NCBI GenBank assembly: GCA_011391695.1
Contig: JAABQB010000028.1
Span: 1 to 36,780, forward strand
From: Desulfobacteraceae bacterium
Lineage (GTDB): Bacteria; Desulfobacterota; Desulfobacteria; Desulfobacterales; RPRI01
DNA: 36,780 bases
Reading direction: 5' to 3'
This document shows, piece by piece, positions 1 to 36,780 of this stretch (its first letter is position 1; each line of letters begins with the position of its first letter). The notes beneath the pieces are model-generated. The model had not been told where the DNA came from and made no database searches. It was given only the letters and a program-made list of their open reading frames with translations. Made by a program: the position numbers and the translations under genes.

Positions 1-114
1 CGGCGTTGCAAAATCATCAGCCGAGACCTTGCTCTTACGGTCTGAAATGGAATAGGTTTTTAGTCGGCTGGTATCTATCGGTTTGAATGAATGGGTCATT
101 TCTTTTGAATCCAT
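1..114 (-). CDS. N-terminus of a conserved hypothetical protein (partial)
   Basis: A frame opens at an ATG (112-114) and runs leftward off the window with no stop, giving 38 residues beginning MDSKEMTHSFKPIDTSR and containing KTYSISDRKSKVS. The TYxxxxRKSKV pattern reminds me of the N-terminus of a conserved Desulfobacterota/Geobacter protein of deoxyhypusine-synthase-like fold, but this is memory of a pattern and cannot be verified here. It is on the same strand as gmhA, selA and the TPR gene and follows them after about 120 bp that hold a hairpin repeat, so it may be the distal gene of that run. No catalytic residue lies in the visible part. Confidence 0.5.
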   Translation of the reverse strand, partial: MDSKEMTHSFKPIDTSRLKTYSISDRKSKVSADDFATP

Positions 115-126
115 CAAAATAAGTTG

Positions 127-216
127 TTCTCACACAAAGTCACGGAGAACACAAAGATAAAACCGAATGTTTTCAATAGGTCTTTCTTAGTGCCTTTGTG
201 CCTTCGTGTGAAAAAT
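127..216. repeat. CACAAAG-type imperfect inverted repeat, copy 1
   Basis: The left arm (TCACACAAAGTCACGGAG, AACACAAAG) and the right arm (GTGCCTTTGTGCCTTCGTGTGA) are imperfect reverse complements around an A/T-rich centre, so the segment can fold as a long hairpin. Related copies lie at 10455-10542 and, truncated, at 26118-26177. It fills the gap between the partial gene at 1-114 and gmhA. Confidence 0.75.
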
Positions 217-234
217 CAATTTTTTACTACTCCG

Positions 235-810
235 TCAAAATTTGTCTGGGAAAAGTTTCCTGTCAACCAGATCGCAGAGAATGTGACCCAATGTAATGTG
301 AACTTCCTGAATCCTGGCAGTTATGTCGGATTCAACGGCAAAAACCATTTCGGCACATGAAGCAAGCTTGCCTCCGCGGCCTGTGAAGCCTATTGTAAAC
401 ATCCCGGTCTCTTTTGCTGCATTTATGGCCTTTATTACATTTTTCGAATTTCCGCTGGTGCTTATGCCTATCGCGACATCACCCGCTCTTCCGAGAGCAA
501 GAATCTGTTTATAGAAAATATCATCGAAGCTGTAGTCATTTCCTATGCTGGTCAAAATCGAAGTGTCGGTCGTCAGGGCAAGAGCGGCAAGAGGCGGACG
601 TTCAATCCTGAACCTGTTAACAAATTCGGCGGCAAGATGCTGGGCATCTGCCGCGCTCCCCCCGTTTCCGAAAATCAGTATCTTGCGTCCGGAAACCAGG
701 GAATCCGCTATTTTTTCGCCCCCCCTGATAATAAGATCGATATTCTTATTTATGAAACCTCTTTTTAATTCTATGCTTTCTTCAATAATACTTTGAATTA
801 TGTCTTTCAT
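235..810 (-). CDS. gmhA: Phosphoheptose (sedoheptulose-7-phosphate) isomerase, SIS domain
   Basis: A 191-residue SIS-domain protein matching GmhA in length and sequence. GmhA converts sedoheptulose 7-phosphate to glycero-manno-heptose 7-phosphate, the first step of ADP-heptose synthesis for the LPS inner core, in the cytosol. Seen: the sugar-phosphate loop FGNGGSAADAQHLAAEFVNR (about residues 47-66), the TTDTS and GIGNDYSFDDIF-like segment, and the second SIS motif GISTSGNSKNV. The His and Glu of QEVHITLGHILCDLVD near the C-terminus fit the metal/catalytic site of the family. The ATG overlaps the stop of the upstream TPR gene by 3 nt, suggesting translational coupling. Another SIS family member is possible, but the AAEFVNRF and EVHITLGH blocks favour GmhA. 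Confidence 0.92.
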   Translation of the reverse strand: MKDIIQSIIEESIELKRGFINKNIDLIIRGGEKIADSLVSGRKILIFGNGGSAADAQHLAAEFVNRFRIERPPLAALALTTDTSILTSIGNDYSFDDIFYKQILALGRAGDVAIGISTSGNSKNVIKAINAAKETGMFTIGFTGRGGKLASCAEMVFAVESDITARIQEVHITLGHILCDLVDRKLFPDKF

Positions 811-2162
811 GCTTTTTTTCTTTCAGCGCGGATCTCGTTAATAAACTCAATTGATTCACAGCCAAGCTCTTCCGCCTTTTCAAACTCATTCCTAGCATCG
901 CTCAGAAGACCGTGCCTTAGATAAATTTTCCCCAGTCTCTGCCTGAAAAGTCCGTTATCAGGAGCTATTTCGACGCTTTGACGGCAAAAAGTCAGGGCGA
1001 TATCACGATTTTTACCATTTTGCTCATAGAGCAATCCAAGAGAAGACAAAGAAGCGGCATCGTTGGGATTTATCTTTATTGCTTTATTGTATGCCGCCTC
1101 AGCTTCGTCAACCAAGCTCATTGCCGTAAAAACTTCACCAAGATAGAAGAGAGCAATGCTTGATTCAGGCCTTAATTTTAAAGCCTTTTCAAGATATATT
1201 CTTCCTTCTTCCGGCTTTCCCAGTTCAAGCAGAAGCTTTCCCGTCTGAAAATCTATTTCAAACAGATTTTCCCCAAGGTTACCGGCCTTTATAAAGTGCT
1301 TGAGGGCTTTCCCTTTTTTCCCCATAAGCTGATATGAAAGGCCGGCATTATACATGGGCATTATCTCTGCCGGGGAAAGTCTGACAGCCTCTTTAAATTC
1401 CTTGATGGCTTTTGAAAAATCTCCAAGAACAGCGTAGCAGACACCAAGACTGTTATGAACATTCACATCGGTCGGATCGAACAAAAGGGCGGTTCTGAAC
1501 TCTTTTATGGCGCCGTTTATATCTCCGTTCTGATAAAGCTTGTCGCCACTGATATTAAGACTCACGGCATCAAAGGCCACAATACTGCCGGCTCCAAAAA
1601 AATCGGCGTGCTCAAGCGCTTTCCGGGCATTTTGAATAATTTCATTTTTTTTGTAACTGAAAGCCGGATATGCCGCCACGCCAGATGTGACGGTTTCCTT
1701 TCCTTTCTTCTCAAGATCCACTTTTATTTTGACGGCAAAGTCTAAGCATCCCGCAGAATTTTTATCAGGGAGATAACATCCGAACTCGAAACGGTTCAGC
1801 CGGCCCCAAAACCCATTTTCGGGTCTGCATGCATCATCGATTGTCTTTGCAACTTCACCGATTATTCTGTCTGCCTGCTCCCCGGCCTGCTCATTCTCCT
1901 GATGATTCATATTGTCGATACGCATTATTATTGCGCCAAATGCGTGGTACGGGGTAAGAAGTTTCAGGGCATGTTCTGAAAAAGCGTCTCCGCTCAGCAT
2001 ACCGGGAAAGAGCTTGTTTAATACGTCTCTCTCACCGCCGTCTTCAGTTCTGCCGTAATATTTGCCCAATGGCCCGAGTTCGGCTTTTGACAGCAGGAAT
2101 TCCTTCGAGCTGCTGCGGTTTTGAAATACAAGGTTTTTATCCCGGCCTGTAGTCTGATCCAT
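807..2162 (-). CDS. Degenerate GGDEF-like domain fused to TPR repeats
   Basis: A 451-residue soluble protein with two parts. Residues about 72-200 resemble a GGDEF domain: FGAIIMRIDNM is like its first strand, WGRLNRFEFGCYLP stands where GRLGGDEFAVLLP is expected, then TVTSGVAAYP and a terminal ALEHADFFGAGSIVAFD. The signature is RFEF instead of GG(D/E)EF, so diguanylate cyclase activity is unlikely. It may bind nucleotide or only scaffold. Residues about 205-445 are tandem TPR units (for example NVHNSLGVCYAVLGDFSKAI). No signal peptide or membrane segment is seen. It sits between selA (TAATG overlap upstream) and gmhA (overlap downstream), so the three genes probably share a message. Function unknown. 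Confidence 0.85.
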   Translation of the reverse strand: MDQTTGRDKNLVFQNRSSSKEFLLSKAELGPLGKYYGRTEDGGERDVLNKLFPGMLSGDAFSEHALKLLTPYHAFGAIIMRIDNMNHQENEQAGEQADRIIGEVAKTIDDACRPENGFWGRLNRFEFGCYLPDKNSAGCLDFAVKIKVDLEKKGKETVTSGVAAYPAFSYKKNEIIQNARKALEHADFFGAGSIVAFDAVSLNISGDKLYQNGDINGAIKEFRTALLFDPTDVNVHNSLGVCYAVLGDFSKAIKEFKEAVRLSPAEIMPMYNAGLSYQLMGKKGKALKHFIKAGNLGENLFEIDFQTGKLLLELGKPEEGRIYLEKALKLRPESSIALFYLGEVFTAMSLVDEAEAAYNKAIKINPNDAASLSSLGLLYEQNGKNRDIALTFCRQSVEIAPDNGLFRQRLGKIYLRHGLLSDARNEFEKAEELGCESIEFINEIRAERKKA

Positions 2163-3586
2163 TATCTAATCCTGTCAATAAGATTGTTTAAAGCGTTTTT
2201 AACAGCGGGAAGCTCCTCGTCCTGAACTGTTCTCAAATCCATAAGAAAGTAATCATCTTCAATCCTGCCTATTACAGGCGTTGTGTTTTCACGCATTCTC
2301 TTTTCAAGTGAGTTTGCGGAAACTCCTTCGATTTTGACCGCAATGCATTTGCTGGGAAGATCAAGAAGCGGGAGTGAGCCGCCCCCTGCTTTCGAAGATC
2401 TGTCCACAATAGTTATGGAAAGGGCAGGATTACTTATCTTTGAAAGTAATTTATAAAGTTTGTCAGCCCGTTTTTTTATTACATCAAAAGGAATCGTCAG
2501 AATTCGGAGAGTGGGTATAAGATGTACCGCTTTTTCAGGATCCCTGTACAGCCTGAGCGTGCTTTCAAGGGCGGCAAGTGTAAGTTTGTCTATACGAAGA
2601 GCCCTTGTGAGAGGATTTTTTTTGACGCTGTCCACGATATCCTTCTTTCCCACAATTATTCCCGCCTGGGGACCGCCAAGCAGTTTGTCTCCGCTGAAAG
2701 TCACAACATCTGCTCCCGCGGAAACCGATTCCTGAACGGTAGGCTCCTTCGAAAGGCCGTATTTTGAAAAATCGATGAAAGTTCCGCTTCCCAGGTCCTC
2801 CATGACCGGAATCTGTCGCTTTGCACCGAGCTCAACCAGCTCTTTTAGCATCACACTCGCGGTAAACCCGACTACACTGTAGTTGCTGGTATGGACTTTC
2901 AGCAGCAGGGCCGTATCGTTTTCAATCGCTGCAATGTAATCTTTGAGATGGGTCCGGTTTGTCGTGCCGACCTCTTTCAGTACCGCCCCGCTTTTTACCA
3001 TGACATCGGGTATCCGAAACGAGCCGCCTATTTCAACCAGCTCACCTCTTGAAACAATCACCTTTCTGTTCTTCGCGATTGTTTCGAGGCAAAGCAGAAC
3101 CGCCGCCGCATTATTATTTACAACCATTGCCGCTTCTGCGCCGCTTATTTCACAAAGAATCTCTTCGACACTACTGTATCTTGATCCCCGCTCTCCTTTT
3201 GCAAGATCGAATTCAAGATTCGAATATCCGGTCGCAATCGCAATAAGGTTCGCTACGGCTTCTTCAGCGAGGACAGATCGGCCGAGGTTCGTATGAATAA
3301 CAACGCCTGTTGCATTTATGACGCGTTTAAGATTGGGCGTCATGGCTTTGCCGACAGCCGCTTTAGTTTTGTCAAGAACAGAAAAATCGGTTAAATCATT
3401 TTCATCAGGGCGCTGACCGCCTTTCAATATGCCAACTCTCAAATCTTCAACAACTTTTCTGGCTGCCAGAAGGAGAACCGACCTCGGAACCTTTTCAAAG
3501 CCAGGTTCTTTCTTTGACAGCTCAAGAATATGGTCTATGCTGGGAAGTGTTCTCAGAAGATCCTGTTGTTTTTCATTTAATTCCAT
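2162..3586 (-). CDS. selA: L-seryl-tRNA(Sec) selenium transferase
   Basis: A 474-residue protein of normal SelA length. SelA is the PLP-dependent, ring-forming enzyme that converts seryl-tRNA(Sec) to selenocysteinyl-tRNA(Sec) with selenophosphate. Seen: an N-terminal tRNA-binding region, VINATGVVIHTNLGRS (about 89-104), RGELVEIGGSFRIPDVM, EVGTTNRTHLKDY, and the PLP-lysine block TFSGDKLLGGPQAG with Lys about 301. The stop codon overlaps the ATG of the TPR gene by one base. Its substrate use is visible in this window: the formate dehydrogenase at 36027 carries an in-frame TGA in the selenocysteine context. selB, selC and selD are not in the window. The region upstream of the ATG is repeat DNA with no clear Shine-Dalgarno. 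Confidence 0.97.
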   Translation of the reverse strand: MELNEKQQDLLRTLPSIDHILELSKKEPGFEKVPRSVLLLAARKVVEDLRVGILKGGQRPDENDLTDFSVLDKTKAAVGKAMTPNLKRVINATGVVIHTNLGRSVLAEEAVANLIAIATGYSNLEFDLAKGERGSRYSSVEEILCEISGAEAAMVVNNNAAAVLLCLETIAKNRKVIVSRGELVEIGGSFRIPDVMVKSGAVLKEVGTTNRTHLKDYIAAIENDTALLLKVHTSNYSVVGFTASVMLKELVELGAKRQIPVMEDLGSGTFIDFSKYGLSKEPTVQESVSAGADVVTFSGDKLLGGPQAGIIVGKKDIVDSVKKNPLTRALRIDKLTLAALESTLRLYRDPEKAVHLIPTLRILTIPFDVIKKRADKLYKLLSKISNPALSITIVDRSSKAGGGSLPLLDLPSKCIAVKIEGVSANSLEKRMRENTTPVIGRIEDDYFLMDLRTVQDEELPAVKNALNNLIDRIR

Positions 3587-3597
3587 AACTTTAGTTT

Positions 3598-3803
3598 GGT
3601 CTCTGGTTTATGGTTTATGGTTTCTGGTTCGTTGTTCGTACATCGTACTTCGTACTTCGAATTTCGATAAAAGCCTGACATCGAATTTCGCCCTTTGATA
3701 TTCGATGTACGATGTTCGATCTTCGATTTCTAACCCCTTGAACCCTCGAATCCTTGAATCCTTCTGTTAACTATTCACTATTCACTTTCTTTCACTATTC
3801 ACC
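3598..3803. repeat. Composite short-period repeat array
   Basis: Four short word families follow each other: GGTTTATGG/GGTTTCTGG (3603-3628), TTCGTACATCGTACTTCG-type (3629-3728), CTTGAACCCTCGAATCC-type (3738-3763) and CTATTCACTATTCAC-type (3770-3803). Units are 7-9 bp and imperfect. The segment 3739-3803 is nearly duplicated at 4301-4372 on the far side of the broken ATPase gene. No gene is seen in it. Confidence 0.8.
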
Positions 3804-4130
3804 GTTTCCTAACAACCATGCATCAGCAGGTGTGGAAAAAAACTCATGAAGAGGAATTCCGTTTCCTCCCACAACAATCAGATTGGCCCGCGGGTAATGA
3901 GCGCGAAAAGCTTCCGCCCTACGCCATTGGGTTTCAATCCATTCGGTTCCAGGTGGAAGAGGACTATCGGCAGACGCATAGATGCATGGAAACGGCATCT
4001 TCTCCATAACCTAGTGGGCAATGGTAGTTTTTCCCACCTGCCGGGGACCTGTCAGCACCTGGAAAACGGTCTGCTTTTTATTAAATTCTCTGACCAGCAG
4101 CGGCGCTATTGACCGTTCAAAATTATTCAT
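3795..4130 (-). pseudogene. Broken AAA/DUF4143-type ATPase: amber stop plus internal deletion
   Basis: From the ATG at 4130 the frame reads MNNFERSIAPLLVREFN, then a Walker A motif LTGPRQVGKTTIAH, then TAG (4011-4013), then continues in the same frame with VMEKMPFPCIYASADSPLPP and IETQWRRAEAF. In intact relatives this region is continuous (a Gln there would need only CAG to TAG). The frame then jumps to AHYPRANLIVVGGNGIPLHE and FFSTPADAW, which resembles the extreme C-terminus of the DUF4143 family, so roughly 300 residues of the middle (Walker B and nuclease-like parts) are missing. The last codons (GGT GAA TAG) run into the adjacent TATTCAC repeat. Intact members are ATPases of unknown role, sometimes proposed antitoxin-like. 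Not expected to be functional. Confidence 0.8.
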
Positions 4131-4171
4131 ATGGGCAATGTAACCGGAGGCTTATCCATTTGCAATAAAAA

Positions 4172-4203
4172 TTACTCAATGATTGAGTAAATTTACTCAA
4201 TGA
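4172..4203. promoter_or_regulatory. Operator-like palindrome TTACTCAA-TGA-TTGAGTAA with extra half-site
   Basis: Positions 4172-4190 form a perfect 8-bp-arm palindrome with a 3-nt centre. The half TTACTCAATGA recurs at 4193-4203, 21 bp (two helical turns) away. The sites lie 42-73 bp upstream of the ATG of the broken ATPase on the minus strand, a typical place for a repressor site. The regulator is unknown; self-regulation is an inference. Confidence 0.45.
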
Positions 4204-4297
4204 GAGTCAATGGTTTTTTCGCATCATGCAGCTTGCATCATTAATTTATTTCTTGCAACTTGCATCTTGAAACTATGTTTCGTGCTTCGGATTTTTC

Positions 4298-4372
4298 AAC
4301 TTGAACCCTCGAATCCTTAAATCCTTGAATCCTTCTGTTAACTGTTCACTATTCACTTTTCACTATTCACTA
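4298..4372. repeat. Short-period repeat array, near duplicate of 3739-3803
   Basis: It reads CTTGAACCCTCGAATCC, ATCCTTGAATCCTTCTG, then TGTTCACTATTCAC units, in the same order and orientation as 3739-3803. The two copies bracket the broken ATPase as direct repeats about 560 bp apart. Confidence 0.75.
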
Positions 4373-4435
4373 CTTCATTTCATATCATTTTAAAACCAAT
4401 TAATTCAACATTTTTCTTAATATTTAGTCAGCAGA

Positions 4436-4532
4436 TCAGGGAACAGGGGTCAGGGTTCAGGAACAGAAGCTATCCACCAACGGCAACCGGTAACTGGCCG
4501 CTGACAACTGATAGCTGACAACTGATAATATC
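4436..4532. repeat. Further short-word repeats (CAGGG/CAGG and CTGACAACTGATA)
   Basis: The gap 4373-4613 has no gene. It contains GATCAGGGAACAGGGGTCAG followed by GGGTTCAGG, and GCTGACAACTGATA repeated twice (near 4500-4530). After these comes an A/T-rich stretch with the 10-bp palindrome GGTATATACC (near 4577-4586), preceded by TGT, that may hold the rfbB promoter. I cannot assign -35/-10 boxes with confidence. Confidence 0.5.
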
Positions 4533-4613
4533 CTGTCGGAAAAAAAGTTTTTAACTTCATGTAAATCAGAATATGTGGTATATACCCGAAAACTTGATTT
4601 ATGTTTTCTTTAA

Positions 4614-4666
4614 CAGACTGAAGGCTTTTAGTAATTTTAGCCTTCGGCCTTCAGTCTTCAGCCTAA
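4614..4666. repeat. GGCTGAAG-family palindromic element, copy A
   Basis: Left arm AGACTGAAGGCTTTTAGTAA, right arm GCCTTCAGTCTTCAGCCTAA, able to pair as a hairpin. It belongs to the family also found at about 8172-8250, 12139-12188, 16969-17028 and 18670-18743. Its right end (CCTAAGGA) supplies the AAGGA that precedes the rfbB start codon by 8 nt. Confidence 0.7.
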
Positions 4667-4676
4667 GGAATGATTC

Positions 4677-5735
4677 ATGAAAAATATACTTGTCACAGGC
4701 GGCTGCGGCTTCATCGGGTCAAATTTCATTCGTTATCTGTTAACTGAAACAGATTTCAACGGGCGCATCATAAACGTCGACAAACTCACTTATGCCGGAA
4801 ACCTTGAAAATCTTGCCGGAATCGAAGAAGCTTTCCCCGGCCGATATTATTTCAGCAGAAACGATATATGCAACCTTACAGAAATATCGGCAATATCCGA
4901 AATGTATGAAATTGACACCATATGCCATTTTGCGGCCGAGTCACACGTTGACCGTTCAATTGCAAAACCCTCAGATTTTATCCATGCGAACATTGTCGGC
5001 ACCTTCTGCCTCCTTGAACTTGCAAGGCTGCACAGCAACAGGATAGCCCTTTTTCACCATGTGAGCACAGATGAAGTTTTCGGCTCTCTCGGCAAGGCCG
5101 GATTCTTTACCGAAAATACACCATATAATCCAAGCAGCCCTTATTCGGCTTCAAAGGCCGCCGCAGATCATCTCGTCAGATCATACGCGATTACGTACGC
5201 CATTCCTGTGACAATCTCGAACTGTTCAAACAACTACGGACCTTACCAGTTTCCCGAAAAGCTGATCCCTCTCATGATTTTAAACGCCGTTGAAAACAAA
5301 CCTCTTCCGGTTTACGGTGAAGGCTCAAACGTCCGCGACTGGCTCTATGTAAAAGATCACTGCAAGGCAATATGGGAGATAATGAAAAAAGGCCGCCGGG
5401 GTGAAACATATAATATCGGAGGCGGGTGCGAAAAAGCGAATATCGACGTGGTCAGGATCATCTGCGACCTTGTTGACAAAATACTTCCCGGAACAAACGG
5501 AAACCCACGGAGAGATCTTATAACTTTTGTAAAAGACAGGCCCGGCCACGATTTCAGATATGCGATGGATTTCGGAAAGATGAAAAAAGAGCTGGGATGG
5601 ACACCTTCCGAAACATTTGAAACCGGAATCAAAGAGACAATATACTGGTATATTGAAAACCGGGAATGGGTGAAACGGGTAAAAAGCGGCGAGTATATGG
5701 AGTGGATGAAGCAGCAGTATGGAACCCGGCAATAA
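4677..5735 (+). CDS. rfbB: dTDP-glucose 4,6-dehydratase
   Basis: A 352-residue extended short-chain dehydratase. It converts dTDP-glucose to dTDP-4-keto-6-deoxyglucose, the precursor of dTDP-rhamnose and other deoxysugars of O-antigen or glycans. Seen: the NAD-binding GGCGFIGSNF (about 8-17), NVDKLTYAGN typical of RfbB, FAAESHVDRSI, the catalytic TDEVFG (131-136), SSPYSASKAAADH with Tyr156 and Lys160, NCSNNYGPYQFPEKLIPL and VYGEGSNVRDWLYVKDH. All family catalytic residues are in place and the length is normal. The usual partners rfbA, rfbC and rfbD are not adjacent; repeats lie on both sides, so the gene looks isolated. The start is supported by AAGGA 8 nt upstream. Confidence 0.95.
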   Translation: MKNILVTGGCGFIGSNFIRYLLTETDFNGRIINVDKLTYAGNLENLAGIEEAFPGRYYFSRNDICNLTEISAISEMYEIDTICHFAAESHVDRSIAKPSDFIHANIVGTFCLLELARLHSNRIALFHHVSTDEVFGSLGKAGFFTENTPYNPSSPYSASKAAADHLVRSYAITYAIPVTISNCSNNYGPYQFPEKLIPLMILNAVENKPLPVYGEGSNVRDWLYVKDHCKAIWEIMKKGRRGETYNIGGGCEKANIDVVRIICDLVDKILPGTNGNPRRDLITFVKDRPGHDFRYAMDFGKMKKELGWTPSETFETGIKETIYWYIENREWVKRVKSGEYMEWMKQQYGTRQ

Positions 5736-5743
5736 ATGAACAG

Positions 5744-5826
5744 CCGAACATCGAAAGTCGAATATCGAACATCGGACTTCGGATACAAACACTTGAACCC
5801 TTGAATCCTTGAACCCTTGAACCCTT
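5744..5826. repeat. Short-period repeat array (ATCGAA and CTTGAACCC words)
   Basis: AACATCGAAAGTCGAATATC-type words run into ACTTGAACCCTTGAATCC and two more CTTGAACCC units. The array begins about 9 bp after the rfbB stop codon and no gene is present before pyrF. Confidence 0.7.
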
Positions 5827-5900
5827 TATCCTATCTGATCGGCAGAAGAACTAAAAATATAAAGTCATAGGGACGCCGAAAACGGCATAAGGAGCCTTAT

Positions 5901-6617
5901 ATGAAACGAGCAAAGGATTATATTATATTTTCACTCGATGTTTCTTCCGCGGAAGAGGCCAGGCATTATATCGGCATTCTTTCAGAACATGTCGGTATGT
6001 TCAAGGTGGGGCTTGAACTTTTCATCCGATCGGGACCTGAAGTAATAAAAATGATAAAAGATATGAGCCAGGCCGGGATTTTTCTTGACCTTAAACTTCA
6101 TGATATCCCTGCAACCGTGAGGCGGGCCATGGCAAGCATCGCTGAGCTTGGAGTAAATCTGACAACGGTTCACTGCGGAGAAACAAGAGAAATGCTTAAA
6201 GCAGCCGTTATCGGAAGCAGTGGTGAGGTAGGAGTTCTCGGAGTAACCCTGTTAACGAGCATATCTTCTTATGATATTCAAAAGGCCGGGTTCGAAAATC
6301 AGTACTCCGCCGACATTTCAAAGCTTGTTCTGAAAAGAGCCGAAATGGCAAAAGACGAAGGCTGCACGGGAGTTGTCTGTTCCGGGCTTGAAGTTAAGAT
6401 GATAAAGAATGCCTTCGGGAAGGAATTCCTTGCCGTTACACCCGGCATAAGACCTGCCTGGACTCTGGCAGAAAAGGACGACCAGAAGCGCGTAACAACA
6501 CCCGCTTCCGCAATAAAAAACGGCTCCGATTATCTTGTAATCGGGCGTCCGATAAGGGATGCAAAAGACCCGGTGCAGGCAGCCGTCATGACGGCAGAAG
6601 AGATTGAATCAGCCTAA
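5901..6617 (+). CDS. pyrF: Orotidine-5'-phosphate decarboxylase
   Basis: A 238-residue TIM-barrel enzyme that decarboxylates OMP to UMP, the last step of de novo pyrimidine synthesis. Seen: FSLDVSSAEEA at the N-terminus, the catalytic Asp-Lys-Asp array in FLDLKLHDIPATVRRA (about 61-76), GVTLLTS, and the phosphate-binding VTPGIRPAW with the late GSDYLVIGRPI and R of the family. A good ribosome-binding site (AAGGAG) sits 7 nt before the ATG. A short GCCG-AAAA-CGGC hairpin lies just before it. It stands alone on the plus strand. Confidence 0.96.
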   Translation: MKRAKDYIIFSLDVSSAEEARHYIGILSEHVGMFKVGLELFIRSGPEVIKMIKDMSQAGIFLDLKLHDIPATVRRAMASIAELGVNLTTVHCGETREMLKAAVIGSSGEVGVLGVTLLTSISSYDIQKAGFENQYSADISKLVLKRAEMAKDEGCTGVVCSGLEVKMIKNAFGKEFLAVTPGIRPAWTLAEKDDQKRVTTPASAIKNGSDYLVIGRPIRDAKDPVQAAVMTAEEIESA

Positions 6618-6691
6618 CTGCCGAATATATCGAATTTCGAAGAACAAAAAATGGGGAAACCCGGACTTGAGCGGAATAGATATGTGATATT

Positions 6692-6763
6692 TTACTTTAA
6701 TACCTCATTTAACACTTTCCCCAGTTTATAGGAATCAAAAGGCTTGGGCATCATGCCTTGGAG
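6692..6763 (-). pseudogene. C-terminal scrap of a response-regulator receiver domain
   Basis: On the minus strand the frame ending at TAA (6692-6694) reads MMPKPFDSYKLGKVLNEVLK. This matches the usual end of receiver domains, where a Lys-Pro-Phe signature is followed by a Leu-rich final helix (L..V..VL). Upstream the same frame meets a stop within about 30 bases and no receiver core (DD, D, T/S sites) is present. It is therefore a remnant of a two-component gene, not a working gene. The match is short and could be chance. Confidence 0.4.
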
Positions 6764-6785
6764 TTTTCAGGATTGTGGGCATGTA

Positions 6786-7919
6786 TCATCCCAGCTTCTC
6801 AAGAAAGTTTTTACACGGTTCGATCATGATCCCGTCACGGAGCAACTTTTCACGTCCGAGATAGAGGAATATTCTTTCCGCTTCCGGATAATCTTCCCCG
6901 AACGCCTTAAGCCCGTTCAAGTCCTTAGGATGTATCGTATCGGTATGCTTCACCTCGATCGCCCGGAATAAATTTTTCCCATAAACGACAAAGTCCACCT
7001 CGCTGCCGGCGCTGGTACGCCAGTAAAACAACCTTGCTCCTGAATGCCGGTAATCGATCCATGCCTTAAGATGCTGAGCAACAAGCCCTTCAAGCGCAGG
7101 CCCGGCCTTTTCTTCCGGCCTGTCAAGTGGTCCTGATGGTCTGAGCGCATTGTAAATCCCGGTATCGAAAAAGTAAAATTTCGAGTGCTGCACAGTTGCG
7201 CGTTTCGCCCGTTTTGTAAATACCGGCAGTCTATCCGCCAGGAGCAAATCTTCAAGAATATTCAGATATCCTTCAACGGTCTTTCTTTCCACGCCGCATT
7301 CCCGCGCAATATTGCTTATGGTCATGACGCAGCCGTGAGAAAAACTCACTGACTCCAGAAAGCGCGCGAAATTTCCGATATTTCTCGTCAGGCCTTCCAT
7401 CTGAACTTCTTCCCTGATATAAAGATCTATGTACGCCTGAAGGGATGCCTGCGGATTATTGCTGTCCAATATAACAGGAATGGTGCCGTACTTTAACGCC
7501 TTTTCCATGACGAACTCGTTTTTGAGTTCGGCGGCAATAAACGGATGCATGCTCTTCATGAGCGCCCTGCCGGCAAGCAGATCGGCGCCTGTTTTTTTCA
7601 ATTTTCTGGCGCTCGAACCGGTAAGAATGAACTGTCTGCCTTTTTTCTCCTCCATAAGGCTGTGCACAACTTCAAGAAGCTGGGGCGCTTTTTGTATCTC
7701 ATCTAAAACGATCACATTTTTGTCTTTTTCGGCAAGAACCGTTTCACGAAGCCTTTCAGGACGCGCAAGATAAAACCGGTGGACGTCGGGAAGGAGCAGA
7801 TCAATATACAACGCATCAGGATAAAGGTCTTTTATCGTTGTTGATTTCCCGGTGCCTCGCGGACCGAGGAGAAAAAAGCTTTGCTTTGCGGATTCGAAAA
7901 ATCTACTTACTTTTTCCAT
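6786..7919 (-). CDS. AAA ATPase with DUF4143 (intact)
   Basis: A 377-residue protein with the two-part layout of the ATPase/DUF4143 family. Seen: Walker A LLGPRGTGKSTT (about 17-28), Walker B NVIVLDEIQKAPQLLEVVHS (about 68-87), the sensor-like FILTGSSARKLKK, a winged-helix-like middle (ISNIARECGVERKTVEGYLN), and a C-terminal nuclease-like part with ARLFYWRTSAGSEVDFVV and RAIEVKHTD, which carries the E-x-D and E-x-K residues of a PD-(D/E)xK fold. These proteins are common and variably distributed in bacteria and archaea; their role is not established. A second, broken member lies at 3795-4130. Its codon use looks slightly richer in G+C than its neighbours, compatible with transfer. Confidence 0.88.
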   Translation of the reverse strand: MEKVSRFFESAKQSFFLLGPRGTGKSTTIKDLYPDALYIDLLLPDVHRFYLARPERLRETVLAEKDKNVIVLDEIQKAPQLLEVVHSLMEEKKGRQFILTGSSARKLKKTGADLLAGRALMKSMHPFIAAELKNEFVMEKALKYGTIPVILDSNNPQASLQAYIDLYIREEVQMEGLTRNIGNFARFLESVSFSHGCVMTISNIARECGVERKTVEGYLNILEDLLLADRLPVFTKRAKRATVQHSKFYFFDTGIYNALRPSGPLDRPEEKAGPALEGLVAQHLKAWIDYRHSGARLFYWRTSAGSEVDFVVYGKNLFRAIEVKHTDTIHPKDLNGLKAFGEDYPEAERIFLYLGREKLLRDGIMIEPCKNFLEKLG

Positions 7920-8138
7920 TTTAAGTCCATTTTTGGAATTATTGATTCCATAATTTATACGCCGACATGAAAAATGTCAAGAACCCAATTGAAGCGATTT
8001 TTTTTAGAACAGGATGGGCAGGATTTTCAGAAAAGCATCAAATCAGAAAGAGCCTGCAGAGAGTTACACACAGGATAACGGCCCCGATTACAAGAGAGAG
8101 TATAATCTGGTCAGTGCTGAATTTCAAAATAAAAACTT

Positions 8139-8312
8139 TGGTTTCTGGTTTGTAGTTTCTGGTTTCTGGTTTAATAGGCTGAAGGTGTTTAGACTGAAGC
8201 CTGTTAGCTAATCCGCCAAACAGTATGGCGGACAGCCTACAGTCTTCAATCTCCTGCTTTTCCACTCGGACCCTCGAACCCTTCTATTCACTATTCACCA
8301 TTCACTATTCAC
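8139..8312. repeat. Composite repeat: GGTTTCTGG array + GGCTGAAG palindrome (copy B) + TATTCAC array
   Basis: The gap 7920-8317 has no confident gene. From 8139 it holds GGTTTCTGGTTT words, then the GGCTGAAGGTGTTTAGACTG palindrome (8178-8250) split by a small hairpin TCCGCCA-7 nt-TGGCGGA (8212-8232), then CCCTCGAACCC and four TATTCAC-type units (8285-8312). The array ends 5 bp from the lysC stop codon. Confidence 0.75.
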
Positions 8313-8317
8313 TCTAT

Positions 8318-9535
8318 TTATTCTTTATCCAAACCGAATTCGGCATGGAGCACCCTGACCGCAAGCTCGGCGTATTTTTCCTCGACTACGCAGGATATTC
8401 TTATTTCAGATGTGGTTATCAGCATTATGTTGATATTTTCCTTTGCAAGAGCCGAAAACATTCTTGCTGCAACTCCGGTATGATTCTTCATTCCAACGCC
8501 CGTAACGGAAACCTTTGCCACGTTTTCATCTCCGAAAACGGCCTCGGCTCCAATCGCCCCCGCAACTTTATTTTCAATTTCAAGAGCTTTTTTATAATCA
8601 GATTTTGGAACTGTAAAGGTAAGATCGGTCATTCCTTCAGCCCGGGTGTTTTGAATAATCATGTCAACCAGTATTCCCGCATCGGCAACCGGGGTAAATA
8701 TCTTTGCGGCTATCCCGGGCTGGTCAGGGACTTTTTTCAATGTTATGCGGGCTTCATTTTTGCTGTGGGTCACACCGGAAACAACAAGTCGTTCCATGCC
8801 GGAATCTTCATTTACTACCATGGTTCCCTCCTCCATTGAAAATGATGATCTCAGATGCACAGGAACATCATATTTTTTTGCAAATTCAACTGATCTTATC
8901 TGAAGAACCTTAGCGCCGAGGCTCGACATTTCAAGCATCTCGTCATAGGATATTTTATCAAGTTTTCTGGCCTTTTTGCATATATTGGGATCAGCCGTGT
9001 ATATCCCGTCCACGTCGGTGTAAATTTCGCACATATCAGCTTTGATCGCCGCGGCTATTGCAACCGCAGAAGTATCCGATCCTCCGCGCCCGAGAGTTGT
9101 GAGATTTCCATTCTGATCACTCCCCTGAAAACCCGGAATGACAACTATCATTCGCTCATCAAGAAGGTCCATTATTCGTCTGGCCCCGATTCCTGCAATC
9201 CTTGCATTTCCAAAGTCACTGTCCGTCAATATCTCGGCCTGGTGTCCGAGAATGGATATGGCAGGGTAGTTCATGCCTTTCAACATCATTGCAAGTAGAG
9301 CGACCGTTGTCTGTTCTCCGGTAGTAAGCAGAACGTCGAGCTCTCGCTTGTCGGGAGCGTATGCAACCTGGTTTGCCATTTTAATAAGACCGTCTGTAAC
9401 ACCCGACATGGCCGAAAGAACCACAACCACTTTATTTCCTTCATCGAATGTTTTTGAAACACGCCTTGCAACATTTCTGATCCGGTCAATATCGGCAACC
9501 GATGTTCCGCCATATTTCTGAACAATTACGCTCAT
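8318..9535 (-). CDS. lysC: Aspartate kinase
   Basis: A 405-residue monofunctional aspartokinase. It phosphorylates aspartate as the first committed step to lysine, threonine, methionine and diaminopimelate. Seen: VQKYGGTSVAD at the N-terminus, the catalytic-domain blocks TTGEQTTVALLAM, LGRGGSDTSAVAIAAAI, YTDVDGIYTADPNI and YDEMLEMSSLGAKVLQIRSV, then two ACT domains (about 265-400; VPDQPGIAAKIF and GVGMKNHTGVAARMFSAL), which are the usual feedback sites. RBS AGGA is 7 nt from the ATG. It is the last gene of the minus-strand run, separated from tsaE by the repeat-flanked S23-type gene. Confidence 0.97.
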   Translation of the reverse strand: MSVIVQKYGGTSVADIDRIRNVARRVSKTFDEGNKVVVVLSAMSGVTDGLIKMANQVAYAPDKRELDVLLTTGEQTTVALLAMMLKGMNYPAISILGHQAEILTDSDFGNARIAGIGARRIMDLLDERMIVVIPGFQGSDQNGNLTTLGRGGSDTSAVAIAAAIKADMCEIYTDVDGIYTADPNICKKARKLDKISYDEMLEMSSLGAKVLQIRSVEFAKKYDVPVHLRSSFSMEEGTMVVNEDSGMERLVVSGVTHSKNEARITLKKVPDQPGIAAKIFTPVADAGILVDMIIQNTRAEGMTDLTFTVPKSDYKKALEIENKVAGAIGAEAVFGDENVAKVSVTGVGMKNHTGVAARMFSALAKENINIMLITTSEIRISCVVEEKYAELAVRVLHAEFGLDKE

Positions 9536-9553
9536 CTCTTTTTCCTATGCGCT

Positions 9554-9592
9554 AACAGTGAATAGTGAACAGTGAATGGTGAATAGTTATAG
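9554..9592. repeat. GTGAATA array, left member of an inverted pair
   Basis: Positions 9557-9592 match the reverse complement of 9943-9978 at 30 of 36 bases. The TAA stop codon of the S23-type gene (9587-9589) lies inside it. Confidence 0.75.
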
Positions 9593-9946
9593 GCATTTTA
9601 TTAATCCAGTAATCATTTTATTGAGTTCGTTAATGTTGGCATTGATATCCATTACTTCAATTTTCTTCATAAAACCCAATTCCTTTGAAAGCAGAAGCTG
9701 AGTCTCCAGTTCTGCTAACGACCCAAGCGCTATATACAAAAACTGTTTATATTCCTTATTGTGCCTTCTCATGAAACCTTCAGCTATGTTGGAAGGTATT
9801 GACACAGCAGATCTTCGCATCTGACTGATTATTCCGTATGTCTCTCTTTCAGGGAATGAATCAGTTTCCTGATAAATAACCTTTGCTAATTCCATACTCT
9901 TTTGCCATATTTTCAAGTCCTTGAAGTTTCTAATCTTATCTTCCAT
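9587..9946 (-). CDS. Four-helix-bundle protein (S23 / 23S rRNA intervening-sequence family)
   Basis: A 119-residue protein of the four-helix-bundle (S23-type) family, originally found in 23S rRNA intervening sequences and now known at many loci; its cellular role is not settled. Seen: FKDLKIWQKSMELAKVIYQ near the N-terminus, FPERETYGIISQMRRSAVSI, then PSNIAEGFMRR and YKQFLYIALGSLAELETQL, which are the family hallmarks. I chose the ATG at 9946 (MEDKIRNF); a TTG three codons upstream is also open. No Shine-Dalgarno is visible. Both the start and the stop codon lie within the two members of an inverted repeat, and the gene interrupts the tsaE-lysC order, so it looks like an inserted cassette. 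Confidence 0.85.
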   Translation of the reverse strand: MEDKIRNFKDLKIWQKSMELAKVIYQETDSFPERETYGIISQMRRSAVSIPSNIAEGFMRRHNKEYKQFLYIALGSLAELETQLLLSKELGFMKKIEVMDINANINELNKMITGLIKCL

Positions 9947-9981
9947 AACTATCAACTATTTACTGATCACTATTCACTTTT
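9943..9981. repeat. TATTCAC array, right member of an inverted pair
   Basis: Reverse complement of 9557-9592 at 30 of 36 positions. It contains the ATG of the S23-type gene (9944-9946) and the TGA stop of tsaE (9974-9976). Confidence 0.75.
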
Positions 9982-10444
9982 TAAGCTCACTCATCAGTTC
10001 TGCTGATTTTTCTCCATGCGCCGTAATGCTTATTTTTCGTGTATCATCATCTACTATTTCAAAGTGAATCAACATAAAATCAGTACCAAGATCATTTATT
10101 ACAAAGTCCGGCCATTCAATAGCAAAGATTCCGAATCTGTCAAGTATTTCGTAAAGGCCGGTTTCATGAATTTCGTCTCTTTCTCTTATACGGTAAAGGT
10201 CGATGTGAAACAACGGAATGTGTCCGGGATATTCATGGATAATAGAATATGTCGGGCTTGTAATATAATAATTTTCCGGAACATCAAGTCCTCTTGCAAG
10301 CCCCTGGACAAATGATGTCTTTCCGCTTCCAAGCTCTCCGCACAGACCTATAATATATTTAGAGTCAAGCTTCCTGCCGATTTTTTCACCAAGAGACTGT
10401 GTCTCGGTAAAGGAGCCGGATATTATATATAATGATGGTTTCAT
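9974..10444 (-). CDS. tsaE: tRNA threonylcarbamoyladenosine biosynthesis ATPase TsaE
   Basis: A 156-residue P-loop protein. TsaE works with TsaB and TsaD to form t6A37 in ANN-decoding tRNAs. Seen: SFTETQSLGEKIGRKL, the Walker A LCGELGSGKTSFVQGLARGL (about 34-53), ITSPTYSIIHEY and the family-typical FHIDLYRI followed by FAIEWPD. Length is normal. The TGA stop belongs to the first unit of the flanking GTGAATA repeat, so the C-terminus after the last Lys-Lys was set by that repeat. The gene follows nnr in the conserved pdxJ-nnr-tsaE-lysC order. Confidence 0.95.
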   Translation of the reverse strand: MKPSLYIISGSFTETQSLGEKIGRKLDSKYIIGLCGELGSGKTSFVQGLARGLDVPENYYITSPTYSIIHEYPGHIPLFHIDLYRIRERDEIHETGLYEILDRFGIFAIEWPDFVINDLGTDFMLIHFEIVDDDTRKISITAHGEKSAELMSELKK

Positions 10445-10454
10445 ACAAAGGAAC

Positions 10455-10542
10455 TCTCACACAAAGGCACTAAGAACACAAAGAAAAAACCAGGTATTTT
10501 CAAATTGTCTTCTCTGTGTCTTTGTGTCTTCGTGTGAAAAAA
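10455..10542. repeat. CACAAAG-type imperfect inverted repeat, copy 2
   Basis: Left arm CTCACACAAAGGCACTAAG, right arm CTTTGTGTCTTCGTGTGA, with a 40-nt A/T-rich centre. It has the same design as copy 1 at 127-216. It fills most of the gap between nnr and tsaE. Confidence 0.75.
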
Positions 10543-10559
10543 TTTAAAAAAAGTGATTT

Positions 10560-12110
10560 TTACAAGTTCAATAAGATTCCGATCTGGGCTGGGATTGATT
10601 TCAGAAGATCGGATGCGAGAAAACCGAAAGGCCCCATGTTTTGCGCAAGATCATCTCCTGCAGCTCCGTGAATGTAAACCCCGATTTGGGCAGCCTCCTC
10701 CGCCGGATATCCCTGGGCGATAAAACCGGCAATAATGCCCGTGAGAATGTCCCCCATGCCTCCTGACGCCATTCCAGAATTTCCGGTAGAATTAATAAAG
10801 ACTCTCCCGTCCGGATGCGCAATAACGGTCCCTGCGCCCTTGAGTACAAGATAAACATTAAATTCCCGGGCAAAATTCCGGGCACAGGCAACCCTGTTTT
10901 GCTGAACTTCTGCAATTTCAATTCCTGCAAGCCTGGACATTTCACCGGGATGCGGAGTCAAAACAGCCGGAATTTTAAGCTTTTTAAGCAAACGGGTTTC
11001 TCCTGCCAGCAGGTTTAAACCGTCCGCGTCAAGAACAACAGGGATTTTCAAACCACGAAGAATTTTCAGAACAAGCTCTTTTGTCGAAGGGTCAGTTCCA
11101 AGACCCGGACCCATGGCAAGACACTTCTTTCCGGCAAGATTATGCATTATGGCGTCAAATGACGATTCGGAAAGAAATCCCTCGCTGTTTTCAGGCAGAG
11201 GACATGTCATCGCTTCAAGAACCATCGATTCGATTACAGGGTTCAGGCTTTTTGGAACTCCGATAGTCACAAGGCCGGCCCCTGCCCTCATGGCCGCCGT
11301 TGCAGTCATTACAGCAGCACCGGTTTTTCCGGGCGAACCGGAAACTATAAAAAGATGGCCGGCGCTCCCCTTGTGTGCATCTTTGTCTCTCGGTTTAAGA
11401 TAAGAGCTTATTTTATCATTCGAAAAAAGATGCTGTTTAGGTGAAATTCTGTCGGCAATTAACGCCGGTATGCCTATATCGATGATTTCAATTTCACCCG
11501 AATAATCGGCGCCCGGATAAAGATAATGACCTGCCTTGGCATATCCAAAGGTTGCGGTTGCACGGGCACGGATGCACTCCCCTCGAACCTGGCCTGTATC
11601 CGAATCAATCCCGGAAGGAATGTCAACCGCCAGAACATGTTTTTTCAGGCCGTTAACAAAAATCATTATATCCTTAATATGCCCTCTGACATCTGATTTC
11701 AGACCAGTTCCGAATATTGCATCCACCCATATATCTCTGTGACGCATCGAAACCCGGTTGGAATTAAAGGTTTTACTGTCCGGTATTTCAATAACCGGAA
11801 TCCCAAGCGGATAAAGCATCTCAAGATTTGCCAAAGCATCACCCCTGACAAGTGAAGCCTTTGAAAGCAGATACACAATTACGTCAAACCCTTTCTGGAC
11901 AAGGCATCGCGCAATCACAAATCCATCGCCGCCATTATTCCCGCGGCCCGCTAAAATTCCGACCTTTTTCCCGGCAATGCCTGCAAATCTCCTGATTAAT
12001 GTTTGCGCAGCCCCCCTCCCAGCATTCTCCATGAGCATCCTTCCGGGAAGGCCAAGCTCGATGGTCGCCTTATCCATCACCCTCATCTCATCCGCTGTTA
12101 CGATGTACAT
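10560..12110 (-). CDS. nnr: Bifunctional NAD(P)H-hydrate epimerase / ADP-dependent dehydratase
   Basis: A 516-residue fusion that repairs damaged NAD(P)HX. The N-terminal NnrE half (about 1-215) epimerises the R form; seen are TADEMRVMDKATIE, AGRGNNGGDGFVIARCL and VDAIFGTGLKSDVRG followed by VDIPSGIDSDTGQ. The C-terminal NnrD half (about 225-516) is the ribokinase-like dehydratase, with AHKGSAGHLFIVSGSPGKTG, MGPGLGT, VLTPHPGEMSRL, LVLKGAGTVIA and the catalytic-loop NSGMASGGMGDILTGIIAG. The start is preceded by AGGAA 7 nt upstream, which lies in the GGTTTCTGG/CCAGGAACC repeat array. In relatives an acpS gene often sits between pdxJ and nnr; here only repeats are found there. Confidence 0.96.
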   Translation of the reverse strand: MYIVTADEMRVMDKATIELGLPGRMLMENAGRGAAQTLIRRFAGIAGKKVGILAGRGNNGGDGFVIARCLVQKGFDVIVYLLSKASLVRGDALANLEMLYPLGIPVIEIPDSKTFNSNRVSMRHRDIWVDAIFGTGLKSDVRGHIKDIMIFVNGLKKHVLAVDIPSGIDSDTGQVRGECIRARATATFGYAKAGHYLYPGADYSGEIEIIDIGIPALIADRISPKQHLFSNDKISSYLKPRDKDAHKGSAGHLFIVSGSPGKTGAAVMTATAAMRAGAGLVTIGVPKSLNPVIESMVLEAMTCPLPENSEGFLSESSFDAIMHNLAGKKCLAMGPGLGTDPSTKELVLKILRGLKIPVVLDADGLNLLAGETRLLKKLKIPAVLTPHPGEMSRLAGIEIAEVQQNRVACARNFAREFNVYLVLKGAGTVIAHPDGRVFINSTGNSGMASGGMGDILTGIIAGFIAQGYPAEEAAQIGVYIHGAAGDDLAQNMGPFGFLASDLLKSIPAQIGILLNL

Positions 12111-12114
12111 TTTT

Positions 12115-12238
12115 TGGTTCCTGGTTTCTGGTTTAATAGGCTGAAGGTGTTTAGGCTGAAGACTATTAGTAACTTCAGCCTTCAGCCTATTTACCTAAAG
12201 CCTTATTTTTTTCACTATTCACCATTCACTATTCACTC
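12115..12238. repeat. Composite repeat: GGTTTCTGG words + GGCTGAAG palindrome (copy C) + TATTCAC array
   Basis: Order and orientation match the composite at 8139-8312: GGTTCCTGGTTTCTGGTTT, then AATAGGCTGAAGG, then a palindrome (12139-12188) ending CTTCAGCCTTCAGCC, then TATTCAC units (12211-12238). The last unit touches the pdxJ stop codon. Confidence 0.8.
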
Positions 12239-12239
12239 T

Positions 12240-12962
12240 TCACAGCTCTTTTATCAAAGCTATCATCTCCCTTACAGCCCTTTCCATACCGACTAAAACA
12301 GCTCTTGATACTATGCTGTGGCCAATGCTGAATTCACTTATCTCGTCAAGTCCCCTAAAATATGTTATTGTCTGGTAGCACAATCCATGACCGGCATTGA
12401 CTCCCATCTTAAGCCTGTAAGCCAGCTTTGCAGCATCCTCTATTTTAGAAAATGCCTTTTCTCTTTTTTTACCCGTTTTCGCATCGCAGAATTCCCCCGT
12501 ATGGATTTCAACCATCGAAGCGTGGATCTTATGGGCAAGCTTTATCTGCTCCGGATCAGGATCTATGAAAATACTCACAGGAATATCGGCATCCTGAAGT
12601 TTAGCCACTGTTTCAGCAATGGAACTGCCGTGAATCATCAGATTCAGCCCTCCTTCAGTCGTTAACTCGCTCCGTTTTTCCGGAACAAGGGTCACGGCGT
12701 CGGGTTTTATGCTGAGGGCCATTCTGGTCATCTCAGAAGTTGAAGCCATCTCCAGTATAAGTTTTGTCTGAACAGTGCTTCTTAATATTTTAAGATCCCG
12801 GTCCTGTATGTGGCGCCTGTCCTCCCTGAGATGAATCACTATTCCGTCGGCACCGGCGAGTTCGGCAAGAACTGCTGCAGCAACCGGATCCGGGTAACTG
12901 ACATTTCCCCTTGCCTGCCTCAAAGTGGCAACATGATCGACATTAACTGCAAGCCCGGCCAT
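12240..12962 (-). CDS. pdxJ: Pyridoxine 5'-phosphate synthase
   Basis: A 240-residue TIM-barrel enzyme that condenses 1-deoxyxylulose 5-phosphate with 3-amino-2-oxopropyl phosphate to make pyridoxine 5'-phosphate. Seen: the N-terminal LAVNVDHVATLRQARG, PDPVAAAVLAELAGADGIVI, HLREDRRHIQDRD, and C-terminal GLCYQTITYF and FSIGHSIVSRAVLVG, which are diagnostic for PdxJ. RBS GGAGG is present 8 nt before the ATG. It lies between ybeY and nnr. PLP made here would serve SelA among others, though that is not a specific link. Confidence 0.97.
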   Translation of the reverse strand: MAGLAVNVDHVATLRQARGNVSYPDPVAAAVLAELAGADGIVIHLREDRRHIQDRDLKILRSTVQTKLILEMASTSEMTRMALSIKPDAVTLVPEKRSELTTEGGLNLMIHGSSIAETVAKLQDADIPVSIFIDPDPEQIKLAHKIHASMVEIHTGEFCDAKTGKKREKAFSKIEDAAKLAYRLKMGVNAGHGLCYQTITYFRGLDEISEFSIGHSIVSRAVLVGMERAVREMIALIKEL

Positions 12963-13000
12963 ATAAAAACCTCCGATAAATTTCTGGTTTATTGTTGTAG

Positions 13001-13171
13001 AACAGTGAATAGTAGATAGTATATAGTGAATAGTGAATAGTGAATAGTAAAAACGTTAAAAGCACGAAGTTCGTACATCGTGGTTCGTTGATCGTCGTTC
13101 GTTGATTGTCGTTCGCAACTCGTTGTTCGATCAACAACTCACGATCCACTATTCACCATTCACCATTCACT
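13001..13171. repeat. Inverted GTGAATA / TATTCAC arrays around a TTCGTTGATCG-word core
   Basis: The left array (13001-13049) has GTGAATAGTGAATAGTGAA-type units. The right array (13148-13171) has the complementary CTATTCACCATTCACCATTC units. Between them lie words such as TTCGTTGATCGTCGTTCGTT. The 190-bp gap has no gene. The right array is also coding: it supplies the end of ybeY. Confidence 0.75.
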
Positions 13172-13596
13172 TTCTTCATCAGTTCCACGGCTTTTTTTTC
13201 CATTTTATTTGCCTGATAACGGTTTTTCTCATGATCGTAGCCGAAAAGATGAAGAATGCCATGAATAAGAAGCTCGATAATCCGCTTCCTCATACCGACA
13301 CCGGAGTTTGTTCCTTCCCTTTCGGCGGTTTCAACCGATATCACCACATCTCCGAGAATATCTTGGCTTGAGCCTGGAAAATTTCCGTCACGCATGGGAA
13401 AGGCAATTACATTTGTAGGTCCTTCCCTTTGAAGGTATTGTTTGTTCAGCTTCGCAATCTCATTATCATCGACAATCAGGATGGATAATTCGCCGTCAGG
13501 ACAATCCAAGGCGTTTAAGATGGCCTGAGCCGTTTTTCGTATGTCTGCCTGACTGATCCTGCGCCTGTTTTGGCTGTTGTTTATCAGGACTCCCAT
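13153..13596 (-). CDS. ybeY: Endoribonuclease YbeY (16S rRNA maturation)
   Basis: A 147-residue metal-dependent RNase acting in 16S rRNA 3' maturation and ribosome quality control. Seen: the zinc motif HGILHLFGYDH (about 112-122), NVIAFPMRDG and LGDVVIS. I chose the ATG at 13596 (MGVLINNSQN), which has AAAAGGA about 6 nt upstream; an ATG at 13611 is also possible. The gene overlaps the 3' end of the upstream HD phosphodiesterase gene by about 100 bp in another frame. The final codons for VNGEW and the TGA stop are made from the GTGAATGGTGAATGG repeat, so the natural C-terminus has been replaced or extended by the repeat. The catalytic region is intact. Confidence 0.94.
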   Translation of the reverse strand: MGVLINNSQNRRRISQADIRKTAQAILNALDCPDGELSILIVDDNEIAKLNKQYLQREGPTNVIAFPMRDGNFPGSSQDILGDVVISVETAEREGTNSGVGMRKRIIELLIHGILHLFGYDHEKNRYQANKMEKKAVELMKKVNGEW

Positions 13597-15874
13597 CTTT
13601 TCCTTTTCCATCGCTCGTAACCGGAGTATCAGAATATTCAATCCGGTGGTGATATATCCCGTTTAAAATCGTATTGAAGCTTTTTGCAATATTATTCAGA
13701 TCTTTTAGTGTCAGTTCACAATTGTCGAGCTGGCCGTCCGAAAAGATATTGTTCATCAGATTCTGAACAAGCCCCTTGATCCTTGCCGGAGTCGGAATTT
13801 CAAGTGTTCTTGAAGCTGATTCAACAACATCGGCAAGCATCACAAGACCTGCTTCCCTTGTCTGCGGTTTAGGGCCGGGGTATCTGAAATCATCAATATT
13901 TACTTTATCTTCCCCTTTAAGCTGTTTGGCCCTGTCATAAAAATATCGTATAAGGCTTGTGCCATGGTGCTGACTGATGGCTTCTGTTATTTCCCGCCCG
14001 AGATTGTATTTTTTTGCCAGCTCCACACCGTCTTTAACGTGCGCCACCAGTATCAGGCTTGACATGGACGGGGCGAGCTTGTCATGCTTGTTCACGCCAG
14101 CTGACTGGTTTTCGATAAAATACTGGGGCTTGTTCAGCTTTCCTATATCATGATAATAACCGCAAGCCTTGGCAAGTAGTGGATTTGCACCTATTTCTGC
14201 CGCGGCAGCTTCTACCATTGAGCCGATTACTACCGAGTGATGGTATGTCCCCGGAGCTTCTATCATTAGCCTCTTCAGAACCGGCTGATCAAGACTTGCC
14301 AGCTCGAGCAGTTTTATGTCTGTTGTAAAATTGAATGCCACCTCTACAAGCGGGGCAAGCCCTGACGTTACGATACCAGCTCCCACACCACCTAAAAACG
14401 CAAATACCAAGTCCCAAAGTAATTTTGCCCAGGAGAGGTCAGCCAAATAAATATTCATGGCAGTCGCGAGAACCACATTAAAAGCTCCGAGTTTAACTCC
14501 CGCTTTAATAAAAACTTTTCGCTCCCTGCAATTCTGCATCCAGTAAGCACCCATTATTCCGTTCAGCAAGAAAAATATCAAAAGTTCAAAACTGTTCTGA
14601 AATACAACAGCAGTGCAGACAGCAATGACTACAGCAAGAGGTATTGCTGTGCCAAAGCCAATAAAAAGGCATATAAGCATTGCTCCGGAAGCTATCGGGA
14701 TACCGAGTTGAATCGAAGTTGCAGTTATTGAAAGAGGCTCGTTTTGTGTAAGAGACTTGGAGAGTGAAAAAGATATTGCCGCAAACATGAAAAACATGAG
14801 AACCACAAATGTCAGAAACAGCAACTTAATGTTGTGTCTGCCGATCTTCTCTTCTTCTTTCTTTATATGTAAAAAATATGTGGTTATGAGAAGGCAGAGA
14901 ATAATCATAACCGCTCCGATAATGGTTGCCGATATCTGCCCATACCTCACCTTCAACCTCAGAGCCTTTAGTTTTGACAGTTGGATTTCGGAAACCTTCT
15001 CACCTTCACGCAGCAGCATTTCACCGGCTTTTATCTTGTACAGAACCGGACTAATCTCTGAGACGGCTATTTTTATTCTTTCTTCCGTTTCATTTCTGTT
15101 TAAAGTAATGTTCGGCTGAATGAGTTGTTTAACAAACAATATTACAAGATTCTTGTTTATATCCTGGTTCTTTACAACCTTATACCCGAATACTTCGGCA
15201 ACACTTTTTGCTTCTTCAAGACTGTAAAAGGAACTCAATTCATAGGATATCGACTCGTTTTTCGTTTCAATATCCCGTATTATTATTCCATTCTCCATAT
15301 CATTAATCAAAAAGCTCTTGTTGTCCACCACTCCTTTTTCCAATATTTTTGATAAAACGCTTACTATGGCATCAGGAATATCGTCGGAAAACCCATTTTT
15401 TTCGAGGCCGGCGTAAGTACTGCCTGTAACCTGAAAACCTATTTTACTCTCGAATTCACTTTTCAACTTCGCGGATCTGTCATCTGCGGTTGCGGCTTTA
15501 ATTTTTGATTCGGGAGAGAGCGATTTAATCCCCCCTGTTTCAAAAATATCTCTTGATTCCCTGAAGGCTGTTATGACCCGCGTGGATAATTTTGAGGCAA
15601 GGGCCGAATCGTAATCATATACGGTCGGAACTTTGCTTATTGCCGATTTTCTGCTTATTTCAGTGGCAGATTCGTCCTCTACAAAAAAATCTTCAGGAGC
15701 TTTAATATCTCTATCGGCAATATCTCCCAGATTATACGAATGCTTGACAGGACCAAGGCTGATATATAGGATGAGGGTCAAGGTAACAGTTATGCCCGAA
15801 AGGATCCACCAACGTAAATTGATGTTCGAATTAAAAAAATTTACAACCGATTCTTTTATGTTTTTCAAATTCAT
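13496..15874 (-). CDS. 7TM-HD family phosphodiesterase (PgpH-like)
   Basis: A 792-residue membrane protein with the PgpH layout: an N-terminal TM (about 22-40), a long extracytoplasmic 7TMR-HDED region (about 45-310), about seven TM segments (315-510), then a cytosolic HD domain. Seen in the HD domain: RLMIEAPGTYHHSVVIGSMV, the metal-binding YYHDIGKLNKP (HD at 575-576) and ISQHHGTSLIRYFY. Characterised relatives degrade cyclic di-AMP, which is the likely but unproven substrate here. The C-terminal tail beyond about residue 750 is Lys/Gln/Ser rich and is encoded in the overlap with ybeY. The position between phoH and ybeY is conserved in many bacteria. Confidence 0.93.
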   Translation of the reverse strand: MNLKNIKESVVNFFNSNINLRWWILSGITVTLTLILYISLGPVKHSYNLGDIADRDIKAPEDFFVEDESATEISRKSAISKVPTVYDYDSALASKLSTRVITAFRESRDIFETGGIKSLSPESKIKAATADDRSAKLKSEFESKIGFQVTGSTYAGLEKNGFSDDIPDAIVSVLSKILEKGVVDNKSFLINDMENGIIIRDIETKNESISYELSSFYSLEEAKSVAEVFGYKVVKNQDINKNLVILFVKQLIQPNITLNRNETEERIKIAVSEISPVLYKIKAGEMLLREGEKVSEIQLSKLKALRLKVRYGQISATIIGAVMIILCLLITTYFLHIKKEEEKIGRHNIKLLFLTFVVLMFFMFAAISFSLSKSLTQNEPLSITATSIQLGIPIASGAMLICLFIGFGTAIPLAVVIAVCTAVVFQNSFELLIFFLLNGIMGAYWMQNCRERKVFIKAGVKLGAFNVVLATAMNIYLADLSWAKLLWDLVFAFLGGVGAGIVTSGLAPLVEVAFNFTTDIKLLELASLDQPVLKRLMIEAPGTYHHSVVIGSMVEAAAAEIGANPLLAKACGYYHDIGKLNKPQYFIENQSAGVNKHDKLAPSMSSLILVAHVKDGVELAKKYNLGREITEAISQHHGTSLIRYFYDRAKQLKGEDKVNIDDFRYPGPKPQTREAGLVMLADVVESASRTLEIPTPARIKGLVQNLMNNIFSDGQLDNCELTLKDLNNIAKSFNTILNGIYHHRIEYSDTPVTSDGKGKDGSPDKQQPKQAQDQSGRHTKNGSGHLKRLGLS

Positions 15875-15914
15875 AACATTATCGCAAAAAGACCGAAATC
15901 AGAATATCGAACAT

Positions 15915-16910
15915 TCACCTGCTTACTTCCTGTTTCTTCTTCCTTTCTTCAAGCTCCTCGTATGCTTCAATTATATTCTGAACCAGTTTATGCCTCACAA
16001 CATCAGTTTTTGAAAAGAAGACAAACTTGATCCCTTCTATTTTCTGCAAAATATCTTTGGATTCTATCAGTCCGGAAGTTTTTCCGGAGGGCAGATCAAT
16101 CTGGGTTATATCCCCGGTAATAACAGCCTTCGAGCTGAACCCGATACGGGTCAGAAACATCTTCATCTGCTCGGAAGTTGTATTCTGCGCTTCATCAAGT
16201 ATGATGAAAGAGTCATTTAGAGTTCTTCCCCGCATGAATGCAAGGGGAGCAACCTCGATTACACCCTGCTGCATAAGGGTTGATACTTTTTCAAACCGCA
16301 TCATATCGTGAAGAGCATCATAAAGCGGCCTCAGATAGGGATCAACCTTTTCTGCAAGATCACCCGGCAGAAATCCGAGAGCCTCCCCGGCTTCAACGGC
16401 AGGTCTTGTCAGAATAATCCTGCTCACGAGACCTTTCGAAAGGGCGGAAATCCCCATAGCCATCGCCAGGTATGTTTTCCCCGTCCCTGCCGGCCCGATG
16501 CCAAAGACAATATCATAATTTCGCATCGCATCGATATATTCTTTCTGAGCCCGGCTTTTTGGTGTAATTGATTGTTTTTTTGCAGTTATATAAACGGTAT
16601 CGAGGAAAATATCTTTCAGTTTTAACCGGTCATCGCCTGAAAGCAGTTTTATGGCATAATCTATATCGTTTGGATATACTGGATAGTTATCTTTGATGAG
16701 ACCGTAAAGCTGTTTTAATACATTTTGAGCGAGGCCGGATGGAATGGTATCTCCCTCGATAAAAGCCGTATTGCCTCGCGCATGTATCTTAAGGTCAATT
16801 GCTTCAGCTATTCTCTGCAGATTGCTGTTATGCTCTCCGAAAAGCTGCTTGGCATAATTTATATCCGAAAAAGTCAATTTTGTAAGATTGTTCTCTATGT
16901 TTATTTCCAT
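15915..16910 (-). CDS. phoH: PhoH-family ATPase (YbeZ-like)
   Basis: A 331-residue P-loop NTPase of the PhoH/YbeZ family, linked to RNA and ribosome metabolism through its partner YbeY. Seen: an N-terminal KH-like region, Walker A VFGIGPAGTGKTYLAMA (about 135-151), LTRPAVEAGEALGFLPGD, LNDSFIILDEAQNTTSEQM (Walker B), and GDITQIDLP. Length and motifs are normal. It is the promoter-proximal gene of the minus-strand run ending with lysC. No clear Shine-Dalgarno is near the ATG; AAGGCGG lies about 20 nt upstream. Confidence 0.96.
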   Translation of the reverse strand: MEINIENNLTKLTFSDINYAKQLFGEHNSNLQRIAEAIDLKIHARGNTAFIEGDTIPSGLAQNVLKQLYGLIKDNYPVYPNDIDYAIKLLSGDDRLKLKDIFLDTVYITAKKQSITPKSRAQKEYIDAMRNYDIVFGIGPAGTGKTYLAMAMGISALSKGLVSRIILTRPAVEAGEALGFLPGDLAEKVDPYLRPLYDALHDMMRFEKVSTLMQQGVIEVAPLAFMRGRTLNDSFIILDEAQNTTSEQMKMFLTRIGFSSKAVITGDITQIDLPSGKTSGLIESKDILQKIEGIKFVFFSKTDVVRHKLVQNIIEAYEELEERKKKQEVSR

Positions 16911-16968
16911 AAATTTATGTTAAAAAATACCGCCTTTTAAGTGGATCGTTGTTGTTAGGCATGAGGCA

Positions 16969-17058
16969 TAAGGCTTAAGGCTGTGAACCGAAATTACTAA
17001 TAGTCTTCAGCCTAAACACCTTCAGCCTATCATACTATTCACTATCAACTTTTCACTG
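16969..17058. repeat. GGCTGAAG-family palindrome (copy D) with TATTCAC tail
   Basis: It contains AAGGCTGTGAACCGAAATTA, then CTAATAGTCTTCAGCC, then TAAACACCTTCAGCC, followed by a short TATTCAC array. About 66 bp are almost identical to copy E at 18690-18760. The gap 16911-17365 holds this element, an A/T-rich stretch with no convincing gene (17060-17280) and the 14-bp palindrome TCTGCCGCGGCAGA (17288-17301). Confidence 0.8.
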
Positions 17059-17322
17059 CCATATGCTATCACGATTATGAAATTCATTGCAAACAACAAA
17101 TTTGATTCGGCTTACCAAACGGAGAAATGCCTTGACGGGATAAAAAATATTTTGCTATGATTGCAATTCTAAAATAGAGAAATACCAAAAAAATTATAAG
17201 TTTATTTACAATCATTTTATATGGTTCACGGTTGCCTGAACTCGCAATTTTTGTCCGGATCTGCTCATTATATAACACCGGCTAAAGTCTGCCGCGGCAG
17301 AACTTCACGGGGAGTGAGTTTT

Positions 17323-17364
17323 ATGTCTTCCAAAATAAAGGCCGACAAAAAGGAAACTTATTAA
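17323..17364 (+). CDS. Possible 13-residue leader peptide ahead of cvpA
   Basis: An ATG with GGGGAG about 10 nt upstream opens a 13-codon frame (MSSKIKADKKETY) ending in TAA one base before the cvpA ATG. The AAGGA inside its last codons can act as the cvpA ribosome-binding site, so translation of the short frame could couple to cvpA. Whether it is translated is unknown. Confidence 0.2.
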   Translation: MSSKIKADKKETY

Positions 17365-17365
17365 T

Positions 17366-17887
17366 ATGTTTGATATTATTTTAATTATAATTCTGATCTA
17401 TTGCTTTATAAGAGGTATCTTCAGGGGGCTTCTCAAGGAGTTTTCATCTCTTATAGGTGTGCTTGGCGGCTTTTATGCCGCCTACACTCATTACAAGGGT
17501 GCCGGAATATATCTGAAAAGATGGATATCAGACCCCAATTACATTAATATATTAAGTTTTCTGATAATTTTTCTCTGCGTATTCCTTATAATCAGCGCCC
17601 TTGGAATCATTATCAAATACGTTCTCAAGATCGTTTTTCTTGGATGGGTTGACCGTGTTTTCGGAGGAGCCTTTGGAATATTGAAGGGAATATTGATAGG
17701 CTCTGTCTTGTTGGTAGTATTTACAGCATTCCTTTCAAAAGATTCGGACATGATAAAAAACTCGAGACTTTCCCCATATATTACAACAATCTCCGACAAA
17801 ATGATTAAAGTGACTCCGAAAGAGCTGAAGGATGAGTACCAGATGAAAAGGCAGGATATTGAAAAAGCTTGGAAGAAAATCAAATAA
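17366..17887 (+). CDS. cvpA: CvpA family inner-membrane protein
   Basis: A 173-residue protein with four hydrophobic segments (about 2-20, 27-43, 62-90 and 100-122), matching the CvpA/colicin V production family. Seen: the N-terminal FDIILIIILIYCFIRGIFRG ahead of LLKEF, and GWVDRVFGGAFGILKGILIG, both typical of the family. Its role is linked in other bacteria to envelope homeostasis; no enzymatic activity is known. A charged cytosolic tail follows. The 3' end overlaps mazG by 19 nt. A short open frame and AAGGA lie just upstream. Confidence 0.9.
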   Translation: MFDIILIIILIYCFIRGIFRGLLKEFSSLIGVLGGFYAAYTHYKGAGIYLKRWISDPNYINILSFLIIFLCVFLIISALGIIIKYVLKIVFLGWVDRVFGGAFGILKGILIGSVLLVVFTAFLSKDSDMIKNSRLSPYITTISDKMIKVTPKELKDEYQMKRQDIEKAWKKIK

Positions 17888-18678
17888 ATAACAAAGCTGC
17901 GAAGTTAAAAGGATTGATTGAACTTATAGAAACGCTCAGAGGGGAAAATGGATGCCCGTGGGATAAAACACAAACAGCAAGGACAATGGCCATTTACCTT
18001 CTGGAAGAAGTATATGAGCTGGCTGATGCCATAGAAACAGAAAATCCCGATGAAATTTGCGAAGAACTCGGTGATGTTCTGTTTCATATTTTTTTTATAG
18101 CAAGGCTCTTTGAAGAAAAAGGGGCTTTTGACATTGGAGATGTGGCCGGATTAAACAAAGAAAAAATGGTTCGGAGGCACCCTCACGTTTTTGGTTCAGA
18201 AAGCGCTGAAAATGCGGGCGAAGTGAGAAAACGCTGGCATGCCATAAAGAAGAATGAAAAGAGCCATATGCGGCATAAGTCTGTTCTCGATTCCGTGCCC
18301 GGAGGGCTCCCTGCTCTCATGCGCGCGTACAGAATTTCGGAACGAGCTGCAAGAACCGGATTTGACTGGGATAATATTGAAGGCGTGCTGCAAAAGGCCG
18401 AAGAAGAGTGGGCTGAATTTCAACGCGCACTTGATAAAAAAGACAAGGCTGATATTTCCATTGAATTCGGCGATGTGCTTTTTACTCTTGTCAATGTTGC
18501 GCGCTTTGCGGCAATCCACCCTGAAACCGCATTGAAGGATTCAATGAAAAAATTCGAGATCCGTTTCCGGAATATGGAAAAAACCGTTGCAGAGAGCGGA
18601 AGCACCCTTGATTCCGCGTCCCGGAATGAACTTGATATGCTGTGGGAGGAAGTGAAAAGGCGTGAGGCGGAAGGCTAA
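17869..18678 (+). CDS. mazG: Nucleoside triphosphate pyrophosphohydrolase MazG
   Basis: A 269-residue two-domain MazG that hydrolyses NTPs/dNTPs to NMPs and PPi and helps clean nucleotide pools. Seen: ETLRGENGCPWDKTQT, the EEVYELADAI...EELGDVLFHI metal motif in the first domain, RRHPHVFG, a linker with KRWHAIKKNEK, then SVPGGLPALMRAYRISERAA and a second EEEWAEF...EFGDVLFTLVN motif. I take the TTG at 17869 as start because the family begins about 20-25 residues before CPWD and no ATG fits; this overlaps cvpA. The last two codons (GAA GGC) and the TAA stop belong to the GGCTGAAG repeat element that follows. Confidence 0.94.
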   Translation: MEENQINNKAAKLKGLIELIETLRGENGCPWDKTQTARTMAIYLLEEVYELADAIETENPDEICEELGDVLFHIFFIARLFEEKGAFDIGDVAGLNKEKMVRRHPHVFGSESAENAGEVRKRWHAIKKNEKSHMRHKSVLDSVPGGLPALMRAYRISERAARTGFDWDNIEGVLQKAEEEWAEFQRALDKKDKADISIEFGDVLFTLVNVARFAAIHPETALKDSMKKFEIRFRNMEKTVAESGSTLDSASRNELDMLWEEVKRREAEG

Positions 18679-18779
18679 AGACTGAAGGCTGAAGGCTGTG
18701 AACCGAAGTTACTAATAGTCTTCAGCCTAAACACCTTCAGCCTGTTATACTATTCACTGTTCACTATTCACTATTCACC
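18670..18779. repeat. GGCTGAAG-family palindrome (copy E) with TATTCAC tail
   Basis: Begins inside mazG (GAAGGCTAAAGACTGAAGGC), continues AAGGCTGTGAACCGAAGTTA, CTAATAGTCTTCAGCC and TAAACACCTTCAGCC, and ends in TATTCACTGTTCACTATTCA units (18750-18779) about 11 bp before the hisH ATG. Nearly identical to copy D. Confidence 0.8.
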
Positions 18780-18790
18780 GTTTATATGCC

Positions 18791-19420
18791 ATGATTGCAA
18801 TAATAGATTACGATGCCGGAAACCTTACAAGCGTTGCAAGAGCTGTAACTCACATAGGGTTTGAGTGCATTGTTACAAATGATACGAAAGAGATAGGCAA
18901 AGCCGAACGCATAATCTTTCCTGGAGTCGGGGCAGCCGGTTCGGCCATGAAAAGCATCAAACGTCTTGGACTTGATCAAGCCATAAACTACGCCTTTTCA
19001 TCAGGAAAACCGGTTCTAGGCATTTGCCTTGGAACACAGATTATCATGGACTACAGTGAGGAAAACAACACAAAGTGCCTTGGAATCATAGGCGGAAAAG
19101 TTCAGTCATTCAGGTTTGATGAAATCCGGAAAAACGATACCGGCCTCAAGATACCCCACATGGGATGGAACCGGATCATGTTGCAGAAGAAGCATTTTGT
19201 CTTATCTGATCTCAAAGAAGAAGACGAATTCTATTTTGTTCACGGATATTATCCGGTTCCCAATGATCCTGCTCATTTAATCGGAACAACCGAATATGGA
19301 ATCCAGTTTGCTTCGATTCTAGGATACAGAAACATAATAGCCACCCAGTTCCATCCCGAAAAAAGCGGAAGGCCCGGACTCTCAATACTTAAAAAATTCT
19401 GTGTGTGGAATCCATGTTAA
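18791..19420 (+). CDS. hisH: Imidazole glycerol phosphate synthase, glutaminase subunit HisH
   Basis: A 209-residue class I glutamine amidotransferase. It supplies ammonia to HisF in histidine biosynthesis. Seen: [31 protein letters not shown], the nucleophile [33 protein letters not shown] and the His-Glu pair in [10 protein letters not shown]. The gene overlaps hisF by 7 nt. Alternatively such pairs can act outside histidine synthesis (some hisH/hisF-like pairs serve sugar amination near LPS genes); no other his gene is in this window, so that option stays open. Confidence 0.93.
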
Positions 19421-20193
19421 GTAAACGCATAATTCCCTGCCTTGATGTGCGGGACGGCAAAACAACAAAAGGGATAAAATTCAGAGACAACGTTGATATA
19501 GGCGATCCCGTTGAAATGGCCCGCTTTTATTATGAAGCCGGAGCGGACGAAATTGTCTTTTATGACATCACGGCTTCAAGCGAAAAAAGGGATATAATGA
19601 TAGATGTGGTAAGGCGCGTTGCCGAAACCATATTTATCCCTTTCTCTGTCGGAGGCGGAATACGCACCATCGAAGACATGCGCAAGGTTCTTCTGGCAGG
19701 AGCGGAAAAGGTAAGCGTAAATTCGGCCGCCGTAAAGAATCCGGAAATTATTTCAAAAGGAGCGGAAGCTTTCGGAAACCAGTGCGTAGTTCTCGGCATG
19801 GATGTAAAGCATGTCGGGAAAAACGAGGATATTCCATCAGGATACGAGATCGTTATCAACGGCGGCAGAACCTTCATGGGAATCGACGCTCTTGAATGGG
19901 CAATTGAAGCTGAGAAGCTCGGAGCGGGTGAGATATGCCTCAACTCGATCGATGCGGATGGAACCTGCGAAGGTTATGAGCTTGCCCTCACCTCCCTTAT
20001 TTCGGAAAATGTCGGGATTCCGGTGATCGCTTCAGGCGGCGCGGGCAAACCGGAACATCTTTATGATGTTCTGACAAAAGGAAAGGCTGATGCCGCACTC
20101 ATAGCTTCAATGGTGCATTACGGGACATACTCGATTTCAGGAATAAAATCCCATCTTGATAAAAACGGAGTGAAGGTAAGAAAGAGCTGGTAG
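19414..20193 (+). CDS. hisF: Imidazole glycerol phosphate synthase, cyclase subunit HisF
   Basis: A 259-residue TIM-barrel partner of HisH that forms IGP and AICAR from PRFAR and ammonia. Seen: [20 protein letters not shown] with Asp11, [38 protein letters not shown] and [14 protein letters not shown]. The ATG at 19414 gives the standard M-L-x-K-R start; a GTG three codons earlier is open too. In canonical HisF the segment after the first catalytic Asp is CLDVKDGRVVKG; here KTTKGIKF is slightly divergent, a trait also seen in the sugar-amidotransferase relatives. Function as histidine enzyme is likely but not certain. Confidence 0.92.
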
Positions 20194-20222
20194 GCTCGGT
20201 GAGACATTCGATATTCGGCTTT

Positions 20223-21668
20223 TCATATTCCGCAGAGCTCCTTTGCGATTTTCTGCTTCTTTTTCATATCAACAAGCCTTCCTATCATGATACGCTGCGC
20301 CTGCGGCGAACCAGCTCCGTGCATCGACTCGGTGAGATAGCTTGCGGCAGCAGAGCCCATTGTTATATTCTCTATGAGCCTGAGGATTCTCATTCTATGC
20401 TCAGTTGAAACATCAGGCTTTGTCTTGTAGTATTTCTCCAGCCACCTGCCGACTTCGGGCGACTTGAAGTCAGCCTCAGAAGGGAGTGTTACCAACAGGC
20501 CGCCGGCAATATCCTGTGCAAGCCTTGCAATCTCATATGGAAAGCGGGTAACATTCTGCTTATGCACGTTAGCAAGCAGAAGATCAACAAGCCATGTGCC
20601 GCAAGGCTCCCTGTGGCCTTCCGCCGCACAGGCGATGCAGCTGCAGAAGAGAGTCTCATTAAGGTGATTCATTTCAACGATTTTATCCTTCACATGAGAT
20701 GCTTTATCGGCGCCGTTATATTCGGCTATAGTCTGTGTAGCCCCGATAAGGACATCACCCACCCCCACCTTGCATGCATAGCTTTGACGGTGATACGCAG
20801 CGAAATTTTCAACAAGCTGTGTCGTAAAATCGTATTCCCTGTACATGAAGACGCGATTCCACGGAACGAAGACGTCGTCAAAAACAACCAGTGCCTCGTG
20901 ACCACCGTAGAACATATTACCCCTGTCAAAGGTCATTCCTTCCGATTTCCGAGTGTCACAGGACTGGCGTCCTATAATGTAGGTGATTCCCGGAGAATCA
21001 CTCGGAACGGCAAAAGATACGGCATAATCCCTGTCCTCCTCCCTCATGGTACGGGTGGGCATTGTAATTATCTCGTGAGAATTGACCGCGCCCGTCTGGT
21101 GTGCTTTCGAACCCCTCACCACGATTCCGCTTGAACGTTCTTCGACAACATGAAGGAACACATCCGGATCTGGCTGAAGGTGCGGAGGAAGCGAGCGGTC
21201 GCCCTTGGTATCGGTCATGGCGCCGTCGCAGACAAGATCATTTTCCTGGACATATCCGAGGAAATTCAGAAACCGCTTATTGTATTCAGTACCGTATTTC
21301 CCGTCTACGGCATGAGTAGTTACAGAGAGCGCATTCAGGGCGTCCATCCCTACGCATCGCTGGAAACAGCATGCGGTCAGTGATCCCATCAGACGTCCCA
21401 TTTTGCTCTTTTTTACAAGGTCATCCACACTCTGGTGAATATGGGTGAAACGGTTGATTTTTTTGCCGGTAAGATGAGACTTTGCAGTCAAAATATCTTC
21501 ATATTCCGGTTTATGGGCGTACTCATATGTGGCGGCAACAGCATTCATTGAAGGCCGGATGATAGGATCATCTACGACGTTTCGAACCTTCTTTCCGAAC
21601 ATGTATACATTCAGATTCAGCTTCCGGAGGCTCTCCTCGTAATCTTCGGCATTCATCAATCTTCCCAT
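20223..21668 (-). CDS. 4-Hydroxybutyryl-CoA dehydratase / 4-HPA 3-hydroxylase family protein (AbfD-like)
   Basis: A protein of about 481 residues related to HpaB-type flavoprotein hydroxylases and to 4-hydroxybutyryl-CoA dehydratase/vinylacetyl-CoA isomerase. Seen: an N-terminal MNAEDYEESLRKLNLNVYMF, CCFQRCVGMDALNAL (Cys about 101 and 105), VRGSKAHQTGAVNSHEII, FDDVFVPWNRVFM, and YHRQSYACKVGVGDVLIG (His about 293, Cys about 299). The Cys-x3-Cys and His/Cys are close to the [4Fe-4S] ligands known in AbfD, so an oxygen-sensitive dehydratase in an anaerobe is the better guess than a monooxygenase. AAAGG is 8 nt before the ATG at 21668, which decides this start over the ATG at 21677. It stands alone, with no CoA-transferase or dehydrogenase nearby. 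Confidence 0.85.
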   Translation of the reverse strand: MGRLMNAEDYEESLRKLNLNVYMFGKKVRNVVDDPIIRPSMNAVAATYEYAHKPEYEDILTAKSHLTGKKINRFTHIHQSVDDLVKKSKMGRLMGSLTACCFQRCVGMDALNALSVTTHAVDGKYGTEYNKRFLNFLGYVQENDLVCDGAMTDTKGDRSLPPHLQPDPDVFLHVVEERSSGIVVRGSKAHQTGAVNSHEIITMPTRTMREEDRDYAVSFAVPSDSPGITYIIGRQSCDTRKSEGMTFDRGNMFYGGHEALVVFDDVFVPWNRVFMYREYDFTTQLVENFAAYHRQSYACKVGVGDVLIGATQTIAEYNGADKASHVKDKIVEMNHLNETLFCSCIACAAEGHREPCGTWLVDLLLANVHKQNVTRFPYEIARLAQDIAGGLLVTLPSEADFKSPEVGRWLEKYYKTKPDVSTEHRMRILRLIENITMGSAAASYLTESMHGAGSPQAQRIMIGRLVDMKKKQKIAKELCGI

Positions 21669-21715
21669 TCGCTTCATCCTTTGTTTATCCGGGCAGTTTC
21701 ACACTCACCCCTTAA

Positions 21716-21815
21716 AAAGTCGTACTTCCGACGGCAAAGTCATAAGCTCATTATGCAAGGCGCGCAAATCTTGGAGAAGCGCAACACATCAGAATGACTT
21801 ACAACGAAGCCGTCA
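21716..21815. other. Intergenic segment resembling a dispersed element
   Basis: The segment has TAAAAAGTCGTACTTCCGAC at one end and ACTTACAACGAAGCCGTC at the other, with TCATAAGCTCATTATGC and GCGCAACACATCAGAATGAC inside. The ends are partly complementary (ACGGC/GCCGT, AAGTCGT/ACGAAG-like). It looks like a dispersed non-coding element, but no second copy occurs in this window. Confidence 0.25.
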
Positions 21816-21821
21816 ATTCTG

Positions 21822-22307
21822 TCAGAGATTCTTTATAAGAAATTCGGAATCGTTCAGGGATATTTCCCGGGAGATCTTTTTCCCGCTCTTATCAATAACA
21901 TTGTAAAAATAGTTTTTATTCTCCCTGATTGCCTTGTCTTTATCCTTACGCATTCCCAACGCAGGGTTAAACTCGGATGTTTGAAGTTCTCTGCTGTTAT
22001 CAGCAGAGAATCTTAGACCGTTGGGAATAATCTCTTTCTGGGGTTCGTTCGCTAACCAGGCCCCCTGCAGCGGAGTTAGAGTTTGCTGTTTCGGTTCAAT
22101 GCCGCTTTTACAGATATCATCTATCCTGCCCGTGATATCCTTTATTATTCTCTCTGCAATTATTTTGCTGTCTGCTTTGGGAACATGTTCACCATCGCCT
22201 GAAGGCAGATTCTCTTCACAAGATCGTTCTTTTCTATCTTTCCCGTTACTTAACTTGTCCACGTAAACCTGCATTATGTGATGTATCTGATAACTTGAAA
22301 AGCGCAT
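21822..22307 (-). CDS. Hypothetical protein, 161 residues
   Basis: I do not recognise this gene with confidence. The protein starts MRFSSYQIHHIMQVYVDKLS, followed by a Lys/Glu-rich polar stretch, KIIAERIIKDITGRIDDI, a Pro/Gln-rich middle and a charged C-terminus (DKAIRENKNYFYNVIDKSGK). No signal peptide, membrane segment or Cys cluster is visible. The first helix pattern (S-x-x-Q-I-x-x-I-x-x-x-Y) resembles the small FlgM-associated proteins of sulfate reducers (DVU0524 type), but this is a weak similarity of pattern only. It is transcribed toward the AbfD-like gene after a gap with element-like sequence. Confidence 0.6.
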   Translation of the reverse strand: MRFSSYQIHHIMQVYVDKLSNGKDRKERSCEENLPSGDGEHVPKADSKIIAERIIKDITGRIDDICKSGIEPKQQTLTPLQGAWLANEPQKEIIPNGLRFSADNSRELQTSEFNPALGMRKDKDKAIRENKNYFYNVIDKSGKKISREISLNDSEFLIKNL

Positions 22308-22363
22308 CTGCTTTGTTTTCCCTCGGCCTATGTTTAATAATAAAAATTTCCCCGCAATTCCCT

Positions 22364-22873
22364 TTATCTAATTTCGTTACCGTATGACGCATAATAAATT
22401 CTTACAAACATGAGATGACTCTTGAATGCTATTTCAGGAAGCTCCTTGTAATTAAACCATTTTGCTTCTGAGGCATCATAACCCGTACACAAGATACCGC
22501 TGCTTTTAACAAGATAGCCGATCATGAGGACAGTATCATACTGGGAACTGGGGCTTGAAGTCACTCCCATAAGCATTTCTATCTTACCATCAAGTCCAGT
22601 CTCTTCCTTAAGTTCCCTAAGGGCTCCTTCATCAGGGTTTTCTCCAAGTTCAACAAATCCTCCGGGCAGGCACCAGAAGCCCTTCTTCGGTTCAACATTC
22701 CGCTTTACGAGAAGTACCCTTTCTGCTTCATCAATGGTTACTATACAGGTGGCCGGAACAGGGTTTTCATAAAATGTTTCATTGCAATGCCCGCAGAAAA
22801 GACGTGTTCTCTCTTCAAATATCTTCTCGCCGAGCATTTTTCCGCAGTACTGGCAGTTTGTTTTTTTCCGCAT
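22364..22873 (-). CDS. NUDIX hydrolase with N-terminal zinc ribbon
   Basis: A 169-residue protein. Residues 7-30 hold a zinc ribbon (CQYC and CGHC), followed by a NUDIX fold with the full box GFVELGENPDEGALRELKEE ending TGL (about 72-94), i.e. GX5EX7REUXEEXGU with every catalytic position present. LPGGFVELGE and WFNYKELPEIAF are typical of the NudC/ADP-ribose-type pyrophosphatases. The exact nucleotide substrate cannot be read from the sequence. The ATG overlaps the stop of the upstream aldolase gene by one base (TAATG), indicating coupling; this is the last gene of the lysO-ABM-aldolase-NUDIX run. Confidence 0.92.
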   Translation of the reverse strand: MRKKTNCQYCGKMLGEKIFEERTRLFCGHCNETFYENPVPATCIVTIDEAERVLLVKRNVEPKKGFWCLPGGFVELGENPDEGALRELKEETGLDGKIEMLMGVTSSPSSQYDTVLMIGYLVKSSGILCTGYDASEAKWFNYKELPEIAFKSHLMFVRIYYASYGNEIR

Positions 22874-24165
22874 TAATCGTCGAAATTCCCCTTAGCGCCC
22901 TTATCCGATGTTATTGAAGCTGCACGACTCGATATTTTTTCGAATGTCCATTCCGAGGGATCTTCAAACCTCTCAACCTTTGTTCCGGCGTCATACGATC
23001 CGGCATCAAGTATTTTTTGAATGGCAACCGGCGCGGAATCTCTCCCGTTAAAAACACTAACAATCATATTATACACAAAATCTTCAACTCTTTTTGCCAT
23101 TCTGTCCCTGATCTTTTTCGGCTGGCTCATTATTTTGTTCTCAAAAGCAAGGTTAATCGACTTGTAGTTTCCGCCTTTCCAGCCCTTTGAATCTGCATAG
23201 GCAACCATCTGTGTCCACAGCTCTTCAGAAACTCCTTCGCCTTTTACCTTTATAAAATAACCCTTGTCGTCAACTAACGCGTTGCCGTAATCATTGACTT
23301 CAAGCCCCCATGAAATCATCTGAAGGGCAGTTGCAACGTTTGCCTTCGTTGTTCTGGTTTTTGCAGCTATCTCTCTTAACTTGTCGGAGTTGTTTCCGGA
23401 TGTGCCGTGCTGTGCTCCTGATATTTTATATTTTTCCAGAGCATCATGGATACTCACGGTCAAGTCAATCTGGATTCCAAGGCCGCTTGCTTCAATACCA
23501 TGGGTAGTCCCGTTGTTTAATGCAATCCAATCCGGAAAAATATTATGCGCGTTTAATCCCCGAATCAGAAAAAGAGCCTCTTCAACCGTCGAAAGCCCGG
23601 CCTTTCCTTTTATTTCACCTACTTCGGTTTCAAGCCCGGCCCACACCGGAATAAAAGAGCTTAACTCAATATTTGCCAGAAGATTTTTATCATCCGGCAT
23701 ATGGGATGCGTCAATAGCAATGGATGTCAGGCCGGCTTCAAAAAGAGTGGGAATCTCTATTTTTGCAGCATCAATATCCTGCGCTTTTTTTATTCCATAG
23801 TGGTCTGCGTGAATTGCAACAGGAACTGTAATGCCGAGTTCATTACAGAGGGCATCAGCCTGTCTTGCAATGTTCCAGTAATTGACCGCGCAATATGCGC
23901 TTGATCCGCCCTCCGATTTGGCAATCTCGATAATTATGGTAGAATTGGCTCTCTGGGCAGCCTGAAGAACCCCCCGAATTATAATATTGCTTCTCCCGTT
24001 GGCAGCCATTGCAATAGCCTTGCCTTTGGCCATCATGGCCCTGTCGATAAATTTTCCGCTAACGAGAAGGGCCTTGGAATTCGGAAAAAGTTTAACAACG
24101 TTAGGAGGGCGGCCTGTTCTTATCGCTCTGTCAAAATCCGAAATACCGGTTGTCATACCTGGCAT
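22873..24165 (-). CDS. Class II fructose-bisphosphate aldolase, long form
   Basis: A protein of 430 residues of the class II (zinc) aldolase family, longer than the 285-360 residues usual for this class. Seen: VAIHADHYGIKK with zinc-ligand His and catalytic Asp (about 117-128), SIAIDASHMPDDKNLL, ETEVGEIKGKAGLS, LNNGTTHGIE and ISGAQHGTSGNN (second zinc-site His and phosphate loop). The extra C-terminal part (WTFEKISSRAASI end) is not part of the minimal barrel. AAGGAG eight nt before ATG 24165 decides the start (MPGMTTGISDF). The reaction is presumably reversible cleavage of fructose 1,6-bisphosphate; a related ketose-bisphosphate cannot be excluded. Confidence 0.9.
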   Translation of the reverse strand: MPGMTTGISDFDRAIRTGRPPNVVKLFPNSKALLVSGKFIDRAMMAKGKAIAMAANGRSNIIIRGVLQAAQRANSTIIIEIAKSEGGSSAYCAVNYWNIARQADALCNELGITVPVAIHADHYGIKKAQDIDAAKIEIPTLFEAGLTSIAIDASHMPDDKNLLANIELSSFIPVWAGLETEVGEIKGKAGLSTVEEALFLIRGLNAHNIFPDWIALNNGTTHGIEASGLGIQIDLTVSIHDALEKYKISGAQHGTSGNNSDKLREIAAKTRTTKANVATALQMISWGLEVNDYGNALVDDKGYFIKVKGEGVSEELWTQMVAYADSKGWKGGNYKSINLAFENKIMSQPKKIRDRMAKRVEDFVYNMIVSVFNGRDSAPVAIQKILDAGSYDAGTKVERFEDPSEWTFEKISSRAASITSDKGAKGNFDD

Positions 24166-24185
24166 GGCAATATCTCCTTTATCAA

Positions 24186-24470
24186 TCAATAATCATAAAC
24201 TTCATATTCGGTTTTTTTACCAAGAATAATATCTATTTTATTCTGCACTCCAATTCTTTCATTACTTAAAAACCATTTCTCCCAGTCTTCAACTGACTGC
24301 CACGTACTGATTACAAGGTACTCGCTCGGATTGTCAATCCGTTTCAGTGTCTCACCTGAAATGTAACCGGGCTGGTTATTCGCGAGCGCTCTCAGCTGTT
24401 TGAGAAGAGGAGTTAAATATTTCACCTTATCTTCGGATACAATTCTTTTGATAATAATTTTAATAGCCAT
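24186..24470 (-). CDS. Antibiotic biosynthesis monooxygenase (ABM) domain protein
   Basis: A 94-residue single-domain protein of the dimeric alpha/beta-barrel ABM fold: IKIIIKRIVSEDKVKYLTPL strand and helix, LRALANNQPGYISGETLKRI, and SEYLVISTWQSVEDWEKWF, all characteristic spacing for this family. Members act as quinol-type monooxygenases, heme-degrading enzymes or stress proteins, so no substrate is claimed. RBS GGGAGGG is directly upstream. It is 20 bp ahead of the aldolase gene. Confidence 0.85.
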   Translation of the reverse strand: MAIKIIIKRIVSEDKVKYLTPLLKQLRALANNQPGYISGETLKRIDNPSEYLVISTWQSVEDWEKWFLSNERIGVQNKIDIILGKKTEYEVYDY

Positions 24471-24512
24471 GTTTCCCTCCCTGCATCTATAATGTTATAT
24501 TTACAAGCTATG

Positions 24513-25118
24513 TTAAACAGCTGTCAGAATAAGGGTAATAAGAAAAGGGGCTGTGAGAGTAAGAACAATGCCGCTGAAAATGGAAATTATACCATATTCT
24601 TTTCCCGTAAACTCGATAATAACCGGAAGAGTCGTATCCATTGATGTCGCTCCTCCTGATGCGATAGGAGCAAGACGCCCGAAATATCTGACAAGAAAAG
24701 GCGTTATGAGAAGCGTTGATATTTCTCTGAAAATATTTGATAAAAGAGCAAGAACACCGAGTGTTTCACCTTCTATGCTTGTAATTACCATGCTCGAGAG
24801 GCTGTAGTATCCGAATCCTGAAACTACAGCGAGTGATTCTCTTAAGGTTATCCCCTTAAGCCACACGGATAATAACGAAGATCCGAGCAAAGTGCCTAAA
24901 ACCACAGATAAAGGAACTAGAAGAATCTTTGCGTTTATCTTTTTTATCATCTCCCAGGCTGTATTGTTTCCTCCGATTCCGATTCCCACTAGAAACAGAA
25001 GGAGATTAAGCGCATAAAGAGAAAACGCAGAATTGTTCATTGCGGACGGGACTAGAGAATAGAAACCACAGATGAGACCGGCAGAAAAGAAAAACACTAT
25101 AACAAAGCTTCCTCTCAT
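24513..25118 (-). CDS. lysO: LysO-type lysine exporter, C-terminal part (split gene)
   Basis: A 201-residue membrane protein with about six hydrophobic helices. SGFGYYSLSSMVITSIEGE, LALLSNIFREISTLLITPFL and SGGATSMDTTLPVIIEFTG match the C-terminal two thirds of E. coli LysO (YbjE), which exports L-lysine. The N-terminal third is encoded separately just upstream, with a 4-nt ATGA overlap at 25115-25118. The conserved Arg-Glu and GGATSMD segments are intact, so the pair is likely a working split transporter, not a broken gene. Lysine or an analogue is the inferred substrate. Confidence 0.88.
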   Translation of the reverse strand: MRGSFVIVFFFSAGLICGFYSLVPSAMNNSAFSLYALNLLLFLVGIGIGGNNTAWEMIKKINAKILLVPLSVVLGTLLGSSLLSVWLKGITLRESLAVVSGFGYYSLSSMVITSIEGETLGVLALLSNIFREISTLLITPFLVRYFGRLAPIASGGATSMDTTLPVIIEFTGKEYGIISIFSGIVLTLTAPFLITLILTAV

Positions 25119-25393
25119 TTTTCCTTTCCCCTGAATATGTAAACATAAACAAAATATGAAAGTAAAACGCTTCCCGAAATAGCGCCTACCGTGAGCACAA
25201 AGGCCTGAATTCCCAGTTTTGCGATTGAGTTTATTATTATTTCATTACCCCCTACAGATAGGCCGAGCAGAAACAGAAGAAGGCATATCGCTCCTGTGGT
25301 CACCTTATCGGTAAACTTAATTATTCTGTTGTCTTTCCGCAGAAAATACCCGGCTAAAATTCCGGATAATAAAAATACCGTTATTAATACCAT
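25115..25393 (-). CDS. LysO-type lysine exporter, N-terminal part (split gene)
   Basis: A 92-residue protein with three hydrophobic segments: VLITVFLLSGILAGYFLRK, GAICLLLFLLGLSVGGNE and IQAFVLTVGAISGSVLLSYF. FLLGLSVGGNE corresponds to the first repeat motif of the LysO/DUF340 family, echoed in the second protein as FLVGIGIGGNN. Together the two products have about 293 residues, the size of one-piece LysO. It is the first gene of the run with the ABM protein, aldolase and NUDIX hydrolase. Confidence 0.82.
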   Translation of the reverse strand: MVLITVFLLSGILAGYFLRKDNRIIKFTDKVTTGAICLLLFLLGLSVGGNEIIINSIAKLGIQAFVLTVGAISGSVLLSYFVYVYIFRGKEK

Positions 25394-25448
25394 TCAGATC
25401 CTTTTCCCCCGCTCTAAATATCTACCTTTTTATCCTGTTTATGTTTTC

Positions 25449-25991
25449 CTAATCCCTCTTCGTTGATTTTTCAATTTCAGAATTATACGATTCTGTCTCT
25501 GAAACCAGAGATTTTATTTTTGCAGAATGCGATTTTATTTTTTCGTTATATTCCTGCACCCTTGAATTATATTGCAGCTTCTGCTGATTTGTTTTGAGTT
25601 CATCCTTTAGCCGTTCCAGTTCTTCTCTCTCTTTTTCGATAGCATTAAATTCATTTTCAAGTTCAAGTTTCTTTTTTTTGAGCTCCTCTCTTGTTTTATC
25701 AGAAACATCCGTTTTGGCTGACTCCGATTTTTCACCCTGTTTTTCTCCTTTTAGGTTCTGCGTAAAGTCACTCTGCTCTGTCTTATGTATTATTCCTGAT
25801 TCGGCACTAACAGAATCCGATTCATAACCTATATATTCCTTTGCTTTTGCCCTCTGGTTCTTCGGAATATTATTATAATCGTCAGTATAGTATACCGTGC
25901 CATCAGCGCCGGTATATTTGTATATATCGGCTGAAACAGGAATACAAAAAAACAAAACTACAACAAACGCCAAATATTTAATTTTATCCAT
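25449..25991 (-). CDS. Exported DUF4124 protein with coiled coil
   Basis: A 180-residue protein. Residues 1-21 (MDKIKYLAFVVVLFFCIPVSA) form a signal peptide with likely cleavage after VSA. Residues 22-50 (DIYKYTGADGTVYYTDDYNN) are the DUF4124 motif, a small fold common in periplasmic proteins. The rest is a Glu/Lys-rich coiled coil (about 95-175). Function is unknown; such proteins are probably envelope-located. It is transcribed away from the lipoprotein gene at 26363, and the space between them holds two repeat elements. Confidence 0.85.
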   Translation of the reverse strand: MDKIKYLAFVVVLFFCIPVSADIYKYTGADGTVYYTDDYNNIPKNQRAKAKEYIGYESDSVSAESGIIHKTEQSDFTQNLKGEKQGEKSESAKTDVSDKTREELKKKKLELENEFNAIEKEREELERLKDELKTNQQKLQYNSRVQEYNEKIKSHSAKIKSLVSETESYNSEIEKSTKRD

Positions 25992-26117
25992 GGATCAGTC
26001 CCCCTTTTGTTGCTTTGATCGGAAAAGCGAGCAGACACCCCAAAGTTACCTTACGTAATCATAATAAACCTAAAATGTTTTCAGTTCAACAAGTTTTGAT
26101 GAACCCGTAAGAAGTCG

Positions 26118-26177
26118 GGCACAAAGAAAAACCTTATTGTTTTTAATAGGCATTCCTTCATGCCTTTGTGTGAAAAA
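26118..26177. repeat. CACAAAG-type element, copy 3 (truncated)
   Basis: It keeps GGCACAAAGAAAAACC on the left and CATGCCTTTGTGTGAAAAAG on the right; the outer part of the left arm seen in copies 1 and 2 is missing. The central AATAGG is shared with copy 1. The gap 25992-26362 has no gene. Confidence 0.65.
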
Positions 26178-26197
26178 GCATGAATTTGCCCTTTTTC

Positions 26198-26289
26198 GTC
26201 ATTCCAGCATAAACGGGGCACATAGTGAAGCGGCAGCGCTATCCAGCATATTCAATCTGTTCTGGACTCCCGTTTTCACGGGAGTGACG
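26198..26289. repeat. GTCATTCC...GGAGTGAC palindromic element
   Basis: Outer ends are complementary (GTCATTCC / GGAGTGAC), and the right end folds alone as ACTCCCGT-TTTC-ACGGGAGT (26266-26285). Elements with this GTCATTCCxGC...GGAATGACG design are very common between genes in many bacteria. Only one copy is in this window. It could also act as a bidirectional terminator. Confidence 0.6.
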
Positions 26290-26362
26290 GAGTTTCAAAT
26301 TTTTACAAAGCTGCAAACAATTATTTGACAATAATAAAAAATATTGTAGTGTTTAAGAAATT

Positions 26363-28192
26363 ATGCGAATATTTAAATTATTATATATCCTGTTTTTCCT
26401 TTTTGTACTCTCCTGTATTCCAAAACCGGAAGTTGTTTATATCCCAAGAGATACGGATTCTGAGCAGGCTCTTTTTTCAAAAGCTGAAAATTTTTTCTAT
26501 TCAAGAAATCATGAAAAAGCGCTTATAGCTTACAGGGAATATCTTGACCGGTTTCCTGACAGCAAACTTATTCCGGCTGCATTGATGCGCATGAGCACTA
26601 TTTACGGGACACTCGGACAGAATGAAAGCGCTCGCAACAGTTCTATGCGCGTTATCAGAAACTACCCGAACAGCAATTTTACTCCCGATGCAATAATTAA
26701 TGTTTTGGAAAGTTATTTAAATGAAGGATTGTTGAGAGAAGCAATCTATTTTTTCGACTCCCTCTCCCGCGGCAGCATTCCTGATTCTAACATTTCAAAA
26801 ATATATGTTCTTATCGGGGACGCCCAGATGCGTCTGAAGCTCCCGGCAGACGCCACGGCATCATATCTAATGGCCCGCACAAAAAGCTCTGATTCTGGAC
26901 TGGAAAGAATCGACAAAAAACTCCGGGGTTCAATATCACAACTTGAAAACAGCAGCATCGCATTGCTTGCTGAAAACATCAAGGAAGATACCGCAAAAGG
27001 ATACTACAAATATCAGCTCGGGTTGAATTATTTTGAAAAACATAAGTATCGAGAAGCGGCAGATGTTTTGAATGGTTTTATAAAAACAATACCGTCACAT
27101 AAAAACGTACAGGATGCCAAAAATCTTTTAAATGAGATATACAAAAAAACAGCGGCCAAACTTCATACTATCGGATGTTTGCTCCCCTTAAGCGGTAAGT
27201 TCAGCGTCTTTGGGAACCGTGCGCTGAAGGGAGTAGAACTTGCATTAATCCGGTTTTCACAACAGTCAGGATATCCCCCGGTTAACCTCGCAATAAAAGA
27301 TACTGAATCAGACCCGGAAAAGGCGGAAATCGCGGTTGACGAGCTGATAAAGGAAAATGTTTCCGCAATTATTGGCCCTATGGGAACTGCCGAAACAGTT
27401 TCCGCTGCAAAAAAAGCTCAGGCAGGAGGTATCCCGATAGTCGTATTAAGCCAGAAAGAGAATATAACAGATGCGGGTATTTTTGTTTTCAGGAACTTCC
27501 TTACTCCGGGAATTCAGGTCAGATCCCTTGTGGAATATACCATGCGCAAAAAAGGAATGAGCAGGTTTGCTGTATTATATCCAAACGAAAATTATGGAAA
27601 GACATTTGCCTCCCTTTTCATATCCGAAGTTAAGGCAAATGGCGGAAAAGTATTAAGATCAGAACCGTATAATCCTGACCTGACAGATTTTACCGACTCA
27701 ATCAAAAAAATTGCCACACCCGACTTTGAGGCCATTTTCATCCCTGATGCCCCTGCAAAAGCAGGTCTTATTGTTCCGCAACTTGCATATCTTGATTTAC
27801 GCAATATTTATCTTTTAGGCACAAACCTTTGGCATTCACAGAAGTTGATCGATATGGCAGAAGATTTTTTAGAAGATTGGGTTATAATAACCGAAGGCTT
27901 CTTCCTCGAAAACGATTCGGAAGGAGTTAGAAATTTCGCGCACGCTTTTGAAGAAAAATACGGAGAAAAACCGGGATATATTGAAGCTGTCAGCTATGAT
28001 ACAGCCTTGATGCTGTTTCAGACAGTCAGCATTCCCACTATAAGATTCCCGGATTCTGTTAGAAAAGAATTGACTAATATCACGAATTATCAAGGAGTTA
28101 CAGGCCTTACTTCTTTTGGCGGTTCACGGGATGCTCAAAACAAACTTTATATTCTTACAATAAGCGACGGCAGATTTGTCGAACTCAAATAG
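26363..28192 (+). CDS. Lipoprotein with TPR-like repeats and periplasmic-binding domain (LpoA-like)
   Basis: A 609-residue exported lipoprotein. The N-terminal MRIFKLLYILFFLFVLSC has a lipobox with Cys18, so the mature protein should be membrane-anchored. Residues about 35-265 hold TPR/Sel-like helical pairs (ALFSKAENFFYSRNHEKAL; LIPAALMRMSTIYGTLGQ). Residues about 270-600 form a type I periplasmic-binding fold: IGCLLPLSGKFSVFGNRALK, VSAIIGPMGTAETVSAAKKA, FAVLYPNENYGKTFASLF and VSYDTALMLF. This architecture is that of LpoA, the penicillin-binding protein activator of Gram-negatives, and of amino-acid-binding relatives. A role in peptidoglycan synthesis is likely but unproven. Only a weak AAGAA precedes the ATG. 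Confidence 0.85.
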   Translation: MRIFKLLYILFFLFVLSCIPKPEVVYIPRDTDSEQALFSKAENFFYSRNHEKALIAYREYLDRFPDSKLIPAALMRMSTIYGTLGQNESARNSSMRVIRNYPNSNFTPDAIINVLESYLNEGLLREAIYFFDSLSRGSIPDSNISKIYVLIGDAQMRLKLPADATASYLMARTKSSDSGLERIDKKLRGSISQLENSSIALLAENIKEDTAKGYYKYQLGLNYFEKHKYREAADVLNGFIKTIPSHKNVQDAKNLLNEIYKKTAAKLHTIGCLLPLSGKFSVFGNRALKGVELALIRFSQQSGYPPVNLAIKDTESDPEKAEIAVDELIKENVSAIIGPMGTAETVSAAKKAQAGGIPIVVLSQKENITDAGIFVFRNFLTPGIQVRSLVEYTMRKKGMSRFAVLYPNENYGKTFASLFISEVKANGGKVLRSEPYNPDLTDFTDSIKKIATPDFEAIFIPDAPAKAGLIVPQLAYLDLRNIYLLGTNLWHSQKLIDMAEDFLEDWVIITEGFFLENDSEGVRNFAHAFEEKYGEKPGYIEAVSYDTALMLFQTVSIPTIRFPDSVRKELTNITNYQGVTGLTSFGGSRDAQNKLYILTISDGRFVELK

Positions 28193-28193
28193 T

Positions 28194-28334
28194 TTGATTG
28201 TCGTTCGTGATTCGTTGATCGATTCACGATTCACTATCAACGATCTCTGTTTTTTCCTTGCTTAGGATTTCTTTCACTTGAACCCTTGAATCCTCGGCCC
28301 CTTGACCCCTTCTATTCACTATTCACTGTTCACC
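28194..28334. repeat. Short-period repeat array
   Basis: TTGATTGTCGTTCGTGATTC words, then CACTTGAACCCTTGAATCC words and finally TATTCACTATTCACTG units ending a few bases from the phosphofructokinase stop. The TTCGTTGATCG words match the core of 13050-13147. Confidence 0.7.
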
Positions 28335-28335
28335 G

Positions 28336-29664
28336 CTAGTTTACCAGCGGCCCCTGCCCGGTTGCCTCCAGAACGCTTTGCCAGAGCTTTCCCATTGGAT
28401 TTACCTGTTTCCTCTTCTCTGCTGATGCTATCATGGGAATATGAACAAAATGGTTGCTCCAATTGCCGACAATGAGCTTGGTCTTTCCGGCCATGGCGGC
28501 ATGTACAGCATCTCTGCCGAGGAAGCTGCAGAAAACATGATCATTGGCATTTGCCGGAAGACTTCTTATCATATAGCTTGGATCTATGTATTTCAGCGAT
28601 ATCTCGATGTCTTTCTTTTTAAAATATGACGAGATAGCATTTTTGATGAATAAACCGATATCTTTAAGTTTTACATTGCCTGACTCATCAACTTCTTCCT
28701 TCTCATTTATAAGATATTTTTGCCCGGCTCCTTCCGCTACAACAATTACCGCATGTTCCCTGAGTTTTAGACGTCCTTCAAGGGATGTAAGCAATCCTTT
28801 CGGCCCTTCGAGGTCAAAATCTATTTCCGGGATCAAAACAAAATTAACATCCTGCTGCGCAAGAGCAGATGTTGCGGCAATAAAACCTGAATATCTCCCC
28901 ATGAGCTTAATAAGCCCAATGCCATTGGGATAACCGGCAGCTTCGTTATGAGCGCTTTTTATTGCCATCGTAGCAATATCAACTGCTGAATCAAAACCAA
29001 ATGATCTGGAAACAAGATAAATGTCATTATCGATTGTTTTTGGAATACCGACAACGCTTATTTTAAGTCCTCTTTCCAGTATGGCATCTGCAATTTTAAT
29101 CGCGGCCTTAAGCGTTCCGTCCCCACCGATCATAAAAAGAGCGCTGATGCTCATTCTTTCAAGGCTGTCGACAATTTCATCAATCTTCTGAGGACCTCTG
29201 GATGAACCGAGGACAGATCCTCCGATTTCGAGAATGTTTGAAACTGTATCCGGTTTTAGCTCCATCATATCATGCCCGTACTTCGGGATAAATCCCTGAA
29301 GGCCATATCTTATGCCATAAATATTCCTGACTCCGTATCCGTAATAAAGCTCGAGGACTATAGACCTGATAATGTCATTCAATCCGGGACAAAGTCCGCC
29401 GCACGTTACAAGGGCGCATCTTAACTTGCTTGGATCAAAATAGATTTTTTCCCTCGGACCCGCCATTTCAAAAGATGGCAGTTCCTTTCCCTCTTTGACT
29501 AGCTGTATAATGCGGGAAGGGTTAATATCAATCAGAACCTTATCTTTGTCCGATATAAAAGCCTGCTTGTCTTTTCCTTTTTCTTTAATGTGGGCCGGAG
29601 AAGGTATTTTGGCTTCTCCCAGAGTTGGAATATCCGTACTTATTTCATAATCATTATCATCCAT
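28336..29664 (-). CDS. 6-Phosphofructokinase, long PfkA-superfamily form
   Basis: A 442-residue member of the phosphofructokinase superfamily. Seen: VTCGGLCPGLNDIIRSIV (about 86-103), SSRGPQKI, GGDGT (180-184), PKTIDND (208-214), FGFDSAVDIATMAI, KLMGRYSGFIAA and PEIDF. Gly in GGDGT is typical of ATP users, whereas Lys in PKTIDND is typical of PPi users; the combination is that of the plant/trypanosome-type ATP-dependent enzymes, so ATP is the likelier donor. The N-terminal extension (about 70 residues) is also typical of that subgroup. The gene follows kdsD after 25 bp, probably in one operon. Confidence 0.9.
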   Translation of the reverse strand: MDDNDYEISTDIPTLGEAKIPSPAHIKEKGKDKQAFISDKDKVLIDINPSRIIQLVKEGKELPSFEMAGPREKIYFDPSKLRCALVTCGGLCPGLNDIIRSIVLELYYGYGVRNIYGIRYGLQGFIPKYGHDMMELKPDTVSNILEIGGSVLGSSRGPQKIDEIVDSLERMSISALFMIGGDGTLKAAIKIADAILERGLKISVVGIPKTIDNDIYLVSRSFGFDSAVDIATMAIKSAHNEAAGYPNGIGLIKLMGRYSGFIAATSALAQQDVNFVLIPEIDFDLEGPKGLLTSLEGRLKLREHAVIVVAEGAGQKYLINEKEEVDESGNVKLKDIGLFIKNAISSYFKKKDIEISLKYIDPSYMIRSLPANANDHVFCSFLGRDAVHAAMAGKTKLIVGNWSNHFVHIPMIASAEKRKQVNPMGKLWQSVLEATGQGPLVN

Positions 29665-29689
29665 GACGACCTCTTTCGCTTAATAAATC

Positions 29690-30664
29690 CTATTTCCCGT
29701 TAAACCTGAAGCTGCCTTTACCAAGAATATCGTGAAGATGCAATATCCCCATAATCTTATTGGCAGGATCCGTAATAGGAAGCACAGTAATCTGAAATTT
29801 TTCCATCAGGTACAAAGCATCATATGCTGGTGAATCGGGGTCTGCCCTTCTTGGATTTTTTGTCATGACATCTTCTGTCTTAAGTTCATATATCGGCTTT
29901 TTTTTCGCTACTGTCCGACGTATATCCCCGTCAGTTATGATACCGGTAAGCGTATTATCTTCTTTTAAAACAATAGCGGCCCCGAGTCCTCCCGAATCAA
30001 CTTTACATATTGCCTCGAACAAGCTCACTCCTTCATAAACAAGGGGCAATGACTCACCTGTTATCATTATATCCTTAACCTTGCTGGAAAGGCGCTGACC
30101 AAGAATACCTCCGGGATGAATCTTTCTGAAATCACTCGGCATGAAATGCCTTTTATTTATCAGGACAACAGCCAGGGCATCGCCCATCGCAAGTAATGCG
30201 GTTGTGCTTGCAGTAGGGGCAAGCCCTAAAGGGCATGCTTCTTTTTCGACTCCGACATCAATAACAATATCGCTGTGCTTTGCAAGGGTAGAGTTCTTAT
30301 TGCCTGTAAAGGCAATTACTTTGCATCCGATCCTGCTTATAATCGGAACAAGCACGTTCAGTTCATCGGTTTCCCCGCTGTTTGATAGAGCGAGAAATAT
30401 ATCATCCTTACAAACACCGCCAAGGTCACCATGCATAGCTTCGACAGGGTGCAGAAAAAAAGATCTTGTTCCTGTACTGTTTAAGGTGGCAACAATTTTT
30501 CTTCCGACTATGCCCGACTTACCAATTCCACCTACGATCAAACGCCCTTTCGAGCTGTATACAAGTTCCACCATTTCAGCAAACCGGTTGTCAATACGGT
30601 CTATTAATTTGAGTATCCCTTCCGCCTCAATTTTAAGAACTTCTATTGCCTCATTGATTATCAT
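29690..30664 (-). CDS. kdsD: Arabinose-5-phosphate isomerase (KdsD/KpsF)
   Basis: A 324-residue SIS-CBS-CBS protein. It interconverts ribulose 5-phosphate and arabinose 5-phosphate, the precursor of KDO in LPS. Seen: the SIS blocks RLIVGGIGKSGIVGRKIVAT and FFLHPVEAMHGDLGGV followed by ALSNSGETDEL; CPLGLAPTASTTALLAMGDA; the HPGGILGQRL hinge; then two CBS domains (about 205-320; IITDGDIRR and MGILHLHDIL). Length and order are those of KdsD. It is the first gene of a pair with the phosphofructokinase. The other KDO genes are not in the window. Confidence 0.95.
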   Translation of the reverse strand: MIINEAIEVLKIEAEGILKLIDRIDNRFAEMVELVYSSKGRLIVGGIGKSGIVGRKIVATLNSTGTRSFFLHPVEAMHGDLGGVCKDDIFLALSNSGETDELNVLVPIISRIGCKVIAFTGNKNSTLAKHSDIVIDVGVEKEACPLGLAPTASTTALLAMGDALAVVLINKRHFMPSDFRKIHPGGILGQRLSSKVKDIMITGESLPLVYEGVSLFEAICKVDSGGLGAAIVLKEDNTLTGIITDGDIRRTVAKKKPIYELKTEDVMTKNPRRADPDSPAYDALYLMEKFQITVLPITDPANKIMGILHLHDILGKGSFRFNGK

Positions 30665-30774
30665 ATTTATTTCTTCCGGTATTTAAAAGTATCTGCACAC
30701 TAACCAGATATCATCAGTAGTTTGTCAATTTTTCTAAAACAAATCAAGTGCTTTTTCTGCTCCAGGTGGATTTT

Positions 30775-30842
30775 TCACTTGAATCCTCGAACTCTGCCGA
30801 AGGCCCGCCAATCTTTATGGCGGGAATCCTTGAACCCTTTTC
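30775..30842. repeat. Short-period array with nested small hairpin
   Basis: CACTTGAATCCTCGAACTC and ATCCTTGAACCC words are split by a hairpin CCCGCCA-7 nt-TGGCGGG (30804-30824), the same 7-7-7 design as the hairpin at 8212-8232. Confidence 0.65.
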
Positions 30843-30896
30843 CCCTGCTCTTTTGCAGATAATCCCATTTTTTTAAATGTTTTATATATATTTTAG

Positions 30897-30925
30897 TTGA
30901 CAAAGTGTAAAGGCTTAATTATATT
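30897..30925 (+). promoter_or_regulatory. Sigma-70 promoter (TTGACA-17-TATATT)
   Basis: A perfect -35 box TTGACA (30897-30902), 17-bp spacer and -10 box TATATT (30920-30925). Start of transcription would be near 30932. It lies in A/T-rich DNA upstream of a terminator and the PxxKW gene. Confidence 0.7.
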
Positions 30926-30956
30926 GCGCCCCGCATAAAAAATTTGAAAGCTTCGG

Positions 30957-30995
30957 AAAAAGGCTTGGAGAATTTCTCAACCAGCCTTTTTTTTT
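30957..30995 (+). terminator. Rho-independent terminator or attenuator
   Basis: A stem with outer arms AAAGGCT (30959-30965) and AGCCTTT (30983-30989), an imperfect inner stem (GG/CC and AGA/TCT) and nine Ts (30987-30995). It is only about 60 nt after the promoter's predicted start, so it would end a short RNA or act as an attenuator ahead of the PxxKW gene. Confidence 0.65.
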
Positions 30996-31020
30996 AGTTT
31001 TATTACTATGAGAGCTTTGC

Positions 31021-31150
31021 AGAACGTTCAATTTTGCTCAAGTTCAAGGAAGGCGAAAATTTTAACCACAGGAATACTTTTAGTATTTCGAGGATGAAAA
31101 TTTGAGCCTGACGAAGAAATCGGGCAAAAGAGGTTGTTATGCAAAGGTCT
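31021..31150 (+). other. Structured non-coding element, copy 1 (upstream of PxxKW gene)
   Basis: A 130-bp segment that starts AGAACGTTCAATTTTGC and ends ATCGGGCAAAAGAGG...TTATGCAAAGGTCT. It contains a hairpin AATACT-TTT-AGTATT (31073-31087). Its two ends recur at 31602-31766 before fmdB. The gene it precedes begins 25 bp later. I see no convincing reading frame in it. It may be a cis-acting RNA leader; no known riboswitch class was recognised. Confidence 0.5.
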
Positions 31151-31174
31151 CACCCTGGAAAGGTGGTGAAAAGA

Positions 31175-31453
31175 ATGGTTTGTACAACAGTAAGAACAAA
31201 CAAGGAATGTCCATTCATGACAGCTAAAGGGTGTTCATACAACGGCGGAATCTGTCATGAGTTGATTGAAAAGTGCACGGGCTGCGGCCGCAGCACGGAA
31301 TATTCATCAGCCTGGTACTGCTCAACCTGTCCCGATCCGTCTTTGAAATGGAAAAACGGCAATTGCAACCTTGCAACGCATATCGTGGCAACTCCTGCTG
31401 AAGCAAAGGCTAAACTTAATCCTCTTAAAGCATCCAAACGGGGAAGCCGGTAA
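31175..31453 (+). CDS. PxxKW family cysteine-rich protein
   Basis: A 92-residue protein with eight or more Cys (CPFMTAKGCSYNGGICHELI; KCTGCGR; WYCSTCPDPSLKW; NCNLATH) and the PSLKW motif that names the family. The Cys pattern suggests bound iron-sulfur clusters or zinc. Members are known from Desulfobacterota as proteins of unknown function. I chose the ATG at 31175, which has AAAGGTGG about 9 nt upstream; an earlier in-frame ATG at 31139 lies inside the repeated element and lacks support. A strong terminator follows (31484-31514), so it is transcribed alone. Confidence 0.85.
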   Translation: MVCTTVRTNKECPFMTAKGCSYNGGICHELIEKCTGCGRSTEYSSAWYCSTCPDPSLKWKNGNCNLATHIVATPAEAKAKLNPLKASKRGSR

Positions 31454-31483
31454 CAGAGGTAACGCTGATGGGACACAACTTAT

Positions 31484-31514
31484 AACCCCGCTCATTTGTT
31501 TGAGCGGGGTTTTT
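31484..31514 (+). terminator. Strong rho-independent terminator after the PxxKW gene
   Basis: An 11-bp perfect stem, AACCCCGCTCA (31484-31494) with TGAGCGGGGTT (31501-31511), 6-nt loop and a T run (31510-31514). Confidence 0.88.
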
Positions 31515-31601
31515 GTGTTCTAAACGATTCTGATTCATCTTATAAAATTCCGTTTGCCCATAACCCCCTAACAATGATAGAAGACACCTTAAGACCCTTG
31601 A

Positions 31602-31766
31602 AGAACGTCCAATTTTGCTCAAAGTTCAAGGAAGGCGAAAACAAAGGCTTAGGTTCCTGGTTCACAGTCCCTGTTTTCTGGTTAAAAACAAGGAGCAACT
31701 ACAAACCAGAGACCAGAAACCAAGTCTTTAAATAAATCGGGCAAAAAGGGGCGTTATGCAAAGGTC
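31602..31766 (+). other. Structured element, copy 2, interrupted by a CCAGAAACC repeat (upstream of fmdB)
   Basis: The left end AGAACGTCCAATTTTGC...AAGGAAGGCGAAAA (31602-31641) and right end AAATCGGGCAAAA...GTTATGCAAAGGTCT (31733-31766) match copy 1. The middle is replaced by GGTTCCTGG, GGTT, and ACCAGAGACCAGAAACCA words, the same word family found before selA and nnr. The gap 31515-31863 has no gene; fmdB starts 98 bp downstream. Confidence 0.5.
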
Positions 31767-31863
31767 TTATAATAAGAACCTGTACGCTCCATCAGACAGG
31801 AGGCCGGTTGTGCCTGACCTCAATAATATAAGCTGTTATAACTAATAGTTACGGAGCCATAAA

Positions 31864-32094
31864 ATGCCAATTTACGAGTATCACTGTGATAAATGCAGCA
31901 ATGATTTTGAATCAATTGTGTTTGGAAAAGAAAAGCCCGTATGTCCTTCATGCAGGAGCAAAAAAGTCAGTAAACTCATGTCAGCATGCGGTTTTCTGAG
32001 CAAAGGAACCGGAGGAGAAACTGTAAGAACTTCAGCATCATCCTCATCATGCGGCGGATGTTCAGCCTCAAGCTGCGCGAGTTGCGGGCATTGA
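31864..32094 (+). CDS. FmdB family zinc-ribbon protein
   Basis: A 76-residue protein with the FmdB/regulatory zinc-ribbon start MPIYEYHCDKCSNDFES, CPSC at 27-30 of the ribbon (KPVCPSCRSKKVSKLMS), and a Ser/Gly/Cys-rich tail (SCGGCSASSCASCGH) that may bind metal. FmdB was named from formamide/acetamide amidase regulation, but the cellular role of most members is unknown. The TGA stop shares bases with the ATG of hemC (TGATG), which indicates translational coupling. CGGAG is 7 nt before the start. Confidence 0.92.
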   Translation: MPIYEYHCDKCSNDFESIVFGKEKPVCPSCRSKKVSKLMSACGFLSKGTGGETVRTSASSSSCGGCSASSCASCGH

Positions 32095-33032
32095 TGAAAC
32101 CGGAAATAACAATCGGAACAAGAGGAAGCAAGCTCGCGCTCTGGCAGGCCAACTGGGTCAAATCGGAGCTTATAAAAAGCTTTCCCGGGCTTTCCGCACA
32201 GATAGTTATAATCAAAACAAAGGGCGACAAGATACTTGATGTTCCTCTTGCAAAAATCGGGGGGAAAGGCCTCTTTGTGAAGGAAATCGAGGAAGCTCTC
32301 ATCGGCAATTACATTGACATGGCTGTGCACAGCATGAAAGATATGCCTGCCGAATTGCTGGACGGTCTTTCTATAGGGGCCATACCGGAACGCGAAAATC
32401 CAGGCGATGTTCTTATTTCTAAAAATAATTTTTTACTGTCGCAGCTCCCTGAAAAAGCAAAGGTCGGCACTAGCAGCCTCCGCCGCCTTGCACAGATTAA
32501 GCATATAAGGCCGGATCTTGTCATATTACCTTTAAGGGGAAATCTTGATACAAGGATAAGAAAACTCGATTCCGGGGAACTGGATGCAATAATACTTGCC
32601 GCTGCAGGAGTAAAAAGACTCGGACTCGAAAATCGTATTACAGAATACATAGACGAAGATATCATGCTTCCTGCGGTAGGCCAGGGAGCCCTGTGTATTG
32701 AAATACGAAAAAATGATCATAATATATCTAAATTTACTGATTCTCTGGATCATTCTATTACACGTGCTGTTGTAATGGGTGAACGTGCTTTTTTAAAAAG
32801 GCTTGAAGGAGGCTGTCAAATCCCTATCGCAGGTCATGGAAAAGCTGAAAACAAAATGTTTACAATAAGCGGACTTGTTGCCGATCTTGAAGGGAAGATA
32901 ATTATAAAAGAGACGCTGTCGGGCCCGCTTGATGCTTCGGAAAGCATAGGTACGGCGCTTGCAGAAAAGCTCCTATTGCGCGGAGCAAAAAAAATACTTG
33001 AAAATCTTACTTGCAGGGAAAATGGAAACTAA
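32094..33032 (+). CDS. hemC: Hydroxymethylbilane synthase (porphobilinogen deaminase)
   Basis: A 312-residue enzyme that joins four porphobilinogens into hydroxymethylbilane. Seen: ITIGTRGSKLALWQANWV at the N-terminus, HSMKDMPAEL with the catalytic Asp (about 80-89), TSSLRRLAQIKHIRPDL, LRGNLDTRIRKL, PAVGQGALCIEIR, and the dipyrromethane-cofactor Cys in LKRLEGGCQIPI (about Cys241). The ATG at 32094 overlaps the fmdB stop. A longer in-frame opening exists upstream but it runs through fmdB and would add a non-family tail. The 3' end overlaps cobA-hemD by 11 nt. Confidence 0.97.
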   Translation: MKPEITIGTRGSKLALWQANWVKSELIKSFPGLSAQIVIIKTKGDKILDVPLAKIGGKGLFVKEIEEALIGNYIDMAVHSMKDMPAELLDGLSIGAIPERENPGDVLISKNNFLLSQLPEKAKVGTSSLRRLAQIKHIRPDLVILPLRGNLDTRIRKLDSGELDAIILAAAGVKRLGLENRITEYIDEDIMLPAVGQGALCIEIRKNDHNISKFTDSLDHSITRAVVMGERAFLKRLEGGCQIPIAGHGKAENKMFTISGLVADLEGKIIIKETLSGPLDASESIGTALAEKLLLRGAKKILENLTCRENGN

Positions 33033-34554
33033 AAACAAAGGCAAAGTATATCTTGTAGGAGCAGGACCTGGAGATCCCGGACTGATCACCTTAAAGGGCA
33101 GGGAATGCATTGAGCAAGCCGATGTGATTGTTTATGATTATCTCGCATCTCCTTCCTTACTGAAATACGCAAAAAAAGAATCTGAAATCATATATGTCGG
33201 GAAACAGGGCGGAGACCACACATTATCCCAGGAAGGCATTAATGCTCTCATTGTTGAGAAAGCAAAAAGAGTATCTATTGTAACAAGGCTGAAAGGCGGA
33301 GACCCTTTCATCTTCGGGCGTGGAGCCGAAGAGGCTGAAGCGCTGATTGAAAACGGAATCCCGTTTGAAGTGGTTCCCGGCGTAACATCGGCTATAGCAG
33401 CCCCGGCATATGCAGGAATTCCGTTAACCCACAGGTCGTTTACATCTACCGTAGCTTTTGTAACAGGTCATGAAGATCCCGGAAAAGAAGAATCGGGCAT
33501 AAACTGGGAAGCGCTTGCAAAAGGAATCGGGACTATCGTTTTTCTCATGGGTGTGAAAAATCTTCCCAATATCGTAACGCGTCTCATGAATAACGGCATG
33601 TCCTCCGATACTCCCGTTGCCCTCGTCCGCTGGGGAACAACTCCGAAGCAGAGAAGCGTTTCAGGAACACTGGAAAACATCGTTGAGCTTGTAAAAGCAG
33701 CCGGCCTTAAATCTCCTGCAATAATTGTTGTCGGAAATGTCGTAAAACTGAAAGAAAAGATGGACTGGTTTGAAAAAAGACCTCTTTTCGGGAAAAGAAT
33801 CGCCGTAACAAGAGCGAGGGAACAGGCAAGCGATCTGGTAGGTATGCTGTCTGACCTTGGAGCGGAATGCCTCGAATTCCCCACAATAAAAGTTGAGCCT
33901 CCGGATGATTTCAGTCCTCTTGACAAGGCAATTGAAAACCTTTCAGTATATGACTGGCTCATATTTACAAGTGTAAACGGGGTAAGTTACTTTTTTGAGC
34001 GACTTTTTGCAAACGGCAGGGATATGCGCTCTTTCCATAAGATTAAGACAGCCGTTATCGGCCCTGCAACCTCCGACAGGCTATTAAGCTATGGGCTAAA
34101 AAGTGACATTATTCCTGAAAATTACATGGCTGAATCTGTGGTCGATGCTTTCCGGAATGAAAATCTTAAAGGTAAAAGGGTGCTGATTCCGCGCGCTGAA
34201 GAGGCAAGAGCAGTACTTCCCGAAGAGCTCGTAAAAATGGGCGCTTCAGTAGATGAAATAACAGCTTACAGGACAAGAGCTGTAACCGGTGAGGCCGCTG
34301 ACCTTATCAAAGAGCTTAAAAATAAAACAATAGATCTGATAACCTTTACCAGCTCATCTACGGTGAAAAACTTTGCTGCCCTTCTGCCTGTCGGCATGGT
34401 TGAAGAGTTAATGAAAGATGTAACTGTCGCGGCAATAGGACCTATTACAGCCGATACCGCAAAAGAGACGGGATTTAAAGTAAACATAATCGCTGAATCC
34501 TTCACGATACCGGGCCTCTGCGATGCCATTCTTCAACACTATTTAAAAAGATAA
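33022..34554 (+). CDS. Fused uroporphyrinogen-III C-methyltransferase / uroporphyrinogen-III synthase
   Basis: A 510-residue fusion. Residues about 1-253 are the SUMT (CobA/CysG-type) methylase: VYLVGAGPGDPGLITLKG, GGDPFIFGRGAEEAEAL, PGVTSAIAAPAYAGIPLTHR and GTTPKQRSVSGTL; it makes precorrin-2. Residues about 258-510 are HemD: ITVTRAREQASDL-like IAVTRAREQASDLVGML, DWLIFTSVNGVSYFFERL and ITFTSSSTVKNFAALL, which closes hydroxymethylbilane to uroporphyrinogen III. The fused pair next to hemC channels substrate toward siroheme, cobalamin or alternative heme. I chose ATG 33022; an upstream in-frame ATG at 32959 would lie deep inside hemC. Confidence 0.95.
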   Translation: METKNKGKVYLVGAGPGDPGLITLKGRECIEQADVIVYDYLASPSLLKYAKKESEIIYVGKQGGDHTLSQEGINALIVEKAKRVSIVTRLKGGDPFIFGRGAEEAEALIENGIPFEVVPGVTSAIAAPAYAGIPLTHRSFTSTVAFVTGHEDPGKEESGINWEALAKGIGTIVFLMGVKNLPNIVTRLMNNGMSSDTPVALVRWGTTPKQRSVSGTLENIVELVKAAGLKSPAIIVVGNVVKLKEKMDWFEKRPLFGKRIAVTRAREQASDLVGMLSDLGAECLEFPTIKVEPPDDFSPLDKAIENLSVYDWLIFTSVNGVSYFFERLFANGRDMRSFHKIKTAVIGPATSDRLLSYGLKSDIIPENYMAESVVDAFRNENLKGKRVLIPRAEEARAVLPEELVKMGASVDEITAYRTRAVTGEAADLIKELKNKTIDLITFTSSSTVKNFAALLPVGMVEELMKDVTVAAIGPITADTAKETGFKVNIIAESFTIPGLCDAILQHYLKR

Positions 34555-34633
34555 GCTTATGCCTATTTCCGAATTGGAAACTCATCTGTGTTAAACTTTG
34601 TTTCCGGATGAACACAACTTAACATTTCCCGAT

Positions 34634-34667
34634 ATGTCAATATTGACATGCTTGACAATATTGACAT
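34634..34667. promoter_or_regulatory. Tandem operator-like sites upstream of moaA
   Basis: A perfect 16-bp palindrome ATGTCAATATTGACAT (34634-34649) is followed by a second, near-palindromic site. CAATATTGACAT occurs at 34638-34649 and again at 34656-34667, an 18-bp period. The second half also contains TTGACA, which may be a -35 box. The sites are 70-103 bp ahead of moaA. They look like a repressor or activator dimer site; the regulator cannot be named. Confidence 0.55.
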
Positions 34668-34736
34668 ACCAGAATACAAATTTACCTGTCTAACCTCAGT
34701 TATTTATCCCTTATGCTGAATGTAAAAGAAGGTCAG

Positions 34737-35771
34737 ATGACTGCAAACCGTACAAAGATAATAGGACTGCCTGAAATTAAACTTGTTGATCAATATAAAC
34801 GAAGGCTTAACTATCTTCGTATCTCCGTTACCGACCGATGCAATATGAAATGCATGTATTGCATGACCCATGAAAAAACCTCAAAACTTCCCTGCAGAGA
34901 GATTCTGCGTTACGAGGAAGTATTAAGGATAGCCCGGATATTCATAAATCTTGGCGTATCAAAAATCAGGATAACAGGGGGAGAACCCCTTGTAAGGAAT
35001 GGCATTTGTGATTTTCTCTCAGGATTGAGCAGCCTGGAAGGCCTGTCGGACCTTTCCATCACCACAAACGGTGTTTTCCTGAAAGAAAACATAGAGAAGA
35101 TCAAATCCGCAGGCATAAGGCGCCTGAATATAAGCCTGGACACTCTTGATAAGGATAAATTCAAAAGAATTACAGGCATAGATGCTTTCAACCAGGTATG
35201 GGATAGCATAATGCTGGCTCTTGACATGGGATTTGATCCGATAAAAATCAATGTGGTTGCATTAAACGGGATAAACGACGATGAACTTCCCGATCTTGCC
35301 AGGTTGTCGTTATCTTATCCTTTTCATGTCAGATTTATTGAATATATGCCTATAGGCACATCACGGATAATATCGAGTCAGATGAGGTCAAGGCAGCTTC
35401 TTGCTCCTGAGATACAAGACCGTGTAAGTTCCATAGGCCGCCTGGAGCCTGTCGAAAACATGTCATTTGACGGTCCTGCCAAACGTTTCAGATTCGAAAA
35501 CGCAAAAGGGGAAATCGGTTTTATAAGGCCGATAAGCGATCATTTTTGCGGCAGTTGTAACAGGCTCAGATTAACAGCAAGCGGAAATTTAAAGACCTGC
35601 CTCTTGTCGGATATTGAGACAGATCTTAAAAGCCCGCTTAGAGAAGGATGTTCGGACAGTGAACTGGCTGATATTATTCTTAAGGCGGTTTACGACAAAC
35701 CTTTTGAACACCCTCTTGTTGCAAATCATGCGGGCATGATTTCAGGCTGTATGTCTGCAATAGGGGGATAG
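34737..35771 (+). CDS. moaA: GTP 3',8-cyclase MoaA
   Basis: A 344-residue radical SAM enzyme of the first step of molybdopterin synthesis. Seen: VTDRCNMKCMYCM (Cys35, 39, 42) for the SAM cluster, RITGGEPLVR, ITTNGVFL, LNISLDTL, the second cluster CGSCNRLRLTASGNLKTC (Cys271, 274, 288), and a terminal Gly-Gly (SAIGG) needed by the family. I chose ATG 34737, with AGAAGG 3-4 nt upstream; an ATG 24 nt earlier lacks a ribosome-binding site. It lies just ahead of the molybdopterin-dependent formate dehydrogenase on the same strand. The 255-bp gap between them has no recognised gene. Confidence 0.95.
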   Translation: MTANRTKIIGLPEIKLVDQYKRRLNYLRISVTDRCNMKCMYCMTHEKTSKLPCREILRYEEVLRIARIFINLGVSKIRITGGEPLVRNGICDFLSGLSSLEGLSDLSITTNGVFLKENIEKIKSAGIRRLNISLDTLDKDKFKRITGIDAFNQVWDSIMLALDMGFDPIKINVVALNGINDDELPDLARLSLSYPFHVRFIEYMPIGTSRIISSQMRSRQLLAPEIQDRVSSIGRLEPVENMSFDGPAKRFRFENAKGEIGFIRPISDHFCGSCNRLRLTASGNLKTCLLSDIETDLKSPLREGCSDSELADIILKAVYDKPFEHPLVANHAGMISGCMSAIGG

Positions 35772-36026
35772 CGCAGTCTACTCACTTATGACTTTTATAT
35801 AGAAGTTTTATTAACCGGTGTCTATCCGGAAACAGATTATGGACAATCGTACGTTTCCAATCCGGGAATAGGCACTTTTGGGCAAGCTCAAGGAAATCAA
35901 GGGATAGCGCTTAAGGCATACGCAATGTATGCCGCACAAGAAATCCCGCAGATTGACGCCGAGATCGCACAAAAGAGCCATTTACGGATGGAAACTAACT
36001 GGGGTAGAGAAAAGGAGGTACAGTCT

Positions 36027-36780
36027 ATGAATGTAACAAGAAGAAGGTTTATCAAGATTTCCGGTGCAACTGCTGCCGGGATCGCCGTCAGCGGCATGGG
36101 GTTTGACCTGTCTCCGGTCAGAGCCCACGCGCAGACGTTGAAAACCAAGGATGCAAAGGAGACAACCACGATCTGCTGCTATTGCGGCGTAGGATGCGGC
36201 GCTATCGTACACACAAGCAAAGATAAGGGCCGCGTCATAAACATCGAAGGTGACCCGGATCACGTTATTAACCGCGGAGCTCTCTGCTCAAAGGGGTCAG
36301 CACTTTCTCAGCTTGCAGAAAACAAGAACAGGCTTACCGAGCCGATGTACAGGGCTCCCAATTCAAAGGAATGGAAGAAAGTCTCCTGGGAATGGGCTCT
36401 TGCCGAAATCACGAAAAGGATAAAGGCAACAAGGGAAGCCTCTTTCACGCTGAAAAATGAAAAAGGTCAGACCGTAAACCGTACGACCGCTATTGCTTCC
36501 GTCGGAAGCGCGGCGCTCGACAACGAAGAATGCTGGATTTATCAGGCATTGATGAGGTCGCTGGGACTTGTCTATATCGAACACCAGGCGCGTATCTGAC
36601 ACAGCGCAACTGTTGCGGCTCTGGCAGAGTCGTTCGGACGCGGTGCGATGACAAATCACTGGATCGATTTAAAGAACAGCGACTGCATACTTATTATGGG
36701 AAGCAATGCGGCTGAAAACCATCCCATTTCCTTCAAGTATGTCACAATGGCGCAGCAAAGCGGCGGAAAAGTCATAAGTG
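36027..36780 (+). CDS. fdhA: Formate dehydrogenase catalytic subunit, selenocysteine-containing, Tat-exported (partial)
   Basis: The gene starts at ATG 36027, with AAAGGAGGT 7 nt upstream, and runs past the window end. The N-terminus MNVTRRRFIKISGATAAG is a twin-arginine signal, so the enzyme is exported folded with its cofactor. Residues 50-87 hold the [4Fe-4S] cluster Cys (CxxCxxxC in CCYCGVGCGAIVH and then GALCSKG). At 36597-36599 an in-frame TGA stands at residue 191 in the context EHQARI-U-HSATVAALAES, the selenocysteine position of formate dehydrogenases; the frame then continues AAENHPISFKYVTMAQQSGG. It should not be read as a stop. The protein is likely the periplasmic FdnG/FdhA catalytic subunit, with a beta subunit beyond the window. 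Confidence 0.95.
36597..36640 (+). other. Selenocysteine TGA codon and adjacent SECIS-type hairpin region
   Basis: The TGA (36597-36599) is followed by two inverted repeats: CGCAAC-T-GTTGCG (36605-36617) and CTCTG-G-CAGAG (36619-36629). A hairpin just 3' of the UGA is what SelB recognises in bacteria, but which of the two forms the functional loop cannot be decided by eye. Confidence 0.6.

Follow-up and report, generated by a model that had tools for sequence, protein, structure and literature searches.

The ERIC/IRU sequences of Enterobacteriaceae are imperfect palindromes of about 130 bp that fold end to end, lie between genes, are transcribed, and occur across related species. In Neisseria, the Correia/NEMIS elements are short inverted-repeat MITEs of high copy number, located mostly directly 5′ of genes and forming hairpins in the mRNA, and they can carry sigma70 promoters. 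Other described elements bear the ends of the IS5 family: ISNme1 of Neisseria is listed with the end GAGACCTTTGCAAAA, which is also found on BrickBuilt, a multicopy and noncoding MITE of P. gingivalis, and PMC4596501 places both in the IS5 family. Insertion sequences of the NCBIfam group NF033581 (IS5_4), as in the delta-proteobacterium NaphS2, encode a transposase.

We analyzed a stretch of 36,780 nucleotides from a Desulfobacteraceae bacterium (contig JAABQB010000028.1 of assembly GCA_011391695.1; hereafter the window), in which a preliminary description had found one leader element before two genes and had proposed either a metal- or redox-responsive cis-regulatory RNA or a dispersed element. 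The shared leader element is almost certainly a MITE, that is, a short, noncoding, nonautonomous transposon. It resembles the ERIC/IRU sequences in its length, imperfect palindrome, end-to-end fold, intergenic position, predicted transcription, and occurrence across related species but is unrelated to them in sequence, and both target duplications and a related transposon have been shown for this MITE. With Correia/NEMIS it shares the short inverted-repeat form, the high copy number, the position mostly directly 5′ of genes, and a predicted mRNA hairpin, whereas the ends are unrelated and no sigma70 promoter was seen in it. BrickBuilt and ISNme1 have the same 12-bp terminal repeat, GAGACCTTTGCA (PMC4596501); the middle of BrickBuilt is, however, unrelated and contains 23-nt tandem repeats, whereas our element has one long hairpin on the sense strand, uniform 5-bp duplications, and a clustering at gene starts. 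The transposase-encoding IS5_4 insertion sequences also have the same terminal repeat, but only the ends are in common and the MITE contains no remnant of the coding region. Judged by these ends, which match those of IS5-family elements, it is probably an IS5-derived MITE; its position, its orientation, and a promoter lying 5′ of one copy place it among the transcribed MITEs, which are located in gene leaders and give hairpins in the mRNA, transcription being predicted here. The core of this explanation is ordinary, and the less ordinary features are the placement bias, a sense hairpin acting at the level of source copies, and a conserved truncated transposase. With this outcome, the two MITE insertions need not be mistaken for a novel metal-sensing RNA, and a MITE group with a terminal repeat present in many phyla is put on record.

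Two copies in the window and the wider family

The two copies and their surroundings comprise the following features:

30897–30925, + strand: promoter of the PxxKW gene, TTGACA at 30897–30902, 17-bp spacer, TATATT at 30920–30925
30957–30995, + strand: terminator-like hairpin and T-run, candidate attenuator, outside the MITE
31005–31009, + strand: left 5-bp target site duplication of copy 1, decayed, ACTAT
31010–31151, + strand: MITE copy 1, 142 bp, middle type A, within the 5′ leader of the PxxKW gene
31010–31040, + strand: left terminal inverted repeat of copy 1, GAGAGCTTTGCAGAACGTTCAATTTTGCTCA, pairing with the reverse complement of the right end
31121–31151, + strand: right terminal inverted repeat of copy 1, its reverse complement starting with GAGACCTTTGCATAAC
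31152–31156, + strand: right target site duplication of copy 1, decayed, ACCCT
31159–31169, + strand: extended Shine–Dalgarno sequence of the PxxKW gene, AAAGGTGGTGA, conserved in all aligned relatives
31175–31453, + strand: gene for a PxxKW family cysteine-rich protein (DUF6811), ATG at 31175; PF20657 E 1e-35, NF038144 E 1e-32
31591–31768, + strand: MITE copy 2, 178 bp, middle type B, 5′ of the FmdB-type gene
31864–32094, + strand: gene for an FmdB-family zinc ribbon protein, ATG at 31864; PF09723 E 1e-13, TIGR02605 E 1e-15

Copies 1 and 2 have their ends in common and differ in their middles, that of copy 2 being rich in GGTTCCTGGTT/AACCAGAAACC, and each middle is seen again in other copies of the genome. 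Direct repeats connect 31011–31041 with 31592–31622 (87%), 31040–31059 with 31622–31641 (100%), and 31114–31150 with 31731–31767 (86%), and TTATGCAAAGGTCT is present at both 31137–31150 and 31754–31767. These repeats bear out the earlier claim of two shared ends that include this sequence, with the limits revised to 31010–31151 and 31591–31768 as the element ends were set at GAGA...TCTC by alignment of the genome copies. The start codons follow 23 nt after the end of copy 1 and 95 nt after that of copy 2. Both downstream genes, identified by Pfam and NCBIfam profile matches, encode small Cys-rich proteins as previously described.

In the genome to which the window belongs (G000; 2.8 Mb, 98% complete), we found 29 near-full or contig-edge copies of type A, copy 1 included, the 28 others matching copy 1 at 84 to 94% identity with E values of 1e-31 to 1e-55. 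As copy 1 alone has this many relatives, its resemblance to copy 2 is far above chance. A second set matches copy 1 at its two ends only and consists mostly of type B, the remainder being fragments; there are about 9 type-B copies and a few fragments, and the type-B middle is palindromic like that of type A. One full copy aligns to the reverse strand of copy 1 over the entire length at 69%. The whole family has about 40 dispersed copies in G000, and its members are 142 to 178 bp long, have the ends GAGACCTTTG.../...CAAAGGTCTC with imperfect terminal inverted repeats of ~26 to 31 bp (GAGACCTTTGMAKAAC...), and lack an internal coding remnant.

Within the order, 22 of the 40 related genomes have the family, most of the genomes compared being draft assemblies, and it is present also in other families of the order with up to 94% identity, some relatives having hundreds of candidate copies. 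Contigs of public genomes contain the 16-mer GAGACCTTTGCATAAC in at least 118 stretches, in Desulfobacterota, Nitrospinota, Chloroflexi, Gammaproteobacteria, and others. Many of the stretches examined have an inverted partner 100 to 240 bp away, and the sequence at the right end of copy 1 is thus one that terminates short inverted-repeat elements in many phyla. Among viral contigs, the 16-mer gave only four single, unrelated matches, and a plasmid search with the doubled 16-mer gave zero. Two kinds of variation were also seen. One genome (G013, loci L072–L085) contains different palindromic MITEs of roughly 200 to 250 bp, with GAGACCTTTGCATAAC ends and GAGCTTTTTGGGG-type middles, and the window's own family is absent from it. 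Longer variants of the MITE, such as L090 (G001:C86, about 11760–11947), L091, and similar 166-bp copies, have short inserts with GCTTCACTTCGTGC, a smaller nested repeat, flanking the hairpin on one side or on both.

Marks of transposition and candidate transposase partners

The ends of the element are imperfect inverted repeats, GAGACCTTTGAAGAAC... against the complement of ...GTTATGCAAAGGTCTC, and GAGACC...GGTCTC is common to the aligned copies. Among 30 copies, the 5-bp target duplication is exact in 11 and has at most one mismatch in 17, compared with 0.14 and 1.07 expected from cross-pairing of the flanks, and no other duplication length gave a comparable signal in these copies. The duplication of copy 1 has two mismatches between 31005–31009 and 31152–31156. 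The site upstream of the PxxKW gene is empty in four congeners (G001, G006, G008, and G009), whereas G000 and its relative G004 have it filled by a shared insertion, and copy 2 is missing from the orthologous FmdB spacer of G004 and G008. Given the 5-bp target duplications and the empty site, the copies are transposed insertions, and the dispersed element that had been offered as the alternative is confirmed by these marks and the copy number of about 40.

A 1,447-bp element of the delta-proteobacterium NaphS2 has the same ends (GAGACCTTTGCATAACC...) with a transposase gene inside, as has a 1,217-bp element of a Chloroflexota bacterium. Both transposases contain DUF772 and DDE_Tnp_1 and score 176.9 and 276.3 bits, respectively, with NF033581 (IS5_4), for which the NCBIfam cut-off is 140 bits, and a transposase related to them is present in G029, a genome with many MITE copies. 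We propose that the MITE would be mobilized in trans by such an IS5-type transposase of the IS5_4 group. In G000, no full-length cognate transposase was found, an N-terminal-half gene being the sole match, and since no complete partner was found there, the family may be inactive in this genome.

Two other sources of transposase were considered and rejected as partners: the PF01609 transposases of 14 genomes, none of which bears the ends, and a RAYT/Y1 transposase near a MITE copy (L027), which has its own GGGGACG-flanked ends and a single copy nearby. The RAYT-like Y1 gene lies about 128 nt 3′ of this MITE copy (G000:C35), with the flanks AAACAAATAGGGGACG and AACGTCCCTAA.

Sense hairpin and placement at gene starts

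The sense strand folds end to end in 25 of 25 copies, with a mean MFE of −57.2 versus −40.3 for the antisense strand. The common variants keep the pairing in 354 of 398 cells and include G–U wobble intermediates on the sense strand as well as full exchanges such as A–U to U–A. Rare, copy-specific variants, in contrast, are found at 0.58 per paired column versus 0.62 per unpaired column, lose the pair in 49 of 58 cases, and lack strand bias (6 G–U, 7 A–C); the variant test used the fold of the consensus sequence, since the consensus structure that RNAalifold derived from all 84 copies was poor. As the common variants keep the pairs and the rare ones ignore pairing, we conclude that the hairpin, which is specific to the sense strand, is selected among the multiplying source copies and not at each insertion, where it afterward decays freely. 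The indifference of the rare substitutions to pairing also means that selection does not maintain the individual insertions as regulatory RNAs. At the insertion shared by G000 and G004, the one site examined, the MITE is 85.9% identical versus 94.9% for the adjoining leader with promoter and terminator.

To describe placement, we surveyed 87 copies from six genomes, with neighboring genes called by a simple script based on codon usage instead of a full gene finder. Between codirectional genes, 42 copies were in sense and 11 in antisense orientation (P = 2e-5), and the right end had a start codon or tRNA gene within 40 nt in 34 cases, the left end in 5 (P = 2e-6). When the right end points toward an opposing gene, the stop codon of that gene is often only a few nucleotides away. 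The ratio of sense to antisense is alike in young (25:7) and old (17:4) copies, and slow purging is therefore not the cause; the pattern may originate from an insertion preference or from immediate selection. Transposition alone would not be expected to give this placement at gene starts, and the G013 MITEs, whose ends are the same but whose middles differ, do not show it (0 of 15 within 40 nt of a gene start, a small sample); part of the bias could therefore reflect function. The preliminary description had taken copies scattered without relation to gene starts, and without covarying structure, as evidence against a regulatory RNA, an expectation that was partly borne out: the copies do keep to gene starts and their base pairs co-vary, but the covariation belongs to mobile source lineages and not to individual insertions.

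The neighboring genes, with names judged from translated N-termini, are functionally mixed and include tRNA genes, rpmI, and genes for acyl-CoA dehydrogenase, transketolase-like, CooC-like, and hypothetical proteins. With targets so mixed, the pairing with two Cys-rich genes in the window is a coincidence. At one locus (L010, G000:C32), a MITE copy is followed by an apparent cobalamin riboswitch, recognized by eye, and then by a gene starting MFKCLKFIIICIPLMFAGVCRAETATKEEKS; the same leader also holds an extra fragment of a MITE right end, GGGTGTTATGCAAAGATCTC.

The functional steps of the MITE explanation are all ones that we infer. As the PxxKW promoter is 5′ of the MITE, copy 1 would be transcribed within the PxxKW leader, and its RNA would fold into a long hairpin, with the leader terminator on its 5′ side and the ribosome-binding site on its 3′ side, tolerated there but not needed. 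The sense hairpin may have helped source copies to spread, probably by rendering insertion in a 5′ leader harmless: it would provide a structured spacer, prone to RNase III or processing, that leaves the Shine–Dalgarno sequence free, like Correia/NEMIS and ERIC. The sense placement just 5′ of the ribosome-binding site and the strand-specific hairpin make this a clean natural system for studying transposon survival in bacterial 5′ leaders.

It is possible, though on the whole unlikely, that MITE copies now serve as leader elements by co-option, with a sense hairpin that alters mRNA stability, processing, or translation at many genes and is selected there. The strong bias in orientation and distance, present in young and old copies alike and missing from other MITEs with the same ends, is consistent with such a role, as are the sense-only tolerance of G–U among common variants and the precedent of Correia and other transcribed MITEs (review PMC10969869). 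Yet the hairpin is without constraint in situ, the MITE evolves faster than its flanks at the single shared site examined, and the element contains no sigma70-like promoter above shuffled sequence; the bias of copies that are still young, moreover, fits an insertion preference or immediate filtering.

A half-transposase gene and the PxxKW leader

A query with the NaphS2 transposase found a gene of about 165 to 175 codons in G000, G001, G002, G004, and G008, which aligns only to residues 13–173 of the query; the G004 copy is cut by contig ends. The gene is syntenic in the five congeners and adjoins DUF167 and heptose-kinase genes (neighbor names from sequence). In G000 it is located as follows:

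G000:C70, about 4308–4808 (L276 1477–2001, − strand): half-transposase gene; orthologues L273, L274, L275, and L277

In the protein, DUF772 and the first Asp motif are retained, the later catalytic residues being gone, and pairwise dN/dS values of 0.08 to 0.21 at dS of 0.25 to 2 indicate purifying selection. Because the gene is constrained, it probably has a function; it is possibly a domesticated repeat-binding protein, and that it binds the MITE ends is our guess. Should it do so, it would constitute a domesticated-transposase system in bacteria. The synteny in five genomes, the kept DUF772, the lost catalytic residues, and the low dN/dS would suit a network of binding sites, in which the domesticated protein binds GAGACC ends in leaders as a transposition silencer or regulator, but we hold this to be improbable: the gene may serve something unrelated, the binding is hypothetical, and the gene is present in part of the genus only whereas the elements are wider. 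Slightly more improbable still is a full regulatory network of the MITE, with dozens of GAGACC-ended, codirectional copies at ribosome-binding sites bound by a catalytically dead, genus-conserved N-terminal transposase protein that would silence elements or tune genes.

The metal- or redox-responsive cis-regulatory RNA controlling small Cys-rich protein genes, for which two such genes in succession, a very stable sense hairpin in all 25 copies, co-varying pairs, and copies located at 5′ leaders could be quoted, is hardly credible and as a general account already refuted by the empty sites, given that the target duplications and the empty site are marks of transposition, that copies precede tRNAs and functionally unrelated genes with no coherent gene set, that copy-specific substitutions ignore a structure that is not conserved per site, that the copy at PxxKW is absent from most congeners, in which the gene, its promoter, and its ribosome-binding site are nonetheless retained, and that Rfam matched no family at the gathering threshold in the whole window and gave only chance-level matches at a loose E-value in 30850–31900.

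Outside the MITE, and a little 5′ of the coordinates given in the preliminary description, the leader hairpin at 30957–30995 is a conserved, probably cis-acting RNA feature and a better candidate than the MITE itself for cis-regulation of a Cys-rich gene. The strong PxxKW promoter is conserved in G001, G004, G006, G008, and G009 and widely across the order, and the hairpin is conserved across the genus with changing stem sequences. Together, 30897–30995 form a candidate attenuator of transcription for a gene that is nearly universal in Desulfobacterales. None of the papers searched names PxxKW, and the leader terminator makes the regulation of this uncharacterized gene testable. Within the last 160 nt of 34 PxxKW leaders (7 from the genus and 27 more from across the order), at least 18 have a comparable hairpin, 16 of the 18 behind a detected promoter, compared with a rate of 0.4% in shuffled sequences; in G000 and G004, the MITE shifts the leader hairpin beyond the 160 nt scanned.
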